From Selenomonadales bacterium (lineage in GTDB: Bacteria; Bacillota; Negativicutes; Sporomusales; UBA7701): a stretch of DNA of 64,000 bases. The stretch is taken from assembly GCA_029975165.1 (NCBI GenBank), contig JARKPR010000033.1, positions 1-64,000 on the forward strand. Reading direction: 5' to 3'. Of the stretch, positions 1 through 64,000 are shown piece by piece. Position numbers and translations under genes: made by a program. Below the pieces are notes generated by a model. It was not told where the DNA came from. It searched no databases and worked only from the letters and a program-made list of their open reading frames with translations. The stretch's first letter is position 1. Each line of letters begins with the position of its first letter.

Positions 1-794
1 TCCTCGAAATCAGAAGCGAATACAACCCCGCCTTCGGCGGCGTCAACCCCGAGCCCATCGACAAAAACCTCGCCGCCCTGCGGGCCGGCATGGCCGCCCA
101 CAAAGCCGCCGTAGGTCTCGCCACCGACGGCGACGGCGACCGCATCGGCGCCATCGACGCCGACGGCCGCTTCATCAACGCCCACCAGATCATGGCCCTG
201 CTCACGAAATACCTCGTCGAGAAACGCGGCTGGACAGGCGGCGTCGCCCAGACCCTCACCGTCTCCGAGCTCGTCAAAAGAGTCGCCGCCAAATACGGCC
301 TCAAGCTCTACGAAACCCCCGTTGGCTTCAAATACATCGCCAACCTCATGCTCAGCGAAGACATCCTCATCGGCGGCGAAGAATCCGGCGGCATCGGCAT
401 CAAAAACTACATCCCCGAACGCGACGGCGTCCTCCTCGGCTTCCTGCTCATCGAAGTCGTCGCCGCCTACGGCAAAACCCTTGGCCAACTCCTGGACGAA
501 ATGATGGCCGAGCTCGGCCACTTCTACTACGGACGCGAAGACCTCCACCTCGACAACGAGCGGAAAAACCGCCTCATGGCGGCCCTCGTCCCCGCGCCGC
601 CGGCCGCCCTGGGCAGCCTTAAGCCCCGCTCCTCTGACTGCACCGACGGCTGCAAGCTCTACGTCGACGGCGGCTGGGTCATGTTCCGCGCCTCCGGCAC
701 CGAGCCCATCGTCAGAGTCTACGCCGAGGCCGACAGCCCCGCGGGGCTGGCCTCCATCCTGAGCGAGGCGGTGAACTATGCCAAAAACGCGTAA
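1..794 (+). CDS. Phosphoglucomutase/phosphomannomutase, C-terminal part (5' end outside window)
   Basis: This is the end of an alpha-D-phosphohexomutase, which interconverts hexose 6-phosphate and 1-phosphate. The frame is open from base 3, so the start and catalytic serine lie upstream. Visible landmarks are the metal-binding loop ATDGDGDRIG, the sugar-recognition loop GGEESGGIG and the domain-4 phosphate site RASGTEPIVRVYAE near the end. It overlaps galU by 17 bases and so shares its operon, where it would supply glucose-1-phosphate to GalU. Family membership is clear. Preference for glucose or mannose cannot be read from this part. Confidence 0.93.
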   Translation, partial: LEIRSEYNPAFGGVNPEPIDKNLAALRAGMAAHKAAVGLATDGDGDRIGAIDADGRFINAHQIMALLTKYLVEKRGWTGGVAQTLTVSELVKRVAAKYGLKLYETPVGFKYIANLMLSEDILIGGEESGGIGIKNYIPERDGVLLGFLLIEVVAAYGKTLGQLLDEMMAELGHFYYGREDLHLDNERKNRLMAALVPAPPAALGSLKPRSSDCTDGCKLYVDGGWVMFRASGTEPIVRVYAEADSPAGLASILSEAVNYAKNA

Positions 795-1713
795 AATTCG
801 CAAAGCCGTCATCCCGGCCGCCGGGCTCGGCACGCGCTTCCTGCCGGCCACCAAGGCCCAACCCAAAGAAATGCTGCCCATCGTCGACAAGCCGGCCATC
901 CAGTACATCATCGAAGAAGCCATCCAATCCGGCATCGAAGAAATCCTAATCATCACCGGCCGCAACAAACGCGCCATCGAAGACCACTTCGACCGCGCCG
1001 TCGAACTCGAGCTCACCCTCAAAGCCCAGGGAAAATACGACCTCCTGGGCCTCATCGAAGAAATCTCCAACGTCACCATCCACTACGTGCGCCAGAAAGA
1101 ACCGCGCGGCCTCGGCCACGCCGTCCTCTGCGCCCGCCAGTTCGTCGGCCCCGAGCCCTTCGCCGTCCTCCTCGGCGACGACATCATCGACGCCGCCGTG
1201 CCCTGCCTCAAGCAGCTCCTCGAAGTCTACGAGGACCACCCCGGCACCATCCTCGGCGTCCAGGAAGTCCCGCAGGCCAAAGTATCCAGCTACGGCATCG
1301 TCAAGCCCGTGCCGGTCGGCGAAAACATCTGGCGGGCCGCCGACCTCGTCGAAAAACCGCCCCAGGCCGAGGCCCCCTCGCGCCTCGCCGTGCTCGGCCG
1401 CTACATCATCGAACCCGAAGTCTTCGACATCCTTGAAACAACCCCACCCGGCCGCGGCGGCGAAATCCAGCTTACCGACGCCCTGCGCGTCATGGCCGCC
1501 GACCGGGCCGTATACGCCTACCACTTCGACGGTCGTCGCTACGACGTCGGCGACAAACAGGGCTACCTCGAAGCCACCGTCGAATTCGCCCTCAAGCGCC
1601 CCGATCTCCGCGACCAATTCCTCAGCTACCTGATGAAAACCGTCAAACCGCTCCTCGGCGGCGACGAAACGGCCGCCACCTGCAGCGGCAAACCGGGACA
1701 AACCGGGAAATAG
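778..1713 (+). CDS. galU: UTP-glucose-1-phosphate uridylyltransferase
   Basis: GalU makes UDP-glucose from UTP and glucose-1-phosphate in the cytoplasm. The 311-residue length is usual for bacterial GalU. The N-terminus holds the nucleotide-binding signature AAGLGTRFLPATKAQPKEM (about residues 14-32), and the middle has LLGDDII and LVEKP sugar-binding segments typical of the family. The start overlaps the preceding mutase by 17 bases and galE follows after 9 bases, so the three form a tight operon running glucose-6-phosphate to UDP-galactose. Confidence 0.95.
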   Translation: MPKTRKIRKAVIPAAGLGTRFLPATKAQPKEMLPIVDKPAIQYIIEEAIQSGIEEILIITGRNKRAIEDHFDRAVELELTLKAQGKYDLLGLIEEISNVTIHYVRQKEPRGLGHAVLCARQFVGPEPFAVLLGDDIIDAAVPCLKQLLEVYEDHPGTILGVQEVPQAKVSSYGIVKPVPVGENIWRAADLVEKPPQAEAPSRLAVLGRYIIEPEVFDILETTPPGRGGEIQLTDALRVMAADRAVYAYHFDGRRYDVGDKQGYLEATVEFALKRPDLRDQFLSYLMKTVKPLLGGDETAATCSGKPGQTGK

Positions 1714-1722
1714 GGGGCCGGC

Positions 1723-2736
1723 ATGAACGTACTCGTCACCGGCGGGGCCGGCTACATCGGCTCCCACACCGTTCACGAACTCCGGAACTCCGGCTTCAAG
1801 GCCGTCGTTTACGACAACCTCGCCAAAGGCCACCCCGGGGCCGTGCCGGCCGGCGTCCCCATCATCGCCGGCGACATCCGCGACCGGGACAAACTCGCCC
1901 GCGCCATCGCCGACCATAAAATCGACGCAGTCGCCCACTTCGCCGCCGCCAGCCTTGTCGGCGAATCGATGAAAGAGCCCGCCGCCTACTACAACAACAA
2001 CGTCGCCGGCACCCTCGCCCTCCTCGACACCCTCCTGGCCGCCGGCGTGAAAAAAATCGTCTTCTCCTCCACCGCCGCCGTCTACGGCGAGCCGGCCGTC
2101 TGGCCGATCGAAGAAGACATGCCCACCGTGCCCACCAACGTCTACGGCCGCACCAAGCTCGTCATCGAGCACATGCTAGCCGATTTTGCCGTTGCCTACG
2201 GGCTGGCGTACGTATCGCTGCGCTACTTCAACGCCGCCGGCGCCCTGGTTGCCGGCACCATCGGCGAAGACCACGCCCCCGAAACCCACCTCATCCCCCT
2301 CGTCCTCCAGGCCGCTCTCGGCCGCCGCGACGGCGTGGCCATCTTCGGCACCGACTACCCCACCGCCGACGGCACCTGCATCCGCGACTACATCCACGTC
2401 ACCGACCTCGCCGCCGCCCACGTCCTCGCCCTGCGCCACCTAACCACCGGCGGAGGTCCGAAAATCTACAACCTCGGCTCGGAAACAGGCTACAGCGTCC
2501 GCCAGGTCATCGACCAGGCCAAAGCGATCACCGGCGCCGTATTCCCCGTCCGCGAACAAGCGCGGCGGGCCGGCGACCCGGCCGTCCTGCTCGCCTCCTC
2601 CCGCCGCATAAAGGCCGAGCTCGGCTGGCAGCCGCTCTATAGCGACCTCGACACCATCATCGCCTCCGCCTGGCGGTGGCACAGCACCCATCCTGACGGC
2701 TTCCGGGAGTTCGCCCCGGCTCCGCAACAACCATAA
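1723..2736 (+). CDS. galE: UDP-glucose 4-epimerase
   Basis: This short-chain dehydrogenase-type epimerase interconverts UDP-glucose and UDP-galactose with bound NAD. The 337-residue protein starts with the Rossmann glycine motif VTGGAGYIGSHT. It carries the catalytic serine segment SSTAAVYGE and the YGRTK catalytic Tyr/Lys pair, followed by SLRYFNAAGA typical of GalE. It is the last gene of the mutase-galU-galE operon, and two strong hairpins follow directly. Its product could feed the glycan cluster downstream. Confidence 0.95.
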   Translation: MNVLVTGGAGYIGSHTVHELRNSGFKAVVYDNLAKGHPGAVPAGVPIIAGDIRDRDKLARAIADHKIDAVAHFAAASLVGESMKEPAAYYNNNVAGTLALLDTLLAAGVKKIVFSSTAAVYGEPAVWPIEEDMPTVPTNVYGRTKLVIEHMLADFAVAYGLAYVSLRYFNAAGALVAGTIGEDHAPETHLIPLVLQAALGRRDGVAIFGTDYPTADGTCIRDYIHVTDLAAAHVLALRHLTTGGGPKIYNLGSETGYSVRQVIDQAKAITGAVFPVREQARRAGDPAVLLASSRRIKAELGWQPLYSDLDTIIASAWRWHSTHPDGFREFAPAPQQP

Positions 2737-2746
2737 ACATAACTAA

Positions 2747-2775
2747 GGCTTCCGCAGTCGCGGAAGCCCTTTTGT
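2747..2775 (+). terminator. Intrinsic terminator after galE
   Basis: An 8-bp stem, GGCTTCCG (2747-2754) with CGGAAGCC (2761-2768), is followed by CTTTTGTTGT. It lies 11 bases after the galE stop. Confidence 0.8.
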
Positions 2776-2783
2776 TGTGAGAA

Positions 2784-2812
2784 AATCCCCCGGCTACGCC
2801 GGGGGATTATTA
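2784..2812. terminator. Second, probably bidirectional terminator
   Basis: A perfect 11-bp stem, AATCCCCCGGC (2784-2794) with GCCGGGGGATT (2798-2808), has a 3-base loop. T-rich sequence follows on the plus strand, and TTTTCTCACAAC follows on the minus strand. It would also end the small minus-strand gene at 2857-2967. Confidence 0.75.
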
Positions 2813-2856
2813 TTGTTCCGGTCCAAGTTCCCTATCTCGTGACGGGCCAGGGACGG

Positions 2857-2967
2857 TCAGCGCCTGCGCCCCATCGTTTCCAGCACGTGCAGGCACAAAT
2901 AGCCGGTCAGGGTTATGCCCAGTAACAGGCCGATGATAAAACCGCTGACAAAACTGAAATTAACCAA
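2857..2967 (-). CDS. Small single-pass membrane protein (hypothetical)
   Basis: This is a 36-residue frame starting at TTG 2967 behind a G-rich GGTGGGGTGG stretch that could act as ribosome site. The protein has one glycine-rich transmembrane stretch (SGFIIGLLLGITLTGY) and ends in a basic tail, GRRR. A longer frame reaches 3051, but that extension looks non-coding. It converges on galE, with a bidirectional terminator between them. Its form resembles short one-helix proteins of Firmicutes. No function is assigned. Confidence 0.38.
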   Translation of the reverse strand: MVNFSFVSGFIIGLLLGITLTGYLCLHVLETMGRRR

Positions 2968-3444
2968 GCCACCCCACCCGCCCCTTGTGAAGCCGTTGCA
3001 ATACCAAGCAAAACAATCATACCATATATTTACAAATTTTACCAGTGACATTTTTGCTGGACGCCTACCAGTGGCACGGCGGCGGCAGGTTCGTCACAGA
3101 TTATGGAACGCGGCCGCTATATCAGGGACGCCGTTGCGGTAATGACAGGAAAGTTTTTTGCGGCAAAATAAAGTATTTGGTACCCGACAGTTTGAACGAA
3201 GTGAAATGCCAGCTTCAGGTGCGGGCAAGTATTATGTCCGCCTGGGGCCCATGCTAACCTACCCGATAGACATGGCTCTGACTGACACAGCTGGACAGGA
3301 AACAACAAAAAAAGTATATGGTAAAAAATGGCATACAATGATAAAATGATTGTGTAACTGGGAAAAATTAGGATGTAGTGCGACAAAATCCCGATTCATA
3401 GATATATTTTGCCGCAGCTATACCCCCGGCAGGAGGCGACTCAA
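2968..3444. other. AT-richer intergenic region upstream of rfbB
   Basis: About 480 bases with no supportable gene. The stretch is clearly richer in A and T than its neighbours. It presumably holds the promoter of the rfb operon, but I could not fix a convincing -35/-10 pair. Hydrophobic frames on both strands here are short, lack good ribosome sites and look like by-products of A/T-rich DNA. Confidence 0.5.
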
Positions 3445-4509
3445 ATGGAAACCTGGCTAGTAACCGGCGGGGCCGGCTTCATCGGCAGCAACTTCATCAG
3501 GCACATATTGGCCCAAAATATGGTGAAAATTGTTAACCTCGACAAGCTCACCTATGCCGGCAACCTGCTGTCTCTCAGCGATATAACCCATAATCCCGAC
3601 TACACCTTCGTCAGAGGGGCGATAGAGGACCTACCGCTGGTTCAGGATCTTCTCTGTCGCTGCCGGCCGGCCACCATCGTTAACTTTGCCGCCGAATCGC
3701 ACGTCGACCGCTCGATAGACGGCCCCGGTCAATTTATTCAGACCAACATCGTCGGCACCTTCCAGCTACTAGAGGCCGCGCGTGCTTACTGGCTCCAGGC
3801 GCCCCCCGGAACAAAGGCGGCATTCCGCTTCATTCACATCTCCACCGACGAGGTGTACGGATCGCTCGGAAGCAGCGGCCGCTTCAGTGAACGGTCGGCC
3901 TACGCGCCCAACTCGCCCTACTCGGCCTCCAAGGCGGCCGCGGACCACCTTGTCCGCGCCTACCACCACACCTACGGCCTGCCGGTGCTCACCACCAACT
4001 GTTCGAACAACTACGGCCCGTTTCAGTTCCCGGAAAAACTCATCCCGTTGATGACCCTTAGCGCCGTGGCCGGCAAGGAGCTGCCGGTATACGGGGACGG
4101 TGGCAATGCTCGCGATTGGCTGTACGTGCTAGACCACTGCCGGGCCATTCAGGCGGTACTGGTCAAAGGCACCCCCGGACAGGTGTACAATATTGGCGGC
4201 GGCAACGAAAAAACCAACCTGGAGATTGTCCACGCCGTCTGTGACCTGTTGGACCGGTTACAGCCGCGCAAAGACGGCCACAGCTACCGCCGGCAGATAA
4301 CCTTCGTCCAGGACAGGCCAGGACACGACCGGCGCTATGCTGTAGACGCTGGCAAGATAAGGCGGGAATTGGGCTGGAACCCGAAGGAGACCTTCGACCT
4401 AGGACTGCGGAAAACGGTAGAATGGTACCTCGGCAATCCGAACTGGTGCCGGGAGACCTTGAGAGGCAGCTACTACGGAGAACGGCTGGGCCTGGGCACC
4501 ACTGCCTGA
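3445..4509 (+). CDS. rfbB: dTDP-glucose 4,6-dehydratase
   Basis: RfbB (RmlB) converts dTDP-glucose to dTDP-4-keto-6-deoxyglucose, the second step of dTDP-L-rhamnose synthesis and the branch point to dTDP-aminosugars. The protein has 354 residues from ATG 3445, chosen because AGGAGG lies at 3431-3436; an in-frame upstream start at 3409 lacks one. Motifs are the NAD loop [12 protein letters not shown], the active-site segment STDEVYGS, and Tyr/Lys in [10 protein letters not shown]. It is the first gene of rfbBACD. Confidence 0.95.
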
Positions 4510-4525
4510 AGATGGAGGAAGAACG

Positions 4526-5410
4526 ATGATCAGAAAGGGAATTATCCTGGCCGGCGGCTCGGGAACCCGCCTTTTCCCGCTCACCACCGCAGTGAGCAAG
4601 CAGCTCATGCCCATCTACGACAAACCGATGATCTACTATCCTCTCAGCATCCTGATGATGGCTGGCATCGACGACATCCTCCTCATTACAACCCCGCGGG
4701 ACAAAAGCCAGTTCCAGGAGCTGCTGGCCGACGGTAGCCAGTGGGGCCTAAACATAAGTTATGCCGTCCAGCCTAGCCCGGACGGACTCGCCCAGGCCTT
4801 TATCATCGGCGAGCGGTTCATCGGCGGCGAGGGCTGCGCCCTCATCCTCGGCGACAACATCTTTTTCGGACAGAACCTTCCGGAAAGCCTGGTGCGGGCG
4901 GCAGCAGGCAACACCGGGGCGACGGTCTTCGCCTACCGGGTTCAGGACCCCGAACGTTACGGGGTCGTCGAGTTCGACGCCGCCGGCCGGGCGATAAGTC
5001 TCGAAGAAAAGCCGTCCAGCCCCAGGTCCAACTTCGCCGTGACCGGTCTCTACTTCTACGACGACCAAGTGGTTGACATGGCCAAAAGCCTCAAGCCCTC
5101 CGCCCGCGGCGAGCTCGAGATTACCGACATCAACCGGCTATACCTCGAACAGGGCACCCTCCGCGTCGAAAGGCTGGGCCGCGGCAACGCCTGGCTCGAC
5201 ACCGGCACCTACGAATCTCTTTTGCAGGCCTCGTTGTTCATCGAAACCATCCAGCAGCGGCAAGGCCTGAAGGTTGCCTGCCCGGAAGAGATCGCCTACC
5301 GTCGCGGCCTGATAAACGGCGAACAGGTACTCCGAATCGCCAACCTGCTCAACAAGAACAGCTACGGCGAATACCTGTTCAGTCTCGTCAGCGGGGACAG
5401 ACCGGCATGA
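4526..5410 (+). CDS. rfbA: Glucose-1-phosphate thymidylyltransferase
   Basis: RfbA (RmlA) joins dTTP and glucose-1-phosphate to give dTDP-glucose, the first step of the rhamnose pathway. The 294-residue protein starts with the nucleotidyl-transferase signature [14 protein letters not shown], followed by [16 protein letters not shown]. It also has LGDNIFFG and the EKPSSPRSN segment that mark RmlA. The stop overlaps the rfbC start in an ATGA junction (5407-5410), which suggests translational coupling. Confidence 0.96.
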
Positions 5411-6132
5411 GGTGCCTGGAAACATCCATCCCCGGAGTGCTTATCGTCGAAACCGACCGCTTTGTCGACCACCGCGGCTACTTCCTGGAAACATGGAACG
5501 CCGGCCGCTACCGGGAATACGGACTTCCGGGCCGCTTCATCCAGGACAACCTGTCCTTTTCGGTCGCCGGTATCCTTAGGGGCCTGCACTTCCAGCATCC
5601 CCACGCCCAGGGCAAACTGGTATCCGTGCTTCAGGGGGAAGTGTACGACGTGGCTGTCGACATCCGCCTGGGTTCGCCGACCTTCGGCCAGTGGGTGGCC
5701 GTTATCCTCTCCGGCGACAACGGACGGCAGCTCTATATACCCGAAGGTTTCGCCCATGGCTTCTGCGTTACGGGCGCCTCGGCCCTCGTCAGCTACAAAT
5801 GCACCCGCGGTTACGCCCCATACGCCGACGGCGGCATCACATGGGACGATCCCGACCTTGGGATAGATTGGCCGGTGGGCAAGCCCATCCTCTCAAGTAA
5901 AGATCGGTCCCTGCCCCGGCTAAAAGACCTGCCGGCGGACCGCCGGCCGCTGTTCGCCGGACCGCCGGCACCCCAAAGCGCCGCAGCCCCCGTCAAAAGG
6001 AAGGAAGCGTCCGGTCTAGGCCCAAAACTCCAGGAGGGAAAAACACATGCGGATACTGATCACCGGCGCCGCCGGACAACTTGGCCGGGCGCTGACGAAC
6101 AATCTCCAGGGGACCGACTATCTGGCTACTGA
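5407..6132 (+). CDS. rfbC: dTDP-4-dehydrorhamnose 3,5-epimerase with extended C-terminus
   Basis: RfbC (RmlC) epimerizes dTDP-4-keto-6-deoxyglucose at C3 and C5. The cupin core is normal: RGYFLETWN, the substrate-site segment [26 protein letters not shown], and [12 protein letters not shown]. Family members usually end near residue 180-190, but this frame runs to 241. The extra part is low-complexity (proline, arginine, lysine) and its last 86 bases overlap rfbD. This suggests that the ancestral stop was lost, or that a base error lies near 5990-6030. The enzyme core should be active either way. Confidence 0.9.
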
Positions 6133-6910
6133 CCTTAAGGAAATGGATATAACCTCTCTCGCCAGAACCAAGACGGTACTCGGCGCCTACCGTCCCCACG
6201 CGGTAATCCACTGCGCCGCCTACACAAGCGTCGACGCCGCCGAGGAAGACCCCGCCAAAGCTTACGCCATCAACGCTGCCGGCACGCAAAACGTGGCCGC
6301 CGCCTGCCATGAAACCGGGGCAAAAATGATTTACGTCAGTACGGACTATGTCTTCGACGGCCGCAAGGGCTCGGCATACAGCGAAACCGACCGGCCAAAC
6401 CCGCTCAACGCCTACGGCCGAACGAAGCTGGCCGGTGAGACATTGGCCCGCCGCACCCTCAAGCGGCTCTTTATTGCCCGCACCTCCTGGCTATACGGCG
6501 ACGGGGCAAACTTCGTGCGGACCATGCTGGCTCTGGGCCGCGGCCAGAAGCTGCTGAGGGTGGTCGACGACCAGATCGGCTGCCCCACCTACGCCGTGGA
6601 TGTGGCGAAACTGCTGCTCCACCTGGCGACGACCGACAACTACGGCATATACCATGTAGCCAACCGCGGACAAACAAGCTGGTGGGGTTTTGCCCGCCGC
6701 ATTTTCGAGTTTGCCGGCCTGCCCCAGATCGAGATTCTGCCGGTTACGACCGCCGAATTCTGTCGCCCGGCAATAAGACCGGCTTGTTCGGTCCTCGGCA
6801 GCGTCATGCTGGAAAGCGTCCTGGGAACCGAAATGCGCCCATGGGAAGAGGCCCTGCGGGAATATCTGGCCTGCGAGGGCTACCCGGCAAAAGACGGCCT
6901 GGCGGGTTGA
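6047..6910 (+). CDS. rfbD: dTDP-4-dehydrorhamnose reductase
   Basis: RfbD (RmlD) performs the final NAD(P)H-dependent reduction to dTDP-L-rhamnose. It has 287 residues, with [12 protein letters not shown] at the N-terminus, the characteristic HCAAYTSVDAAE segment, STDYVFDG, and the catalytic YGRTK. The start is ATG 6047 behind AGGAGGG (6032-6038), inside the 3' end of the extended rfbC frame. It is the last gene of the rfb set. A gap of about 190 bases separates it from the glycosyltransferase cluster. Confidence 0.95.
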   Translation: MRILITGAAGQLGRALTNNLQGTDYLATDLKEMDITSLARTKTVLGAYRPHAVIHCAAYTSVDAAEEDPAKAYAINAAGTQNVAAACHETGAKMIYVSTDYVFDGRKGSAYSETDRPNPLNAYGRTKLAGETLARRTLKRLFIARTSWLYGDGANFVRTMLALGRGQKLLRVVDDQIGCPTYAVDVAKLLLHLATTDNYGIYHVANRGQTSWWGFARRIFEFAGLPQIEILPVTTAEFCRPAIRPACSVLGSVMLESVLGTEMRPWEEALREYLACEGYPAKDGLAG

Positions 6911-6950
6911 GACATCTTTTACCGGCAAGGGTTTTTCGGAAACGGGTTGA

Positions 6951-6978
6951 TTGCGAGAACTTGTCCGGTGCGTATATT
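6951..6978 (+). promoter_or_regulatory. Possible promoter of the glycan cluster
   Basis: TTGCGA (6951-6956) and TATATT (6973-6978) are separated by 16 bases in the gap before the first glycosyltransferase. A TGTCGAA heptamer, the core of the Spo0A box, follows at 7010-7016. Both matches are short and could be chance. Confidence 0.35.
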
Positions 6979-7103
6979 GGCGAACAAACGTGGAATATTA
7001 TGGATTGAATGTCGAACAATAAAAAAACCGGTCGTCAGCCCGGACAAGCCGGCCGGCGGTCAAGAGGCGACATTCGCGACAGAGCAGGAGGGCAGGCAAC
7101 CAG

Positions 7104-8003
7104 GTGAACACTGCGCCTAAAGTATCGGTCATCGTCCCGACCCTGGACGCCGAAAACACGATAGCGCGCCTTCTGGCGCTACTCAAACGCCAGCGGCCGG
7201 CCGTCCCCGAACTCATCGTCGTCGACTCGGCATCGGCCGACAGCACGGCGGCCATCGCCGCCGCCGCCGGCGCCCGCGTCATAACCATCCGGCGCCAGGA
7301 ATTCGACCACGGCCTGACGCGGAACCTCGGGGCCGTCAGGGCTTCCGGAGACATCCTCGTCTTCATGACCCAGGATGCCAGCCCGGTCGACGAAGACACC
7401 ATCCGGCTCCTCGTCGAGCCGGTCGCCGCAGGAACGGCGGCAGCGTCCTATGCCCGCCAGATTCCCCCTGCCGACGCCGATCCGATCGAGACATTCTGGC
7501 GCAACCACAACTATCCCGAAAAACCGGCGGTGAAAACCTTCCAGACGGCCTACCGACGCTACTTCTTCTCCAACGTCTGCTCGGCCTTCCGCGCCGACCT
7601 CTTCTTCGCCCTGGGAGGGTTCGAGGCGACCGTGATCGGCGAAGACACGCTGATGGCCTACCGGCTGATAAACGCCGGTCACGCCGTCGCCTACCAAAGC
7701 ACGGCCAGGGTTTTCCACGCCCATGACCTGCGGTTGGCCGAAAAAATCAGTCGTTATTACAAGATCGGGGCCTTCAACCAGGCCCACCGCTATCTCACCG
7801 CCGAAGCCAGCCACGAAAGCGACGGCATCGCCACGGTAAGGAAACTGCTCGCCCAACTGTGGCGGACCCGTCAGCACAGGTACATCGCCGTCGCCCTTGC
7901 CGACATGTTTACCCGCTACATGGCTTACGCCGCCGGCCGCCTGGTCACAACCTGCGGGAAGACGGCCGACCGGGTGCCCTCGGGGAGGCTGGCCGAGCGA
8001 TGA
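7104..8003 (+). CDS. Family 2 glycosyltransferase (possibly rhamnosyltransferase)
   Basis: A GT-A glycosyltransferase that would transfer a sugar from a nucleotide donor to the growing surface glycan on the cytoplasmic side. The 299-residue protein opens with VSVIVPTLDAENTI and IVVDSASADST, and has the catalytic-type stretch FMTQDASP where an acidic motif is expected. The segment FDHGLTRNLGA is common in bacterial rhamnosyltransferases and fits the dTDP-rhamnose genes just upstream. It starts at GTG 7104 behind AGGAGG (7086-7091) and overlaps the next gene in an ATGA junction. The sugar specificity is inferred. Confidence 0.85.
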   Translation: MNTAPKVSVIVPTLDAENTIARLLALLKRQRPAVPELIVVDSASADSTAAIAAAAGARVITIRRQEFDHGLTRNLGAVRASGDILVFMTQDASPVDEDTIRLLVEPVAAGTAAASYARQIPPADADPIETFWRNHNYPEKPAVKTFQTAYRRYFFSNVCSAFRADLFFALGGFEATVIGEDTLMAYRLINAGHAVAYQSTARVFHAHDLRLAEKISRYYKIGAFNQAHRYLTAEASHESDGIATVRKLLAQLWRTRQHRYIAVALADMFTRYMAYAAGRLVTTCGKTADRVPSGRLAER

Positions 8004-8812
8004 CGAAACATTTCCGCCCGCCGATTTTTTTCGCCCTCGACCTTTTCCACTGCCGGCGGCTCATCTGCCAACTGGCCCTTCAGGACATCAGGACCCGCTA
8101 CCTGGGGTCGTATCTGGGCATCCTGTGGGCCTTCATCCAGCCGACGATAACCGTCCTCATCTTCTGGTTCGTATTCGAATGCGGCTTCAAATTCGCTCCC
8201 GTCGAAAACTTCCCCTTCATCCTCTGGCTTGTCTGCGGCATAGTTCCCTGGTTCTTCGTCGCCGATAGCATCGCCGGGGCCACCGGCTCGATCCTGGAGA
8301 GCAGCTACCTCGTGAACAAAGTCGTGTTCAGGGTCAGCATCCTGCCGGTCGTCAAGGTTTTCTCCTCGCTGGTCGTCCACCTATTTTTTTTGGCCGTCAC
8401 CGTCGGGCTGTTCTGGCTGTACGGCTTCCGCCCAAACCTGTATTACCTGCAGGTCGTTTACTACCTTACAGCCATGGCCGTACTCGTCACCGGCATATCC
8501 TGGGCTACCTCGGCCCTGGTGGTATTCCTCAAAGACATCGGCCAAGTCGTCGCCATGCTGCTACAATTCGGCTTCTGGCTGACGCCGATATTCTGGCCGA
8601 TTGCCTCGATCCCGGCCAAATACCAGGCCATCGTCAAGCTCAACCCGTTCTACTACGTCGTCGAAGGCTACCGGGCGACCTTCATCAACCAGCGGTGGTT
8701 CTGGGAGGACGGCGGGGCGGCGGCGTACTTCTGGCTGACAGCCCTGACGGTTCTTTTCCTCGGGGCGGCGGTTTTCCGCAGGCTGCGTCCCCATTTCGCC
8801 GACATGCTGTGA
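8000..8812 (+). CDS. Polysaccharide ABC exporter, permease subunit (Wzm-like)
   Basis: Membrane component of an ABC-2 type exporter that moves lipid-linked glycans across the inner membrane. The 270-residue protein begins at ATG 8000, overlapping the upstream stop. The family signature DIRTRYLGSYLGILWAFIQP lies near the N-terminus. About six hydrophobic helices follow, and NPFYYVVEGYR stands near the end, as in Wzm/TagG/RfbA-type permeases. The ATP-binding partner follows 10 bases later. A longer in-frame extension to 7859 overlaps the previous gene and is not coding-like. Confidence 0.93.
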   Translation: MTKHFRPPIFFALDLFHCRRLICQLALQDIRTRYLGSYLGILWAFIQPTITVLIFWFVFECGFKFAPVENFPFILWLVCGIVPWFFVADSIAGATGSILESSYLVNKVVFRVSILPVVKVFSSLVVHLFFLAVTVGLFWLYGFRPNLYYLQVVYYLTAMAVLVTGISWATSALVVFLKDIGQVVAMLLQFGFWLTPIFWPIASIPAKYQAIVKLNPFYYVVEGYRATFINQRWFWEDGGAAAYFWLTALTVLFLGAAVFRRLRPHFADML

Positions 8813-8822
8813 GGAGTGGAAG

Positions 8823-10142
8823 ATGAATCAGACGGCGATAGAAGCTCGACACCTCACGAAAATCTACAAACTGTACGACAGTCCCTTCGAACGGCTCAAG
8901 GAATCGATAAACCCTTTCGCCGGCAAACGCCACCGGAATTATTACGCCCTCGACGACGTAAGCTTCACGGTAGCCAAAGGGGAAACCGTCGGCATCATCG
9001 GCAAGAACGGCTCAGGCAAATCCACCCTGCTCAAGATCATCGCCGGCGTGCTGACCCCCACCGCCGGCACGATAGCGGTCGAGGGCAAAGTGGCCGCCCT
9101 GCTGGAACTGGGCGCCGGCTTTAACCCGGAGCTCACCGGCGTCGAGAACATCTACCTCAGCGGCCTCATCATGGGCTACAGCCGGGAGCAGATGGACGCC
9201 AGACTTGCCAACATCGTCGCTTTCGCCGACATCGGCGAATACATCCGTCAGCCGGTCAAGATGTACTCCAGCGGCATGTTCGCCCGTCTGGCCTTCGCCG
9301 TCAACACCAACGTCGGCCCCGACATCTTCATCGTCGACGAAGCCCTGGCGGTGGGAGACATCTTCTTCCAGGCGAAATGCGCCCGGCAGATGAAAAAAAT
9401 GGTCGACAACGGCACCATCCTCCTGTTCGTCAGCCACGACCTGGACGCCGTCAAGAGCCTGTGTCGCACGGCGTTATGGCTGAAGGAAGGGAAAATGCAC
9501 TTCCACGGCGACGCGAAAAGCGTCACCATGGAATATTCGAAAAAAATTATCGAAGAAATAAACTATTGGTCGGCCGATATGCCGGCCGACTGCGCGAATG
9601 CCACGGTGGAAAAGACGCTGGTCGTGGAGGCTTGGGCCGCCGAAACCGATGAATTTGGCGATGACCCCGGACACTTCCGGGCCGGCAACGGAGCCCTCCG
9701 GTTTATGAAAGTGGAGGTTCTGGATAATGAAGGCCTTCCACTGCTGCATACGGCGGAATTCAACAAGGAGATTGCGATAAAATGCTTCGTCCGGATAATT
9801 AAAGACTGTACGAATTTCGCCATCGGCTACCATATCAGGAACAAGCAGGGTCAGGAAATCCTCGGTAATGACACCTACACCGCCGGTACGGACATCTACG
9901 CGCGGAAGTGGAAAAAGGGCGATCAGCTGATAGTGAGTTTCAAGACCAGGCTGCCCCTCCTCCACGGCGTTTATAGCCTGAATCTTCTGGCCTCCGGTTT
10001 TTCCGATCCTGCCTGCCCGACGGACGTGGTATTCCTGGACTGGGTCGAGAACGCCTATGTGTTCGAGATGAAAGTCCGAAGGCCGGCCCCCTTGTTCGAC
10101 CTCATCTACCTTAAGGGGGCGGTGAGCTATGAGGCTTTTTAG
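8823..10142 (+). CDS. Polysaccharide ABC exporter, ATPase with C-terminal glycan-binding extension (Wzt-like)
   Basis: ATPase subunit that powers the exporter with the preceding permease. Of 439 residues, the first 240 or so form the nucleotide-binding domain: Walker A GKNGSGKST (60-68), signature SSGM (149-152), Walker B ending VDE (171-173) and switch His 205. The remaining 200 residues form a beta-rich C-terminal domain like that of Wzt proteins, which recognises the finished glycan's non-reducing end. This implies chain-end-dependent export, perhaps tied to the methyltransferase at 12468. It overlaps the next gene by 14 bases. Confidence 0.92.
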   Translation: MNQTAIEARHLTKIYKLYDSPFERLKESINPFAGKRHRNYYALDDVSFTVAKGETVGIIGKNGSGKSTLLKIIAGVLTPTAGTIAVEGKVAALLELGAGFNPELTGVENIYLSGLIMGYSREQMDARLANIVAFADIGEYIRQPVKMYSSGMFARLAFAVNTNVGPDIFIVDEALAVGDIFFQAKCARQMKKMVDNGTILLFVSHDLDAVKSLCRTALWLKEGKMHFHGDAKSVTMEYSKKIIEEINYWSADMPADCANATVEKTLVVEAWAAETDEFGDDPGHFRAGNGALRFMKVEVLDNEGLPLLHTAEFNKEIAIKCFVRIIKDCTNFAIGYHIRNKQGQEILGNDTYTAGTDIYARKWKKGDQLIVSFKTRLPLLHGVYSLNLLASGFSDPACPTDVVFLDWVENAYVFEMKVRRPAPLFDLIYLKGAVSYEAF

Positions 10143-11253
10143 GCGCCTATTCGCCAGCGGGAGCCTTGTCATCCTCGACGACTACTTCCCCAACCTTTAC
10201 GAAGCCTACAAAATCTCCGAGTACAACCACTATCTGGCAAGCTTCCGTGACTGTCGGATTTACTCCTCCGCGGTCGACTACGACCCTTTCTACGAGCAAT
10301 ATCGGGAAATCTACCCGGGGAACGCGGGCCGGGTGAGCCGGCTCGAATGGGGCGGGCGGTACCGCTGTTCGCTTTTCTACACCATGTTTCTCAACGCCGT
10401 TTACAGCTTTCTGCCGATATTCGAATGCGAACGGACACCCTTCGTTTTCACGCTGTATCCCGGCGGCGGCTTTTGGCTGGACAGCCCGGAAAGCGACGCC
10501 AAACTCGCCGCCGTTTGCGGCTCGTCGCTCATGAAAAAGGTCATAGCCACCCAGAAGGTTACATACGACTATCTCCGCAGAAAAAAGTTCTGCGCCGCCG
10601 GCAATATCGAGTACATCTACGGCGGCGTGCCGCCCCGCCGCTATTTTGACAGCCCGCCGGCAGTCAAAAGCTTCTATAAAAAAGACAAGCAGACCTTCGA
10701 CATCTGTTTCGTGGCCGTAAAATATATGGAAAAGGGCATCGACAAAGGTTACGACACGTTTATCGATGTCGCCTGCCGCCTGAAGGACCTGGCGAACGAC
10801 ATCATGTTCCACGTTGTCGGCAACTTCGGCGAAGCCGATATAGACGTCGGCCCGCTGGCCGGCAGGATCAGATTCTACGGTTTGCGCGAAACCAGCTTCT
10901 TCCCCGGTTTTTTCGCCGGAATGGACCTCATCATCTCACCGCATGTCCCCTTCAAGCTCTTCCCCGGCAATTTCGACGGCTTCCTCACAGGTGGCTGCGT
11001 CGAAGCCGGCTTCTGCGGCGTCGCCGTTTTCACTACCGACGCTTTGGCTTGCAACACCCACTTCGTCGACGGCACGGATATCCGCATCATCAACGCCGAC
11101 GCCGGCGAGATAGCGGCTCTGGCGGCTTACTACCGCGCCAACCCGGCTGAGCTTTACCGGCTCGCCGCCCTGGGCCAGCGGAAATTCCGCCGGGTGTTCG
11201 GCTACGAAGAGCAGCTGGGCAGGCGGGTCAGCCTTCTCCGGCAATATCTTTAG
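10129..11253 (+). CDS. Glycosyltransferase, GT-B fold (GT4-like)
   Basis: Putative glycosyltransferase of 374 residues. The C-terminal half looks like a GT-B donor domain: CFVAVKYMEKGIDKGYDTF at about 195, a FHVVGNF strand, and GGCVEAGFCGVAVFTTDAL where GT4 enzymes bind the nucleotide sugar. The N-terminal half is less recognisable. It overlaps the ATPase gene by 14 bases, so it belongs to the same transcript and probably acts on the same glycan. Donor and acceptor are unknown. Confidence 0.72.
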   Translation: MRLFRRLFASGSLVILDDYFPNLYEAYKISEYNHYLASFRDCRIYSSAVDYDPFYEQYREIYPGNAGRVSRLEWGGRYRCSLFYTMFLNAVYSFLPIFECERTPFVFTLYPGGGFWLDSPESDAKLAAVCGSSLMKKVIATQKVTYDYLRRKKFCAAGNIEYIYGGVPPRRYFDSPPAVKSFYKKDKQTFDICFVAVKYMEKGIDKGYDTFIDVACRLKDLANDIMFHVVGNFGEADIDVGPLAGRIRFYGLRETSFFPGFFAGMDLIISPHVPFKLFPGNFDGFLTGGCVEAGFCGVAVFTTDALACNTHFVDGTDIRIINADAGEIAALAAYYRANPAELYRLAALGQRKFRRVFGYEEQLGRRVSLLRQYL

Positions 11254-11278
11254 GCACCGCAAATCCGTAGCGAGGTGA

Positions 11279-12505
11279 ATGGTCGTGTCCAAGGGGTTTG
11301 CGTATCCCATCTATGTAACAAGGCCTTTGCTGCCGGACCTAAACCGGCTGCAAGCAAAAATGGCCGAGATCTGGGAGTCTAAATGGCTCACCAACTGCGG
11401 CTCGCAACACGCGCGGCTGGAAGAAAGACTGACCGGCTACTTGGGCGTCCCGTGCCTGTCGCTGTTCAACAACGGCACCATCGCCCTGCTGACCGCCTGC
11501 CAGGCGCTGGGCCTGAGCGGCGAGGTCATAACCACTCCGTTTACCTTCGCCGCGACTCCCCACGTCCTGGCCTGGAGCAACATCCGGCCCGTATTCTGCG
11601 ACATCGACCCGCACTCTCTCAACATTGACCCTGCCCGAATCGAGCCGCTCATCACCCGGCGGACGAGCGCGATAATGCCGGTGCATGTCTTCGGCCATCC
11701 CTGCGATGTCGACAGCATCCGGGACATCGCCGACAAGCACCGGCTCAAGGTGGTCTACGACGCCGCCCATGCCTGCGGCGTCGGCCTAAACGGCGTCGGC
11801 ATAGGGAACTTCGGCGACGTCACCATGTTTAGCTTCCACGCCACCAAGCTGTTCCACACCGTGGAAGGGGGGGCGCTTGCCTGCAAAGACGGCTGCCTCA
11901 AAGAAAACTTCGAACTGCTGAAAAACTTCGGCATCCAGGATGAAGACACCGTCCTGCTGCCGGGAATTAACGGCAAGATGAACGAGGTGCAGGCCGCCAT
12001 CGGCCTGCTGGTGCTCGACGAACTGGCCGCCGAACAGGCCAGGCGTAAACGGCTGATAGAGACCTACGCGAATTGCCTGCGGCCGGTCGAAGGCGTCAGC
12101 TTTTACCGGGACCCGATCGGAGTCGACTATAACGGCCAATATTTTGTCGTCCGCATCAGTGAAAAGGAGTTCGGCTGCTCGCGCGACCAGGTCTACGAAA
12201 AACTCAAGGAGTACAACGTCTTCGCCCGCAAATACTTCCACCCCCTCTGCAGTGACTTTCCGTCCTACCGCCGCCTGCCCTCGGCCAACCACGCCAACCT
12301 GCCGGTCGCCGCGCAGGTCGCCCGGGAAGTACTGTCCCTGCCGCTGTTCGGCGAACTGACCACAGCCCAGGTCGAAAAAATCTGCTCCATCCTGGCGAGT
12401 TTCCGGCGGCCGCTCAAAGCGTATCCGCCAGCTTCCCAGGGGAGCTGTGGCAAGGGGGCGGCCGACAGTGGACCAGACGCTGGTAAACTTATATCAAACC
12501 TCTGA
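11279..12505 (+). CDS. DegT/DnrJ/EryC1/StrS sugar aminotransferase
   Basis: PLP-dependent aminotransferase that would aminate a 4-keto or 3-keto dTDP- or UDP-sugar. It has 408 residues, with the PLP lysine in FHATK (Lys190), the ring-contacting Asp161 in YDAAHACGV, and TPFTFAATPHVL as in the VioA/FdtB group. Because rfbB makes the 4-keto-6-deoxy intermediate, a dTDP-amino-dideoxy sugar is a reasonable product, but this is inference. The start is ATG 11279 behind GAGGTG. The 3' end overlaps the methyltransferase start. Confidence 0.87.
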   Translation: MVVSKGFAYPIYVTRPLLPDLNRLQAKMAEIWESKWLTNCGSQHARLEERLTGYLGVPCLSLFNNGTIALLTACQALGLSGEVITTPFTFAATPHVLAWSNIRPVFCDIDPHSLNIDPARIEPLITRRTSAIMPVHVFGHPCDVDSIRDIADKHRLKVVYDAAHACGVGLNGVGIGNFGDVTMFSFHATKLFHTVEGGALACKDGCLKENFELLKNFGIQDEDTVLLPGINGKMNEVQAAIGLLVLDELAAEQARRKRLIETYANCLRPVEGVSFYRDPIGVDYNGQYFVVRISEKEFGCSRDQVYEKLKEYNVFARKYFHPLCSDFPSYRRLPSANHANLPVAAQVAREVLSLPLFGELTTAQVEKICSILASFRRPLKAYPPASQGSCGKGAADSGPDAGKLISNL

Positions 12506-13223
12506 GTTCGCCGAATGGGCCTGGATGCGGCAACTGGAAGAACCGGAGCGCAAAGTGCTCGGCAAATACCTGTTAGCCGGCGCCGACCGGCACATGGCGA
12601 TACTTGACGTGGGCACAGGCGGCGGCCGCTTCCTGGAAGAACTGGCCATGCGCGGCTTCGACCACCTTTTCGGCATCGACATATCGGCCTCACTGCTAGC
12701 GGCTGCCGGCAAACGACTGAGCGTATACCCGGTCGGCGTGAAGCTTGAGCAAATGGACATGCGCGCGTTGACCTACCCTTCCGAAAGCCTCGACTGCGTG
12801 CTGGCCCTCCAGCAGGTCGTCTGCGGCATCGACGACCCGGCCGGACGACGGCAGGCCCTGGCGGAATGCTTCAGGGTCCTGAAACCCGGCGGAATCTTCC
12901 TGTGCAGCGTTCTGGATTACTCGCGCCGGCCGCTGAACCTCCTAGTTTCCTTGATCAGCTGGCCCTTTAAGCTGCTGAAGGGAGAGTTCAGATACATGAG
13001 CTACCAATACCTCCCGCTGCTCAAGTTAGGCGGCTGCTGGAACTGGCAATATCCGTGCCGCCGGCAGCCGTACGCCTACTGGTACCGGCGGTCGGAAATC
13101 CTCCGGGACCTGCGGGCCGCGGGCTTTGTGATCCACGAGACTTTGGCCGCCGAACGGCCGGGCCGCCACCGGTTCGGCCTGTATCTGGCCTGCGGAAAAG
13201 CGACAGGGGGGAAAACGCGGTGA
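12468..13223 (+). CDS. Class I SAM-dependent methyltransferase
   Basis: A 251-residue methyltransferase with motif I ILDVGTGGGRFLEEL, an acidic post-I segment (FGIDIS) and the later LKPGGIFLCSVLDY. I chose GTG 12468 because AAGGGGGC stands about nine bases upstream; the in-frame GTG 12447 has a ribosome site too close to it. It overlaps the aminotransferase by 38 bases and meets the next gene in a GTGA junction. In this setting it may methylate a sugar of the glycan, possibly as a chain-terminating cap read by the Wzt extension. Confidence 0.85.
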   Translation: MDQTLVNLYQTSEFAEWAWMRQLEEPERKVLGKYLLAGADRHMAILDVGTGGGRFLEELAMRGFDHLFGIDISASLLAAAGKRLSVYPVGVKLEQMDMRALTYPSESLDCVLALQQVVCGIDDPAGRRQALAECFRVLKPGGIFLCSVLDYSRRPLNLLVSLISWPFKLLKGEFRYMSYQYLPLLKLGGCWNWQYPCRRQPYAYWYRRSEILRDLRAAGFVIHETLAAERPGRHRFGLYLACGKATGGKTR

Positions 13224-16219
13224 TTTCAAAAGTCAGCGTGATACTGCCCACCTACAACCACGAGAAATACATCGCCCCAAGCATTGAGAGCGTCCTCGGC
13301 CAGGATTTGGCGGACTTCGAGCTCATTGTCGTCGACGACGGCTCGGAGGACGGCACCGTCAAGGTGGCCGAAAGCTTCGCCGACCCGCGGGTCAGGATCA
13401 TAAAATTCGCCGCCAACAAGGGGCTCAGCGTCGCCCTCAACCAGGGCATCGCCGCAGCCGTCGGCAAATACATCGCCATACTTCATTCCGACGACACCTT
13501 CCTGCCGGACAAACTCGGCCGGCAGGTCCGCTACCTGGAGGAACACCTCGGGGTCGGCGCCGTTTTTTCCCACGTCCGGCTCATCGACGAAACCGGCAAC
13601 GAATTCGCGAAAAAAGACCATTACTATTACGGCCTGTTCGACCAGCCCAACCGCACCAGACATCAATGGCTGAACCATTTTTTCCGTCACGGCAACTGCC
13701 TGTGCCACCCGAGCCTCATGATCAGGAAAACCGTGTTCGATACCGTCGGCGGTTACGACGAACGGCTGGCCCTGCTCGAGGATATGGAGTACTGGATACG
13801 ACTGTGTCTCGTCAGCGACATCCACGTCCTGCCGGAAAAGCTGGTCAGATACCGCATCCGGGACTACGATCTCAATGCCAGCGGCCCGCGGCCAGAAACC
13901 CGGATCCGCTGCTCGTTCGAAATGATCCGGGTGCTGCAGCACTATTTGCGATTGAAAAGCGCGGCCGAGTTCGCGGCCATTTTCCCCGAGGCCGGGGTCT
14001 TGGCTAAGGGCAAGGACATGGCCGTACCCTACTGCATCGCCACATTGGCCCTCGGGGTTGATTCGCCCGAGTACCGCTACTTCGCCGTCGATACCCTATA
14101 CAAGCTGCTGGCTGACCCGGCAGTCGCCGAATTTTTGCAGGCGGAGTACGGCTTCACTCATGTCGACCTTATAAAGCTTACGGGGCAGCATGACGTCTTC
14201 AACCTTGTCCAGCCCAGCCTCTCCAAAATATACCTCGACACCGGCAAAGGCTTCAGCGAAGCGGAAAGCCTTTCCTGCGCGGCAAGCATACCCCGGTTCG
14301 ACGTCGAGCTGCCGTTTCCGGCCGCCACCAGGCTGAGAGCCGTACGCTGGGACCCGGCGGAAGGCATTTTCTGCCGAGTGAAAATCGACCGGGCCTCCTA
14401 CCTGGACGGGAGGGGCCGGGAAAAACGATTGAACGACCGCGGCATCCAGGCGAACGGAGTCCGTGAACAAGACGGTTCCTACCTCTTTGCGACCTTCGAT
14501 CCACGCATCGAATTCAAAATCGACGACAAAATCAGCCGGTTCACAGTCCGGGGCTTTTGGGAGCCGCTTAGCTTTGCCGAAGCCGAACAAATCCTCCAGA
14601 AAAAGAACGACCTGCTGCGGAGCCTGGATCAACCTGCTGGCCACGGGCGGTCGATCCTGCCGGTCGGCAGCGGGCTGACAGGCAAGCGTATCGCCATGCT
14701 GGCAACCGGTTATAACGCGATGGCCGGTTCAAAAAAACTTATCGCCGAATTCATCAGGCGTCTGCAAAACCGGGAATGCGTGCTGGCCGTCTCCCACTCC
14801 GACTACCAGCGGGTTCTCGGCGGCACCGAAAAGGTGCTCAGGGCTGAACAGGCGCTACTGGCCGGGAAAAAAGTATCCTATGTGCAGATATACCCGGCGG
14901 AAACGTTTACGGCCTTGCCGGCCGGCGACACCAACCAGATCATCGGCGTGAACGTAGATGGCCAGACCGTCGGTCTGTTGAGCACCGGCCAGCTCGGCCT
15001 GCTGCTGGGCCTGCTGCAGGGCCGCGGCTGCCTAAAGGTCAGGGCTTGCCACATCCATCACCTCAAAGGCTTTTCGCCGCCGGCTGTCGACTCGCTGCTG
15101 CGGCAACTGGGCGGCACGCCTGTGCGCATCTTTCTCCACGACTACTACACTCTATGTCCCCAGTACAACCTGCTGGCCAATGACAGCACGTACTGTGGAG
15201 CCCCTCCGGTCGGCTCGCCGCACTGCCAGAGCTGTACTCATGGGCGGGTGCGCACCATTCATTCGGAAGCCATCGGTAAAATACTGAAAAACACCGGCGA
15301 ATTCATCGCCCCTTCGCCGACGGCGGCCCAAATATGGGGCGGGGCCTATCCAGCCCTTGCGCCGCGAATAAAGGTCATACCCCACCAGATATGCGCAAGC
15401 CGGCCGGCCCGCGAAAACGAGCCGGGCAAACGCCGCATCCGGGTCGCCTATGTTGGCTACCAGGCGGCCAACAAAGGCTGGGAAGTATGGCGCGACCTTG
15501 CCGGCCGCCTGGACAGGCGGTATTACGAGCTCTTCCATTTCGGCAAAACCTCCGACAAGCTGCCGGGTGTGAAACACATACCCGTCCCCTTCCTTGACGA
15601 AGGGAAAAACGCTATGGCCGCCAAGCTCCGCGAATGGGGCATCGACATCGCCTTCCTGTGGTCGGTCTGGCCGGAAACATACTCCTTCACCTTTTTCGAA
15701 AGCATCGCCGCCGGCTGCTACGTAGTCACCGGCAGCGTCAGCGGCAACATCGCCGCCCAGACTGAACAGACCGGGCGGGGCAGGGTATTTGCCGGCGAAG
15801 AGGCGATGTTCGGCTTTTTCCGCGACCTGGAGGGCGTGCGGCAGGTCTTGCGGGAAACCCGTGCGACCCAGCCTCCTGTCGACCTCGTCTTCAACCCGGC
15901 CCTCGGCGAACTCGTGCCGCCCTCGCCGGCGGCAAAAACGCGGCCTGTCACCAGGCGAAAGGATGACAGCAAGGTTTTGCGGCTTTTCGACCAGCAGACG
16001 ACGCTTGTCCGGAAAGTTCTCGCCTTGGACGCGGCGCTGCGGGATGCACGCAGCCCGACGAACGGCAGGCAGGGAACCGAGGAGACTAGCGGCCCGGCCT
16101 CAGGCCCGTGGCGGTCGTTGGCGGCCACCGGGACCGAGGCCGCCAGGGGCTTCATTCGGAAATACCCTTTCTGGCATCGGCATTTGAGAAAACTGATTTC
16201 GTTATACAAGCACAACTGA
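13220..16219 (+). CDS. Two-domain glycosyltransferase (GT2 plus GT4-like)
   Basis: A 999-residue protein joining two transferase domains. Residues 1-270 are a GT2 domain: VSVILPTYNHEKYI, VVDDGSEDGT with the DDG at 39-41, and LHSDDTF at 89-95. Residues about 495-890 form a GT-B domain: VSHSDYQRVLGGTEKV at its start and a C-terminal WPETYSFTFFESIAAGCYV donor-binding helix of GT4 type. About 220 residues of unassigned sequence link them. The start is GTG 13220 in a GTGA overlap. It probably adds two successive sugars. An in-frame extension to 13055 lies inside the methyltransferase and is rejected. Confidence 0.87.
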   Translation: MISKVSVILPTYNHEKYIAPSIESVLGQDLADFELIVVDDGSEDGTVKVAESFADPRVRIIKFAANKGLSVALNQGIAAAVGKYIAILHSDDTFLPDKLGRQVRYLEEHLGVGAVFSHVRLIDETGNEFAKKDHYYYGLFDQPNRTRHQWLNHFFRHGNCLCHPSLMIRKTVFDTVGGYDERLALLEDMEYWIRLCLVSDIHVLPEKLVRYRIRDYDLNASGPRPETRIRCSFEMIRVLQHYLRLKSAAEFAAIFPEAGVLAKGKDMAVPYCIATLALGVDSPEYRYFAVDTLYKLLADPAVAEFLQAEYGFTHVDLIKLTGQHDVFNLVQPSLSKIYLDTGKGFSEAESLSCAASIPRFDVELPFPAATRLRAVRWDPAEGIFCRVKIDRASYLDGRGREKRLNDRGIQANGVREQDGSYLFATFDPRIEFKIDDKISRFTVRGFWEPLSFAEAEQILQKKNDLLRSLDQPAGHGRSILPVGSGLTGKRIAMLATGYNAMAGSKKLIAEFIRRLQNRECVLAVSHSDYQRVLGGTEKVLRAEQALLAGKKVSYVQIYPAETFTALPAGDTNQIIGVNVDGQTVGLLSTGQLGLLLGLLQGRGCLKVRACHIHHLKGFSPPAVDSLLRQLGGTPVRIFLHDYYTLCPQYNLLANDSTYCGAPPVGSPHCQSCTHGRVRTIHSEAIGKILKNTGEFIAPSPTAAQIWGGAYPALAPRIKVIPHQICASRPARENEPGKRRIRVAYVGYQAANKGWEVWRDLAGRLDRRYYELFHFGKTSDKLPGVKHIPVPFLDEGKNAMAAKLREWGIDIAFLWSVWPETYSFTFFESIAAGCYVVTGSVSGNIAAQTEQTGRGRVFAGEEAMFGFFRDLEGVRQVLRETRATQPPVDLVFNPALGELVPPSPAAKTRPVTRRKDDSKVLRLFDQQTTLVRKVLALDAALRDARSPTNGRQGTEETSGPASGPWRSLAATGTEAARGFIRKYPFWHRHLRKLISLYKHN

Positions 16220-16242
16220 CATCGTCCGAGGAGGATTCCTTC

Positions 16243-17394
16243 ATGCACTGCTTCACAAGCATAACGGCCAACTACCTGCCCAAGACCAGACTGCTGGCCC
16301 GCTCCCTCAAACGGCACAATCCCGGCGCCGTCTTCCATGTGGTCTTTTCTGACAGACTGCCGGCGGGATTCGACTTGTCGCGCGAGCCGTTCGACTCGCT
16401 GGTGTCGCTGGACGAGCTGGGCATCCCCGGCCTGAAGGCCTGGATATTTAAACACTCGATTGTCGAACTGTGCACGGCGGTCAAGGCGGACGCCTTCCTT
16501 AAGCTGTTCGCCGCCACCGGCGCAGACAAACTCATTTACCTGGACCCCGACATAGTGGTCTTCAACAGCCTGGAGGAAATCGCCGGCCTGCTGGACCGCG
16601 CAAGCATCATCCTGACGCCTCACCAAACCGTGCCCGAAACGGCCTCCGGCGCCATCGAAGACAACGAAATCTGCAGCCTGCAGCACGGCGTATACAACCT
16701 GGGCTTCCTGGCGGTGCGGCGGAGCGGCGAGGGAATGAGATTCCTCCGATGGTGGCGGGACAGGCTGCGCGACTACTGCTACGCCGACATCGCCAACGGA
16801 CTGTTTACCGACCAGCGATGGATCGATCTGGCGCCGGCCTTTTTCGACGATCTTTATATCCTACGAGACACCTCGTACAACGTCGCTACCTGGAACCTCA
16901 CCAACCGCGAACTGAGCCGGCGACAAGACGGACTTTACGTCGACGGCAGGCCTTTGAAATTCTATCACTTCTCCGGCTACGACTCAGGTGCCTGCCGGAA
17001 CATGATGCAGCGGTTCGCCGCCGGCAACCGCCTGCTCGGCGAGCTGTACGAATGGTACAGCCGGGCGATAGATAACGAGGGGCAGGGGCAACTGGGCCGG
17101 TTGCCGTGCGTATACGCAAGCTTCGACAATGGCGAAGAGATTACCCGGGATCACAGGCTGCTGTACCGGACGAGGACCGACCTCCAGCGGGCCTTCCCGG
17201 ACCCCTTCGCGTCCGGCGACGGCCAGGCCTCTTACTGCCGGTGGTTCCAAAACGAAATCGGCCAGGTACCGCTGGCGTCGTCCTTTGAAGAGAAATGCCG
17301 CCTCCTGGAACGGGAGCTGCGAGCGCTCGTCAACTCACGTTCCTGGCGGCTGACAGCGCCGCTGCGGCGGCTCAAAAGGTGGGTCCCTGTATGA
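16243..17394 (+). CDS. GT-A type glycosyltransferase family protein
   Basis: A 383-residue protein starting at ATG 16243 behind GAGGAGG (16229-16235). It begins MHCFTSITANYLPKTRLLAR and carries the acidic motif YLDPDIVVF expected for metal-dependent nucleotide-sugar binding, then FLRWWRDRL and a KFYHFSGYD segment. This pattern is seen in a family of polysaccharide-cluster transferases related to GT8-like GT-A enzymes. The C-terminal 60 residues are basic and may contact the membrane. It overlaps the next gene by four bases. Its sugar is unknown. Confidence 0.75.
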   Translation: MHCFTSITANYLPKTRLLARSLKRHNPGAVFHVVFSDRLPAGFDLSREPFDSLVSLDELGIPGLKAWIFKHSIVELCTAVKADAFLKLFAATGADKLIYLDPDIVVFNSLEEIAGLLDRASIILTPHQTVPETASGAIEDNEICSLQHGVYNLGFLAVRRSGEGMRFLRWWRDRLRDYCYADIANGLFTDQRWIDLAPAFFDDLYILRDTSYNVATWNLTNRELSRRQDGLYVDGRPLKFYHFSGYDSGACRNMMQRFAAGNRLLGELYEWYSRAIDNEGQGQLGRLPCVYASFDNGEEITRDHRLLYRTRTDLQRAFPDPFASGDGQASYCRWFQNEIGQVPLASSFEEKCRLLERELRALVNSRSWRLTAPLRRLKRWVPV

Positions 17395-18533
17395 ACACGG
17401 TCCCGGTCAGAGACTTGACCGGCCGCAACGGCAGGGTATGGACCGGCCTTCTCCCCCCCGGCAGCCCTCTCTGGCAAAACATGCTGGCGGCGGTGCGGCA
17501 CGACGTTTACCATCTGCCCGAATACTGCGCCCTATGGGCCAGGCGCGAAGGCGGCCGTCCGGCCGCGTTCTTCGCCGAAAGCGACGCAGGCGAACGGTTC
17601 CTGCTGCCCCTAATCGTCCGCCCGGTTCCCACGTGTCTGGCCGGAGGCCCCTTCTTCGACGCCACGTCCCCTTACGGCTACCCTGGGCCGCTTGTAGACT
17701 CGCCCGCCGGCGGTGAAGCCTTTCTGGGTGCCGTTTTGCCTGAACTGGTGCGGCTGCTGCGGGAAAACGGCATCATAAGCTTGTTTTGCAGGCTTCACCC
17801 GTTGCTGCCGGTTCCCGCTGGACCGCTGGCGACGGCCGGAAAACTCGTGAACCACGGAGAAACGGTCTCCATCGACCTCGCGCTGCCGGAGGAAGAGGCC
17901 TGGGGCCAGTATGACCCGGATCACCGCCGGAATATAAGGCGATTTGACCGGGAGGGGCACCGGGCGTTTATTGACGAAGAGTGGCGATATTTCGATGAAT
18001 TTTGCGACTTATACAACCAAACGATGTATAGGTGCAAAGCCGACTTATTTTACCACTTGTCCGGCGATTATCTCGAAGTTTTGCGACAGAGCCTCTCTCC
18101 GTGGATGCGCATGTGCGTGGTCGAAATCGAGGGTCAGACGGCCGCAGCCGGGATAATAACCGAATCCTGCGGGATAATCCAGGGCTATCTGAACGGTACG
18201 AGACAAGAATTCGTCCGCCGAAGCCCGACTTTACTCATGTACGACTATCTTCGCCGCTGGGGCAAAGCCCGCGGCAACCGCTGGTTCCACCTCGGCAGCG
18301 GCGTCGGCGGCCGCCAGGATTCCCTTTTCGATTTCAAGGCCCGCTTCTCGAAGGTCCGCCATCCCTTTCTGACCTGGCGGCTGGTCGCCGACGAAGCGGC
18401 TTGTCGCGCCCTGGTCGCCGAATGGGAAACCGCCGCCGGGATGCCGGCGGACGCGGGCGGCGGCTTTTTTCCGGCCTACAGGAAACCCGCCGGGCAGATT
18501 CTCCCTGCCGGGTGCGGACGGCTGAGCCCGTAA
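17391..18533 (+). CDS. FemAB/GNAT-type acyl- or aminoacyltransferase
   Basis: A 380-residue protein starting in the ATGA overlap with the upstream gene. It resembles the FemAB-like branch of the GNAT superfamily: QYDPDHRRNIRRFDREGH, then GIITESCGIIQGYLNGT, and a closing DFKARFSKVRHPFLTWRLV. In polysaccharide clusters such proteins usually attach an acyl or aminoacyl group to an amino sugar, which fits the two aminotransferases here. The N-terminal 120 residues form a half-domain typical of tandem GNAT folds. The acyl group is not predictable. Confidence 0.78.
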   Translation: MNTVPVRDLTGRNGRVWTGLLPPGSPLWQNMLAAVRHDVYHLPEYCALWARREGGRPAAFFAESDAGERFLLPLIVRPVPTCLAGGPFFDATSPYGYPGPLVDSPAGGEAFLGAVLPELVRLLRENGIISLFCRLHPLLPVPAGPLATAGKLVNHGETVSIDLALPEEEAWGQYDPDHRRNIRRFDREGHRAFIDEEWRYFDEFCDLYNQTMYRCKADLFYHLSGDYLEVLRQSLSPWMRMCVVEIEGQTAAAGIITESCGIIQGYLNGTRQEFVRRSPTLLMYDYLRRWGKARGNRWFHLGSGVGGRQDSLFDFKARFSKVRHPFLTWRLVADEAACRALVAEWETAAGMPADAGGGFFPAYRKPAGQILPAGCGRLSP

Positions 18534-18552
18534 TAACGCGCGGAGGCTGAAC

Positions 18553-20040
18553 ATGGCTGACGACAAAGCGCTATCGATTTCCTGCGAACAAAGAACATAT
18601 GTGCCCGTGCCGGCGGGTATCAGGCTGCGGGCGGTCCTGCTGCCGGCCTGGCTGGTGGCCGCCGATTACGCCGCCGTCCTGGCGGCCGTATGGTCGGTTT
18701 ACCTTTTCCGGCAGGACATCCTCCCGCGTCTGCTGCCGTTCGAGCTGCCGCCCTTCGACATACCCGGCCCGTACATGTTCGTCATCATCCCCTTCGCCTA
18801 TATCTGGTTCATGGTCTTCGACGACCTCTACACCCGCCGGCTGCTGTTCTGGCAACAGGCGGCCAAGGTATTCAAGGTGAGCGTGTACGCGATGGCCTCG
18901 GTGCTTGTGGTCATGTACCTATCCACCGAAACCAGGACCATGTCCCGCTTCTTCATGATACTGACCTGGGCGACAAGCGTGGCCTACCTCGTCGCCGGCA
19001 AATCCCTACTCAAAAAAGCCATGATGGCCATGGGCCTGTGGCAGGTGCCTGCCATCATCGTCGGCGCAGACGAAACCGCCGGGCGGCTCATCGACGCCTT
19101 CCGGCGGGACAGCGGCCTGGGCTACAAAGTGGTGGGCCTCATCGACGACGCTGCCGATGCGGAGAAATTCAGCGGCTGCCCGCTGCTCGGCCCCTTCGCC
19201 CGGGCCGAGGAATGCATGCGGCGCTTCGGGGTCAAGGATGTGCTGATAATCGCGTCGCGCCTGCCGCGGCAACAGATCCTCAGCCTGGTCTATCGCCTCC
19301 AACCCCATGTCGACAGCATTACCGTCGTACCAGACCTGTTCGGCGTGCCGGTGGGCGACATGCAGCTTGATACCCTGTTCAACGAAAAAGCGGTCCTGCT
19401 TAAGATCCGCAACAACCTGGCCCACGGCTACAACCGGTTTATCAAGCGCTGCTTCGACATCGCCGGTGCCTTGACGGGGCTCGTCCTCTGCGTGCCGTTG
19501 TTCGCCGCCCTATCTCTGCTCATCCGCTTCGACAGCCCGGGGCCGGTCATCTTCGCTCATAGGCGCATCGGCAAGGACGGGCGGGCATTCCAGTGCTACA
19601 AGTTCAGGACGATGATCGCCGACGCCGAGAAAGTGCTTGGCGAACACCTGAAAAACGACCCGGCGGCCCGCGCGGAGTGGGAGCAGAACTACAAGCTGAA
19701 AAACGACCCGCGGATAACCGGGCTGGGCCGTTTCCTGCGGAAGAGCAGCCTCGACGAACTGCCCCAGCTCTTCAACGTCCTGAAAGGCGAGATGAGCCTA
19801 GTCGGCCCGCGGCCGATCGTCGAGGCCGAAGTCCCTAAGTATGCCGGCTATATCCGCGATTTCTACGACGTGCGCCCCGGCCTGACAGGCCTCTGGCAGG
19901 TCAGCGGCCGCAGTGACGTCAGCTATGACGAGAGGATACAGCTGGATTCCTGGTATGTGAGAAACTGGTCCCTGTGGCTGGACATCACCCTCATTCTCAG
20001 GACGGTGGGCGGCCTGCTTGGCGGCAGAGGGGCCTATTGA
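18553..20040 (+). CDS. Undecaprenyl-phosphate sugar-1-phosphate transferase (WbaP-like)
   Basis: Integral-membrane enzyme that starts glycan synthesis by placing a sugar-1-phosphate on undecaprenyl phosphate. It has 495 residues: several N-terminal transmembrane helices (about 25-180), a Rossmann-like middle, and a C-terminal sugar-transferase domain from about 295. That domain shows [49 protein letters not shown] and [13 protein letters not shown]. The four-helix front end points to WbaP/WcaJ-type rather than PglC-type. The initiating sugar, often galactose or glucose, cannot be fixed from sequence alone. Confidence 0.93.
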
Positions 20041-20059
20041 CAGGAAGGAGGCGCCGCCG

Positions 20060-21460
20060 TTGACCATATCAGCAGTACCCAAAAGAATGCTCGCCGAGCT
20101 GGACAGGCACGGCGGCTTGTGGAACCTGGTGCGCAAGACCGTCAGATTGTACAACAGCCACGGCGTTTCTGGCCTCAAACACGTGGTCCGCAAAAAGATG
20201 GCGGTGATTCTCCACAAGCCGGCGGTGGCCCCCGAAGCTGACTACAGATGCTACTACGAAACCTACATGGAGCACATCGTCGGCGCCAGGACCAAATCAC
20301 CCGAATTCGTGCCGCGGCGGCCCGATCTAGCCGGGCGGGTGCCCACCCCCGTCAAGCTGATCGCCTACTATCTGCCCCAGTTCCACCCCTTTCCGGAAAA
20401 CGACCGCTGGTGGGGCGAAGGCTTCACCGAATGGACCAACGTTACCAAGGCCCAGCCTCATTTCGTTGGCCACTACCAGCCGCGGCTGCCGGCCGACCTC
20501 GGCTTTTACGACCTGCGGGTGCCGGAGGTCCAGCGGCAGCAGATAGAGATGGCGAAACAATACGGAATTTACGGGTTCTGCTACTACTACTACTGGTTCA
20601 GCGGCAAGCGGCTGATGGAAAAGCCGTTGCGGCAGTTCTTGGAAAACGACGGGATCGACATGCCGTTCTGCATCTCCTGGGCCAACGAAAACTGGACGCG
20701 ACGCTGGGACGGATTCGATCAGGAGATACTCATCAAACAGGAATACGCCCCCGAAGATGAGCTGAGTTTTATCCGGGACGTCGCGCCGATAATGCAAGAC
20801 CGGCGGTATATAAGGATAGCCGGGAAACCCTTGATCATCGTCTACAACATCCACGAACTGCCAGCCCCCCGCCGGGCAGTGGACGTCTGGCGTCATTACT
20901 GCAGGGAGGCGGGAGTGGGCAACATCTTCGTGGCGGCGACAATCAGGCTGCCCGGCCTCGACCCGCGGGATTACGGCTGCGACGCCGCCATCCAGTTCCC
21001 GCCGGCGGCGATGGAACTTGTCATGGACGCTCACAAGCAGAAGTTTTTGTACCCCGGTCACCAGGGAGGAGTATGGGATTACCGGCGATGCATCGACGAG
21101 GTGGCGAAGAGCATCGCCCGTAAAAGCGATTTTCCGGTTTTCCACGGGGCAATGCCGTCCTGGGACAACACGGCGCGGCGGCCGGATGGCAAAGGCTTCC
21201 TGTTCACCCACGCCTGTCCCGGGGAATATTTCAAATGGCTCCGGCTGGTCTGCGAACACACCGAGCAGGAGCATCCGGCAGAAGAAAAGCTGGTTTTTAT
21301 AAACGCCTGGAACGAATGGGCCGAAGGGGCATACCTCGAACCCGACCGGCGGTACGGCTACGCCAACCTGGAAGCAACCGCCCGGGTGATGGAGATTATC
21401 GAGGCCGGACGCTCAAATCGGGCCCTGGAGGATAAGGGAGAGGGATGCATTGGGAGCTGA
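20060..21460 (+). CDS. WbsX-like (GH99-related) glycan-cluster protein
   Basis: A 466-residue protein of the glycosyltransferase-WbsX family, which has a GH99-like TIM barrel and is common in O-antigen clusters. Diagnostic segments are IAYYLPQFHPFPENDRWWG, GFTEWTNV, GFCYYYYWFSGKRLMEKP and FCISWANENWTRRWDG, with INAWNEWAEGAYLEPD near the end. The start is TTG 20060 behind GGAAGGAGG (20043-20051). The frame is open further upstream, but that part overlaps wbaP and looks spurious. Whether family members transfer or cleave sugars is unsettled. Confidence 0.88.
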   Translation: MTISAVPKRMLAELDRHGGLWNLVRKTVRLYNSHGVSGLKHVVRKKMAVILHKPAVAPEADYRCYYETYMEHIVGARTKSPEFVPRRPDLAGRVPTPVKLIAYYLPQFHPFPENDRWWGEGFTEWTNVTKAQPHFVGHYQPRLPADLGFYDLRVPEVQRQQIEMAKQYGIYGFCYYYYWFSGKRLMEKPLRQFLENDGIDMPFCISWANENWTRRWDGFDQEILIKQEYAPEDELSFIRDVAPIMQDRRYIRIAGKPLIIVYNIHELPAPRRAVDVWRHYCREAGVGNIFVAATIRLPGLDPRDYGCDAAIQFPPAAMELVMDAHKQKFLYPGHQGGVWDYRRCIDEVAKSIARKSDFPVFHGAMPSWDNTARRPDGKGFLFTHACPGEYFKWLRLVCEHTEQEHPAEEKLVFINAWNEWAEGAYLEPDRRYGYANLEATARVMEIIEAGRSNRALEDKGEGCIGS

Positions 21461-22625
21461 GGCGACACGTGACAAAGAACGCTTTCTGACGTTCGGGGCG
21501 CCGGCAATCGGCGAAGCGGAAATCGACGAAGTGCTTGCCACCTTAAGGAGCGGCTGGCTAGGGACCGGGCCAAAGGCCGCCCGCTTCGAGCAGGACTTCG
21601 CCGCCTACAAAGGGGTGGAGAACGCCGCCGCGCTCAATTCCTGTACCGCCGCCCTCCATCTATGCATCCTGGCCGCCGGCCTTGGTCCCGGCGACGAAGT
21701 AATCACTACGCCGCTGACCTTTTGCGCGACGGTCAACACGATAATCCACGCCGGAGCGACACCGGTGCTGGCGGACGTCGATCCGCTGACCATGAACATT
21801 GATCCCGAAGCGGTCGCCAAAAAGCTCGGCCCCAGGACCAAGGCGCTGGTCCCCGTCCACTTCGCCGGCCGGCCCTGTGACATGGACCCGCTGATGGCTA
21901 TCGCCCGCGACAACGGTCTGGTGGTGATCGAAGACTGTGCCCATGCCATAGAAACCGAGTACAAAGGGTGCAAGGCCGGCACCATCGGCGACTACGGCTG
22001 TTTTTCCTTCTATGTCACCAAGAATGTCGTCACCGGCGAGGGGGGGATGGTTCTGGCGCGTTCCGACGCCGATCTCGCGAAAATAAAAGTACTGGGCCTG
22101 CATGGCATGAGCCACGACGCCTGGAAGCGCTATGGCGACGAGGGCTACAAGCACTACCATTGTGTAGCCGCCGGTTTCAAGTACAATATGATGGATCTTC
22201 AGGCAGCCATTGGCATCCATCAGCTAAGGCGGGTGGAAGCCTACTGGGAGAGACGGCGAAGCATCTGGCGGCGCTACAGTGAAGCCTTCGACGAGACCCC
22301 GCTCGGCATGCCGGCGGCCGTCCCGGCGGGGCACCGTCACGCTTACCACTTATATACGCTGCTGGTCGATGAAGAAAAAGCCGGCATCAGCCGAGACGAT
22401 TTCCTCCGGCATATGACAGCCAGCGGCATCGGCGTCGGCGTACACTACCTCAGCATCCCCGAGCATCCTTACTATCAGGCCTCTTTCGGCTGGCGGCCGG
22501 AAGACTACCCCCAGGCGATGCGGATTGGCCGACAGACAGTCAGCATACCGCTCTCGGCCCGCCTGAGCGACGAAGATGTGGAAGACGTCATCGCCGCCGT
22601 CCTGCGGGGACTTCGCCGGTATTAA
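21450..22625 (+). CDS. DegT/DnrJ/EryC1/StrS sugar aminotransferase (second copy)
   Basis: A second PLP-dependent sugar aminotransferase, 391 residues, of the ArnB/WecE/PseC-like branch. PLP Lys191 lies in FYVTKNVVTGEGG, Asp162 in IEDCAHAIE, and the N-terminus has the usual FGAPAIGEAEIDEV. It is clearly diverged from the copy at 11279 and probably works on a different keto sugar. It starts at TTG 21450, overlapping the WbsX gene by 11 bases. With the FemAB/GNAT protein it suggests an N-acylated amino sugar in the glycan. Confidence 0.88.
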   Translation: MGAEATRDKERFLTFGAPAIGEAEIDEVLATLRSGWLGTGPKAARFEQDFAAYKGVENAAALNSCTAALHLCILAAGLGPGDEVITTPLTFCATVNTIIHAGATPVLADVDPLTMNIDPEAVAKKLGPRTKALVPVHFAGRPCDMDPLMAIARDNGLVVIEDCAHAIETEYKGCKAGTIGDYGCFSFYVTKNVVTGEGGMVLARSDADLAKIKVLGLHGMSHDAWKRYGDEGYKHYHCVAAGFKYNMMDLQAAIGIHQLRRVEAYWERRRSIWRRYSEAFDETPLGMPAAVPAGHRHAYHLYTLLVDEEKAGISRDDFLRHMTASGIGVGVHYLSIPEHPYYQASFGWRPEDYPQAMRIGRQTVSIPLSARLSDEDVEDVIAAVLRGLRRY

Positions 22626-22664
22626 AGACACCGCCCGCCAAAATAGCGCGAAGAAGGGGATTGG

Positions 22665-23852
22665 ATGACCGTCAGCCCGCTCGACAAGGCAATATTTTAC
22701 TCGCTGCTGCTCTACGCCCTGGCCTCGAGCATCTCCATCGCCGCCGCCAACATCGCCGTCTGCCTGGCGCTGCTCCTGGCAATCGTCCGCTGCGCCCGCG
22801 CGCCTGTCGCCTTCGACCTCGACAGCCGGCTGGCGCGGGCCATCTTCGTTTTTTGGGCGACAATCCTGATGTCGGCGCTGTTCGCCTATGACCGCGACAT
22901 CGCCTTCAGCAAGCTGTGGGCTTACATCTACCGCGGCCTGCCGTTCTTTCTGGCGGCCGCGTTCGTCGACTCGCGGCCAAAACTCGTGGCCATCCTCGTC
23001 GCCATGGGCGTCTCGATCGGCGCGGCCGACCTTTGCGCAGTCTGGCAGGGCCTTTACGGCGCCGCCCGGGCAAAAGCCTTCAGCCACTATATGGCCTTTG
23101 CCGGCAACCTCCTGCAAATGTTGCCGTTAACCATGGTTCTGACGCTCGAAGGCAAGAACCTCGCGCCACAGGTCCGCGCCGCCTTCGCCGCCGTCTGCCT
23201 GCTGTCCTCGGCGGCCCTTATCGCCAACGCCACCCGCGGCGCCTGGCTGGCCGTCCTGGCCGCCGTAGTCCTCTATATATTCCTCAGCCTGCGGGCCTGC
23301 AGGAAGGTCGCCATCGCCCTGTGCCTTGCCCTGGCCGTCTACGGCGGCGTATTTTGCTACTTTCCCGGCCTTCACGCGCGCGCGGCCTCTATCGCCGACC
23401 TGTCGGCGGCCGGCGGAAACGCCGAGCGCCTGCTGCTGTGGCAGGGCGCCTGGCGGATGTTCATGGACCACCCGCTGGCCGGCGTCGGCCCAGGCAACTT
23501 CAAGGACATCTACCTCGGGCAATACATCGCCCTCGAATCCAGGGAGCGACTGAGCCACGCCCACAACAACTTCCTACAGTTGCTGGCCGAAAACGGCCTC
23601 ATCGGCTTTGCTGGCTTCACGGCACTGTTCGCCTACATCCTGGCCTACCTCTACAAAAAAGGCGTCGGCCGGCGCGAGCCGCTGGCGCTGGCCGTCCTGC
23701 TAGCCACGGTGGCCCTGCTGGTGCAGGGTCTGACAGAGTTCAATTTCGGCGACTCGGCGGTCATAAGGATGTATTGGTTCCTGCTCGGGCTGGCGGCGGC
23801 CAAACCTGCGGAAGAGCTTGGCCGGGGTTCGGCGAAATTCAGCGGACTTTAG
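22665..23852 (+). CDS. O-antigen ligase family protein (WaaL/Wzy-C domain)
   Basis: A 395-residue multi-pass membrane protein with about ten to twelve hydrophobic helices. The O-antigen ligase domain is marked by the large periplasmic segment with GVGPGNFKDIYLGQY and AHNNFLQLLAENGLIG, where conserved His and Arg residues act. It would transfer the lipid-linked glycan to an acceptor on the outer face of the inner membrane. With an ABC exporter present, a ligase is more likely than a Wzy polymerase. It is the last gene of the cluster and is followed by a terminator. Confidence 0.88.
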   Translation: MTVSPLDKAIFYSLLLYALASSISIAAANIAVCLALLLAIVRCARAPVAFDLDSRLARAIFVFWATILMSALFAYDRDIAFSKLWAYIYRGLPFFLAAAFVDSRPKLVAILVAMGVSIGAADLCAVWQGLYGAARAKAFSHYMAFAGNLLQMLPLTMVLTLEGKNLAPQVRAAFAAVCLLSSAALIANATRGAWLAVLAAVVLYIFLSLRACRKVAIALCLALAVYGGVFCYFPGLHARAASIADLSAAGGNAERLLLWQGAWRMFMDHPLAGVGPGNFKDIYLGQYIALESRERLSHAHNNFLQLLAENGLIGFAGFTALFAYILAYLYKKGVGRREPLALAVLLATVALLVQGLTEFNFGDSAVIRMYWFLLGLAAAKPAEELGRGSAKFSGL

Positions 23853-23861
23853 CCCACCGTT

Positions 23862-23880
23862 GCCCCCTCCCGGGGCTTTT
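23862..23880 (+). terminator. Terminator of the glycan cluster
   Basis: GCCCC (23862-23866) pairs with GGGGC (23872-23876) and is followed by TTTTGCCTTTT, ten bases after the ligase stop. Confidence 0.65.
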
Positions 23881-23902
23881 GCCTTTTCTCCCCACCCACC
23901 GC

Positions 23903-23932
23903 TATACAAAAGCCGCGCCGGTAAGGTATAAT
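23903..23932 (+). promoter_or_regulatory. Housekeeping-type promoter before the PfkB-family kinase
   Basis: TATACA (23903-23908) lies 18 bases before a perfect TATAAT (23927-23932). This is about 70 bases before the kinase start and just after the glycan-cluster terminator, so a new transcript begins here. Confidence 0.65.
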
Positions 23933-24000
23933 TTTCCTGTAAAGGGAATAATACCGGCAGGCCGTTTCCGCCGGCAACCCAACTCCAAGGGAGGCGCCCC

Positions 24001-24951
24001 ATGCCCACAGCAGCCGTCATCGGCACCGTCTTCATGGACTGCAAAGGCTTCGCCAAACAAAAATACAACCCCGCCGGCCGCAACCTCGGCAGCGTCAAAT
24101 TCGTCCACGGCGGCGTCGGCCGCAACGTCGCCGAAAACCTCGCCAGCCTCGGCATCGACACCCGCTTCGTCGCCAGCGTCGACCGCAGCGGCATCGGCCG
24201 CGAGGTCACCGCCCGCCTCGCCAAAGGCAACGTCGACACAAGCTGCATCATCGAAACCGACACCCGCGGCATGGGTCTGTGGCTCGCCGTCATGGACGAC
24301 AGCGGCGACCTCGCCGGCTCCGTCTCCCAAATGCCCGACCTCCACCACCTCGAAAACTTCATCAGCCAAAGCGGCGCCGACATCGTCCGCCAGTCCGGCC
24401 ACATCATCCTCGAACTCGACCTCAACCAACACATCACCCAAAAAGTCCTCGACCTGGCCCGCGAACACCGGCGCCCCGTCTACGGCATCCCCGGCAACCT
24501 CTCCGTCATCATGGGCAATCCCGCCATCCTCGCCGACCTCGACTGCTTCATCTGCAACAACGTCGAAGCCGAGCGGCTCCTCGGCGTTCCCATGCCGGCC
24601 GGCGACACCGCCGCCCTCGAATGGGAAATGGCCCGCTTCGTCGCCGGCAAAGACCTCGGCAGCATGGTCGTCACCCTCGGCAAGAGCGGCTGCGTATACT
24701 ACGACGCCAAGCAAGGGACGGCCGGCCACCAGCCCGTCTTCCCCGTCACCGTCCTCGACACCTCCGGCGCCGGCGACGCCTTCTTCTCCGGCACCGTCAT
24801 GGGCCTCATCCGCGGCCTGCCTCTCAAAGACGCCGTCATCTGCGGCACCAAAGTCGCCAGCTGGACCGTCCAATCCGACGAAAACACCTGCCGGGACCTC
24901 GCCGCCAAAGCGGCTGCCGACCCGATAATGATGGAAATCCCCGCCAGCTGA
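24001..24951 (+). CDS. PfkB-family carbohydrate (or nucleoside) kinase
   Basis: A 316-residue ribokinase-fold kinase. The N-terminal GGVGRNVAENLASLG matches the substrate-side PfkB signature, and DTSGAGDAFFSGTVMG is the second signature with the catalytic Asp and anion hole. Cys- and Met-rich stretches such as MPDLHHLENF resemble pseudouridine-kinase-like members, but the substrate cannot be settled. The start is ATG 24001 behind GGGAGG. pgi follows after 23 bases, so a role in sugar phosphate metabolism is plausible. Confidence 0.88.
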   Translation: MPTAAVIGTVFMDCKGFAKQKYNPAGRNLGSVKFVHGGVGRNVAENLASLGIDTRFVASVDRSGIGREVTARLAKGNVDTSCIIETDTRGMGLWLAVMDDSGDLAGSVSQMPDLHHLENFISQSGADIVRQSGHIILELDLNQHITQKVLDLAREHRRPVYGIPGNLSVIMGNPAILADLDCFICNNVEAERLLGVPMPAGDTAALEWEMARFVAGKDLGSMVVTLGKSGCVYYDAKQGTAGHQPVFPVTVLDTSGAGDAFFSGTVMGLIRGLPLKDAVICGTKVASWTVQSDENTCRDLAAKAAADPIMMEIPAS

Positions 24952-24974
24952 CCACCGGAAAGGAGAAGCAAGCC

Positions 24975-26417
24975 ATGCTCACCCTGCAATCAGGATTCGC
25001 CTTCGACTACACCAACCTCTACGGCGAAGGCAAAATCATCGCCGCCGACATCAGCGGCCTGGCCGGCCGCATCGCCGCCGCCCATGCCGCCGTAGAGCAT
25101 ATGCGGGCCAGCGGCGAAATACGCGGCCACCTCTCCAAAGACGGCACCCCTGAAAAAGTCCTCTTCAGCCAGCTTCCCTATGTCGCCGCCGGCAACCTCA
25201 ACAGCCCGGAATCCATCGCGCGCCTCAAAGCCTTCGGCGCCTCCCTGCGCCACCACGCCGACGCCGTCATCCACTTCGGCATCGGCGGCTCCTACCTCGG
25301 CAACCGCGTCATCTTCGACGCCCACTGCGGCGAATTCTGGAACAGCCGCACCCCGGAAGAGCGCGGCGGCTACCCCGAACTCTACTTCAGCGGCAACAAC
25401 ATCGACCCCCTGCGCACCGGCGACCTCATCGGCCACATCCTCGCCGCCGCCCGTGCCAAAACACCCTACCGCCTTGTCCTCGTTGTCGTTTCCAAATCCG
25501 GCGGCACCCTCGACACCATGTCCAACTTCCTGGTCGTCTACCACGCCCTGCGGCAGGCCCCGGGGCTCGAAATATCCGTCGTCGCCGTCACCGACCCCGC
25601 CGAGGGCGCCAACGCCACCCTCCTCAAAAAACTCGCCCGGGAAAACGCCTGGACCACCTTCGCCGTTCCCGACGGCATCGGCGGCCGCTTCAGCGTCTTC
25701 TCCGAAGTTGGCCTCGTCACCGCCGCCTGCGTCGGCTTCGACATCGACGCCTTCCTCGCCGGCGCGCGGGCCATGGATGAAGCCTGCCGGCAGGCCGACC
25801 CCTGGACAAACCCCGCCCTCCTCAGCGCCGTCCTCAAATACCTCGCCGCCGCCAACCACGGCCGCAACATTGAAGTCTTCATGCCCTACGCCGACCGCCT
25901 CAAAGCCGTCGCCGAATGGTACATCCAGCTCCTCGCCGAATCCTTGGGCAAGCGCACCGACCGGCAGGGGAGGGAGGTCCTCTACGGCCGCACCCCCGTC
26001 GTCGCCGTCGGCACCACCGACATGCACGCCCAGACCCAGCAGCACCAGGACGGCCCCCGCGACAAAATCGTCCAATTTCTCCGCATCGCCGCCTGGGACC
26101 GCGACCCCGTCATCCCCGCCGCCTTTCCCGCCGCCCGCCAGCTCACCGACCTCGCCGGCCTGCGCATGAGCCAGGCCCTCGATGTCGCCCTCGACGCCAA
26201 CGCCGAAGCCCTCGCCCGCGACAGCCGCTTCAGCGCCGTCTATCACCTGCCGCGCCTCAGCGCCTTCCACCTCGGCGAACTCCTCTACCTCCTCGCCCTC
26301 GCCGTCGCCTACGAAGGCGAACTCGCCGACGTCGACGCCTTCGACCAGCCCGGCGTCGAAGCCTACAAACGCATCATGGCCCCCAAGCTGGAAGCTTTGA
26401 AACATAGCGGCCGTTGA
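24975..26417 (+). CDS. pgi: Glucose-6-phosphate isomerase
   Basis: Pgi interconverts glucose-6-phosphate and fructose-6-phosphate. The 480-residue length and motifs fit the family: GIGGSYLGNRV for phosphate binding, VVSKSGGTLDTM for the SIS-domain phosphate loop, and a conserved TDMHAQTQQHQDG segment. The start is ATG 24975 behind AAAGGAG; the long upstream extension overlaps the kinase in another frame and is rejected. The last two codons and the stop (GGCCGTTGA) coincide with the left end of the palindromic repeat described below. Confidence 0.95.
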   Translation: MLTLQSGFAFDYTNLYGEGKIIAADISGLAGRIAAAHAAVEHMRASGEIRGHLSKDGTPEKVLFSQLPYVAAGNLNSPESIARLKAFGASLRHHADAVIHFGIGGSYLGNRVIFDAHCGEFWNSRTPEERGGYPELYFSGNNIDPLRTGDLIGHILAAARAKTPYRLVLVVVSKSGGTLDTMSNFLVVYHALRQAPGLEISVVAVTDPAEGANATLLKKLARENAWTTFAVPDGIGGRFSVFSEVGLVTAACVGFDIDAFLAGARAMDEACRQADPWTNPALLSAVLKYLAAANHGRNIEVFMPYADRLKAVAEWYIQLLAESLGKRTDRQGREVLYGRTPVVAVGTTDMHAQTQQHQDGPRDKIVQFLRIAAWDRDPVIPAAFPAARQLTDLAGLRMSQALDVALDANAEALARDSRFSAVYHLPRLSAFHLGELLYLLALAVAYEGELADVDAFDQPGVEAYKRIMAPKLEALKHSGR

Positions 26418-26457
26418 TAAGCCCGCATCTACTGCGTTGCTCCTCAGACGCTCGATC
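26410..26457. repeat. Palindromic intergenic repeat, copy 1 (left half only)
   Basis: Starts GGCCGTTGATAAGCC and runs through GCGTTGCTCCTCAGA, matching the left arm of the full copies at 33629 and 50015. The right arm is missing. The repeat supplies the pgi stop codon. Confidence 0.75.
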
Positions 26458-26479
26458 GCAAATGACGCCCAATCACAAA

Positions 26480-26510
26480 AACAGGGAACGCATCGCGTTC
26501 CCTGTTTTTT
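26480..26510. terminator. Bidirectional terminator between pgi and the adhesin fragment
   Basis: AACAGGGAACG (26480-26490) pairs with CGTTCCCTGTT (26496-26506), followed by TTTT on the plus strand and TTTTTG on the minus strand. It lies between two convergent genes. Confidence 0.85.
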
Positions 26511-26519
26511 GTATACCTG

Positions 26520-27271
26520 TCACTCGTCCGCCTTGGGCTGCGATTCCTCGACGAGCTTCAGCAGCCGCGACCCGGACGCATTCTGCGTCGCTGCGGGCGC
26601 TGTCGCCGCCAGTGCCATCGCCGGCACGCTCGCGTCCTGCCGGACAATCTCCTTGCTCTTCTTGCCGCCGGTCCGCCAGGTCACCCCGACGCGGCCCATC
26701 TTCTCGCCGCCGGAGATCGAGAACCCGGCGTTCAGCATGACATCCTTCTTCGTGTAATGGTAGACGCCGATTGCCAGCGCCTGCTCGCCGTTATAAGTGC
26801 CGGCGGCCATCGAAATCTGCGTCGGCTGCTCGGGGTCGTAATCAAGCGGCGCTAGGCCCGACAGGGCCGCCTCCGAAGCGCCCGCACGGTCGATGCGGGT
26901 GAAGAGCGCGTTCAACTGGCGCATATTCACGGCGTCGAAATCGTGGATGCCGTCGGCCACATTCGTGACCCGCCGCTCGTTGCCGGACGACCCCACCGAC
27001 ACCGTGTTGGCCTCGTTGGCCACCGAATTCGCGCCGAGGGCGGTACTGTTGGGCGCAGTCGCCTGCGCGCCGGCCCCGAAAGCGCTGGTATTCGGGCCGA
27101 TCGCCCGGCTGTCCGCGCCGGTCGCCGTCGCCTCGAAACCGACCGCGCTGCTGCCCGAGCCGGTCACCGTAGCTCCGTTGCCCAGCGCGAAACTCTGCGC
27201 ACCGGTCACCGTCGCGTTCTCGCCCACCGAGAAGATGTTCGCGTCGGTCACGGTGGCGTTCTCGCCTACGG
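26520..27271 (-). pseudogene. YadA-type trimeric autotransporter adhesin, C-terminal fragment
   Basis: Downstream part of a surface adhesin split by a frameshift. In order, the product shows head-type repeats (FSVGENATVT, FALGNGATVTG, SAVGFEATATG, TALGANSVA), a neck (RRVTNVADGIHDFDAVNMRQL) and a C-terminal YadA anchor, the four-strand unit that forms the outer-membrane barrel in a trimer. It ends with an unusual tail of about 60 residues after the anchor strand GRVGVTWRTGG. The frame joins the fragment at 27266-27901 if one base is added near 27272-27275. An anchor of this kind is direct evidence for an outer membrane. Confidence 0.8.
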
Positions 27272-27901
27272 AAAACCGGTGGCAGTGCCCAAATCATCCG
27301 CGATACTATAAGCTCCCGTAGCGGTGCCGAAAGAACCGTTGGCTTGCGCATTGGTGCCGACGGCCATGTTTGCCAAGTTGCCGCTGCCGTTGGCTCCGGC
27401 TTGCGCATTGTCGCCGATGGCCGTATTACCCAGATTCAAGTTACCTTTGGTTCCCGCCTGAGCCTTGTTACCCATGGCGATATTGCCTATGTTGCCGTCG
27501 CCGTTAGTGCCTGCCAGGGCATTGTTGCCGATGGCGACATTGTTGAGATTAACGTCGCCGATGCCCGCCTGGGCGTTGGTTCCAATGGCGACGTTATTGA
27601 AGTTACCATTGCCGACGCCGGCCTGGGCATTGGTACCGTTCGCGATGTTGCTGACATTCAAAGTTCCGTTGCCGGTCTGGGCGTTGTTGCCGAACGCTGC
27701 GTCGCTCTCGTTAGCGATACCGTTGCCGGCCTTTGCCTCGTCGCCAACCGCAGTTTTCTCTTTGTTCAGCGAGCCGTTGCCCGCCTCGGCAAAACTGCCG
27801 ATAGCCGTGTTCTCGTCGTTGTCGCCGAGCAAGCCATTACCCGCTCGAGAACCTGCTCCTGCGGCCGTATTGTTACTGCTGAGAAGATGGAGTTGAGGCA
27901 A
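27266..27901 (-). pseudogene. YadA-type adhesin, N-terminal head fragment
   Basis: Upstream part of the same adhesin, 211 residues from TTG 27901 (AGGAG about 11 bases before). It consists almost wholly of 14-20-residue head repeats built on the pattern NxAxGxxAxAGxGxxN, for example NNVAIGTNAQAGIG and GNIAMGNKAQAG. The frame ends GTATGFP-stop. One extra T in the TTTT run (plus-strand AAAA 27272-27275) would continue as GFSVGENATVT into the next fragment. No signal peptide is visible, so the start may also be lost. The locus may be inactive, phase-variable, or affected by a base error. Confidence 0.75.
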
Positions 27902-27984
27902 AAGTATTCAGGCTCCTGGCGGCAAACTTTCCGTCGCTTTATTATTTTCCATAATTTTACAAAAAATATGTCTATATGCGCCGC

Positions 27985-28165
27985 TCGGCCCGGAAAAAAA
28001 GCGACACGAACCCCCGCCGAGCAACAAAAAAAAAGACCGGCCGCCGCCAGGGCTGCGGGCTGTCCGGCCGGCACAACCCGGCAGGCCCTGTCCGTCCCCG
28101 GCCATACGGCCGGTAGCGCGGAGCGTCATGAGCAACGCCCCGCGAAAAAAGTCGGAACATTTTCC
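27985..28165 (-). promoter_or_regulatory. Leader/attenuator element, copy A, before the adhesin fragment
   Basis: Read on the minus strand, the element starts AAATGTTCCGACTTTTTT (about 28161-28144), runs through GC-rich sequence into an intrinsic-terminator hairpin (28037-28071) with a T9 tract, and ends GTGTCGCTTTTTTTCCGGGCC (near 28008-27988). Copy B at 28703-28893 has the same order of parts. It ends about 85 bases before the adhesin fragment start. The order suggests a shared regulatory leader. Its ligand or trigger is unknown. Confidence 0.5.
28026..28071 (-). terminator. Intrinsic terminator inside leader copy A
   Basis: On the minus strand CCGGCCG (28071-28065) pairs with CGGCCGG (28043-28037), followed after TC by nine T (28034-28026). 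It lies upstream of the adhesin start, as an attenuator would. Confidence 0.65.
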
Positions 28166-28213
28166 CGATTGCTGCAAATGCGCCGGCGGACTTGTGTCGT
28201 CTCCTGCGGCCCG

Positions 28214-28577
28214 TCAGTCCCCTAGCGTCACATCCGCCACGATCTTGCGGGCGTGGCCCCGCCGCCGTCCCTCCGGGGGCAGCGCCATATGATCGTCGTA
28301 TTTCTTGCGCAAAAAGGCATCGCAGTCCGCCGGGACGAAAAACCGGTGCCCCTCAAACTCGATCTACCTGAGCGGACAAATATCTTGTCCCGGATGAACC
28401 CCCTGTGGCGAACCATCCCAGCAGCGTACCTCTCGCCAGCCAATACTCGATACCGTGCCGCCGGCAAATATGATCCACCACGCGCAACATCCGCAGCATC
28501 ACATACTGCACCCGGCGCAGGGGCGTCTCCCCCCGCAGGCGGTCGTCGGTAAACATCGCCTGCAGACTATCCGCCAT
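28214..28577 (-). pseudogene. licD-family phosphotransferase remnant
   Basis: Broken gene of the LicD family (phosphocholine/phosphoribitol-type transferases that decorate surface glycans). From ATG 28577 the first frame gives LRRVQYVMLRMLRVVDHICR and HGIEYWLARGTLLG, a typical LicD N-terminus. Then the frame is lost near 28417 (GMVRHRGFI continues in another frame), again near 28390, and a large part of the core is missing near 28370. The end resumes as FFVPADCDAFLRKKYDDHM and runs to TGA 28214. The DxD-type core is absent, so the product cannot be active. Confidence 0.75.
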
Positions 28578-28702
28578 CGTCCATCATCCCTCCCGTGCTC
28601 TCGCAATCCAATGCCGATTCCCCGTATCGTCCGCATGGACTCCCCGGGGCGGCACTTTACCCGCCATTATTTTTACATAAACTGTCAATAAAACTTGTCT
28701 CA

Positions 28703-28893
28703 TTTAGGCACCGGCCCTCGGAAAAAAGCGACACAATAGCCCGCCGGATAGCAAAAAAATGCTCCCGGCGGTCGGCGGACCATCCCGGGAGCGAAAGTCT
28801 CGCCACGCCCGGTCCTGGGCGCGCACAGCAGAAACGGAGCGATAATCGCCGCCGGACAGGCGGCAATAAAAGGTCGGAAAAAGTCGGAACATT
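28703..28893 (-). promoter_or_regulatory. Leader/attenuator element, copy B, before the licD remnant
   Basis: Minus-strand order matches copy A: AAATGTTCCGACTTTTT at the start (28893-28877), GC-rich middle, a terminator hairpin (28761-28792) followed by T7, then TGTGTCGCTTTTTTCCGAGGGCC (near 28726-28704). It ends about 125 bases before the licD start. The middles of A and B differ greatly while the flanking motifs and terminator position are kept, which points to a functional element and not a recent duplication. Confidence 0.5.
28752..28792 (-). terminator. Intrinsic terminator inside leader copy B
   Basis: On the minus strand GCTCCCGG (28792-28785) pairs with CCGGGAGC (28768-28761), followed by ATTTTTTT (28760-28753). 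The 8-bp stem has a 16-base loop. Confidence 0.7.
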
Positions 28894-28897
28894 TCTC

Positions 28898-28926
28898 TTG
28901 AACTGGTAAAATATTACATATATTAT
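28898..28926 (+). promoter_or_regulatory. Housekeeping-type promoter before the 81-residue gene
   Basis: TTGAAC (28898-28903) and TATTAT (28921-28926) stand exactly 17 bases apart, 34 bases before the start codon at 28960. Confidence 0.7.
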
Positions 28927-28959
28927 AGAGGCAGGCAGAACAGTTTGCGGAGGGCTTCT

Positions 28960-29205
28960 ATGGACAGCCAGCTCGCCCGGATATACGAACTGAAAACCCA
29001 GCTGCTCCAGCTCGGCTACCACGGCGTGCAGGTAGACGCCATGCTGCGGAAAGTCGTAGGCGCCGCCATCCCCGAGGAAGTAAGCGCCGAAAAGCGCCAA
29101 CAGATCATTGAAACCCTGGAAAAATACGCCCACTTCGCTATCAAAGCCCGCGGCGGCCGCGGCCGCAACCTGCGCCGCCATCCGGGAAACAGCCGCTTAT
29201 CCTAG
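28960..29205 (+). CDS. Small helical protein (hypothetical)
   Basis: An 81-residue protein from ATG 28960 with a GGAGGG ribosome site and a good promoter upstream. The first 65 residues look helical and amphipathic (LARIYELKTQLLQLGYHG, EKRQQIIETLEKYAHFA). The last 15 are basic and low-complexity, so a frameshift near 29155 cannot be excluded. A strong terminator lies about 120 bases downstream, so it is a single-gene unit. I do not recognise a family. Confidence 0.6.
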   Translation: MDSQLARIYELKTQLLQLGYHGVQVDAMLRKVVGAAIPEEVSAEKRQQIIETLEKYAHFAIKARGGRGRNLRRHPGNSRLS

Positions 29206-29324
29206 ACATACTGGCCAAAATCTACTGCAGCCGCCGCGCTTCCTACCGTTACCTGTGCGGCAAAAACGGACTGACAGCGGCTCGACAGGCCGACCGCTCC
29301 CGGCAGGCCGTCATAAAGCCACAA

Positions 29325-29362
29325 AACAATCCCGCGCAGACAATAGCGCGGGATTGTTTTTT
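29325..29362 (+). terminator. Terminator after the 81-residue gene
   Basis: AACAATCCCGCGC (29325-29337) pairs perfectly with GCGCGGGATTGTT (29346-29358), followed by TTTT. Confidence 0.85.
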
Positions 29363-29398
29363 GCCCCGTCCCCGCCTCCCGCTCGTCCGGGATAAATA

Positions 29399-29448
29399 AA
29401 ACCGGCTTTTCCCGGCGCTTCTCAAGGAAGCTTGGTAAAAGCCGGTTT
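29399..29448. repeat. Inverted repeat with nested hairpin
   Basis: AAACCGGCTTTT (29399-29410) pairs with AAAAGCCGGTTT (29437-29448). The loop contains a second hairpin, GCTTC-TCAAG-GAAGC (29417-29431). On the minus strand the outer stem is followed by TATTTATC, so it may end minus-strand transcription. It sits between the terminator at 29325 and the pilus-type genes. Confidence 0.6.
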
Positions 29449-29546
29449 ACTTTACAGGATTTCTTGGGGTGGCGTCGAATATTGTGGACAAATAAGGTAT
29501 TTTGCATTATCCGACAATAAATATGGTAGAGTGGAGTGTCGAAAAG

Positions 29547-30053
29547 ATGTCGCCGAAACCCACGGCCTCCTCCCGGTGGCGGCTTCCCTTTCTCCTCGTC
29601 ATCCTTGCCGTCCTCCTCGGCGTCCTGTATTACCAGCACATGCCGCAGACGGTACCCGCCCCGCCGGCCGGCGCTCCGCCGCAAACAGCCGGACAACCGG
29701 CCGGGCAGCCCGTGGCGGCGGTCCAATCCGGCACACCGGTCATGCCCAAAGGCTACCAGCCCCAGCTCGCCGTGCGCGACCCCTTCGCCGTGCCGCCCGA
29801 ATACCTCGTCCGCACGCCTGGCGCCGCCGCGGCCCCTAGCGACAAAAACCAGCCCAAGGACGCCAAGCCCGTGCTCACCGGCGTAATCGTGGCCGGCAAC
29901 GTCGGCTCGGCCATCATCCAGTACGGCAGTGACAGCCGTTCCTACCGGCGGGGAGACCTCGTCGGTCCCTACCAGGTAGTGGCCATCGGCAACCAGTCAG
30001 TCACGCTCCAGGGGCCGGAAGGCCGGTTCGACATCGGACTAGTGGGAAGGTGA
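29547..30053 (+). CDS. PilP/GspC-like pilus assembly or secretion protein
   Basis: A 168-residue protein with a short cytoplasmic start, one transmembrane anchor (LPFLLVILAVLLGVLYY, about residues 13-30), a Pro/Ala-rich linker and a small C-terminal beta domain. That domain (VLTGVIVAGNVGSAIIQYG, YRRGDLVGPYQVVAIGNQSV) matches the homology region of PilP/GspC, which reaches across the periplasm to the secretin. ATG 29547 is preferred because GGAG lies upstream; in-frame ATG 29523 has none. The secretin gene follows after 7 bases, which supports the call. Confidence 0.75.
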   Translation: MSPKPTASSRWRLPFLLVILAVLLGVLYYQHMPQTVPAPPAGAPPQTAGQPAGQPVAAVQSGTPVMPKGYQPQLAVRDPFAVPPEYLVRTPGAAAAPSDKNQPKDAKPVLTGVIVAGNVGSAIIQYGSDSRSYRRGDLVGPYQVVAIGNQSVTLQGPEGRFDIGLVGR

Positions 30054-30060
30054 GGAAAAA

Positions 30061-31260
30061 ATGCGGGCCGTTAAAAAAATCCTGATCCTGGCCGCCCTGC
30101 TCATGCTGCCGCTGTCCGCGCCGGCAGCCGCCGCGCCGCTCGTCAACATGAGCGTCGTCAACACCGACGTGCGCGACGTGCTCACCGCCCTGGCCGCCGT
30201 CGGCGGCGTCAGCATCATCGCCGACGACTCGGCGACAGGCAAAATCACCATCCAGCTCAACAACATCCCCTTCGACACCGCCCTCGAGCTCGTCACCAGA
30301 ACCAAAGGGCTGGTCTACCAGCAGATCGGCCGCGTCATCGTCATCGCCGCCCCCGACAAACTCAGCAAAGGCTTCGGCAGCGTCCAGATCATCAAAATCG
30401 CCTACGGCAAAGCCGCCGACATCAAAAAAGCCCTCGCCGCCATAATCCCCGAAGACCGCCTCAAAGTCGACGAAGCCAGCAACTGCATCGTCTTCACCGG
30501 CTCGCCCGCCGAAGCCGAAGACATCCGCGCAACCGTTGCCGAGCTCGACATCCCCTTCCGGCAAATCTCCCTCGAAGCCCAGGTCATCTCCATCACCAAA
30601 ACCGCCGGCAAAAACCTCGGCATCGACTGGAAATGGTCGGGAATACCTGCCAAAACGGAATACGACACCTCCTCCGGCAGCGGCAGCACCGTCACCCGCG
30701 AATACCCCGGCGTCATCAGCTTCGGCCGCAACCCCGAGGGCAAACGGTACGAATGGACCTTCCAGGCCACATTGAACGCCCTCATCACCAAAGGCGACGC
30801 CAAAATCCTCGCCAGGCCCAACGTCACCACCATCGACGGCAAAGAAGCCAACATCCTCATCGGCGACCGCATCCCCGTCCTTATCGACAAAACCCAAAAC
30901 GGCACCACCACCACCACCATCGAATACGTCGACGCCGGCATCAAACTCAAATACACCCCCCGCATCAACGGCGACGGGCAAATAACCGCCGCCGTCCACA
31001 CCGAAGTATCCACCCCCACCCTGGTCCCGGAAATGAAAGCCTACCGCATCACCACCCGCGAGGCCGAAACCAGCGTCCGCATGCAGGACGGCGAAACCAT
31101 GGTCATCGGCGGCCTCATCGGCAACGAAGAATCGGGCGGCAAAAACAAGGTGCCCTTACTGGGCGATCTGCCTATCCTCGGCAAACTATTCCAAAGCGAA
31201 AGCAAAGAAAAAACCGAAACCGAAGTCATGATCTTCCTGACCGCCAGGATCGTCAAATAG
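30061..31260 (+). CDS. Secretin (type II secretion/type IV pilus outer-membrane pore)
   Basis: Outer-membrane secretin of 399 residues. A signal peptide (basic MRAVKKI, hydrophobic core, ending APAAAA near 25) is followed by an STN-like domain (about 27-95), one N1-type domain (VQIIKIAYGKAADIKKALAA to about 170) and the secretin domain (170-399). Typical end segments are VRMQDGETMVIGGLI and KVPLLGDLPILGKLFQS, with TETEVMIFLTARIVK at the tip. It is short for PilQ. It proves a second membrane. No other pilus genes stand next to it, so the partner system must be elsewhere or reduced. Confidence 0.92.
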   Translation: MRAVKKILILAALLMLPLSAPAAAAPLVNMSVVNTDVRDVLTALAAVGGVSIIADDSATGKITIQLNNIPFDTALELVTRTKGLVYQQIGRVIVIAAPDKLSKGFGSVQIIKIAYGKAADIKKALAAIIPEDRLKVDEASNCIVFTGSPAEAEDIRATVAELDIPFRQISLEAQVISITKTAGKNLGIDWKWSGIPAKTEYDTSSGSGSTVTREYPGVISFGRNPEGKRYEWTFQATLNALITKGDAKILARPNVTTIDGKEANILIGDRIPVLIDKTQNGTTTTTIEYVDAGIKLKYTPRINGDGQITAAVHTEVSTPTLVPEMKAYRITTREAETSVRMQDGETMVIGGLIGNEESGGKNKVPLLGDLPILGKLFQSESKEKTETEVMIFLTARIVK

Positions 31261-31278
31261 CGAAGGGATGTGAGAACC

Positions 31279-31953
31279 GTGCCGATCCGGATTCTGATCG
31301 CCGACGATCATGCCCTGCTGCGGCAAGGCATCAAAAACGTGCTCGAACTTGAACAAGACTTCGTGATCGTCGCCGAAGCCAGCGACGGAGAGGAAGCGGT
31401 GCGAAAAGCCGCCGAAGTGGTTCCCGACATCGCCCTGCTCGACATCAACATGCCGCGCATGAGCGGCCTTGAAGTCACCAAACGTATCCGCGCTGCCCAG
31501 CCAGGCGTCAAAGTAATCGTCCTCACCATCCACGACGACGAAAGCTACGTCGTCGAAGTCGTAAAAGCCGGCGCCGCCGGCTACCTCCTCAAAGACATCG
31601 AACCCGGCATGCTCATGAAAGCCATCCGCACCGTGAACGAAGGCGAATCCTTCATCTACCCTACCCTTGCCAGGAAACTCTTCGGCGAAATCACCCGCCT
31701 CGAAGAAGAACGGCGCCACGGACCCGCCAACATCCTCCAGCACGGACGCGACGAGAGGCTCACCCTCAGGGAGCTCGAAGTGTTGCAGCTCATCGCCAAA
31801 GGGCTCAGCAACCAGGAAATCGCCCACAAGCTCTTCCTCAGCGAAAAAACGGTCAAAAACCACCTCACCAACATCTTCCGGAAAATCGATGTCGCCGACC
31901 GCACCCAGGCCGTACTGTACGCCATAAAAAACAAGATCGTCGTCCTCGACTGA
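31279..31953 (+). CDS. NarL/FixJ-family response regulator (DegU-like)
   Basis: Two-domain regulator of about 224 residues. The receiver domain has the acidic pair DD (IRILIADDHALLRQG), the phospho-acceptor Asp in LLDINMPRMSG, and KAGAAGYLLKD near its end. A LuxR-type helix-turn-helix follows: LTLRELEVLQLIAKGLSNQEIAHKLFLSEKTVKNHL. The layout is that of DegU. GTG 31279 is preferred (AAGGGAT about ten bases upstream); GTG 31270 is also possible. No histidine kinase lies beside it. It follows the secretin by under 20 bases and may be in its operon. Confidence 0.9.
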   Translation: MPIRILIADDHALLRQGIKNVLELEQDFVIVAEASDGEEAVRKAAEVVPDIALLDINMPRMSGLEVTKRIRAAQPGVKVIVLTIHDDESYVVEVVKAGAAGYLLKDIEPGMLMKAIRTVNEGESFIYPTLARKLFGEITRLEEERRHGPANILQHGRDERLTLRELEVLQLIAKGLSNQEIAHKLFLSEKTVKNHLTNIFRKIDVADRTQAVLYAIKNKIVVLD

Positions 31954-31988
31954 ACGGGCAGGCACGCCCAAGCGCCTGCGGCACATAT

Positions 31989-32021
31989 AATATCCTATCC
32001 CGCAAAAGGGGGTAGGATATT
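31989..32021 (+). promoter_or_regulatory. Hairpin abutting a TTG start codon
   Basis: ATATCCTATCCC (31990-32001) pairs with GGGGTAGGATAT (32009-32020) around a 7-base loop, followed by TTTTG. It may end the regulator transcript. Its 3' arm also contains the only G-rich sequence that could serve as ribosome site for the gene at 32022, whose start codon follows one base later. This would allow structure-controlled translation. Confidence 0.55.
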
Positions 32022-32507
32022 TTGCTTATACCCTACTGGCTGACCGTCATCATCGTCACTCTAGCCCTCTACGGCCTGTGGCACTTCGGCCGCGACCTCT
32101 ACAGCCTCACCCTTGGCCGCCGGCCCGCCGGCCCGGCGGGCGCCAGCCTGCTCATCCTCGTCCGCGACGCCGAAATCACCATCGAATACCAACTGCGCCG
32201 CCTCCTATACGAAACCGCCCTTGAAGAAGCATGGGAAGAAATAGTCGTCGTCGACCACGGCTCAAGCGACCTTACGCCAGCAATCCTCGACCGCCTGGCA
32301 ACCGTCAACCCGCTCCTCAAAATCCTCCACCTGCCGGCTGCGGCCCGGCCGCTCGGCGAAGCCCTGTCCTTCTGCCGGGGCGACATCGTCGTCATCCTCG
32401 ACACCGTCGCCCGCCTGAAAACCGCCGACCTCGGCGCCGCCGCCCGGATGCTCGCCCGGCGGTCCGCCGGGCCGCATAAATTTGCCAGCGGCGGAAATAC
32501 TGCATAG
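32022..32507 (+). CDS. Membrane-anchored GT2-like protein, probably not a classical transferase
   Basis: A 161-residue protein with an N-terminal transmembrane helix (IPYWLTVIIVTLALYGLWHF) and a short GT-A-like domain: SLLILVRDAE, IVVVDHGSSDLTPAILDRL, then SFCRGDIVVILDTVARL. Canonical GT2 enzymes have VVDDGSxDxT and a later DxD; here the first is DHGS and the second LDTVA, and the C-terminal acceptor half is missing. It therefore looks like a pseudo-glycosyltransferase or a sensor. Only non-ATG starts are available, and TTG 32022 is the best. Confidence 0.6.
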   Translation: MLIPYWLTVIIVTLALYGLWHFGRDLYSLTLGRRPAGPAGASLLILVRDAEITIEYQLRRLLYETALEEAWEEIVVVDHGSSDLTPAILDRLATVNPLLKILHLPAAARPLGEALSFCRGDIVVILDTVARLKTADLGAAARMLARRSAGPHKFASGGNTA

Positions 32508-32530
32508 CAAGCGACAAGGAGGGACTGACA

Positions 32531-32692
32531 ATGGACACACTAGCGGACAACGCCGAAACCGGATACAAGTGCAGCCGCTGCGGCGGCATGTTCGGCAGCC
32601 ACGCCGAGCCCGTCATCCGCTGCCCGTTCTGCAACATGCTCTGCGAAGAGACAAGCTGCCGGGTGGTCGATTTCAGCAACGAAGAATACTGA
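32531..32692 (+). CDS. Small zinc-ribbon protein
   Basis: A 53-residue protein from ATG 32531 with a strong AGGAGGG ribosome site (32517-32523). Two CxxC knuckles, CSRCGG and CPFCNM, 18-20 residues apart form a rubredoxin-like zinc ribbon, and a further Cys pair (LCEETSC) follows. Such proteins usually bind zinc and mediate nucleic-acid or protein contacts. It starts 23 bases after the GT2-like gene. No specific family is recognised. Confidence 0.8.
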   Translation: MDTLADNAETGYKCSRCGGMFGSHAEPVIRCPFCNMLCEETSCRVVDFSNEEY

Positions 32693-32818
32693 AAGGGAGG
32701 TAAAGGGCCCCCGCGAAGCGAATAGGTAACAACAACCAAAAGCGGCATCAACACATCGCACATCGCCGCCCTCGGCGCAAAATAGACCACCGCTTCAGCG
32801 GGAGAGGGGAGACCGGCC

Positions 32819-33610
32819 ATGCGGCTTGTTATCAGCGCCGTCACCTGGGATCGTTACCTGCGCTCGGGAATGTGCCAGATGGAACTCGTGCCGGTAGCCG
32901 ACAAATACGGCTGCGCCGGCATCGAATTCCGCCCCTACTGGCGCAGCCCCATCGAAGAACTCTACGAAATCCGCGACTTCCTCGACGAATACGAACTCGA
33001 ATGCACCTACGCCGCCAACGAATGCCTGCTTGGCGCCGGCGAGGCCGGCACCCGCCAGGCGCTGCAGGGCGTCGAAAACTGCCTCGCCAGGGCAGTGCGC
33101 CTCGGGGCCAAAGTCCTCAGCATCGGCGTTGCCGTCGGCGTCTTCGACCGTTCCCTTCTGGACGCCGGCTGGTGGCGGCAGGCCGTCGGCCAACTCATCG
33201 CCGCCGCCGCCGACAAAAACATCCTGCTCACGGTCGAAAACGCCCCCAACCCCGCCTGCGGCGACGCCGTCCTCCTCAGGGACATCGTCGCCCCGTTCGC
33301 CTCGCCCTGGTTCAAAGTAACCTTCGACACCGGCAACTGGCTGCCCGCCGGCGGCGACCCCTACCAGGCCGTCGACATCCTCGCCGGCCACATCGGCTAC
33401 GTCCACCTCAAAGACATGATCATCCGCCCCGACGGCGTAGTGCCCGCCTACCCCGGCGGCGGCGACATGGACCTGCAAACCGTCATCGCCAAACTCCGCC
33501 AGACCGGCTACCAGGGCCTCTACGCCCTCGAATTCCCCGGTGGCGGCAGCCCGGCCGCCGCCGTCAAAGCCAGCTTGAAGTACCTGCGTGAAGAGAAAGT
33601 AACAGCCTAA
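32819..33610 (+). CDS. Sugar phosphate isomerase/epimerase, TIM-barrel (AP endonuclease 2 family)
   Basis: A 263-residue xylose-isomerase-like TIM barrel. Visible metal-site segments are FRPYWRSP and AANECL early, VENAPNPACGD in the middle (catalytic Glu), TFDTGNW and YVHLKDMI late, and LYALEFPGGG at the end. Family members isomerize or epimerize sugars or their derivatives with a divalent metal. The start is ATG 32819 behind GAGAGGGGAGA. The substrate is unknown and its neighbours do not point to one. Confidence 0.88.
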   Translation: MRLVISAVTWDRYLRSGMCQMELVPVADKYGCAGIEFRPYWRSPIEELYEIRDFLDEYELECTYAANECLLGAGEAGTRQALQGVENCLARAVRLGAKVLSIGVAVGVFDRSLLDAGWWRQAVGQLIAAAADKNILLTVENAPNPACGDAVLLRDIVAPFASPWFKVTFDTGNWLPAGGDPYQAVDILAGHIGYVHLKDMIIRPDGVVPAYPGGGDMDLQTVIAKLRQTGYQGLYALEFPGGGSPAAAVKASLKYLREEKVTA

Positions 33611-33628
33611 GTCTTGCAGCGATACTTT

Positions 33629-33811
33629 GCTGCCGTTGATAAGCCGCCATCTGCGGCGTCAGCCCTGCGAGCGCTTGCTAGCGTACGTTCCGAGTACGCG
33701 CGATGCTGTTAAACTCGGCCTCTGCAAACCATGTGTGCGTACTTGGTCGCGGAGTAAACGGTGCGGCGCGTTCTCGATCTTCCTTACATCTGACGACTTC
33801 TGAACGGCAGC
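33629..33811. repeat. Palindromic intergenic repeat, copy 2 (long, both ends present)
   Basis: Left end GCTGCCGTTGATAAGCC, right end CTTCTGAACGGCAGC. The inner part has GCGTAC-GTTCCGA-GTACGC (around 33691-33711). Here the outermost pair is GCTGCCGTT/AACGGCAGC, where other copies have GGCCGTT/AACGGCC, so both arms changed together. About 60 extra bases separate the core from the right arm. Confidence 0.8.
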
Positions 33812-33864
33812 GGCAGTTCAAAGAAGCAACGATAGAAAAAATCGCTACTACAAAACAAACATAG

Positions 33865-33896
33865 AAACAGCCCTGACAATTGTCAGGGCTGTTTTA
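33865..33896. terminator. Perfectly palindromic bidirectional terminator
   Basis: ACAGCCCTGACA (33867-33878) pairs with TGTCAGGGCTGT (33881-33892). AAA precedes it and TTT follows, so it works in both directions. It ends the minus-strand small gene that stops at 33907. Confidence 0.85.
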
Positions 33897-33906
33897 TCCC
33901 CCAAAA

Positions 33907-34038
33907 CTAACGGAACATAACGACCACCGTCACCACGGCATACGCCAAGCCCCAGAGCAGGGCGGCCTGCACGAGGTAATCGGCCGTCCGCGCCGGCTTC
34001 ACGATCGAACGGCGCTTGTAGTAGTGATAGCTATACAT
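33907..34038 (-). CDS. Small membrane protein (hypothetical, 43 residues)
   Basis: Reads from ATG 34038 to TAG 33907. The first 20 residues are polar and basic with several Tyr (MYSYHYYKRRSIVKPARTAD), then a transmembrane helix LLWGLAYAVVTVVVMF and a short tail. AAGAGG stands only two to three bases before ATG, so the ribosome site is imperfect. The terminator at 33865 directly follows. The cytoplasm-basic plus single-helix layout supports a real small protein. Its function is unknown. Confidence 0.5.
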   Translation of the reverse strand: MYSYHYYKRRSIVKPARTADYLVQAALLWGLAYAVVTVVVMFR

Positions 34039-34195
34039 ATCCTCTTTCAACTAGCTCTCACCCCTATAGGAGATCGCCCTTAAGACTTCAACGGACGGCG
34101 AAATATTCCTGCCAAATAAAAGAAAAATATTGCAGGATTTATGGAAAGTTGCTGCGAATCTATAGAACTGTTGTTTGGGTGGGAGGAGGCAGGCC

Positions 34196-36355
34196 ATGGA
34201 AACGCTCACCGGCACGGTCGACAGCATCGTCTTTCAAAGCGGCAGCGGCAATTTCGCCGTCTTCCGCCTCGTTCCCGCGCGCGAATCCGCCCCCGTCACC
34301 GTCGTCGGCAACATCCCCGTCCCCCTCGTCGGCGAAGAAATCGAACTCGGCGGCCAATGGGTCGAACACAGCCGCTTCGGGCGGCAGTTCAAAGCCGCCG
34401 CCTGCCGGCGCATGGCCCCCGCCACCGTCAAAGGCATCGAACGCTTCCTCGCCTCCGGCGCCATCAGGGGCATCGGCCCGGCCACCGCCGCCCGCCTCGT
34501 CGCCCGCTTCGGCGACCGCACCCTGGAAATGCTCGAAAACTACCCCCATCGCCTCAGCGAAGTCGCCGGCATCGGCGCCAAAAAAGCGGCCGTCATCCGC
34601 GCCTCCTACGCCGAACGCTCCGAACTCAGGGAAATCGTCCTCTTCCTCGAAACCCACGGCGTAAGCGGCGTTTACGCCACCAGGATATACAAACACTACG
34701 GCGCCGCCGCCCTCGAAGTCCTGCGCGCCAGCCCCTACCGGCTCGCCGCCGAAGTCGACGGCATCGGCTTCCGCACCGCCGACCACATCGCCCTCGCCCT
34801 CGGCCGGGACACCAGCCACCCCGACCGGCTGGCCGCCGGCATCGAATTCGCCCTCCTCCAGACCGCCCAGGCCGGCCACTGCTGCCTGCCGGAAGAAACC
34901 CTCGTCCACGAAGCCGCCAAACTGCTCGGCGCCGACCGCCTCGCCATCGCCGACAGCCTCGCCGGCCTCATCCGCGACAACGCCCTCCACACCGAAGACA
35001 GCCAGGGCGCCACCCTCATCTACCCCGGCCTCCTCTACCACGCCGAGACCCAGGTCGCCGCCCGTCTGCGGCGCCTCCAGACAAGAGCCGTGCCGGCGCG
35101 GAGCGCCGACGCCGAACAAGCCGTCGCCGCCTGGGAAGACCAGGAGGGGGTCACCCTCGCCGCCGCCCAGCGCGAAGCCGTCGCCGCCGCCCTCCGCCAC
35201 GGCGTCCTCGTCCTCACCGGCGGGCCGGGCACAGGCAAAACCGTCACCGTCAAAGGCATCCTCGCCGTCCTTGCCGAGCAAGGCTTCAAAATCCTCCTCG
35301 GCGCGCCCACCGGCCGGGCCGCCAAACGCCTCAGCGAAGCCTGCGGCCGCGAAGCCGCCACCATCCACCGCCTGCTCGAAGCCACCGGCGGCCGCGAAGG
35401 TGCGCCCCTCTTCATGCGCGACGACCGCACCCCCATCGATGCCGACGTCGTCATCATCGACGAAGCCTCCATGATCGACATAACCCTCATGCACTACTTC
35501 CTGCGGGCCGTCCCCGAAGGCTGCCGCGTCGTCCTCGTCGGCGACGTCGACCAACTGCCGGCCGTCGGGCCCGGCTCCGTCCTCAAAGACATCATCCGCT
35601 CCGGCGCCTTTCCCGTCGTCCGCCTCAGCGAAGTCTTCCGCCAGGCCGGCGAAAGCATCATCGTCATCAACGCCCACCGCATCAACCGCGGCCTCTTCCC
35701 CGACGTCCGCTCCAACGCCGACTTCCAATTCCGCGAACTCGCCGACGAAACCGCCGTCGCCGACGCCGTCGTCCGCCTCTGCGGCCAAGAGCTCCCCGCC
35801 GCCGGCTACGACCCCCTCACCGACATCCAAATCCTCTCGCCCATGCACCGCCAGCACTGCGGCGTCGAAAACCTCAACCGCCTCCTCCAGGCCGCCCTCA
35901 ACCCCCCCGACCCCGCCCGGCCGCCGGTCGGCGGCGGTACCGCCGCCTTCCGCCTCGGCGACAAAGTCATGCAGACCCGCAACAACTACAACAAAGGCGT
36001 CTTCAACGGCGACATCGGCTTCATCGTCGGCGCCGACAACGGCATCGCCCTCGTCCGCTACCCCGACGGCGACATCCTCTACGAGCGGGGCGAACTCGAC
36101 GAACTCATCCTCGCCTACGCCATGAGCGTCCACAAAAGCCAGGGCAGCGAATACCCCGTCGTCGTCATGCCCCTCGTCGCCGGCCACTACATAATGCTCC
36201 AGCGCAACCTCCTCTACACCGCCGTCACCCGCGCCAAACAGCGCGTCATCCTCCTCGGCGCCAAAGCCGCCCTCCACACCGCCCTCGCCAACGACCGCAC
36301 CCGGCGGCGCTACACCCTCCTCGCCGAACGGCTCCGAGGTGAGGACCTGTGCTGA
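34196..36355 (+). CDS. recD2: RecD2-type ATP-dependent DNA helicase
   Basis: A 719-residue superfamily 1B helicase (5'-3') of the RecD2 class, which acts without RecBC in repair and replication-fork maintenance. N-terminal OB-like part, helix-hairpin-helix segments (GIGPATAARLVARFG, VAGIGAKKAAV), Walker A TGGPGTGKT (about 341), Walker B IIDEAS (about 421), and the C-terminal YAMSVHKSQGSEYP motif. The start is ATG 34196 behind GGGAGGAGG. It overlaps comFC by 7 bases, an arrangement common in Firmicutes. Confidence 0.95.
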   Translation: METLTGTVDSIVFQSGSGNFAVFRLVPARESAPVTVVGNIPVPLVGEEIELGGQWVEHSRFGRQFKAAACRRMAPATVKGIERFLASGAIRGIGPATAARLVARFGDRTLEMLENYPHRLSEVAGIGAKKAAVIRASYAERSELREIVLFLETHGVSGVYATRIYKHYGAAALEVLRASPYRLAAEVDGIGFRTADHIALALGRDTSHPDRLAAGIEFALLQTAQAGHCCLPEETLVHEAAKLLGADRLAIADSLAGLIRDNALHTEDSQGATLIYPGLLYHAETQVAARLRRLQTRAVPARSADAEQAVAAWEDQEGVTLAAAQREAVAAALRHGVLVLTGGPGTGKTVTVKGILAVLAEQGFKILLGAPTGRAAKRLSEACGREAATIHRLLEATGGREGAPLFMRDDRTPIDADVVIIDEASMIDITLMHYFLRAVPEGCRVVLVGDVDQLPAVGPGSVLKDIIRSGAFPVVRLSEVFRQAGESIIVINAHRINRGLFPDVRSNADFQFRELADETAVADAVVRLCGQELPAAGYDPLTDIQILSPMHRQHCGVENLNRLLQAALNPPDPARPPVGGGTAAFRLGDKVMQTRNNYNKGVFNGDIGFIVGADNGIALVRYPDGDILYERGELDELILAYAMSVHKSQGSEYPVVVMPLVAGHYIMLQRNLLYTAVTRAKQRVILLGAKAALHTALANDRTRRRYTLLAERLRGEDLC

Positions 36356-37014
36356 AAGACTGGTGGGCCGCCCTCCTCGACATCATCTACCCGCCCCGCT
36401 GTCCCGTCTGCCGGCGGCCGGTAGATCGCGGCGGCGCCTGGTGCCCCGTCTGCCTCGCCGCTAATTTGGCCGAACGCGAGCTCAACCTCGCCGGCCGGCG
36501 CATCGCCTTCCTCGCCTCCTGCTGCGTCCTGTGCGACTACGCCGGCGGCGTCAAAAAACTCATCCACGCCCTCAAGTTCCGCGGCGACAGCCATGCCGCC
36601 GCCTCCTTGGCCTGGCTGCTGGCCGCGCGGCTTGACGCCCGCCGCTTTGCCGCCGTCCAGGCCGTCGTCCCCGTTCCCCTGCACCCCGGCCGCCGGGCCG
36701 AACGCGGCTACGACCAGACCGCCCTCATCTTCCGCGCCTGGGCCGAGCGGCAGGGCTGGCCGTGGCATGACGCCCTCGCCCGCACCCGGCCCACCGCCCC
36801 CCAGTGGGAACTCGCCCCGGCCGCCCGCCGTCGCAACATCCGCGGCGCCTTCGCTGTAACCAGCCCCCACCTCATCGCCGGCAAAACCATCCTGCTTGTC
36901 GACGACATCGTCACCACCGGCATCACCATGAGCGAATGCGCCAAAATGTTAAAGAGGGTAGGGGCCGCGAAAGTAATCGGCTTAGCATTAGCTTCATCCG
37001 ATTACGGCCGTTGA
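36349..37014 (+). CDS. comFC: ComF-family phosphoribosyltransferase-like protein
   Basis: A 221-residue ComFC/GntX protein linked to DNA uptake or use. The N-terminus has a four-cysteine zinc site (CPVC at 18-21 and CPVC at 32-35), then a conserved VKKLIHALKFRGD segment, and the C-terminal phosphoribosyltransferase motif ILLVDDIVTTGITM. The start GTG 36349 overlaps recD2. The last codons and stop, TACGGCCGTTGA, coincide with a repeat end, exactly as in pgi. Confidence 0.93.
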   Translation: MLKDWWAALLDIIYPPRCPVCRRPVDRGGAWCPVCLAANLAERELNLAGRRIAFLASCCVLCDYAGGVKKLIHALKFRGDSHAAASLAWLLAARLDARRFAAVQAVVPVPLHPGRRAERGYDQTALIFRAWAERQGWPWHDALARTRPTAPQWELAPAARRRNIRGAFAVTSPHLIAGKTILLVDDIVTTGITMSECAKMLKRVGAAKVIGLALASSDYGR

Positions 37015-37018
37015 TAAG
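37006..37018. repeat. Palindromic intergenic repeat, copy 3 (left tip only)
   Basis: GGCCGTTGATAAG is identical to the left end of copies 1 and 5. It forms the comFC stop. Confidence 0.5.
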
Positions 37019-37030
37019 ACCTAAAGAAAT

Positions 37031-37062
37031 ACAAAAGCCCCGGCTGCTTTCGCCTCCGGGGC
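37031..37062 (-). terminator. Terminator after the HD-GYP-like gene
   Basis: On the minus strand GCCCCGG (37062-37056) pairs with CCGGGGC (37043-37037), followed by TTTTGTATTTC. It starts directly after the stop codon. Confidence 0.75.
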
Positions 37063-37665
37063 CTAGCCCAGCGAATCGATGAACGCCCGCACCACTTCGC
37101 TGTCGAACAGCGTGCCGGCGTGGTCGTTCAGCTCGCGGGCCGCTTCCTTCTTCGTCTTCACCCAGTGCTGGGTGCAGGGATTGATGAACTTGTCGTAATG
37201 ATTGGCCACCGCGATAATACGGGCGCCGAGAGGGATATTCACCCCCTTGAGGCGTTTCGGGTACCCCTGGCCGTCCCAGCGCTCGTGGTGGTAACGGATA
37301 TACGGAATTATCTCCTGGCAGGCGGGAATATTCTCCAGCATCGCGCTGCCGGCGTTGCAATGGTTCTTGTACACGCTCAGCTCGCGGGTCGACAAATACG
37401 GCAGCTTCGCCAGCACCGAATTGGGCACAGTCGTCAAGCCCACGTCATGCAGGACGGCGGCCACCCTGATCCGCTCGATCTCGTCCTTCGGCAGGCGCAT
37501 CTTGGCGGCCGTGCTCACGGCATAGTTCGCCACCTGCTGGCTGTGGAGGAAAAGGCGGTTATCCTTCAGTTCGATCAGGCGCATCAGGATAGGCACGATC
37601 TCCCGGAGCGTCTCCACGGCGTCGGCGCCATTTTCAACAGCCTGCATGAGAGTGAGCATATACAC
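37063..37665 (-). CDS. HD-GYP-like phosphohydrolase domain protein
   Basis: A 200-residue stand-alone HD domain of HD-GYP type. Metal ligands are seen in LFLHSQQVANYA, AAVLHDVG and NAGSAMLENI, and the GYP signature in YHHERWDGQGYP. Active c-di-GMP phosphodiesterases usually have HDIGK; here it is HDVGLTTVP, so the conserved lysine is missing and activity is uncertain. No receiver or sensor domain is attached. It lies between comFC and the flagellar cluster, and c-di-GMP control of motility would fit. The start is GTG 37665, with ATG 37659 as an alternative. Confidence 0.82.
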   Translation of the reverse strand: MYMLTLMQAVENGADAVETLREIVPILMRLIELKDNRLFLHSQQVANYAVSTAAKMRLPKDEIERIRVAAVLHDVGLTTVPNSVLAKLPYLSTRELSVYKNHCNAGSAMLENIPACQEIIPYIRYHHERWDGQGYPKRLKGVNIPLGARIIAVANHYDKFINPCTQHWVKTKKEAARELNDHAGTLFDSEVVRAFIDSLG

Positions 37666-37801
37666 GGAACTAACGACCTTCCCGTCACATAGTCAAGTAT
37701 ATTTTATTTTAGCCATTCGCGGAAATTATCCTGCCCGCGCGGGAAAAAAAAGCGCCCCGAATGCAAATTGGGCCGAAAGGCCTAGAAGAATTTGCGCAAT
37801 A

Positions 37802-37810
37802 TGGTATAAT
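37802..37810 (+). promoter_or_regulatory. Extended -10 promoter before yvyF
   Basis: TGGTATAAT carries a perfect TATAAT at 37805-37810 with an extended-type TG before it. No good -35 is seen at 16-18 bases. The start codon lies 27 bases downstream. Confidence 0.5.
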
Positions 37811-37836
37811 TGCCTTAGAAAGGGGAGAAATGGCAC

Positions 37837-38247
37837 ATGAAGCTGACCAACTGCCTCGAATGCGGCAACCTCTGTGTCGAAAGCCTTACCAACCTCTGCC
37901 CCAAATGCATGCGCGCCGAAGAAGACGCCGAAGAACGGGTCGCCGAATACCTGCGCAACATCGCCAGGGCATCGGTTGAAGAAATCCACCAAGCCACGGG
38001 CGTCAAGCACCGCGTCATCCTCCGCATGCTCAAGCGCGGCCGGCTCTTCACCGACGCCATCATCTCCTACCCGTGCGAAACCTGCGGCGCCCCCATCACC
38101 GAAGGCCGGGTGTGCAACAGCTGCAACCGCAACATCGTCAGCCAGCTCAAGCCGGCCGCCGAGGAATGGAAGCCGGAAAAGCGACCGGAATCGGTCCGCA
38201 AAGACGAGCAGATGTACACCAAGGACATGATCCAGCAGAAAAGATAA
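37837..38247 (+). CDS. yvyF: Flagellar operon protein, TIGR03826/YvyF type
   Basis: A 136-residue protein that precedes flgM in many Firmicutes. It has an N-terminal CxxC zinc knuckle pair (CLECGNLC, CPKC), a helix-turn-helix-like segment ASVEEIHQATGVKHRVILRML, and a second zinc ribbon (CETCGAPI, CNSC). It is thought to regulate late flagellar genes. The start is ATG 37837 behind AAGGGGAG. A terminator follows it and flgM has its own promoter, so it is partly uncoupled from the genes behind. Confidence 0.9.
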   Translation: MKLTNCLECGNLCVESLTNLCPKCMRAEEDAEERVAEYLRNIARASVEEIHQATGVKHRVILRMLKRGRLFTDAIISYPCETCGAPITEGRVCNSCNRNIVSQLKPAAEEWKPEKRPESVRKDEQMYTKDMIQQKR

Positions 38248-38325
38248 CCGCAGGCACAGCCCTTTGGGAGAGAAAAACGGCAAAAACGCGGCTAACGCCG
38301 CAGAAAAATTTCTTAAACGGCAAGT

Positions 38326-38352
38326 GGCGGGGTTAAAGTCCCCGCCTTTTTT
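38326..38352 (+). terminator. Terminator after yvyF
   Basis: GGCGGGG (38326-38332) pairs with CCCCGCC (38340-38346), 7-base loop TTAAAGT, followed by six T. The loop contains the TAAA of the promoter below. Confidence 0.85.
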
Positions 38353-38360
38353 ATCGATAA
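38334..38360 (+). promoter_or_regulatory. Sigma-28 (FliA/SigD)-type promoter of flgM
   Basis: TAAA (38334-38337) and ATCGATAA (38353-38360) stand 15 bases apart. The sigma-28 consensus is TAAA-N15-GCCGATAA, so the -10 matches 6 of 8. It lies about 35 bases before the flgM start. The -35 is in the loop of the yvyF terminator. Confidence 0.65.
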
Positions 38361-38396
38361 TATAACAGGAGTCTCTATGCAAGCGAGGTGTACCCC

Positions 38397-38696
38397 GTGA
38401 TTATCTCCGGGAAACAGATCCAAAGCATCATGAAAGTCTACACCGACCAGAACAAAATCACCCAAAGCCAACGGCCGGCCGGCGTCGCCCCGGCCGGCAA
38501 AAAAGACGAAGTAATCCTCTCCACCCAGGCCCAGGAATTCGGCCAGATCTACCAGGCCATCAAAGCCATGCCCGACGTGCGCGAAGACAAAGTCCGCGAA
38601 CTGTCCGCCAGGATCGCTCAGGGCAACTACAGCGTCGACGCCAAAGAAGTGGCGGAAAAGATGCTCGGCCGCATAATGGCCGACCGCATCCGCTAG
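38397..38696 (+). CDS. flgM: Anti-sigma-28 factor
   Basis: FlgM binds and blocks sigma-28 until the hook is complete. The 99-residue protein has a flexible N-terminal half and a helical C-terminal half (VREDKVRELSARIAQGNYSV, DAKEVAEKMLGRIM) that contacts the sigma factor. The start is GTG 38397 with GAGGTG six bases before it; GTG 38388 would put the ribosome site inside the gene. flgN follows after 10 bases. The sigma-28-type promoter upstream gives the usual feedback loop. Confidence 0.93.
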   Translation: MIISGKQIQSIMKVYTDQNKITQSQRPAGVAPAGKKDEVILSTQAQEFGQIYQAIKAMPDVREDKVRELSARIAQGNYSVDAKEVAEKMLGRIMADRIR

Positions 38697-38706
38697 GAGG
38701 AAACCC

Positions 38707-39201
38707 GTGGCCAACTGGGACAAACTCGTCGCCATACTCGACCAAATGGTCGAACTATATCAGGCCATCCTCGACATCAGCCGGCGCAAGCGCGAGCTCC
38801 TTATCGCCGTCAAGCCGCAGGAACTCGAAGCGCTCACCAAACAGGAAGAAGCGCTCATCCTGCAGGTCGGCAAACTCGAAGCCGCCCGCGCCAAGCTCGC
38901 GGCGCAGCTCGCCGCCGCCGGCGGCGTGAGCGCCGACGGCCTCACGCTCGCCGCCCTGCAGCAGCTCGCCGGCCCGGACATCGCCGACCGCATCGGCAAG
39001 ATCGCCGCCGACTTCGAGCGCATCCTGGCCGAACTCGCGCCCGTCAACAAGCTCAACGCCGAACTCATCCAGCGGGCCCTGGGCTTCATCAACTACAACA
39101 TAAACATCCTCACACGGAGCACCACCGGGCCGACCTACGCCCCCCAGGGCAAAAACAGCGCCGAGGCGCAAGTCCGCAAACTGGTGGACAGAAAAATATA
39201 A
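38707..39201 (+). CDS. flgN: Flagellar export chaperone FlgN
   Basis: FlgN guards the hook-filament junction proteins FlgK and FlgL before export. The 164-residue helical protein shows a long coiled region (ELLIAVKPQELEALTKQEE, ILQVGKLEAARAKLA) and an Asn-rich INYNINILTRS segment near the end, as in FlgN of Firmicutes. It starts at GTG 38707 behind AGGAGGAAA. It lies directly before flgK, its cargo. Confidence 0.9.
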   Translation: MANWDKLVAILDQMVELYQAILDISRRKRELLIAVKPQELEALTKQEEALILQVGKLEAARAKLAAQLAAAGGVSADGLTLAALQQLAGPDIADRIGKIAADFERILAELAPVNKLNAELIQRALGFINYNINILTRSTTGPTYAPQGKNSAEAQVRKLVDRKI

Positions 39202-39234
39202 GCCACGACAACATCGCATAGCGGGGTATGAGAC

Positions 39235-41034
39235 ATGCGTTCAACCTTCAGCGGCCTCAACACCGTTGTCCGCGGCATCTACGGGCAACAAATGTCCCTC
39301 GACACCGTAGGCCACAACATCGCCAACGCCAATACCGAAGGCTATTCCCGCCAGCGCGTCAACCTGGCCACCTCCCGGCCCGAAGTCGTCTACGGCGGAT
39401 CGGGGCTCCTCCAGGTCGGCACCGGCGTCACCATCGAATCGGTCACCAGGGCGCGCGACATCTTCGCCGACCGCCAGTTCTGGAAAGAGAACTCGGCGCT
39501 CGGCTACGGCATAAGCGCGCAAAGCACCCTCAGCCAGATCGAAGACATCTTCCACGACGACGCCGACACCGGCATCCAGACCATCCTCAACAACTTCTGG
39601 CAGTCCTGGCAGACCCTCGCCACCAACGCCTCCAACGACAGCGCCCGCACCGCCGTGCGCGAGCGGGGCGCGGAACTCGTCACAGCCATCAGCCACGCCG
39701 CCGGACAACTCAAAGACCTCGTCGCCAACATCAACCAGACCCTCGAAGCCAAAGTCAGCACCATCAACAGCATGACGGCCGAAATCGTCGCCCTCAACAA
39801 ACAGATATCCAACATCGAAGTCGGCGGCCGCGACAACGCCAACGACCTCCGCGACCGGCGCGACCTGCTCGTCGACAAGCTCTCCGCCCTCATGAACGTC
39901 CGCGTCTACGAAGACGCCGACCACAACTACGTCGTCCAGGGCGGCGACATCATCCTCGCCGACGGCAACAGCAGCACCCCCCTCGCCCTCAACAACCCCA
40001 GCACCGCCAAAGACGGCGACTACGGCTACGAAGTGCGCTACCTCGTCGTCCCCGGCATCAACCAGGCCGTTAAATTCACCGGCGGCGAACTCGCCTCCCT
40101 CCAGGAGACCAACTCCGTCATCGCCAAAGACTACCTCGACCAGCTCTCCACCATGAGCCGCTACCTGCTGCAGGAATTCAACGCCGTCCACCGCGCCGGC
40201 TTCGGCAGCGACAACACCACCGGCAACAACTTCTTCGGCAACCCCTCCGTCGACTACGCCTCCGCCGCCACCGCCGCCTACAGCAAAGGCGACTGGCTGG
40301 CCGCCCTGTCGATAAACAGCGACCTCTACAACACCGGCGGCATCGCCAAGATCGCCGCCAAAACCCTCATCAGCAACCCCGTCCAGCAGACCAACCCGGC
40401 CGGCGGCCTCGGGACCGTCGGCGGAGCCTATACCGGCACCGGCGTCACCTCTTACCAGGTCAGGATCCTCACCACCGATCCGGCCACCGGCCAGGTTCTG
40501 ACCGCGGAATACTCCACCGACGGCGGCGTAAACTGGGCGAACGCCACCCCCGACGATCCCGCCAACCCGGCCTACTTCACCCTCGACAACGGCATGACCA
40601 TCGCCATCGCCGCCGACGCCGACAACCGGGAATACGACGCCGGCCCGCCCGTCGTCGCCGACCTCTACACCTTCAGCGTCCCTCAGGGCAACGCCAGCGG
40701 CGACAACGCCACCCTCCTGTCCGCCGCCCTCAAAAACCCTACCTCCAAAACAGCCTCCGTCCTCGCCGGCTCCTCGCTCGACGAATACTACGGCTCCCTC
40801 GTCGGCACGCTCGGCGTCGAAGCGCAGTCCGCCGCCCGCCTGGCGGAAAACCAGCAGATCCTCATCGACCAGATCACCACCTGGCGGCTGTCGACCGCCG
40901 GCGTCAACATCGACGAAGAAATGACCGACATGATAAGATTCCAGAAAGGCTACAACGCCGCCGCCCGCGTCCTCACCAGCATCGACGAAATGCTCGACAA
41001 GCTCATCAACGGCACCGGCGTAGTAGGCAGGTAG
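39235..41034 (+). CDS. flgK: Flagellar hook-associated protein 1
   Basis: FlgK joins the hook to the filament. The 599-residue length is usual. The N-terminal helix has STFSGLNTVVRGIYGQQMSL and DTVGHNIANANTEGYSRQ, the signature of flagellar axial proteins, and the C-terminus has GVNIDEEMTDMIRFQKGYNA and ARVLTSIDEMLDKLIN. The middle carries an insert rich in Asp/Asn/Thr (about 370-500). It lies between its chaperone gene and flgL. Confidence 0.96.
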   Translation: MRSTFSGLNTVVRGIYGQQMSLDTVGHNIANANTEGYSRQRVNLATSRPEVVYGGSGLLQVGTGVTIESVTRARDIFADRQFWKENSALGYGISAQSTLSQIEDIFHDDADTGIQTILNNFWQSWQTLATNASNDSARTAVRERGAELVTAISHAAGQLKDLVANINQTLEAKVSTINSMTAEIVALNKQISNIEVGGRDNANDLRDRRDLLVDKLSALMNVRVYEDADHNYVVQGGDIILADGNSSTPLALNNPSTAKDGDYGYEVRYLVVPGINQAVKFTGGELASLQETNSVIAKDYLDQLSTMSRYLLQEFNAVHRAGFGSDNTTGNNFFGNPSVDYASAATAAYSKGDWLAALSINSDLYNTGGIAKIAAKTLISNPVQQTNPAGGLGTVGGAYTGTGVTSYQVRILTTDPATGQVLTAEYSTDGGVNWANATPDDPANPAYFTLDNGMTIAIAADADNREYDAGPPVVADLYTFSVPQGNASGDNATLLSAALKNPTSKTASVLAGSSLDEYYGSLVGTLGVEAQSAARLAENQQILIDQITTWRLSTAGVNIDEEMTDMIRFQKGYNAAARVLTSIDEMLDKLINGTGVVGR

Positions 41035-41045
41035 GAGGTAACGAC

Positions 41046-42008
41046 ATGCGCATCGCCAACGGCACGATGATCAACAACTATCTCAGAAGCCTCAGCAAAT
41101 CCGAGCAGCGGATGAAAATCTACCTGGAGCAGCTTTCGGACGGCAAAATCGTCCACCGCCCCTCCGACGACCCCGTGCGCGCCATCCGCAGCCTGCGCTT
41201 CGGCACCGACCTCTTCACCACCGACCAATTCACCACCAACGCCAAAGACGGCACCGAATGGCTCAAGCAGACCGACAGCACCCTCTCCAACCTTGGCGAA
41301 ATCAGCCAGACCGCCAAGGAACTCACCATCCAGGCTATTGCCCCCAACCCCACCGTCGGCTTCGAGGCCGTCAGCAAGCAGCTCGACGGCCTCATCAACC
41401 AGGCCGTCAGCCTTGCCAACTCCCAAATGGGCGACCGCTACATCTTCGCCGGCCAGCAGGACAAAATAACCGGCGGGCCCTTCGAGCGCATGACCATCAA
41501 CGGCACCGAATACGTCATCTACAAAGGCGACGAAAACAAAATCTCCATGCCCCTCCAGACCGGCGCGCCCGACCCCCGCAAAGACAGCGTCAACGTCACC
41601 GGCGGCGAAGTCTTCGGGCCGCTCGTCACCGTCGTCGACGCCGCCACCGGCCAGACCTACCAGGTCGCCACCTTCTTCAGTGACCTCCTCGCCATCAAGA
41701 ACGAACTCGCGAAACCCGCCCCCGACATGGACTACCTGTCCGGCACCGCCCTCACGAACATCGACAGCGGCCAGGAGCGCATGCTGCTCGCCCAGACCGA
41801 GATCGGCGCCCGCATGGCCAGCTACGAAATGGCCCAGAACATGATGGAGAACAACTACACCACCATCGCCGAAAACGCCTCCGCCAACGACGACATCGAC
41901 CTCGCCCGCGTCACCATCGACTTCAAAAACAGCCAGAACATATACGACGCCGCCCTGGCGCTCGGCGCCAAAATCCTCCCCAAATCGCTCGCCGACTTCC
42001 TCAACTAG
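41046..42008 (+). CDS. flgL: Flagellar hook-associated protein 3
   Basis: FlgL is the second junction protein, homologous to flagellin ends. The 320-residue protein begins MRIANGTMINNYLRSLSKSE and has the flagellin-like LSDGKIVHRPSDDPVRAI. The C-terminus DIDLARVTIDFKNSQNIYDA matches the domain that packs against the N-terminal helix. The start is ATG 41046 behind AGGAGG, 11 bases after flgK. Confidence 0.95.
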   Translation: MRIANGTMINNYLRSLSKSEQRMKIYLEQLSDGKIVHRPSDDPVRAIRSLRFGTDLFTTDQFTTNAKDGTEWLKQTDSTLSNLGEISQTAKELTIQAIAPNPTVGFEAVSKQLDGLINQAVSLANSQMGDRYIFAGQQDKITGGPFERMTINGTEYVIYKGDENKISMPLQTGAPDPRKDSVNVTGGEVFGPLVTVVDAATGQTYQVATFFSDLLAIKNELAKPAPDMDYLSGTALTNIDSGQERMLLAQTEIGARMASYEMAQNMMENNYTTIAENASANDDIDLARVTIDFKNSQNIYDAALALGAKILPKSLADFLN

Positions 42009-42048
42009 CCCGCCGCCGCGGCCGCACAACGGACAAGAGGTGACAAAA

Positions 42049-42507
42049 TTGGTCATAGAATCAACCCGGTTCGGCACTCTCGACATCGACGACCGCGACA
42101 TCCTCAACTTCCCCGCGGGCCTGCCCGGCTTCGGCGCCGAGAAGGCCTTCGCCTTCCTGCCCTACGGCCCCGACAGCCCCTTCGCCTTCCTGCAGTCCGT
42201 CGCCGAGCCCAACCTCACCTTCCTCATCGTCGAGCCCTTCCCCTTCTTCCCCGACTACCAATTCGTCCTCCCCGACGACATCGAAAAAGCCCTCGGACTC
42301 TCGAAGAAAAACCTGCCGCAGACCTTCGTCATCGTCACCGTTCCCGAAAAGCTCGAAGAAATGACCGCCAACCTCCTTGCCCCCATCGTCGTCAACCCCG
42401 GCAAACGCACCGCCGTCCAGATCGTCCTCGAAAAAGCGCCCTACGCCACCCGCCACCGCCTCTTCCCCCAAGGCTTCCCGGTCAAAAACGCCAAGGGGGA
42501 CAAATGA
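42049..42507 (+). CDS. fliW: Flagellar assembly factor FliW
   Basis: FliW binds either flagellin or CsrA; when flagellin is exported FliW is freed, holds CsrA, and flagellin translation rises. The 152-residue protein has the family segments DILNFPAGLPGFG, FAFLQSVAEPNLTFLI and FPDYQFVLPD. I prefer TTG 42049 (AAGAGGTGA just before it), because FliW proteins start close to this point. GTG 42040 lies inside the ribosome site. csrA follows after three bases. Confidence 0.93.
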   Translation: MVIESTRFGTLDIDDRDILNFPAGLPGFGAEKAFAFLPYGPDSPFAFLQSVAEPNLTFLIVEPFPFFPDYQFVLPDDIEKALGLSKKNLPQTFVIVTVPEKLEEMTANLLAPIVVNPGKRTAVQIVLEKAPYATRHRLFPQGFPVKNAKGDK

Positions 42508-42510
42508 CCG

Positions 42511-42744
42511 ATGCTGGCACTCACGCGCAAACCGGGCGACAAAATCTTCATCGGCGACAACATCGTCATCACCGTCGTCGACATCAAAGGCGACAGCGTG
42601 CGCCTCTCCTTCGACGCCCCCCGCGAAGTCAGAATCTACCGCGGCGAACTCTACGAAGCCATCGCCGCCGAAAATAAGCAAGCCGCCGCGCCGTTGCCCG
42701 CTCTCGGCCTCGACGCCCTCAAAGGCATCCACAGAACCAAATAA
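42511..42744 (+). CDS. csrA: Carbon storage regulator CsrA (RsmA)
   Basis: RNA-binding dimer that blocks translation by covering GGA motifs near ribosome sites. The 77-residue protein begins with the canonical MLALTRKPGDKIFIGDNI, followed by VRLSFDAPREVRIYRGELYE with the RNA-binding Arg of the last strand. In this phylum it represses flagellin and is itself held by FliW. A matching hairpin lies in the flagellin leader (44272-44293). The start follows AAGGGGG. A terminator comes directly afterwards. Confidence 0.96.
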   Translation: MLALTRKPGDKIFIGDNIVITVVDIKGDSVRLSFDAPREVRIYRGELYEAIAAENKQAAAPLPALGLDALKGIHRTK

Positions 42745-42750
42745 CACCGC

Positions 42751-42785
42751 GGGAGAATGTCCTCTCCAGGGCACTCTCCCTTTTT
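42751..42785 (+). terminator. Terminator after csrA
   Basis: GGGAGAATGTCC (42751-42762) pairs with GGGCACTCTCCC (42769-42780), one mismatch and one wobble, followed by five T. Confidence 0.8.
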
Positions 42786-42816
42786 GCGTCCCACTCTTTC
42801 CCGCAAGGAGGCCGCC

Positions 42817-44040
42817 GTGAAAGAAACCCCCATCCTCATGCCCCGCTACATGAAAGACTTCCGCTGCATCGGCGCCGCCTGCCCGGCCAACTGCTGCCAC
42901 GGCGTCATCGCCATCGACCGGGAAACCTACCGGAAATACACCGGCGTGGGCCACCCGGCGCTCAAAGAAAAACTGGCTGACGTCCTCGTCGTCCGGAAAG
43001 CCGCCGGGCGGAGCGCCGACAACTACGCGGCCATCGACAACGCCGGGCAGCCGTGCGTATTCCTCGACGCAGGCCGCTGCCGGATCCAGCTTGCCCTCGG
43101 GGACAGCTACCTCAGCCGCGTCTGCCACACCGTGCCGCGGGTAATAAACAAAATCCACGGCATCACCGAAATATCCTGCAAAATGCTCTGCCCCGAAGCT
43201 GTCAGGCTGGCGCTCGACAACCCCGAACCCATGAGCTTCGACCTCACGGCGGGCGAACTCGACGCCCGCTACCAGATCGCCAGCGACCTGCCCGACGCGG
43301 CGGTCGCCAAAATGCAGCCCGCCTACTTCGCCATCCGCGACCTGGCCATCGACATCCTCCAGGACCGAAAGCATGACTTTCCCGCACGCATGATCCGGCT
43401 GGGGGCCGTCATCGCCGAAATCGACCGCCTCGGCTCGGCCGCGGCGATAGAACAGCTCATCGAACAACTCCGGGCCGGCTTCGACGTCAAAATTGCCGGC
43501 GTGGATGACGCCGCCGACCTTTGCGGCCACTATCTCGACCTCATCCTCGGCCTCTTCGTCGCCCCCACCCTCAAAGCCAACGGCCCCCGCTACCACCACT
43601 GGCTCGCCTGTTTCCTCGCGGGGCTGTCGATAACCTCCACCGTCACCCCCGCAGTCGTCGCCCGCTACCGGGACGCCTGCGTCCGCCACTACCAGCCTTT
43701 CATCAGCGAACATCAGCACATCTACGAAAACTACTTCGTATCCTACCTCTTCGCCCGGCTCTTTCCGCTCCGCTCGGCCGGCACCGCCCTCGACGAATAC
43801 CATAAACTCATGTGGTGCTACCTGGCCCTGCACACCCTCCTCGTCGGCATAGCGGCCCACCGGGGCGGACTCGACAAAGCGGCCGTCCTCGACTTCATCG
43901 CCCGCTTCTCCACCGTCGTCGAAGCCGGGGCCGACATCGAAAAACCGCTGCTCAAAGCTGCGGCCGGCCGCCGCCTCAACGACCTGAAGCTTTTCCACGC
44001 CTACCTGCGCCCCGGCAGCACTGAACCGTCGCCCGCATAA
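42817..44040 (+). CDS. fliB: Flagellin lysine-N-methylase
   Basis: FliB methylates surface lysines of flagellin. The 407-residue protein has the Cys-rich N-terminus of the family: MPRYMKDFRCIGAACPANCCHG, then VFLDAGRCRIQLALG and LSRVCHTVPRV, with further cysteines (SCKMLCPEAV) that probably bind an iron-sulfur cluster. The start is GTG 42817 behind AAGGAGG (42805-42811); the frame before it overlaps the csrA terminator. Its place directly before the flagellin gene supports flagellin as substrate. Confidence 0.92.
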   Translation: MKETPILMPRYMKDFRCIGAACPANCCHGVIAIDRETYRKYTGVGHPALKEKLADVLVVRKAAGRSADNYAAIDNAGQPCVFLDAGRCRIQLALGDSYLSRVCHTVPRVINKIHGITEISCKMLCPEAVRLALDNPEPMSFDLTAGELDARYQIASDLPDAAVAKMQPAYFAIRDLAIDILQDRKHDFPARMIRLGAVIAEIDRLGSAAAIEQLIEQLRAGFDVKIAGVDDAADLCGHYLDLILGLFVAPTLKANGPRYHHWLACFLAGLSITSTVTPAVVARYRDACVRHYQPFISEHQHIYENYFVSYLFARLFPLRSAGTALDEYHKLMWCYLALHTLLVGIAAHRGGLDKAAVLDFIARFSTVVEAGADIEKPLLKAAAGRRLNDLKLFHAYLRPGSTEPSPA

Positions 44041-44042
44041 CC

Positions 44043-44077
44043 GGCCGCCGCCCCCTGTCCGGGGAAGCGGCCCTTTA
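44043..44077 (+). terminator. Terminator after fliB
   Basis: GGCCGC (44043-44048) pairs with GCGGCC (44067-44072). An inner CCCC/GGGG pair strengthens it, and CTTTAATTT follows. Confidence 0.65.
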
Positions 44078-44179
44078 ATTTGCCGAAAAAGGATGAAACT
44101 CGGTATAAAGCCGTGCTATTTTCCCCAATCAGCCTCATTTGGCACAAATTAGTCTAATAATGTCGAAAAATACATCTTA

Positions 44180-44204
44180 TTAATAACTCGCCCATAGACG
44201 ATAA
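44180..44204 (+). promoter_or_regulatory. Sigma-28-like promoter of flagellin
   Basis: GACGATAA (44197-44204) matches 7 of 8 bases of the sigma-28 -10 (GCCGATAA). The -35 is less clear: TTAA at 44180-44183 leaves a 13-base spacer, shorter than usual. TGTCGAA (44161-44167) just upstream equals a Spo0A-box core. The leader would be about 105 bases long. Confidence 0.5.
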
Positions 44205-44271
44205 AATAAGTGAAGATGTCCATCCCCTCCGCTGTCCGGCGGCCGACGGACGGCAGGAGAGTGGCTATTCA

Positions 44272-44320
44272 CCGCAGGCAGGGACGCCTGCGGAAAAAGA
44301 ATTCAGGGAGGAAGAAAAAA
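44272..44320 (+). promoter_or_regulatory. CsrA-type binding region in the flagellin leader
   Basis: CCGCAGGC (44272-44279) pairs with GCCTGCGG (44286-44293); the loop AGGGAC presents GGA, the CsrA-preferred form. A second GGA lies in the ribosome site CAGGGAGGAAG (44304-44314), seven bases before ATG. Two GGA sites, one overlapping the ribosome site, match the known Bacillus hag leader layout. Confidence 0.65.
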
Positions 44321-45688
44321 ATGATTATCAACCACAACATCGCGGCGCTCAACACCTACAACAAATTGTCGGCGAACAACGCCACCAGCAGCAAGGCCCT
44401 TGAGAAACTGTCGTCCGGCCTGCGCATCAACCGCGCCGGCGACGACGCCGCCGGCCTCGCCATCAGCGAAAAAATGCGCGGCCAGATCCGCGGCCTCGAC
44501 CAGGCCACCCGCAACGCCCAGGACGGCATCTCCCTCATCCAGACCGCCGAGGGCGCCCTCAACGAAACCCACAGCATCCTCCAGAGGATGCGCGAGCTGG
44601 CTGTCCAGGCCGCCTCGGACACCAACACCGACGGCGACCGCGCCGAGATCCAGAAGGAAATCACCCAGTTGAAGGCGGAAATCACCCGTATTTCCACCGA
44701 CACCGAGTTCAACACCAAGAAACTCCTCAACGGTAACATGGGTAAACTCCTCACCGACCTCGGCACCGGTTCCGTCGCCTTCAAAGCCGGCGTATCCGGC
44801 CTCGCCGCCACCGGCAGCGACCTCGGCGGCAGCTATCAGCTGGTCCTCGCCGCTGTCGGCACCAACACCGCCGCTATCAACAGCAACAGTATCGCCACTG
44901 GTCTGGCAGCCGCCAACATTACCGCTCAGACCGGCCAGCACGCCGAATACGGCCACTATCGCCTCGAAGTGTCCAACTTTGGCAGTACCGCCGATCTCAC
45001 CCTGACCGGTCCCGACGGACAGACCTATACCTCCACCGGCGCGGGCCTTGGCGCCGACATCAGCCTTGGCGGCATCACCTTCGCCTTCAGCGCCCATGCC
45101 ATCACCGGCAACGGCGCCCTCGACTTCGACTTTACCGCCAACGGCCTGCAGATCAACCTCACCGGCGACAAGACCGTCACCACGACCGCCATCGCCTCCT
45201 ACGCCGGCGAAAAACTCAACATCGGCGGTTTCGAGTTCACGCTCCAGACTAACCATGGTATCCTCAACGACCAGATCAACATGACCGTCCAGGACAAATC
45301 GGTCAAATTCCACATCGGCGCCAACGCCGGCCAAAACGTCACGCTGGCCATCAACGACATGAGCGCCACCGCTCTGCGCGTCAACGACATCGACCTGTCG
45401 ACCCAGACCGGTGCCAACGCCGCCATCACCACCATCGAGACCGCGCTGGAAACCGTCTCCTCCGAGCGCGCCAAGCTGGGCGCCATGCAGAACCGCCTCG
45501 AGCACACCATCAACAACCTCACCACCTCGAGCGAGAACCTGAGCGCCTCCGAATCCCGCATCCGCGACGTCGACATGGCCAAAGAGATGATGAACTTCAC
45601 CAAGACCAACATCCTCTCGCAGGCCGCCACCGCGATGCTGGCCCAGGCCAACCAGCAGCCCCAGGGCGTGCTCCAGCTTCTCAAGTAA
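44321..45688 (+). CDS. Flagellin
   Basis: Main filament protein, 455 residues. Conserved ends: MIINHNIAALNTYNKLSANN, LSSGLRINRAGDDAAGLAIS and GISLIQTAEGALNETHSIL at the front, and NLSASESRIRDVDMAKEMM and QAATAMLAQANQQPQGVLQ at the back. The middle (about 145-355) is a variable, surface-exposed, Thr/Asn/Gly-rich region. The start is ATG 44321 behind GGGAGG; an upstream in-frame GTG 44210 would remove the leader. Likely control: sigma-28 promoter, CsrA/FliW translation switch, FliB methylation and FliS chaperone. Confidence 0.97.
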   Translation: MIINHNIAALNTYNKLSANNATSSKALEKLSSGLRINRAGDDAAGLAISEKMRGQIRGLDQATRNAQDGISLIQTAEGALNETHSILQRMRELAVQAASDTNTDGDRAEIQKEITQLKAEITRISTDTEFNTKKLLNGNMGKLLTDLGTGSVAFKAGVSGLAATGSDLGGSYQLVLAAVGTNTAAINSNSIATGLAAANITAQTGQHAEYGHYRLEVSNFGSTADLTLTGPDGQTYTSTGAGLGADISLGGITFAFSAHAITGNGALDFDFTANGLQINLTGDKTVTTTAIASYAGEKLNIGGFEFTLQTNHGILNDQINMTVQDKSVKFHIGANAGQNVTLAINDMSATALRVNDIDLSTQTGANAAITTIETALETVSSERAKLGAMQNRLEHTINNLTTSSENLSASESRIRDVDMAKEMMNFTKTNILSQAATAMLAQANQQPQGVLQLLK

Positions 45689-45704
45689 CAGCTTCCGCAG
45701 GCGG

Positions 45705-45731
45705 GGGCCCTGGGAAACCAGGGCCCTTCTT
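45705..45731 (+). terminator. Terminator after flagellin
   Basis: GGGCCCTGG (45705-45713) pairs with CCAGGGCCC (45718-45726) around GAAA, followed by TTCTTG. Confidence 0.75.
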
Positions 45732-45805
45732 GCAACTTGACTCTTCGCGTCTATTCGCTCCGCCAGGAGCCGGAATATAGAATTAGCACGAAATGAGGTG
45801 GGGAC

Positions 45806-46183
45806 ATGGCAATCGCCCCCGCGACAACTCTCAATCTGGTCATTGGCGGCCCGACCGTCGATATCGCCGCGGCCCGTTCCGACGTGGCCGCGAAGGCCGC
45901 CGCCGTGCCGACTCCGGCCGACAAAACCGATAAAGCCGACAAAGTCGACAGGGAAATCTCCCGGGAAGACCTCCTCAAAGTCACCGGCACCATGAACGAC
46001 TTCCTGCAGATGGTCAACACCGACATCCGCTTCTCCATCCACGACGGCACCAAGCAGCTCATCGTCCAGGTCGTCGACACCAAAGACCAGCGCGTGCTGC
46101 GCGAGTTCCCGCCCCACGAACTTTTGGACACCATCGCCGCCATCCGCGAATACGTGGGCGTCCTCCTCGACAAAAAAGCTTAA
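45806..46183 (+). CDS. flaG: Flagellar protein FlaG
   Basis: FlaG influences filament length. The 125-residue protein has a loose Ala/Lys/Asp-rich N-terminal half and the conserved C-terminal half: FLQMVNTDIRFSIHDGTKQL, IVQVVDTKDQRVLREFPPHE and LLDTIAAIREYVGVLLDK. The start is ATG 45806 behind GAGGTGGGG. It stands between flagellin and fliD, its usual place. Confidence 0.93.
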   Translation: MAIAPATTLNLVIGGPTVDIAAARSDVAAKAAAVPTPADKTDKADKVDREISREDLLKVTGTMNDFLQMVNTDIRFSIHDGTKQLIVQVVDTKDQRVLREFPPHELLDTIAAIREYVGVLLDKKA

Positions 46184-46212
46184 CAAGCGCCCGCCGGAAA
46201 GGATGATATTCC

Positions 46213-48072
46213 ATGGCTACCAGAACCTACGGCCTCAGCGGCTCGGGCATCGACGTCGACCAGATGGTCAAAGACCTCATGAAAGCCCGCCGCGCCAGCT
46301 ACGAAGCCCTTATCCAGAAAAAAACCCGGGCCGAGTGGAAAAAGACCGATTATAATACGCTCTACAACAGCATCAAGACCTTTCGCAACAGCACCGTCTT
46401 CAACTACAAGCTCGAGAGCACCATCAGGCCCCAGAAGGCCACCTCCAGCAACGACGCCGTCGTCACCGCCACCGCTTTGGCCGACGCCGCCGCCATCGAG
46501 CACTCCCTCCACGTCGACCAGCTCGCCGCCGGCGTCAAAAAAGCCAGCGCCGCCGCCATCACCCCGGCCGGCAACGCCAAGACCTCGCTCAAGACCCAGT
46601 TCGGTCTCGACGCCGGCGAATTCACCATCAAACTCACCAACGGCGCCGACAGCGCCGATATCAAAGTCAACACCTCAGGCAGCATCTACGACTTCGTCAG
46701 CAGCGTCAATTCCGCCGGCATCGGCATCCGCGCCGCCTACGACACCACGCTCGACCGCGTCTTCCTCTACACCACCAACACCGGCAGCGCGTCCTCCATC
46801 GACTTCGGGGGCAGCAGCACCGAAGGCTTGGCCTTCCTGCAAAACAACCTTCAGATCAACACCCAGGCCACCTTCCGCGGCAGCTCGGCCTCTATCACCA
46901 CCGGCAGCGGCACCGCCACCCTCGGCGAGCAGCTCGGCATCACCGGCAGCTTCGACATCACCATCCACAACGGCGCCTCCTCGGCCCTCGTCCACGTCGA
47001 CGCCGCCATGAGCATGCAAGACCTGGTCGACTCCATCAACAGCAAAGGCATCGACGTTCAGGCCGCCTACAACGCCGCCACCGACCGCTTCACCCTCCAG
47101 ACCACCAACAGCGGCGCCGCCGCCGGCATCACCTTCGAAGACACCGGCGCCGCCGGCCTCGCCTTCCTCGAAAACAACCTCAAACTCAACACCGCCGAAT
47201 ACGCCCAAAACGGCGTCGACGCCATCTTCGACCTCGACGGCCTCACCAACCTTTCCCAAGCCACCAACGCCTTCACCATCTCCGGCGTCTCCTACACCCT
47301 CAAAACCACCGGCGACGCCACCGTCGCCGTCGCTCCCGACATCGACGCCACCATCACCCGCGTCAAAGCCTTCGTCGACGAATACAACAAAATCCTCGCC
47401 GCCATCAACGGCGAGCTCAACGAAGACGTATACCGGGACTTCCTGCCGCTCACCGACGACCAGAAGAAAGACATGAGCGACGACGAGATCAAGGCCTGGG
47501 AAACCAAAGCCAAGAGCGGCATGCTCCGCTCCGACCCCACCCTGCGCAACATCCTCTACACTCTGCGTAACGACATGGCCGACAAAATCCAAGGCATCGC
47601 CGGCAAATACAAAAGCCTCGCCGACCTCGGCATCACCACCGGCAAATACTTCAGCGACAACGGCTCCTTCAACACAGAATGGACGGAAGGCGGCAAGCTC
47701 TACATCGACGAGAACGAGCTGCGGAAAGCCCTCGAGACCGACCCCGACGCCGTTGCCAAGATCTTCAGCGCCGACGGGGCCGACGGGGCCCACGACGGCA
47801 TCGCCAGCCGCCTCTACGACGACCTCCAGTCCGCCCTCAAGAAGATCGAGGCCAGCGCCGGCAGCACGGCCGGCTACTCCAGCGACACCACCAGCAACCT
47901 CGGCCGCACGCTCAACGACTACGACAAGCGCATCGCCAGCATGGAGCGCCTGCTCAAAGCCGAGGAAGAGCGCTACTACAAGCAATTCGACGCCATGGAA
48001 GCGGCCATCAGCCAGCTGAACAAACAAAGCGCCTGGCTTGCCCAACAATTCTCCACCAACAGCAACAGCTAA
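46213..48072 (+). CDS. fliD: Flagellar filament cap protein
   Basis: FliD caps the filament and folds incoming flagellin. The 619-residue protein shows the N-terminal FliD domain (GLSGSGIDVDQMVKDLMKAR, SIKTFRNSTVFNYKL) and the C-terminal domain (GKLYIDENELRKALETDP, DYDKRIASMERLLKAEEERY, LNKQSAWLAQQF). Between them lie two related repeats with AGLAFLENNLKLNT and EGLAFLQNNLQINT, each following a flagellin-hook-IN-like segment. The repeat pair suggests an internal duplication of the outer domain. Confidence 0.95.
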   Translation: MATRTYGLSGSGIDVDQMVKDLMKARRASYEALIQKKTRAEWKKTDYNTLYNSIKTFRNSTVFNYKLESTIRPQKATSSNDAVVTATALADAAAIEHSLHVDQLAAGVKKASAAAITPAGNAKTSLKTQFGLDAGEFTIKLTNGADSADIKVNTSGSIYDFVSSVNSAGIGIRAAYDTTLDRVFLYTTNTGSASSIDFGGSSTEGLAFLQNNLQINTQATFRGSSASITTGSGTATLGEQLGITGSFDITIHNGASSALVHVDAAMSMQDLVDSINSKGIDVQAAYNAATDRFTLQTTNSGAAAGITFEDTGAAGLAFLENNLKLNTAEYAQNGVDAIFDLDGLTNLSQATNAFTISGVSYTLKTTGDATVAVAPDIDATITRVKAFVDEYNKILAAINGELNEDVYRDFLPLTDDQKKDMSDDEIKAWETKAKSGMLRSDPTLRNILYTLRNDMADKIQGIAGKYKSLADLGITTGKYFSDNGSFNTEWTEGGKLYIDENELRKALETDPDAVAKIFSADGADGAHDGIASRLYDDLQSALKKIEASAGSTAGYSSDTTSNLGRTLNDYDKRIASMERLLKAEEERYYKQFDAMEAAISQLNKQSAWLAQQFSTNSNS

Positions 48073-48123
48073 CGCCGACCGTCAATCGCCACGCCAAAAC
48101 ATAACCCGGGAGGAATGGCTAAT

Positions 48124-48516
48124 ATGAACAGCGCCGCAAGCGCCAACGCCTACAAAAGCCAGCAGATCCTGACCGCTTCCCGCGAAGAACTCACCCTCAT
48201 GCTCTACAACGGAGCCATCAGGTTCATCGCCGAAAGCGTCGCCGCCACCGAGAAAGCAGACTTCGCGCGGGCCAACGACCGCAACCAGCGGGCCCAGGAC
48301 ATTGTAAGCGAATTCATGGCCACCCTCGACATGAAATACGAAATATCCAAGAACCTCTGGGCGCTCTACGACTACATCAACTACCGCCTGGTCCAGGCCA
48401 ACCTTCACAAGGACGCCGGCCAGCTCGAAGAAGCGAAGAGCCTCCTCACCGAGCTCCGCGACACCTGGGCCGAGGCCATGAAAAAGAACCGCATCGCGAA
48501 GGTGGTCGGCGAATAA
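48124..48516 (+). CDS. fliS: Flagellar export chaperone FliS
   Basis: FliS binds the flagellin C-terminus and prevents early polymerisation. The 130-residue protein carries the signature YKSQQILTASREELTLMLYN and GAIRFIAESVAATEKAD, then LDMKYEISKNLWALYDYINY. I prefer ATG 48124 (GGGAGGA at 48108-48114); ATG 48115 lies too close to the ribosome site. The stop overlaps the next start in TAATG. Confidence 0.95.
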   Translation: MNSAASANAYKSQQILTASREELTLMLYNGAIRFIAESVAATEKADFARANDRNQRAQDIVSEFMATLDMKYEISKNLWALYDYINYRLVQANLHKDAGQLEEAKSLLTELRDTWAEAMKKNRIAKVVGE

Positions 48517-48854
48517 TGGTTGTCAAACCGGCGCAGGACCTGTGGAGCGACTACCTCTTCCTGACAAAGGAAATGGGTAAATTCCTCGCCAGAGGGGACA
48601 TGGACACCTTCGACGCCCTCCTGCAGCAGCGGGACCAGCTCCAGAAACTGATCGACGACCAGGGCGACCGCGCCTTCACCGCCTCCGCGGAAGGCCGCAA
48701 AATCCTCGACCTCATCCGCGACCTCGACATCAGGCTGAAACAGGGACTTCACTCGCGCTACCACCGCCACAAACAGCGGGACAACCTCGAACTATCCTAC
48801 GCCGGGGGCATGGCCGCCGCCGCCACCGGCATCCTTATGAACAGAAAAGGCTAG
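48516..48854 (+). CDS. fliT: FliT-like flagellar chaperone
   Basis: A 112-residue helical protein overlapping fliS by one base. Segments DLWSDYLFLTKEMGKFLARG, LLQQRDQLQKLID and a charged DIRLKQGLHSRYHRHKQRD resemble FliT-type chaperones that guard FliD. The C-terminus is Gly/Ala-rich (AGGMAAAATGILMNRKG), which is less typical. The gene place after fliD-fliS is the strongest support. Confidence 0.75.
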   Translation: MVVKPAQDLWSDYLFLTKEMGKFLARGDMDTFDALLQQRDQLQKLIDDQGDRAFTASAEGRKILDLIRDLDIRLKQGLHSRYHRHKQRDNLELSYAGGMAAAATGILMNRKG

Positions 48855-48862
48855 CCATTCCC

Positions 48863-48890
48863 GGCGGGTAACGGATTACCCGCCTGTTTA
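48863..48890 (+). terminator. Terminator after fliT
   Basis: GGCGGGTAA (48863-48871) pairs with TTACCCGCC (48876-48884), loop CGGA, followed by TGTTTAAT. Confidence 0.75.
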
Positions 48891-48921
48891 ATCCTCATCT
48901 GAACTCACGGAGGAGATCACG

Positions 48922-50010
48922 ATGAAAATCGCCAGCTACGGCTTAGCCATGCAAAGCAGCCACAGCCTCATCGAGCAGGACGCAAAACACGAATCCCTGC
49001 GGCTGTGGACCGGTAACCGAACGGCCGTGCGCGCCGTGCGCACGCCGCTCGCTCAGATCGTCGCCAACCTCAAACAAGACAGCGTCCAAATCTCCGCCGC
49101 CGCCCGCCGCCAGCAACAACTGCAGCTCAGGCAGCTCAGCTCCGCCCCCGCCGACAGCGCCGCCGCCTTCGAACTCAGCGACGCCGACAAGGCCAAGCTC
49201 CAGCTCATCCAGGACTTCATCGAAGCCCTCACCGGCAAAAAAATCCGCTTCGTCTTACCCGATGACGGCAAAGTCAAGCTCCAAATCGCCGCCGACCGGA
49301 TAACCCTCCGCCTGAGCGGCCAGACCATCTCCCAGCCGCGCCCCGACTGGGGCCTGGCCTACGACTTCCACCAATCCCACTACGAAGCCGAGCAGACCAC
49401 CTTCGCCGCCGCCGGCTTCGTCAAAACCGCCGACGGCCGCGAAATCGACTTCTCCGTCGCCTTCGCCGCCAGCCGCCAGTACAGCACCGAAACCAACGTC
49501 AGCATCCGGGCCGGCGCCGCCCTCACCGACCCCCTCGTCATCAACTTCGCCGTCCCCACCGCCAGCCTCACCGCCGCCAAATACGCCTTCGACCTCGACG
49601 CCGACGGCGACAACGAACAAATCTCCTTCCTCGGCCAGGGCAGCGGCTTTCTCGCCCTCGACAAAAACGGCGACGGCGTCGTCAACGACGGCAGCGAACT
49701 CTTCGGCCCGCAAAGCGGCAACGGCTTCGCCGACCTCGCCGCCTACGACGCCGACGGCAACAACTGGATTGACGAAAACGACCCCATCTACCAAAGCCTT
49801 GTCATCTGGACCAAAGACGAAAACGGCAACGACCGCCTCTTCACCCTCGGCCAAAAAGGCGTCGGCGCCATCTACCTCGGCAACGTCGCCACCGACTTCA
49901 GCTACAAAAACAACGCCAACCAGCTCCAAGGCCAGCTCAGAACCAGCGGCGTCTTCCTCCGCGAGGATGGGGGAGTGGGGACCGTCCAACAAATCGACCT
50001 CGCCGTCTAG
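48922..50010 (+). CDS. VCBS/EF-hand-like calcium-binding protein at the flagellar locus
   Basis: A 362-residue protein without signal peptide. The N-terminal 120 residues are helical (IVANLKQDSVQISAAARRQQ). The middle is beta-rich and similar to a domain often found next to flagellar genes. The C-terminal part holds three acidic loops of DxDxDG type: FDLDADGDNEQ, LDKNGDGVVNDGSELFG and YDADGNNWIDENDPI. It closes with RLFTLGQKGVGAIYLGNVAT and FLREDGGVGTVQQIDLAV. The acidic loops predict calcium binding. The lack of a signal peptide and the place after fliT suggest cytoplasmic use or export by the flagellar route. Its role is unknown. Confidence 0.8.
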   Translation: MKIASYGLAMQSSHSLIEQDAKHESLRLWTGNRTAVRAVRTPLAQIVANLKQDSVQISAAARRQQQLQLRQLSSAPADSAAAFELSDADKAKLQLIQDFIEALTGKKIRFVLPDDGKVKLQIAADRITLRLSGQTISQPRPDWGLAYDFHQSHYEAEQTTFAAAGFVKTADGREIDFSVAFAASRQYSTETNVSIRAGAALTDPLVINFAVPTASLTAAKYAFDLDADGDNEQISFLGQGSGFLALDKNGDGVVNDGSELFGPQSGNGFADLAAYDADGNNWIDENDPIYQSLVIWTKDENGNDRLFTLGQKGVGAIYLGNVATDFSYKNNANQLQGQLRTSGVFLREDGGVGTVQQIDLAV

Positions 50011-50014
50011 CTAC

Positions 50015-50136
50015 GGCCGCCCAGCAGCCGCCATCTGCGGCGTTGCTCCTCAGAGCGCTTGCTTGCGTACGTTCCGAAGTACGCGGCGCGGCACGCTCTT
50101 CCGGTGCGCCTTGCATCTGACGGCTTCTGAACGGCC
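50015..50136. repeat. Palindromic intergenic repeat, copy 4 (complete)
   Basis: Begins GGCCGCCCAGCAGCCGCCAT and ends GACGGCTTCTGAACGGCC. Inside are GTTGCTCCTC, stem GAGCG/CGCTC, hairpin GCGTAC-GTTCCGAA-GTACGC and CCGGTGCGCCT. It is the best reference copy, 122 bases. Confidence 0.85.
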
Positions 50137-50163
50137 TAAGCAAGTACAGAATAATAATATTTT

Positions 50164-50190
50164 AGACCCGGCGCAATGCCGGGTCTTCTT
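50164..50190. terminator. Bidirectional terminator between convergent genes
   Basis: AGACCCGGC (50164-50172) pairs with GCCGGGTCT (50178-50186), 5-base loop, followed by TCTTAT on the plus strand and AAATATTATT on the minus strand. Confidence 0.65.
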
Positions 50191-50193
50191 ATG

Positions 50194-50883
50194 CTACCTG
50201 TTGGCGGGGCAGACCTGGCGGCATTGCCAGCACTGCAGCACCGCGAAGCCGCGCGGCAGCTTTGTCCAGCAGTGACGCCGGCAGGCGTCCTGATTGACCG
50301 TGCGATCGCCATTGATGGCCTTTGCGGGACAAGACTCCACACATAACCGGCACCCGGCCGGGCATAGCTCATCGCTGACAAGCGGATCGGGTTCGACCGG
50401 TAAAGCGGTGATAACCGAAACGAGATTAACCTTATTCCCATATCGGGGAGTGATCAACAGCGAATTTTTCCCCATCACCCCCAAACCGGCGGCAACGGCC
50501 GCATGCTTATGCGACAAATCCCCTGCCGCATACCCTTTTTCCTCATCCCAACGAAAGTACGGGGTCATCGCCGGTACCGGGATAGTATCGGCCGCGAACT
50601 GGTCCTCGATAAAACGCGCCAAATAATAAGCATCACCATCCAGGCGGCCGATATTCCCCTCATGGACGGCAGTATAACTTGTCCAGTGATTATTTACCAT
50701 CGGCCCGGCCAGACATCTCCGGGCCAACACCACGACCGAGCGCGCCGCCGGCATAATATCGGCAGGCTTGTGGCCCTGCGGCGCCGCCGCGAATCTCTCG
50801 ACCGGCGCGACCCCTATCAAGTCAATACCTAACCCCTTCGCTACCTGCGCTAACCTCGCTCTTGCCTTCGACGCCGGCAACAC
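50194..50883 (-). CDS. QueG-like double [4Fe-4S] cluster protein
   Basis: A 229-residue protein related to epoxyqueuosine reductase and corrinoid-linked ferredoxins. The N-terminal half resembles the cobalamin-binding part (GIDLIGVAPVERF, SVVVLARRCL). The central AAVAAGLGVMGKNSLLITPR is conserved in QueG. The C-terminus carries cysteines for two clusters (CPAGCRLCVESCPAKAI, and CWQCRQVCPANR). It is shorter than QueG, which is usually above 300 residues and has a HEAT-like tail, so it may serve another reductive role. GTG 50883 lies nine bases after AGGAG; ATG 50889 is an alternative. A TATAAT stands at 50913-50908. Confidence 0.75.
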   Translation of the reverse strand: MLPASKARARLAQVAKGLGIDLIGVAPVERFAAAPQGHKPADIMPAARSVVVLARRCLAGPMVNNHWTSYTAVHEGNIGRLDGDAYYLARFIEDQFAADTIPVPAMTPYFRWDEEKGYAAGDLSHKHAAVAAGLGVMGKNSLLITPRYGNKVNLVSVITALPVEPDPLVSDELCPAGCRLCVESCPAKAINGDRTVNQDACRRHCWTKLPRGFAVLQCWQCRQVCPANR

Positions 50884-50892
50884 GGCCATCAA

Positions 50893-51055
50893 CTCCTTTT
50901 AAGAGTAATTATAGACCGCATTTCGTCAACAATCGTCCCGATTTGTGCCGTTTAATTCCCGGGCCGCAAAAGGGCCGACAACCTCGCCGCCCTCGTTCGC
51001 GGACTGTTGCTCGACCTCTTCGGCCGGTATAAGAGTAACTGGCTTATTTTTTTAC
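50893..51055. other. Intergenic region between divergent genes
   Basis: It holds the -10 (TATAAT on the minus strand, 50913-50908) of the Fe-S protein and otherwise no recognised gene or repeat. The plus-strand promoter at 51056 follows. Confidence 0.4.
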
Positions 51056-51085
51056 TTGCTTTTTTTTGTCACCGTCAATTATAAT
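51056..51085 (+). promoter_or_regulatory. Housekeeping-type promoter of the structured RNA
   Basis: TTGCTT (51056-51061) and a perfect TATAAT (51080-51085) stand 18 bases apart, in a T-rich stretch. Transcription would start near 51092, ten bases before the RNA closing stem. Confidence 0.75.
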
Positions 51086-51101
51086 TTGGTTAAAGAACCT
51101 T

Positions 51102-51321
51102 TTGCTTAGGTCTGTGGTTGAAAATCGATGCCAGTCGCAGGCGAAACGATCCACGTAAGGGGTCAAAAGAGACTCTGAGCATGGTGCGGCTTAGAAGTAA
51201 GCCCTGCCGGCGGGCGCTATAGGCGCAACGGCCGAGAGAAGCAGTAGTGAGGGGATTGAATTCCTAGTAGCGAACCTTCCAGCAGGCGGGTGTGGGGGAA
51301 AAGACCAGGTCGGCTAAGCAA
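51102..51321 (+). ncRNA. Structured RNA of about 220 nt upstream of a zinc-ribbon gene (raiA-motif candidate)
   Basis: The ends pair perfectly: TTGCTTAG (51102-51109) with CTAAGCAA (51314-51321). Inside, GTGG and ATCG (51114-51127) pair with CGAT and CCAC near 51149-51156. GGCTT-AGAA-GTAAGCC (near 51189-51204) forms a T-loop-like hairpin, and GCGC-TATAG-GCGC (near 51216-51228) a further one. No reading frame uses this stretch. Size, closed architecture and position 1.4 kb before hpf/raiA are consistent with the raiA-motif RNA of Firmicutes, but I could not compare with its consensus, so that name is a guess. Confidence 0.6.
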
Positions 51322-51358
51322 TGGTCCTTTAAGTCTGAAGGTGAGGGGATTTCGAGTA

Positions 51359-51652
51359 ATGGCTTTCCAGGACAAGACATTAAAGTGCAAGGACTGCGGG
51401 GGTGACTTCGTCTTCACGGCCGGCGAGCAGGAATTCTACGCCGAAAAGGGCTTCGAAAACGAGCCGGCCCGCTGCCGCGAATGCCGCGATGCACGCAGGC
51501 GCGGCCGCGAGGGCGGCGACGCCAGGGCCCCGCGGGAAATGCACGAAGCCGTCTGTGCCGAATGCGGCGTGACCACTCAGGTACCCTTCAAACCGCGCAA
51601 CGATCGTCCCATATACTGCCGCGAATGCTTTGCCGCCAAAAAACAGAGCTGA
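51359..51652 (+). CDS. Zinc-ribbon domain protein
   Basis: A 97-residue protein from ATG 51359 (GAGGGG upstream). The first half is a treble-clef or zinc-ribbon domain (LKCKDCGGDFVFTAGEQEFY, then ARCRECRDARRR), and a second CxxC pair follows (CAECGVTT, YCRECF). This protein type is widespread in Firmicutes and many environmental bacteria, often near cold-shock genes. The middle is Arg/Gly-rich and may bind nucleic acid. The gene lies in the same transcript as the structured RNA. Its function is unknown. Confidence 0.85.
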   Translation: MAFQDKTLKCKDCGGDFVFTAGEQEFYAEKGFENEPARCRECRDARRRGREGGDARAPREMHEAVCAECGVTTQVPFKPRNDRPIYCRECFAAKKQS

Positions 51653-51670
51653 CTGAAATCGCCGAACAAT

Positions 51671-51698
51671 GCCCGGAATTCATTCCGGGCTTTATTTT
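51671..51698 (+). terminator. Terminator after the zinc-ribbon gene
   Basis: GCCCGGAA (51671-51678) pairs with TTCCGGGC (51683-51690), followed by TTTATTTT. Confidence 0.85.
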
Positions 51699-51748
51699 AT
51701 CCGTTTTCAGCCACCCGCCCCTGGGGGGGCGATGCCCTTCTCCCCGCG

Positions 51749-51809
51749 TTATCCCCATGCAAAACAGCGACATTACACTTTATCAACATATTTATCCACA
51801 TTATCCACA
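51749..51809. promoter_or_regulatory. DnaA-box cluster
   Basis: Two perfect consensus boxes TTATCCACA lie directly in tandem (51792-51800, 51801-51809). One-mismatch boxes lie at 51749-51757 (TTATCCCCA) and 51780-51788 (TTATCAACA), all in the same direction. A further TTATCAACA is at 52110-52118. An A/T-rich stretch follows. No replication gene is near, so this is more likely a DnaA-titrating or regulatory site than the origin. Confidence 0.7.
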
Positions 51810-51887
51810 GATGGCAAACGAAAAATTATGTAGAAATATGTCAACCCAAAAAGCCCGCATCAATTGCAAAGTCATACGTAAATGCGC

Positions 51888-52075
51888 ATGATTATCGATG
51901 AATGGAAACTTAACAGGGAAGGACCCCAGGTCCTAAAAATCCTCTCCGCTCTGCTGCCGGGGCCTTCTCCTTCAACGAACACTGCATCGTCCGGACGGAC
52001 GGCAAAGACACCAAAATAGTCGGCCGGCTCTCTAACGCAGAGGTATATGAATTAATATGCATAAGCTATCCAAGG
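51888..52075 (+). pseudogene. Possible decayed small gene
   Basis: From ATG 51888 a frame gives MIIDEWKLNREGPQVLKILS and then loses the frame near 51960. The next frame continues with AFSFNEHCIVRTDGKDTKIV and GRLSNAEVYELICIS. Joined by one added base the two read like one natural protein. No good ribosome site is seen. The stretch has no other recognised content. The call is weak. Confidence 0.25.
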
Positions 52076-52105
52076 ATACCCCCTGGTACGGGGGGTATTT
52101 TTTGT
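52076..52105 (+). terminator. Intrinsic terminator in the gap before the cold-shock gene
   Basis: ATACCCCC (52076-52083) pairs with GGGGGTAT (52091-52098), followed by TTTTTTG. It shows that some transcript enters this gap. Confidence 0.8.
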
Positions 52106-52141
52106 GCTTTTATCAACATATCTGTCGAAATTGGTGACACC

Positions 52142-52345
52142 GTGAACTTCGACATCGGACTCATCGTCCGCGCCGCCCCCCTCCTCCTGGCCGGCGCGTC
52201 CTCACCGTCCAGACCACCGCCCCCCAGCGTCGGCTTTGGCCGCAGAAGGCCCGTCCGGGCAGAGCTTCGCCGCCGCCCGCGAACCGCGCCCCCGGGCCTT
52301 CCTGTGCAAGATACCGCAGTCCTCATCGGCGGCTGCCTTCGTTGA
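52142..52345 (+). pseudogene. Possible relic of a polar amino-acid ABC permease N-terminus
   Basis: GTG 52142 starts VNFDIGLIVRAAPLLLAGA, which resembles the first 20 residues of GlnP/HisM-type permeases. After the next base the expected VLTVQTTA continues in another frame, then the similarity fades. The remaining frame to 52345 is low-complexity and ends at the cold-shock promoter. Only a fragment is left. The identity rests on a short match. Confidence 0.3.
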
Positions 52346-52370
52346 CACATCTATCCAGGTGTGCTATATT
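52342..52370 (+). promoter_or_regulatory. Strong promoter of the cold-shock gene
   Basis: Perfect TTGACA (52342-52347), 17-base spacer, TATATT (52365-52370). The leader is about 50 bases. Confidence 0.8.
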
Positions 52371-52425
52371 AAAATCTGTGGCCATATTTTGGTCCGGCAA
52401 CAACTGTTAGGAGGAATTCAGCAAC

Positions 52426-52623
52426 ATGATCGGCAAAGTAAAATGGTTCAGCGCGGAAAAAGGGTATGGCTTCCTTGAAAGGGAAGACGGCGGCGACGTT
52501 TTCGTGCACTTCTCGGCCATCCAGTCCGAAGGCTTCAAAACCCTCAACGAAGGAGAAAAGGTCGAATTCGAGATCGTCGACGGCGCGCGCGGACCGCAGG
52601 CCGCTAACGTCCTCAAACTGTAA
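52426..52623 (+). CDS. Cold-shock protein (CspA/CspB family)
   Basis: A 65-residue single OB-fold RNA chaperone. RNP1 is KGYGFLER and RNP2 VFVHFSAI, both intact; [12 protein letters not shown] is the family start. The start follows TAGGAGGAA. It is a single-gene unit with its own promoter and terminator. The neighbouring zinc-ribbon and hpf genes may form a stress and translation group with it. Confidence 0.95.
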
Positions 52624-52635
52624 AAGCGCTTGTCC

Positions 52636-52660
52636 GACCCGGCCTACGGCCGGGTTTTTG
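52636..52660 (+). terminator. Terminator after the cold-shock gene
   Basis: ACCCGGCC (52637-52644) pairs with GGCCGGGT (52648-52655) around TAC, followed by TTTT. Confidence 0.85.
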
Positions 52661-52721
52661 GTTGCCGGTAGTTATGTCGCCGGCAGCAACCCGGAACAAT
52701 TTCAGGCGCGGTGAATATTTG

Positions 52722-52748
52722 AAAGGAATTTTTTGCTTTCTCGGGAAT
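52722..52748 (+). promoter_or_regulatory. Possible sigma-H promoter of hpf
   Basis: AAAGGAATT (52722-52730) fully matches the sigma-H -35 (RnAGGAwWW). CGGGAAT (52742-52748) matches six of seven bases of its -10 (RnnGAAT), with an 11-base spacer. Bacillus hpf (yvyD) is known to use sigma-H. No good housekeeping promoter is seen. Confidence 0.5.
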
Positions 52749-52783
52749 AATATTATTAAGATTCTGGAAGGGAGATGAGGTCT

Positions 52784-53311
52784 GTGGCAATAACCGTACG
52801 AGGCAAGAACATCGATATCACACCACCTCTGAAGGACTACGTCGAAAAACGCGTCGGCAAGATCGCCAAATACTTCGAAACCCTGGGCGAGATTACCGTA
52901 GTCCTCACCGTCGCCAAAGGACGCCATATCGTCGAAGTGACCGTGCCCCTCAACGGCATGCTGCTCCGCGGCGAAGAATCGACCACCGATATGTACACCT
53001 CGATCGACCTCGTCATAGAAAAACTGGAAAGACAGATCGAAAAATATAAGACCAAGCTGGCCCGCAAGCTCAAGACCGGCACCTTCAAAGGCGACATCGG
53101 CAGCGCGGCCCGCGACACCGGCGACGACGAATTCCGCATCGTCAAAACCAAGCGGTTCGCCGTCAAGCCCATGACAACCGAAGAAGCCGTAATGCAGATG
53201 AACCTCATCAACCACGACTTCTACGTCTTTACCAACGCCGAAACCGAAGAAGTCAACGTCATCTACCGGCGCAAAGACGGCGGCTACGGCCTCATCGAAC
53301 CCGAATTCTAG
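52784..53311 (+). CDS. hpf: Ribosome hibernation promoting factor, long form
   Basis: Long HPF (RaiA/YvyD) joins two 70S ribosomes into inactive 100S dimers in stationary phase. The 175-residue protein has the N-terminal ribosome-binding domain (RGKNIDITPPLKDYVEKRVG) and the C-terminal dimerisation domain (RIVKTKRFAVKPMTTEEAVM, NLINHDFYVFTNAETEEVNV, IYRRKDGGYGLIEP). GTG 52784 is preferred because GGAAGGGAG lies about nine bases upstream and family members start at this point; ATG 52775 touches the ribosome site. secA and prfB follow as in other Firmicutes. Confidence 0.94.
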   Translation: MAITVRGKNIDITPPLKDYVEKRVGKIAKYFETLGEITVVLTVAKGRHIVEVTVPLNGMLLRGEESTTDMYTSIDLVIEKLERQIEKYKTKLARKLKTGTFKGDIGSAARDTGDDEFRIVKTKRFAVKPMTTEEAVMQMNLINHDFYVFTNAETEEVNVIYRRKDGGYGLIEPEF

Positions 53312-53320
53312 CCAGGTCGG

Positions 53321-53348
53321 CACCCAGGGTCAAGCCCTGGGTGTCTTC
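53321..53348 (+). terminator. Hairpin after hpf
   Basis: CACCCAGGG (53321-53329) pairs with CCCTGGGTG (53335-53343), followed by TCTTC. The T tract is weak. Confidence 0.55.
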
Positions 53349-53398
53349 GCTTCGCCGCCTGGCGAAACCGTCGGCAGAACAATAGGGGAGAGGATAGC

Positions 53399-53584
53399 AT
53401 GACCGTCAACAAGCGCTACTTCCGCGTCTTCCTCATATTCCTGATTCTCTTCGGCGCCTACCAGATGTACGAAATCAACACCCTCCAGGACCCCGGCGTA
53501 TCAGAGATCGTCATCACCGGCGCGATGATGCTCATCGGCGTAGTCATCGTCAGCGCCATCTGGTTCCTCAAAAATATTCGTTGA
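53399..53584 (+). CDS. Small two-helix membrane protein (hypothetical)
   Basis: A 61-residue protein from ATG 53399 behind GAGAGGATA. Two transmembrane stretches, FRVFLIFLILFGAYQMY and IVITGAMMLIGVVIVSAIWF, are joined by a short polar loop (INTLQDPGVSE). Basic residues at both ends place both termini inside the cell. It ends two bases before a palindromic repeat copy. No family is recognised. Confidence 0.7.
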   Translation: MTVNKRYFRVFLIFLILFGAYQMYEINTLQDPGVSEIVITGAMMLIGVVIVSAIWFLKNIR

Positions 53585-53585
53585 C

Positions 53586-53655
53586 GGCCGTTGATAAGCC
53601 CCCATCTGCGTTATTGCTCCTCTGCTGCCTTGCATCTGACGGCTTCTGAACGGCC
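53586..53655. repeat. Palindromic intergenic repeat, copy 5 (short form)
   Basis: Left arm GGCCGTTGATAAGCCCCCAT, right arm GCATCTGACGGCTTCTGAAC plus GGCC. The inner GCGTAC hairpin is missing, so the 70-base copy folds as one simple hairpin. It contains TTGCTCCTC. Confidence 0.8.
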
Positions 53656-53685
53656 GCGGCAATTCATTATCCCCACAAACGCAAC

Positions 53686-53714
53686 AACCCCCGGGGCATC
53701 CCGCCCCGGGGGTT
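53686..53714. terminator. GC-rich hairpin after the minus-strand small gene
   Basis: AACCCCCGGGG (53686-53696) pairs perfectly with CCCCGGGGGTT (53704-53714). On the minus strand GTTGTTGCG follows. It lies six bases after the gene's stop. Confidence 0.6.
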
Positions 53715-53719
53715 CCCGT

Positions 53720-53932
53720 TCATTTTCCCAGCACCCGCATCCTGCGGCTGGCGATGACCTCCGCCAGGCTGGCCTCCTCCAGCTCCCGCGCCTTCCGCGC
53801 GAACTCCTCCCGCGTGAACACGCCTTTCTCGATCAGCAGCTCCACAAGCACCGCCGCCGCCAGCGTATTCCGGTAATCCGTATCCTTCAGGTCCGCGATA
53901 TGGCCGGCGATCTCCAGCACACTCAACGTCAT
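53720..53932 (-). CDS. Small helical protein (hypothetical)
   Basis: A 70-residue protein from ATG 53932 with GAGGAGG six bases before. It is mostly helical: MTLSVLEIAGHIADLKDTDY, AAAVLVELLIEKGVF, then TREEFARKARELEEASLAEV and a basic end. The TREEFARKAREL segment resembles short helical regions of many unrelated enzymes and does not identify it. Its own terminator follows. No function is assigned. Confidence 0.65.
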   Translation of the reverse strand: MTLSVLEIAGHIADLKDTDYRNTLAAAVLVELLIEKGVFTREEFARKARELEEASLAEVIASRRMRVLGK

Positions 53933-54460
53933 GGCCATCCTCCTCAACGGCGAAAAAACATCCTTCCCCACAGTCATGCCCGGATCACGCCCCTGTTATA
54001 CATAGGCGCGACCCCGCTCGTCTTATGCCGCTTTTTTTAGTTTTGTTCCTGCCGCATCCGCGGCTTCTCATCGCCCGATCCTACGCCGCCTGACGCCCCG
54101 TCCCGCCGCGGCAAGCGCGGCCGCCGGCCGCCGCCGGCATACAAATGCCCCAAATGCATAACAATAGCAATAACGGCCACGCCACCTCCGCCCGTCACCC
54201 GCCCCCGCTTCCGTGCAGACGCGGAGGCCGCTGCGCGGCTTCGATTCAGTTCCTGTTCCTCCCGGTTAAGAAGCTGCCTCCCGTTCCCTTGCCGGTGGCG
54301 ACAATCGCTATCGCAGACGGAGGCCGCAGGCAGTCGGCACCGCAGACGGCTTTTGACTAATCCCCGCGATTCTGCTAAAATTTTAAGATAGGTAAATCCA
54401 GCCACCTCCGGATTGCGACGGAGGCCTCAGGCTGTGCGGACATAAAGGAGATGACACTGC
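53933..54460. other. Intergenic region upstream of secA
   Basis: About 530 bases. Frames on both strands (for example minus 54037-54405) are GC-driven and of low complexity, without ribosome sites. No terminator, repeat or promoter was convincing. secA's promoter should lie here or in the A/T-rich part near 54365-54395. Confidence 0.4.
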
Positions 54461-56968
<2,508 letters not shown>

Positions 56969-56972
56969 CTTT

Positions 56973-57092
56973 GGCTGCCCCAAAACGCGCCTAACATCGT
57001 TGCTCCTCGGGGCAGTTGCTGGCGTACGCAACCAGGTACGCGTCGCTGCCTGCCCCTCCGGTGCGCCTAATTATGCGCGCTTTGGAACAGCC
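56973..57092. repeat. Palindromic intergenic repeat, copy 6 (complete, different stems)
   Basis: Left end GGCTGCCCCAAAACGCGCC, right end GCGCGCTTTGGAACAGCC. The outer arms share little with the other copies but pair with each other. Kept parts are GTTGCTCCTC, GCGTAC-GCAACCAG-GTACGC, and CCGGTGCGCCT. The inner stem is GGGGCAG/CTGCCCC where copy 4 has GAGCG/CGCTC. This is compensatory change. Confidence 0.8.
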
Positions 57093-57140
57093 TCGGACTA
57101 TTTTCCTGTGAATACTAATATACTTAGGGAGAGATGCAAA

Positions 57141-58254
57141 TTGCTATTGGAAGAACTGCGCCGCGAAGTGGAAGAACAGGCCGCGAGGCTGGAAGAAATA
57201 AGGGCTTCCCTTTGACGTTGCCGGCAAACAGCAGCAAATAGCGGCCCTCGAGCATAAATTGGCCGCCCCCGGCTTCTGGGACGACCCGGCCGCCGCCCAG
57301 AAAGTCATGCAAGACCTCACCCGCCTCAAAGACAGCCTCGGCCAGTACCGCGAACTGGCGGCCCGCCACGACGACGCCGCCACCCTGTGGCAGCTCGGCA
57401 TGGACGAAAACGACGACAGCGTTTATAGCGAAGTCGCCGGCTCTCTGGCCGCCCTGCGCAAAGACCTCGAACACCTCGAACTCGCCCTCATGCTCTCCGG
57501 CGAATACGACGGCAACAGCGCCATCGTCACCCTCCACGCCGGCGCCGGCGGCACCGAAGCCCAGGACTGGGTGCAGATGCTCCTCCGCATGTACGTCCGC
57601 TGGGCGGAGAAAAACAACTACAAAGTCGAAACCCTCGACTTCCTCGCCGGCGACGAAGCCGGCGTCAAAAGCGCCACCATCCTCGTCGCCGGCAAAAACG
57701 CCTACGGCTACCTGCGGGCCGAAAAAGGCGTCCACCGCCTCGTCCGCATCTCGCCTTTCGACGCCTCCGGCCGGCGGCACACCTCCTTCGCCGCCGTCGA
57801 CGTCATGCCCGAGATCGACGACACCATCGAAGTCAGCATCAACCCCGCCGACCTGCGCGTCGACACCTTCCGCGCCGGCGGCGCCGGCGGCCAGCACATC
57901 AACAAAACCGACTCCGCCGTCCGCATGACCCACATCCCCACCGGCGTCGTCGTCCAATGCCAGAGCGAACGCTCCCAGATCCAAAACCGCGAACAATGCA
58001 TGCGCCTGCTGCGCGCCAAACTCTTCGAGCTCGAACGCCGCAAGCACGACGAGAAAATCGAGGAAATCGGCGGCGACTACCAGGCCATCGAATGGGGCAG
58101 CCAGATCAGATCCTACGTCTTCCACCCCTACAGCCTCGTCAAAGACCACCGCACCGGCGCCGAGATCGGCAACGTCCAGGCGGTCATGGACGGGGAAATC
58201 GACGCCTTCATCGAAGCCTACCTCAAAAGCGGCGGCAAAAGCGTCGAAAAATAA
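57141..58254 (+). CDS. prfB: Peptide chain release factor 2, programmed +1 frameshift
   Basis: RF2 ends translation at UGA and UAA. The first 24 codons (57141-57212) end CTT-TGA-C, the classic autoregulatory frameshift site; one base is skipped and the frame continues from GAC 57214 to 58254. The total is 370 residues. SPF (RISPFDASG, about 204) is the UGA/UAA recognition motif and GGQ (GGAGGQHIN, about 250) the catalytic one. AGGG (57201-57204) may act as internal ribosome stimulator. The start is TTG 57141 behind AGGGAGAG; ATG 57134 is out of frame. Confidence 0.96.
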
Positions 58255-58268
58255 CTGGAGGCGTGCCC

Positions 58269-58958
58269 ATGAAGCGCCTAGCCGTAATAACCCTCATTAT
58301 ATTGGCCCTCGCCGTCGCCGGCGAATTCGCCATGCCCTGGCTCGTCGGCAGCCTCGTCGCCCGCGGCATGGGCGGCGCCACCGGCAGCGACGACATCACC
58401 GCCGAAGTAGCCAAGCGTCCGGCCATCCTCATGCTCGACGGCCGCTTCGACAGCATCGTCATCCGCGCCCGGGACGCCAGGATCGACAAGATAACCTTCG
58501 CCCAGCTCGACGCCGCCCTCCAGGACGTCGCCCTCGACATGCCCGTCCTCCTCGGCCAGCGGCGCGTCGCCGTAAAGACCGTGCGCGACATCGACCTCAC
58601 CGCCGTCATCACCCAGGAAGAACTCAGCCGCTACATAAACCAGACCGTCAAAGGCATCAAAAACGCCCAGGTAGCCATCGGCAGCGGCGCCGTCAAAGTC
58701 AGCGCCAACTTCGCCCTCGGCCAGATCGCCAGCCTCGCCATCGCCCTCGACGGCAAAATCGTCGGCGACGGCTACCGGATCAAATTCGTCACCGACCGCT
58801 TCCTCATCAACAACACCGCCGTCGGCAACATCGGCGGCGCCGTCCTCACCGAAATCCCTCTCGTCGACCTCCGAAAACTCCCCTTCGGCGTCAAGACCCG
58901 CCAGGTCACCATGGACAACGGCCGCATAACGATCATGGCCGACAACCGAACCCCTTGA
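58269..58958 (+). CDS. DUF2993 (LmeA-like) lipoprotein-region or membrane-anchored protein
   Basis: A 229-residue protein with a signal or anchor helix (LAVITLIILALAVAGEFAM) and a beta-rich DUF2993 domain. In actinobacteria DUF2993 proteins bind phospholipid (LmeA). Segments ILMLDGRFDSIVIRARDARI, ITQEELSRYINQTV and VDLRKLPFGVKTRQVTMDNG fit the family. The start is ATG 58269 behind GGAGGCG, 14 bases after prfB. An extracytoplasmic lipid-related role in the envelope is possible but unproven. Confidence 0.8.
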   Translation: MKRLAVITLIILALAVAGEFAMPWLVGSLVARGMGGATGSDDITAEVAKRPAILMLDGRFDSIVIRARDARIDKITFAQLDAALQDVALDMPVLLGQRRVAVKTVRDIDLTAVITQEELSRYINQTVKGIKNAQVAIGSGAVKVSANFALGQIASLAIALDGKIVGDGYRIKFVTDRFLINNTAVGNIGGAVLTEIPLVDLRKLPFGVKTRQVTMDNGRITIMADNRTP

Positions 58959-58967
58959 AGCCAGCTG

Positions 58968-58990
58968 CCCGGCGGTCAAGCCGGGTTTTC
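58968..58990 (+). terminator. Terminator after the DUF2993 gene
   Basis: CCCGGC (58968-58973) pairs with GCCGGG (58980-58985), followed by TTTTCC. Confidence 0.6.
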
Positions 58991-59152
58991 CTTTGTTTTC
59001 CCGCCCCCCAGGCAGGACATTCATCGACCGTGGCAGAATACCTTAATGCTTACATGTCTTGCCAACAGTGCATAAACATTGGTTAATTCAGGAAAAATAT
59101 AGTGTCCCGCTAAAGCCGCCCTTACCCGCGCAAACTCTGACAAGGTGGGAGA

Positions 59153-61219
59153 ATGTTGACACATTTTCGATATAACCCGGTCCTCGTCGCCCTCATCGCC
59201 ATAGGACTCATCGCCGCCCTTGCCATCGGCTGGCAGCGCCACGCCGTCGAGACCGGCAACTCCCGGGTCGAAACCGTCATGGACTACGAAGACATCATCG
59301 AATTCGCCCGCATGGAAGGCATCGCCGTCCCCGACATGATGCGCCGCCTCAAAGAAGCCGGCCTCACCTCCATCGCCGTCTACGAAACCACCCTCGAAAA
59401 ACTCCCCTCCAGCGGCACCTTCGCCGTCATCCCCGGCATCGACCTCATCGCCCGCCAGCGCAGCGGCGAACTCGCCCAGCCCCTCTTCAGCGACAGCGGC
59501 GGCCGCCTCGACCCCGCCCAGGTATACATCTTCGCCGCCCCAAATGACGCCGGCGCCTTCGACGAACTCGCCGCCGACTTCGCCCGCCGCCTCGGCCCCG
59601 GCCGCGTCCACCGGCTCGCCGCCGCCGACGGGCGGCTCGCCATGGCCGTCGACACCGACTACGCCAAAACCCTCAAAGCCAACCTCGGCCTGCCCACCTT
59701 CCAGCTCAAAGACGTCGCCGACAACGGCTTCAACATCGTCGCCCGCCCCAGCAACTACACCAAAGCCACCGCCGACGACGTAGGCGCCGTCTTCGCCCGC
59801 CTCGCCCCCTTCGCCGCCAACGTAAGCGGCATCATGTTCGTCGGCGACGAAGCCCTCGGCTTCCCCGGCCAACTCGCCGTCACCGCCCGCCTCATCGCCG
59901 AAAACGGCTACACCCTCTACATGATCGAAGCCCCCGTCCAGCTCAAATTCGTCCGCCAGGACGGCATGCTCGACATCGCCGCCGCGGCCGGCTACCTCGC
60001 CGCCCGCGTCTACGTCATCCCCAAGGAAGAACAGCCCAAACTCGCCCTCGCCACCGCCATCAACCGCTGGGCCCTCTCCGACCAGGAACGCAACATCAGG
60101 GTCAACCTGCTGCGCAAATACGACAAAGCCGTCCCCGGCCAAAACCTCACCGAAACCAACCTCGCCTACATAAGCGGCATCAAAAAAGCCGTCGAAGCCA
60201 AAGGCTTCGCCCTCGGCCGGGCCGGCGTCTTCGCGCCCTACTTCGCCCCGCCCTGGCTGCTGGCCCTCGTCATCCTCGGCGCCACTGCCGCCGGCGTCCT
60301 CTTCCTCACCCTCGTCTGGCCCTTCCCCGCCCGCTGGCAATACACCATCCTCGCCATCCTCGCCCTCATCCTCACCGTCCCCGTCCTCGCCGGCGGCGGC
60401 ACCCTGGCCCGCCAGGCCACCGCCCTGACATCCGCCATCCTCTTCCCCGTCCTCGCCGTCACCTGGCAGCTCGACCGCTGGCGCCGCCGCGAACCCCGCC
60501 AGGGCGCCGCCCTGGGCCGCATCCTCGGCGACGGCCTCGGCGGCCTCGCCCTCGCCACCGCCCTCTCGCTGGCCGGTGGCCTCTACCTCGGCGCCGTCCT
60601 CGCCGACATCCGCTTCCTGCTCGAAATCGAAATCTTCCGCGGTGTCAAGCTCACCCTCCTAGCGCCCCTCCTCCTCATCTCCGTCATCTACGTCGTGCGC
60701 TACAACCCGCTCGGCGGCGAACCCATCGACAGCCACGAAGCCATCGCCAGGCAGCTCCGCCGCGTCCTCGACTACCCCGTCCATATAAAGACCCTGCTCC
60801 TCTTCGCCGCCGGCGCCGCCGCCGCCTGGATCTTCATCGGCCGCTCCGGCCACACCGCCGGCGTCCCCGTGCCCGCCTTCGAAATCAAGCTCCGCTCCTT
60901 CCTCGAGCAAGTCATGTACGCCCGGCCGCGGGAAAAGGAATTCCTCGTCGGCCACCCCGCCTTCCTCCTCGCCGTCATGGCCCTCTACCGGCAATGGCCG
61001 CCGCTCCTCCACTACCTCCTCATCGTCGCCGCCACCGTCGGCCAGAGCTCGATGGTCGAAACCTTCGCCCACCTGCGCACCCCCATCCTCATGTCCTTCG
61101 TCCGCGGCCTCGACGGCCTCCTGGTCGGCGCCATCCTCGGCGTCCTCGCCGTCCTCGCCGTGCAGATACTGCACTACCTCTCGTTCTTGCTGGGAAGGAG
61201 AACAACCCCCCATGAGTGA
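59153..61219 (+). CDS. DUF5693 family membrane protein
   Basis: A 688-residue protein with one N-terminal helix (VLVALIAIGLIAALAIGW), a large extracytoplasmic domain (about 30-360: MDYEDIIEFARMEGIAVPDM, RLIAENGYTLYMIEAPVQ) and a C-terminal block of eight or more transmembrane helices. The order fits DUF5693 proteins, which often stand directly before csaB in Firmicutes. The start is ATG 59153 behind AGGTGGGAG. It overlaps csaB by 8 bases. A part in building or moving the pyruvylated cell-wall polymer is inferred from the gene pair. Confidence 0.85.
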   Translation: MLTHFRYNPVLVALIAIGLIAALAIGWQRHAVETGNSRVETVMDYEDIIEFARMEGIAVPDMMRRLKEAGLTSIAVYETTLEKLPSSGTFAVIPGIDLIARQRSGELAQPLFSDSGGRLDPAQVYIFAAPNDAGAFDELAADFARRLGPGRVHRLAAADGRLAMAVDTDYAKTLKANLGLPTFQLKDVADNGFNIVARPSNYTKATADDVGAVFARLAPFAANVSGIMFVGDEALGFPGQLAVTARLIAENGYTLYMIEAPVQLKFVRQDGMLDIAAAAGYLAARVYVIPKEEQPKLALATAINRWALSDQERNIRVNLLRKYDKAVPGQNLTETNLAYISGIKKAVEAKGFALGRAGVFAPYFAPPWLLALVILGATAAGVLFLTLVWPFPARWQYTILAILALILTVPVLAGGGTLARQATALTSAILFPVLAVTWQLDRWRRREPRQGAALGRILGDGLGGLALATALSLAGGLYLGAVLADIRFLLEIEIFRGVKLTLLAPLLLISVIYVVRYNPLGGEPIDSHEAIARQLRRVLDYPVHIKTLLLFAAGAAAAWIFIGRSGHTAGVPVPAFEIKLRSFLEQVMYARPREKEFLVGHPAFLLAVMALYRQWPPLLHYLLIVAATVGQSSMVETFAHLRTPILMSFVRGLDGLLVGAILGVLAVLAVQILHYLSFLLGRRTTPHE

Positions 61220-62315
61220 GATCGTCATCTCCGGCTACTACGGATTCGGCAACGCCGGCGACGAAGCCATGCTGACCGCCATGATCGAAGCCCTCGGCGA
61301 CGTCGACCCCGCCGTCGGCATCACCGTCCTGTCCGGCTGCCCGGCCGACACCCGGCGCCGCCACGGCGTCAAAGCCGTATTCCGCCTCAACTACCCGGAA
61401 ATCCTCCGCGCCCTCAAAAAAAGCGACCTCCTCATCAGCGGCGGCGGCAGCCTCCTCCAGGACGTCACCAGCGACCGCAGCCTCTACTACTACCTCAGCA
61501 TCATGATGCTCGCCAAAAAACTCGGCCGGGCCGTCATGCTCTACGCCCAGGGCATCGGCCCCGTGCGCGGGGCTTTGGCCAAAGGCGCCATGCGCCACAT
61601 CGGCAACATGGTCGACCTCGTCACCGTCCGCGACGAAGGCTCCCGCAGCGAACTCGCCGCCCTCGGCGTCGCTGCCCCCCCCATCCACGTCACCGCCGAC
61701 CCCGTCCTCGCCCTCCACCAGGTCGACAAAGGCATCGGCCGGGCCATCCTCCGCGAACGCAACCTCGAAGGCAACGCCCCCCTCATCGGCATCTCCGTCC
61801 GTGAATGGAAAGACTGGGGCTACTATAAAGCCATCCTCGCCGAAGCCGCCGACAGGCTGGTCGCCGAATACGGCGCCCGCATCGTCTTCCTGCCCATGCA
61901 GTGGCCCGGCGACATCAACGTCGCCCGCAGGATCGCCGGCCGCATGCGGCAGCCGGCCGCCCTCCTCGAGGAAGAATATACCACCGGCGAACTGTTATCG
62001 CTCGTCGGCAACCTGGATATGCTTATCGGTATCAGGCTTCACGCCCTCATCTTCGCCGCCGTCATGCACGTGCCGCTTGTCGGCATATCATACGACCCCA
62101 AAATCGACCGCTTCCTCGAAACCCTCGGCGACACGGCGGCCGGCACCCTCCAGACCGTCACCGCCGACGGCCTTTTGGCCAAAGTGAAGGCCCTGTGGCC
62201 GGAAACCCGCCAACCCGGGCGGGAAAAATCCGAACGCATCGCCAGCCTCAGGCAGAAAGCCTTCCGTAACGCCGAACTGGCCATCGCCCTGATCGAGGGA
62301 GGCAAGAGAGGTTAG
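61212..62315 (+). CDS. csaB: Polysaccharide pyruvyl transferase CsaB
   Basis: CsaB adds ketal pyruvate to the secondary cell-wall polymer so that SLH-domain proteins can bind. The 367-residue protein has the family segments ISGYYGFGNAGDEAMLTAMI, LLISGGGSLLQD, YAQGIGPVRG and DMLIGIRLHALIFAAV. In double-membraned Firmicutes, SLH domains of OmpM-type proteins tether the outer membrane to the wall, so CsaB may be part of that anchor. The start is ATG 61212 behind GGAAGGAG inside the previous gene. yitT follows after two bases. Confidence 0.94.
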   Translation: MSEIVISGYYGFGNAGDEAMLTAMIEALGDVDPAVGITVLSGCPADTRRRHGVKAVFRLNYPEILRALKKSDLLISGGGSLLQDVTSDRSLYYYLSIMMLAKKLGRAVMLYAQGIGPVRGALAKGAMRHIGNMVDLVTVRDEGSRSELAALGVAAPPIHVTADPVLALHQVDKGIGRAILRERNLEGNAPLIGISVREWKDWGYYKAILAEAADRLVAEYGARIVFLPMQWPGDINVARRIAGRMRQPAALLEEEYTTGELLSLVGNLDMLIGIRLHALIFAAVMHVPLVGISYDPKIDRFLETLGDTAAGTLQTVTADGLLAKVKALWPETRQPGREKSERIASLRQKAFRNAELAIALIEGGKRG

Positions 62316-62317
62316 GT

Positions 62318-63160
62318 ATGCCCAAAGGCTTCCGCACCTACGCCGGGATCACCCTCGGCGCCGTCCTCACCGCCTTCGCCCTCAACATATTCCTCATCCC
62401 CAACAAGGTGGCCGCCGGCGGCGTAAGCGGCATGGCCACCATTCTTCATTATCTTCTCGGCGCCCCCGTCGGCGTCACCATGCTCGCCCTCAACATCCCC
62501 CTCTTCCTCGCCAGCGTCAAAATCCTCGGCGCCCGCTTCGGCCTCAGGACCCTCTACGGCGCCGCCATCCTATCCGTCGCCATCGACCTCGCCGCCCCCT
62601 TCACCCCCGTCCTCACCCACGACCTCCTCCTCAGCTCCCTCTACGGCGGCGTCCTCTCCGGCATCGGCATGGGCCTCGTCTTCCGCTACGGCGGCACCAC
62701 CGCCGGCACCGACCTCGCCGCCGCCATCATCAACAAACTCACCCGCATCAGCGTCGGCCAGGCCCTCCTCGCCGTCGACTTCTTCGTCATCGCCGCCGCC
62801 GGCATCGCCTTCCAAAGCGCCGAACTCTCCCTCTACGCCCTCATCTCCCTGTGGCTCACCAGCCACATCATCGACCTCGTCCAGGAAGGCCCCAGCACCG
62901 CCAAAGCCTTCATCATCGTCAGCGGCGCCGCCGACGAAGTCGCCCGGCGCATCCTCGCCGAAATGGACCGCGGCGTCACCTACCTCCACGGCAAAGGCGG
63001 CTACACTGGCCAGACGCGCGACATCCTCTTCTGCGTCGTCACCGCCAGCGAAGTCGTCCGCCTCAAAGAAGTCATCACCAGCATCGACCCGGCCGCCTTC
63101 GTAATCGTCGCCGACGCCCACGAAGTCATGGGCGAGGGCTTTACCCGCCGCGAATTCTAG
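62318..63160 (+). CDS. YitT family membrane protein
   Basis: A 280-residue protein with five or six transmembrane helices (N-terminal YitT_membrane domain: ALNIFLIPNKVAAGGVSGMA, GGVLSGIGMGLVFRYGGTTA, TDLAAAIINKLT) and a C-terminal DUF2179 domain (AFIIVSGAADEVARRILAEM, GVTYLHGKGGYTGQTRDILF). Domains and length are standard. The transported substrate of this family is not established. It is cotranscribed with csaB. Confidence 0.92.
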   Translation: MPKGFRTYAGITLGAVLTAFALNIFLIPNKVAAGGVSGMATILHYLLGAPVGVTMLALNIPLFLASVKILGARFGLRTLYGAAILSVAIDLAAPFTPVLTHDLLLSSLYGGVLSGIGMGLVFRYGGTTAGTDLAAAIINKLTRISVGQALLAVDFFVIAAAGIAFQSAELSLYALISLWLTSHIIDLVQEGPSTAKAFIIVSGAADEVARRILAEMDRGVTYLHGKGGYTGQTRDILFCVVTASEVVRLKEVITSIDPAAFVIVADAHEVMGEGFTRREF

Positions 63161-63175
63161 GGGAGATTATTGAAA

Positions 63176-63205
63176 ACGCCCATCTGCGGCGTTGCTCCCT
63201 CAACT
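63176..63205. repeat. Palindromic intergenic repeat, copy 7 (left-arm fragment)
   Basis: CGCCCATCTGCGGCGTTGCT matches the left arm of copies 2 and 4. Nothing of the right arm is left. Confidence 0.6.
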
Positions 63206-63261
63206 GCCATCCTTAACCTCAAGCTAAAACGATAATCCCCTTCAAAGGAGGTCTCATAAAT

Positions 63262-64000
63262 ATGTCAGACAAGCTAACCCCCGAAAAGGCCGCCGAACTG
63301 GCCAAACGCGCCCACGCCGTGCGGCGCAGCATCCTGGAGATGGTCACCTGCGCCAAATCCGGCCACCCCGGCGGCTCGCTGTCCGCGGCCGACATCCTCG
63401 TCACCCTCTACTTCGCCGTCATGCATGTCGACCCCCACGCCCCCGCCGACCCGGAGCGCGACCGCTTCGTCCTCAGCAAAGGCCACGCCGCCCCCGTCCT
63501 CTACGCGACCTTGGCCGAGCGCGGCTTCCTCCCCCACGACGAACTCTGCACCCTCCGCCGGATCGACAGCCGCCTGCAGGGCCACCCCAGCATGAAACAC
63601 ATCCCCGGCATCGACATGTCCACCGGCTCACTCGGCCAGGGCCTCAGCGCCGCCAACGGCATGGCCCTCGCCGCCCGCCTCGACGGCAAAGCCTGGCGCG
63701 TCTACGCCCTCCTCGGCGACGGCGAACTCGAAGAAGGCCAAATCTGGGAAGCCGCCATGCTCGCCGCCCACTACAAGCTCGACAACCTCACCGCCTTCGT
63801 CGACTACAACGGCCTCCAGATCGACGGCCCCATCAGCGACATCATGTCGCCCCTGCCCATCGCCGACAAATGGCGGGCCTTCGGCTGGCACGTGCTCGAA
63901 ATCGACGGCCACGACCACACCGCCATCTACGACGCCACCCTGGCCGCCCAAACCGTCCAAGGCAAACCAACCATGATCGTCGCCCGCACCGTCAAAGGCA
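63262..64000 (+). CDS. Transketolase, N-terminal subunit or domain (3' end outside window)
   Basis: Thiamine-diphosphate enzyme of the pentose phosphate pathway. The first 246 residues are seen: CAKSGHPGGSLSAADILVTL, VLSKGHAAPVLYATLAE, the TPP-binding LLGDGELEEGQIWEAAMLAA with GDG, and VDYNGLQIDG. Spacing fits the split (two-gene) transketolase common in Firmicutes, where this half is 270-280 residues, but a full-length enzyme cannot be excluded. The start is ATG 63262 behind a strong AAAGGAGGT. Confidence 0.93.
   Translation, partial: MSDKLTPEKAAELAKRAHAVRRSILEMVTCAKSGHPGGSLSAADILVTLYFAVMHVDPHAPADPERDRFVLSKGHAAPVLYATLAERGFLPHDELCTLRRIDSRLQGHPSMKHIPGIDMSTGSLGQGLSAANGMALAARLDGKAWRVYALLGDGELEEGQIWEAAMLAAHYKLDNLTAFVDYNGLQIDGPISDIMSPLPIADKWRAFGWHVLEIDGHDHTAIYDATLAAQTVQGKPTMIVARTVKG

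Follow-up and report, generated by a model that had tools for sequence, protein, structure and literature searches.

The window analysed here, a stretch of 64,000 nucleotides, carries a full-length RNA of the raiA-motif (ModT) family followed closely by a gene for a small double zinc-finger protein. The explanation that we favour, with a probability of roughly 0.7, is that the zinc-finger mRNA begins with this raiA/ModT RNA, which is sealed by an additional outer helix (P0 hereafter) and acts in trans on the growth transition and sporulation. The RNA itself is an ordinary full-length member of the known family; what goes beyond that family is the linkage to the zinc-finger gene, P0, and a shortened natural form, mini-raiA.

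Identification and distribution of the RNA

A cmscan comparison of the whole window with Rfam 15 produced a single match at the curated threshold, RF03072 (raiA RNA), at positions 51101-51322 of the forward strand (192.2 bits against a cut-off of 101.3, E = 3.3e-49, model positions 1-209). An earlier note on this DNA had called for such a search and had tentatively suggested a raiA-motif RNA at 51102-51321; the guess was right, with coordinates correct to one base, and the match spans the full model and is present in one copy in the 4.19-Mb genome. The elements of the locus are as follows.

51056-51061 and 51080-51085, forward: sigma-A type promoter predicted from sequence (TTGCTT, 18-nt spacer, TATAAT)
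51092-51099, forward: 5' strand of P0, AAAGAACC, at the predicted 5' end of the transcript; one A.C mismatch with its partner 51323-51330
51101-51322, forward: raiA-motif (ModT) RNA, full length (RF03072 match; covariation in 55 relatives)
51323-51330, forward: 3' strand of P0, GGTCCTTT, ten bases before the ribosome-binding site
51340-51348, forward: ribosome-binding site, GGTGAGGGG, near-invariant among linked relatives
51359-51652, forward: zinc-finger (double treble-clef) gene, 97 aa (PF13451 and PF23477/TIGR04272)
51671-51690, forward: predicted intrinsic terminator 3' of the zinc-finger gene, followed by T's (sequence scan)
52775-53311, forward: hpf/raiA gene, the namesake neighbour (PF02482/TIGR00741)

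At E <= 0.001, the RNA was detected in 181 of 300 genomes of the class (177 above the cut-off), in 34 of 299 genomes of the phylum (25 above the cut-off) and in none of the 14 control genomes. Three of the RNAs (L092, L093 and L094) are 165-183 nt long, with much of the P7-P8 region apparently absent.

Conserved fold

By itself, the folding energy of the RNA is not significant (z = -1.4; 20 of 200 shuffled sequences fold equally well) and was rejected as proof of structure, so that the structural case rests on homology and covariation. The known fold was transferred to window coordinates and evaluated on an alignment of 55 full-length relatives.

51102-51109, 51112-51114 and 51115-51119, forward: 5' strands of P1a, P1b and P1c, with partners in 51303-51307 and 51311-51321 (covariation)
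51124-51150, forward: P3 hairpin, with P3a 51124-51127/51147-51150 and P3b 51130-51132/51140-51142 (conserved fold)
51133-51139, forward: P3 loop, the 5' half of pk-1 (conserved fold)
51185-51191, forward: 3' half of pk-1, seven pairs with 51133-51139
51203-51286, forward: P6, 51203-51207/51282-51286, enclosing P7 and P8 (conserved fold)
51239-51241/51276-51278 and 51252-51256/51260-51264, forward: P7 and P8, respectively (conserved fold)

Under this fold, 95.0% of the cells of the alignment are paired (87.1% after shuffling), 27 pairs show two-sided change (19.3 after shuffling) and so do 241 cells (68.1 after shuffling); no shuffle attains these values, and sliding the partners abolishes the signal. 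Helices P1 and P3-P7 are paired in 93-100% of the cells, mostly with two-sided changes, and P8 as written is poorly kept (59%). The closing helix of eight perfect pairs described in the earlier note, on the conservation of which the proposal of a folded RNA had been made to depend, is real: it is exactly P1a (51102-51109 with 51314-51321), and the stem covaries strongly, with two-sided changes at 9 of the 11 P1a/P1b pairs among the relatives. The pk-1 helix, which is also present in the cryo-EM structure (PMC11751092), is paired in 99.2% of the cells, with C-G replaced by U-A in 11 relatives. A T-loop-like hairpin that had been read at 51188-51203 (GGCTT-AGAA-GTAAGCC) does not hold up as an element of the fold: two single pairs are broken in 11 and 15 of the 55 sequences, respectively, and, because these pairs are broken in relatives while pk-1 covaries, the GGCTT strand belongs to pk-1.

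Promoter and transcription unit

The strong promoter previously placed with its end at 51085 corresponds to a perfect TATAAT, and each of 45 zinc-finger-linked loci has a -10 element upstream of the RNA that matches in at least five of six positions, at a distance of 12-19 nt in 44 of them; the assignment derives from sequence. The TTGCTT hexamer matches the consensus at only three of six positions, which is why a generic promoter scan missed this promoter. Transcription is predicted to start near 51092. The surroundings with csp, hpf and secA are as had been described, and hpf, reported at 1.4 kb from the RNA, lies at a measured distance of 1.45 kb. Because csp has a promoter-like site of its own at 52342-52370 and hpf is this far away, hpf lies outside the unit of the RNA on present evidence and is probably transcribed separately from the RNA and the zinc-finger gene. 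Upstream of the RNA, 50194-50892 on the reverse strand encodes a short 4Fe-4S protein of 232 aa that is similar to the C-terminal portion of QueG (51 bits, under the family cut-off of 200), and 48922-50010 on the forward strand, after fliT-like genes, encodes a 362-aa protein with no Pfam or NCBIfam match.

Linkage to a zinc-finger gene

The zinc-ribbon gene, mentioned in the earlier note only in its title, is real and, beyond what was claimed there, is the most constant neighbour of the RNA in this lineage. Counting distinct loci from the flanks of relatives, we found a gene for a PF13451/TIGR04272 treble-clef protein 3' of the RNA in 46 loci from about 25 families (by our family handles, 19 within the class and 6 outside). 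The spacing between RNA and gene ranges from 34 to 68 nt, with a median of 37 nt and 45 of the 46 loci at 34-45 nt, and this narrow range is kept across phylum-level distances. None of the 46 linked loci has an intrinsic terminator between RNA and gene; among the loci without the zinc-finger gene, a terminator lies within 90 nt of the RNA in 17 of 39 distinct cases. The window RNA shares with the RF03072 family the full-length match, P1, P3-P7, pk-1, the sigma-A promoter, the single copy and the nearby hpf gene, but differs from it in having no comFC directly upstream, in the co-directional zinc-finger gene that starts 38 nt behind it without a terminator, and in P0, which lies outside the Rfam model.

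The raiA/ModT RNAs are among the most abundant and intricate bacterial RNAs, and their neighbourhood had been judged uninformative: published surveys, as quoted by later papers, give comFC upstream in 74% and raiA downstream in 66% of cases and describe the synteny as uninformative and the orientation as variable. The parts of the raiA/ModT literature covered by our search do not mention the zinc-finger gene, and an earlier mention of the gene or of short forms elsewhere in it is possible. A conserved unit with one zinc-finger protein, together with a natural half-size RNA, offers concrete and cheap tests of RNA-protein binding and of expression control.

The linkage could also be devoid of function, a promoter shared by history and joint inheritance, and we regard this as a real possibility, if short of probable. 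On a tree of 90 zinc-finger proteins, which rests on few columns and has weak basal support (74/89), the linked proteins look vertically inherited, and the labels full, mini, remnant and none cluster strongly (14 changes against 41.9 when shuffled); moreover, RNA and gene are separable. Such a history accounts poorly for the spacing of 34-45 nt maintained over phylum-level distances without a terminator between, and for the conservation of the mini-raiA core described below. The separability is seen in two families. In one (f18), the gene is present and the RNA absent, and since this family nests within the RNA-linked side of the tree, the RNA was probably lost there; in the other (f30), the RNA is present and the gene absent. 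An obligatory RNA-protein pair is thereby rejected; the linkage is optional in both directions, so the function of the RNA does not require the protein. The presence of a zinc-finger gene was likewise rejected as a marker of the RNA because the protein family is multicopy, with four genes in this genome, and is distributed far more widely than the RNA.

An RNA-protein partnership, in which the zinc-finger protein binds the co-transcribed RNA for stability, localisation or feedback, appears distinctly unlikely to us. It would fit the constant linkage, the small size of the protein with its two predicted zinc-binding treble clefs, and the in-vivo probing in C. difficile that hints at protein association of ModT (PMC11706538). 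The precedent of OLE RNA and OapA, quoted in the same paper, is a works-like comparison only: in both cases a large structured RNA is set beside a small protein partner, but the RNA fold and the protein are unrelated, and the partnership in the window is putative. The families in which either component occurs by itself, and a multicopy protein family whose distribution greatly exceeds that of the RNA, speak against it. A PDB sequence search with the zinc-finger protein returned only eukaryotic zinc-finger proteins with weak scores. At one locus (L128), the RNA is missing and the zinc-finger gene is directly preceded by an apparent comF-type gene.

The outer helix P0

In 28 non-redundant linked loci, P0 duplexes average -6.8 kcal/mol with their own partners, whereas permuting the partners gives -4.6 kcal/mol and none of 5000 permutations reaches the observed value; this is support and not proof because the permutation leaves relatedness in. 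At unlinked loci, the effect is weaker (-3.6 against -2.4; 1 of 5000), and the P0 stretch often overlaps the -10 box. Sequestration of the ribosome-binding site by the 5' strand of P0, through ACCUU/AAGGU pairing, was considered and rejected, being possible in the genus of the window and absent outside the class.

Mini-raiA and remnants

In Thermosediminibacterales (Thermosediminibacter, Fervidicola, Thermovorax, Tepidanaerobacter and relatives; loci L096-L098, L100, L113, L131-L133, L171-L182, L183-L190 and L202-L212), we identified a raiA form of 113-120 nt, mini-raiA, which scores 42-59 bits and hence falls under the Rfam cut-off. Among 22 genomes of the order, a model built from 12 sequences detects it in 20, with a single copy in each and only a fragment in one. 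Mini-raiA retains the promoter, P1, P3 and a pk-1-compatible strand (GCCG/CGGC pairing, by sequence), is devoid of the P6-P8 part and of most of the invariant nucleotides, and always precedes the same PF13451/TIGR04272 zinc-finger gene with the same ribosome site. The two core strands (P1-P3) have mean pairwise identities of 0.92 and 0.95, values favoured by the fact that the sequences were found partly through this core, against 0.56 for the middle hairpins; in the gene behind, third codon positions stand at 0.59, and first and second positions at 0.94. The core identity is thus far above that of the middle hairpins and of third codon positions, indicating that the core is conserved like the protein and is not drifting; covariation of the core pairs is uninformative as the core is nearly invariant. 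Shorter, progressively decayed raiA remnants precede the zinc-finger gene at four further loci (L134, L103, L169 and L167), and at another (L104) just the promoter and the ribosome site are left.

These observations bear on the reading of the RNA, or of P1-P3, as a cis-acting leader that controls the zinc-finger gene, as a riboswitch or by sensing a protein, with or without a role in trans, which we hold to be rather unlikely. The fixed spacing of 34-45 nt, the lack of a terminator before the gene, the end of P0 just upstream of the ribosome site and mini-raiA, in which most of the invariant trans core is gone but P1-P3 is still 92-95% identical before the same gene, would be expected of such a leader. 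A constant position before one kind of gene, as in riboswitches, is found in about 25 families, but not in the families that lack an adjacent zinc-finger gene, where the RNA nonetheless persists. No conserved expression platform was detected: a terminator is found in 0 of 46 linked loci, and a pairing that could sequester the ribosome site is seen in the window's genus, with no counterpart in relatives outside the class. Furthermore, trans action of ModT has been shown in two Clostridia (PMC11706538). The clearest hint that P1-P3 acts for or with the zinc-finger gene is the conserved core of mini-raiA in front of it. A more specific version, which we consider unlikely, is that P1-P3 forms a separable module linked to this gene, through control in cis, binding of the protein, or both, and that mini-raiA is this module alone; if so, the orphan ModT would gain its first direct gene or protein partner. 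All these readings concern the link to the gene and are compatible with a trans-acting RNA, so that the confidence we place in them overlaps with that in the preferred explanation.

A tentative model and its relation to ModT

In the preferred explanation, the sigma-A promoter of the RNA would drive a short two-gene unit, with the RNA in front and the small double zinc-finger protein behind, which would end at the terminator at 51671. The RNA would fold into a compact domain of P1-P8 and pk-1, the two ends of which P0 would seal some 10 nt before the ribosome-binding site; a stable RNA, released from the zinc-finger mRNA or accumulating beside it, would then affect, in trans, both sporulation and the passage from growth into stationary phase. 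The explanation is supported by the RF03072 match, the covariation, the conserved promoter, the 46 linked loci without a terminator, all of them direct observations, and the terminator behind the gene; from these, we infer co-transcription with the zinc-finger gene and release of the RNA. The action in trans and the growth-phase and sporulation phenotype are ascribed to this member by analogy. For raiA/ModT, solved structures and knockout phenotypes have been published (PMC11706538, PMC11751092): ModT is abundant and stable, complements in trans and can be replaced by orthologues from other families, with trans action and growth-phase and sporulation phenotypes in C. difficile and C. acetobutylicum (PMC11706538).

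Several points weigh against the trans-acting explanation. The data on trans action and phenotypes are all from Clostridia, a group in which the RNA is frequently followed by a terminator of its own. A transcript continuous with a coding sequence would be equally expected of a cis-acting leader, and RF03072 is still typed as cis-regulatory in Rfam.

The C. difficile ModT, a member of the same family for which short and long forms have been described, carries a 3' extension that is an intrinsic terminator (PMC11706538), whereas transcription in the window can continue into the coding sequence.

A second leader before paralogous zinc-finger genes

Among the three further copies of the zinc-finger gene in this genome, two paralogues outside the window (L217 at C99:103884 and L218 at C99:13124) are preceded by a different conserved, structured leader of about 110 nt, which is also present in relatives (L220-L246) and has no match in Rfam. 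Its CTTCTCA segment has two possible partners, a downstream GGGAAG/GAGAAG and the ribosome site TTTGAGGAGG, the two pairings being mutually exclusive, and pairs of the CCCRA/TYGGG type seem to covary. Of 150 genomes of the class, 23 carry the leader pattern, compared with one match for a control pattern. The zinc-finger gene follows 24 of the 26 distinct leaders, and we consider this element a candidate cis-regulatory RNA.
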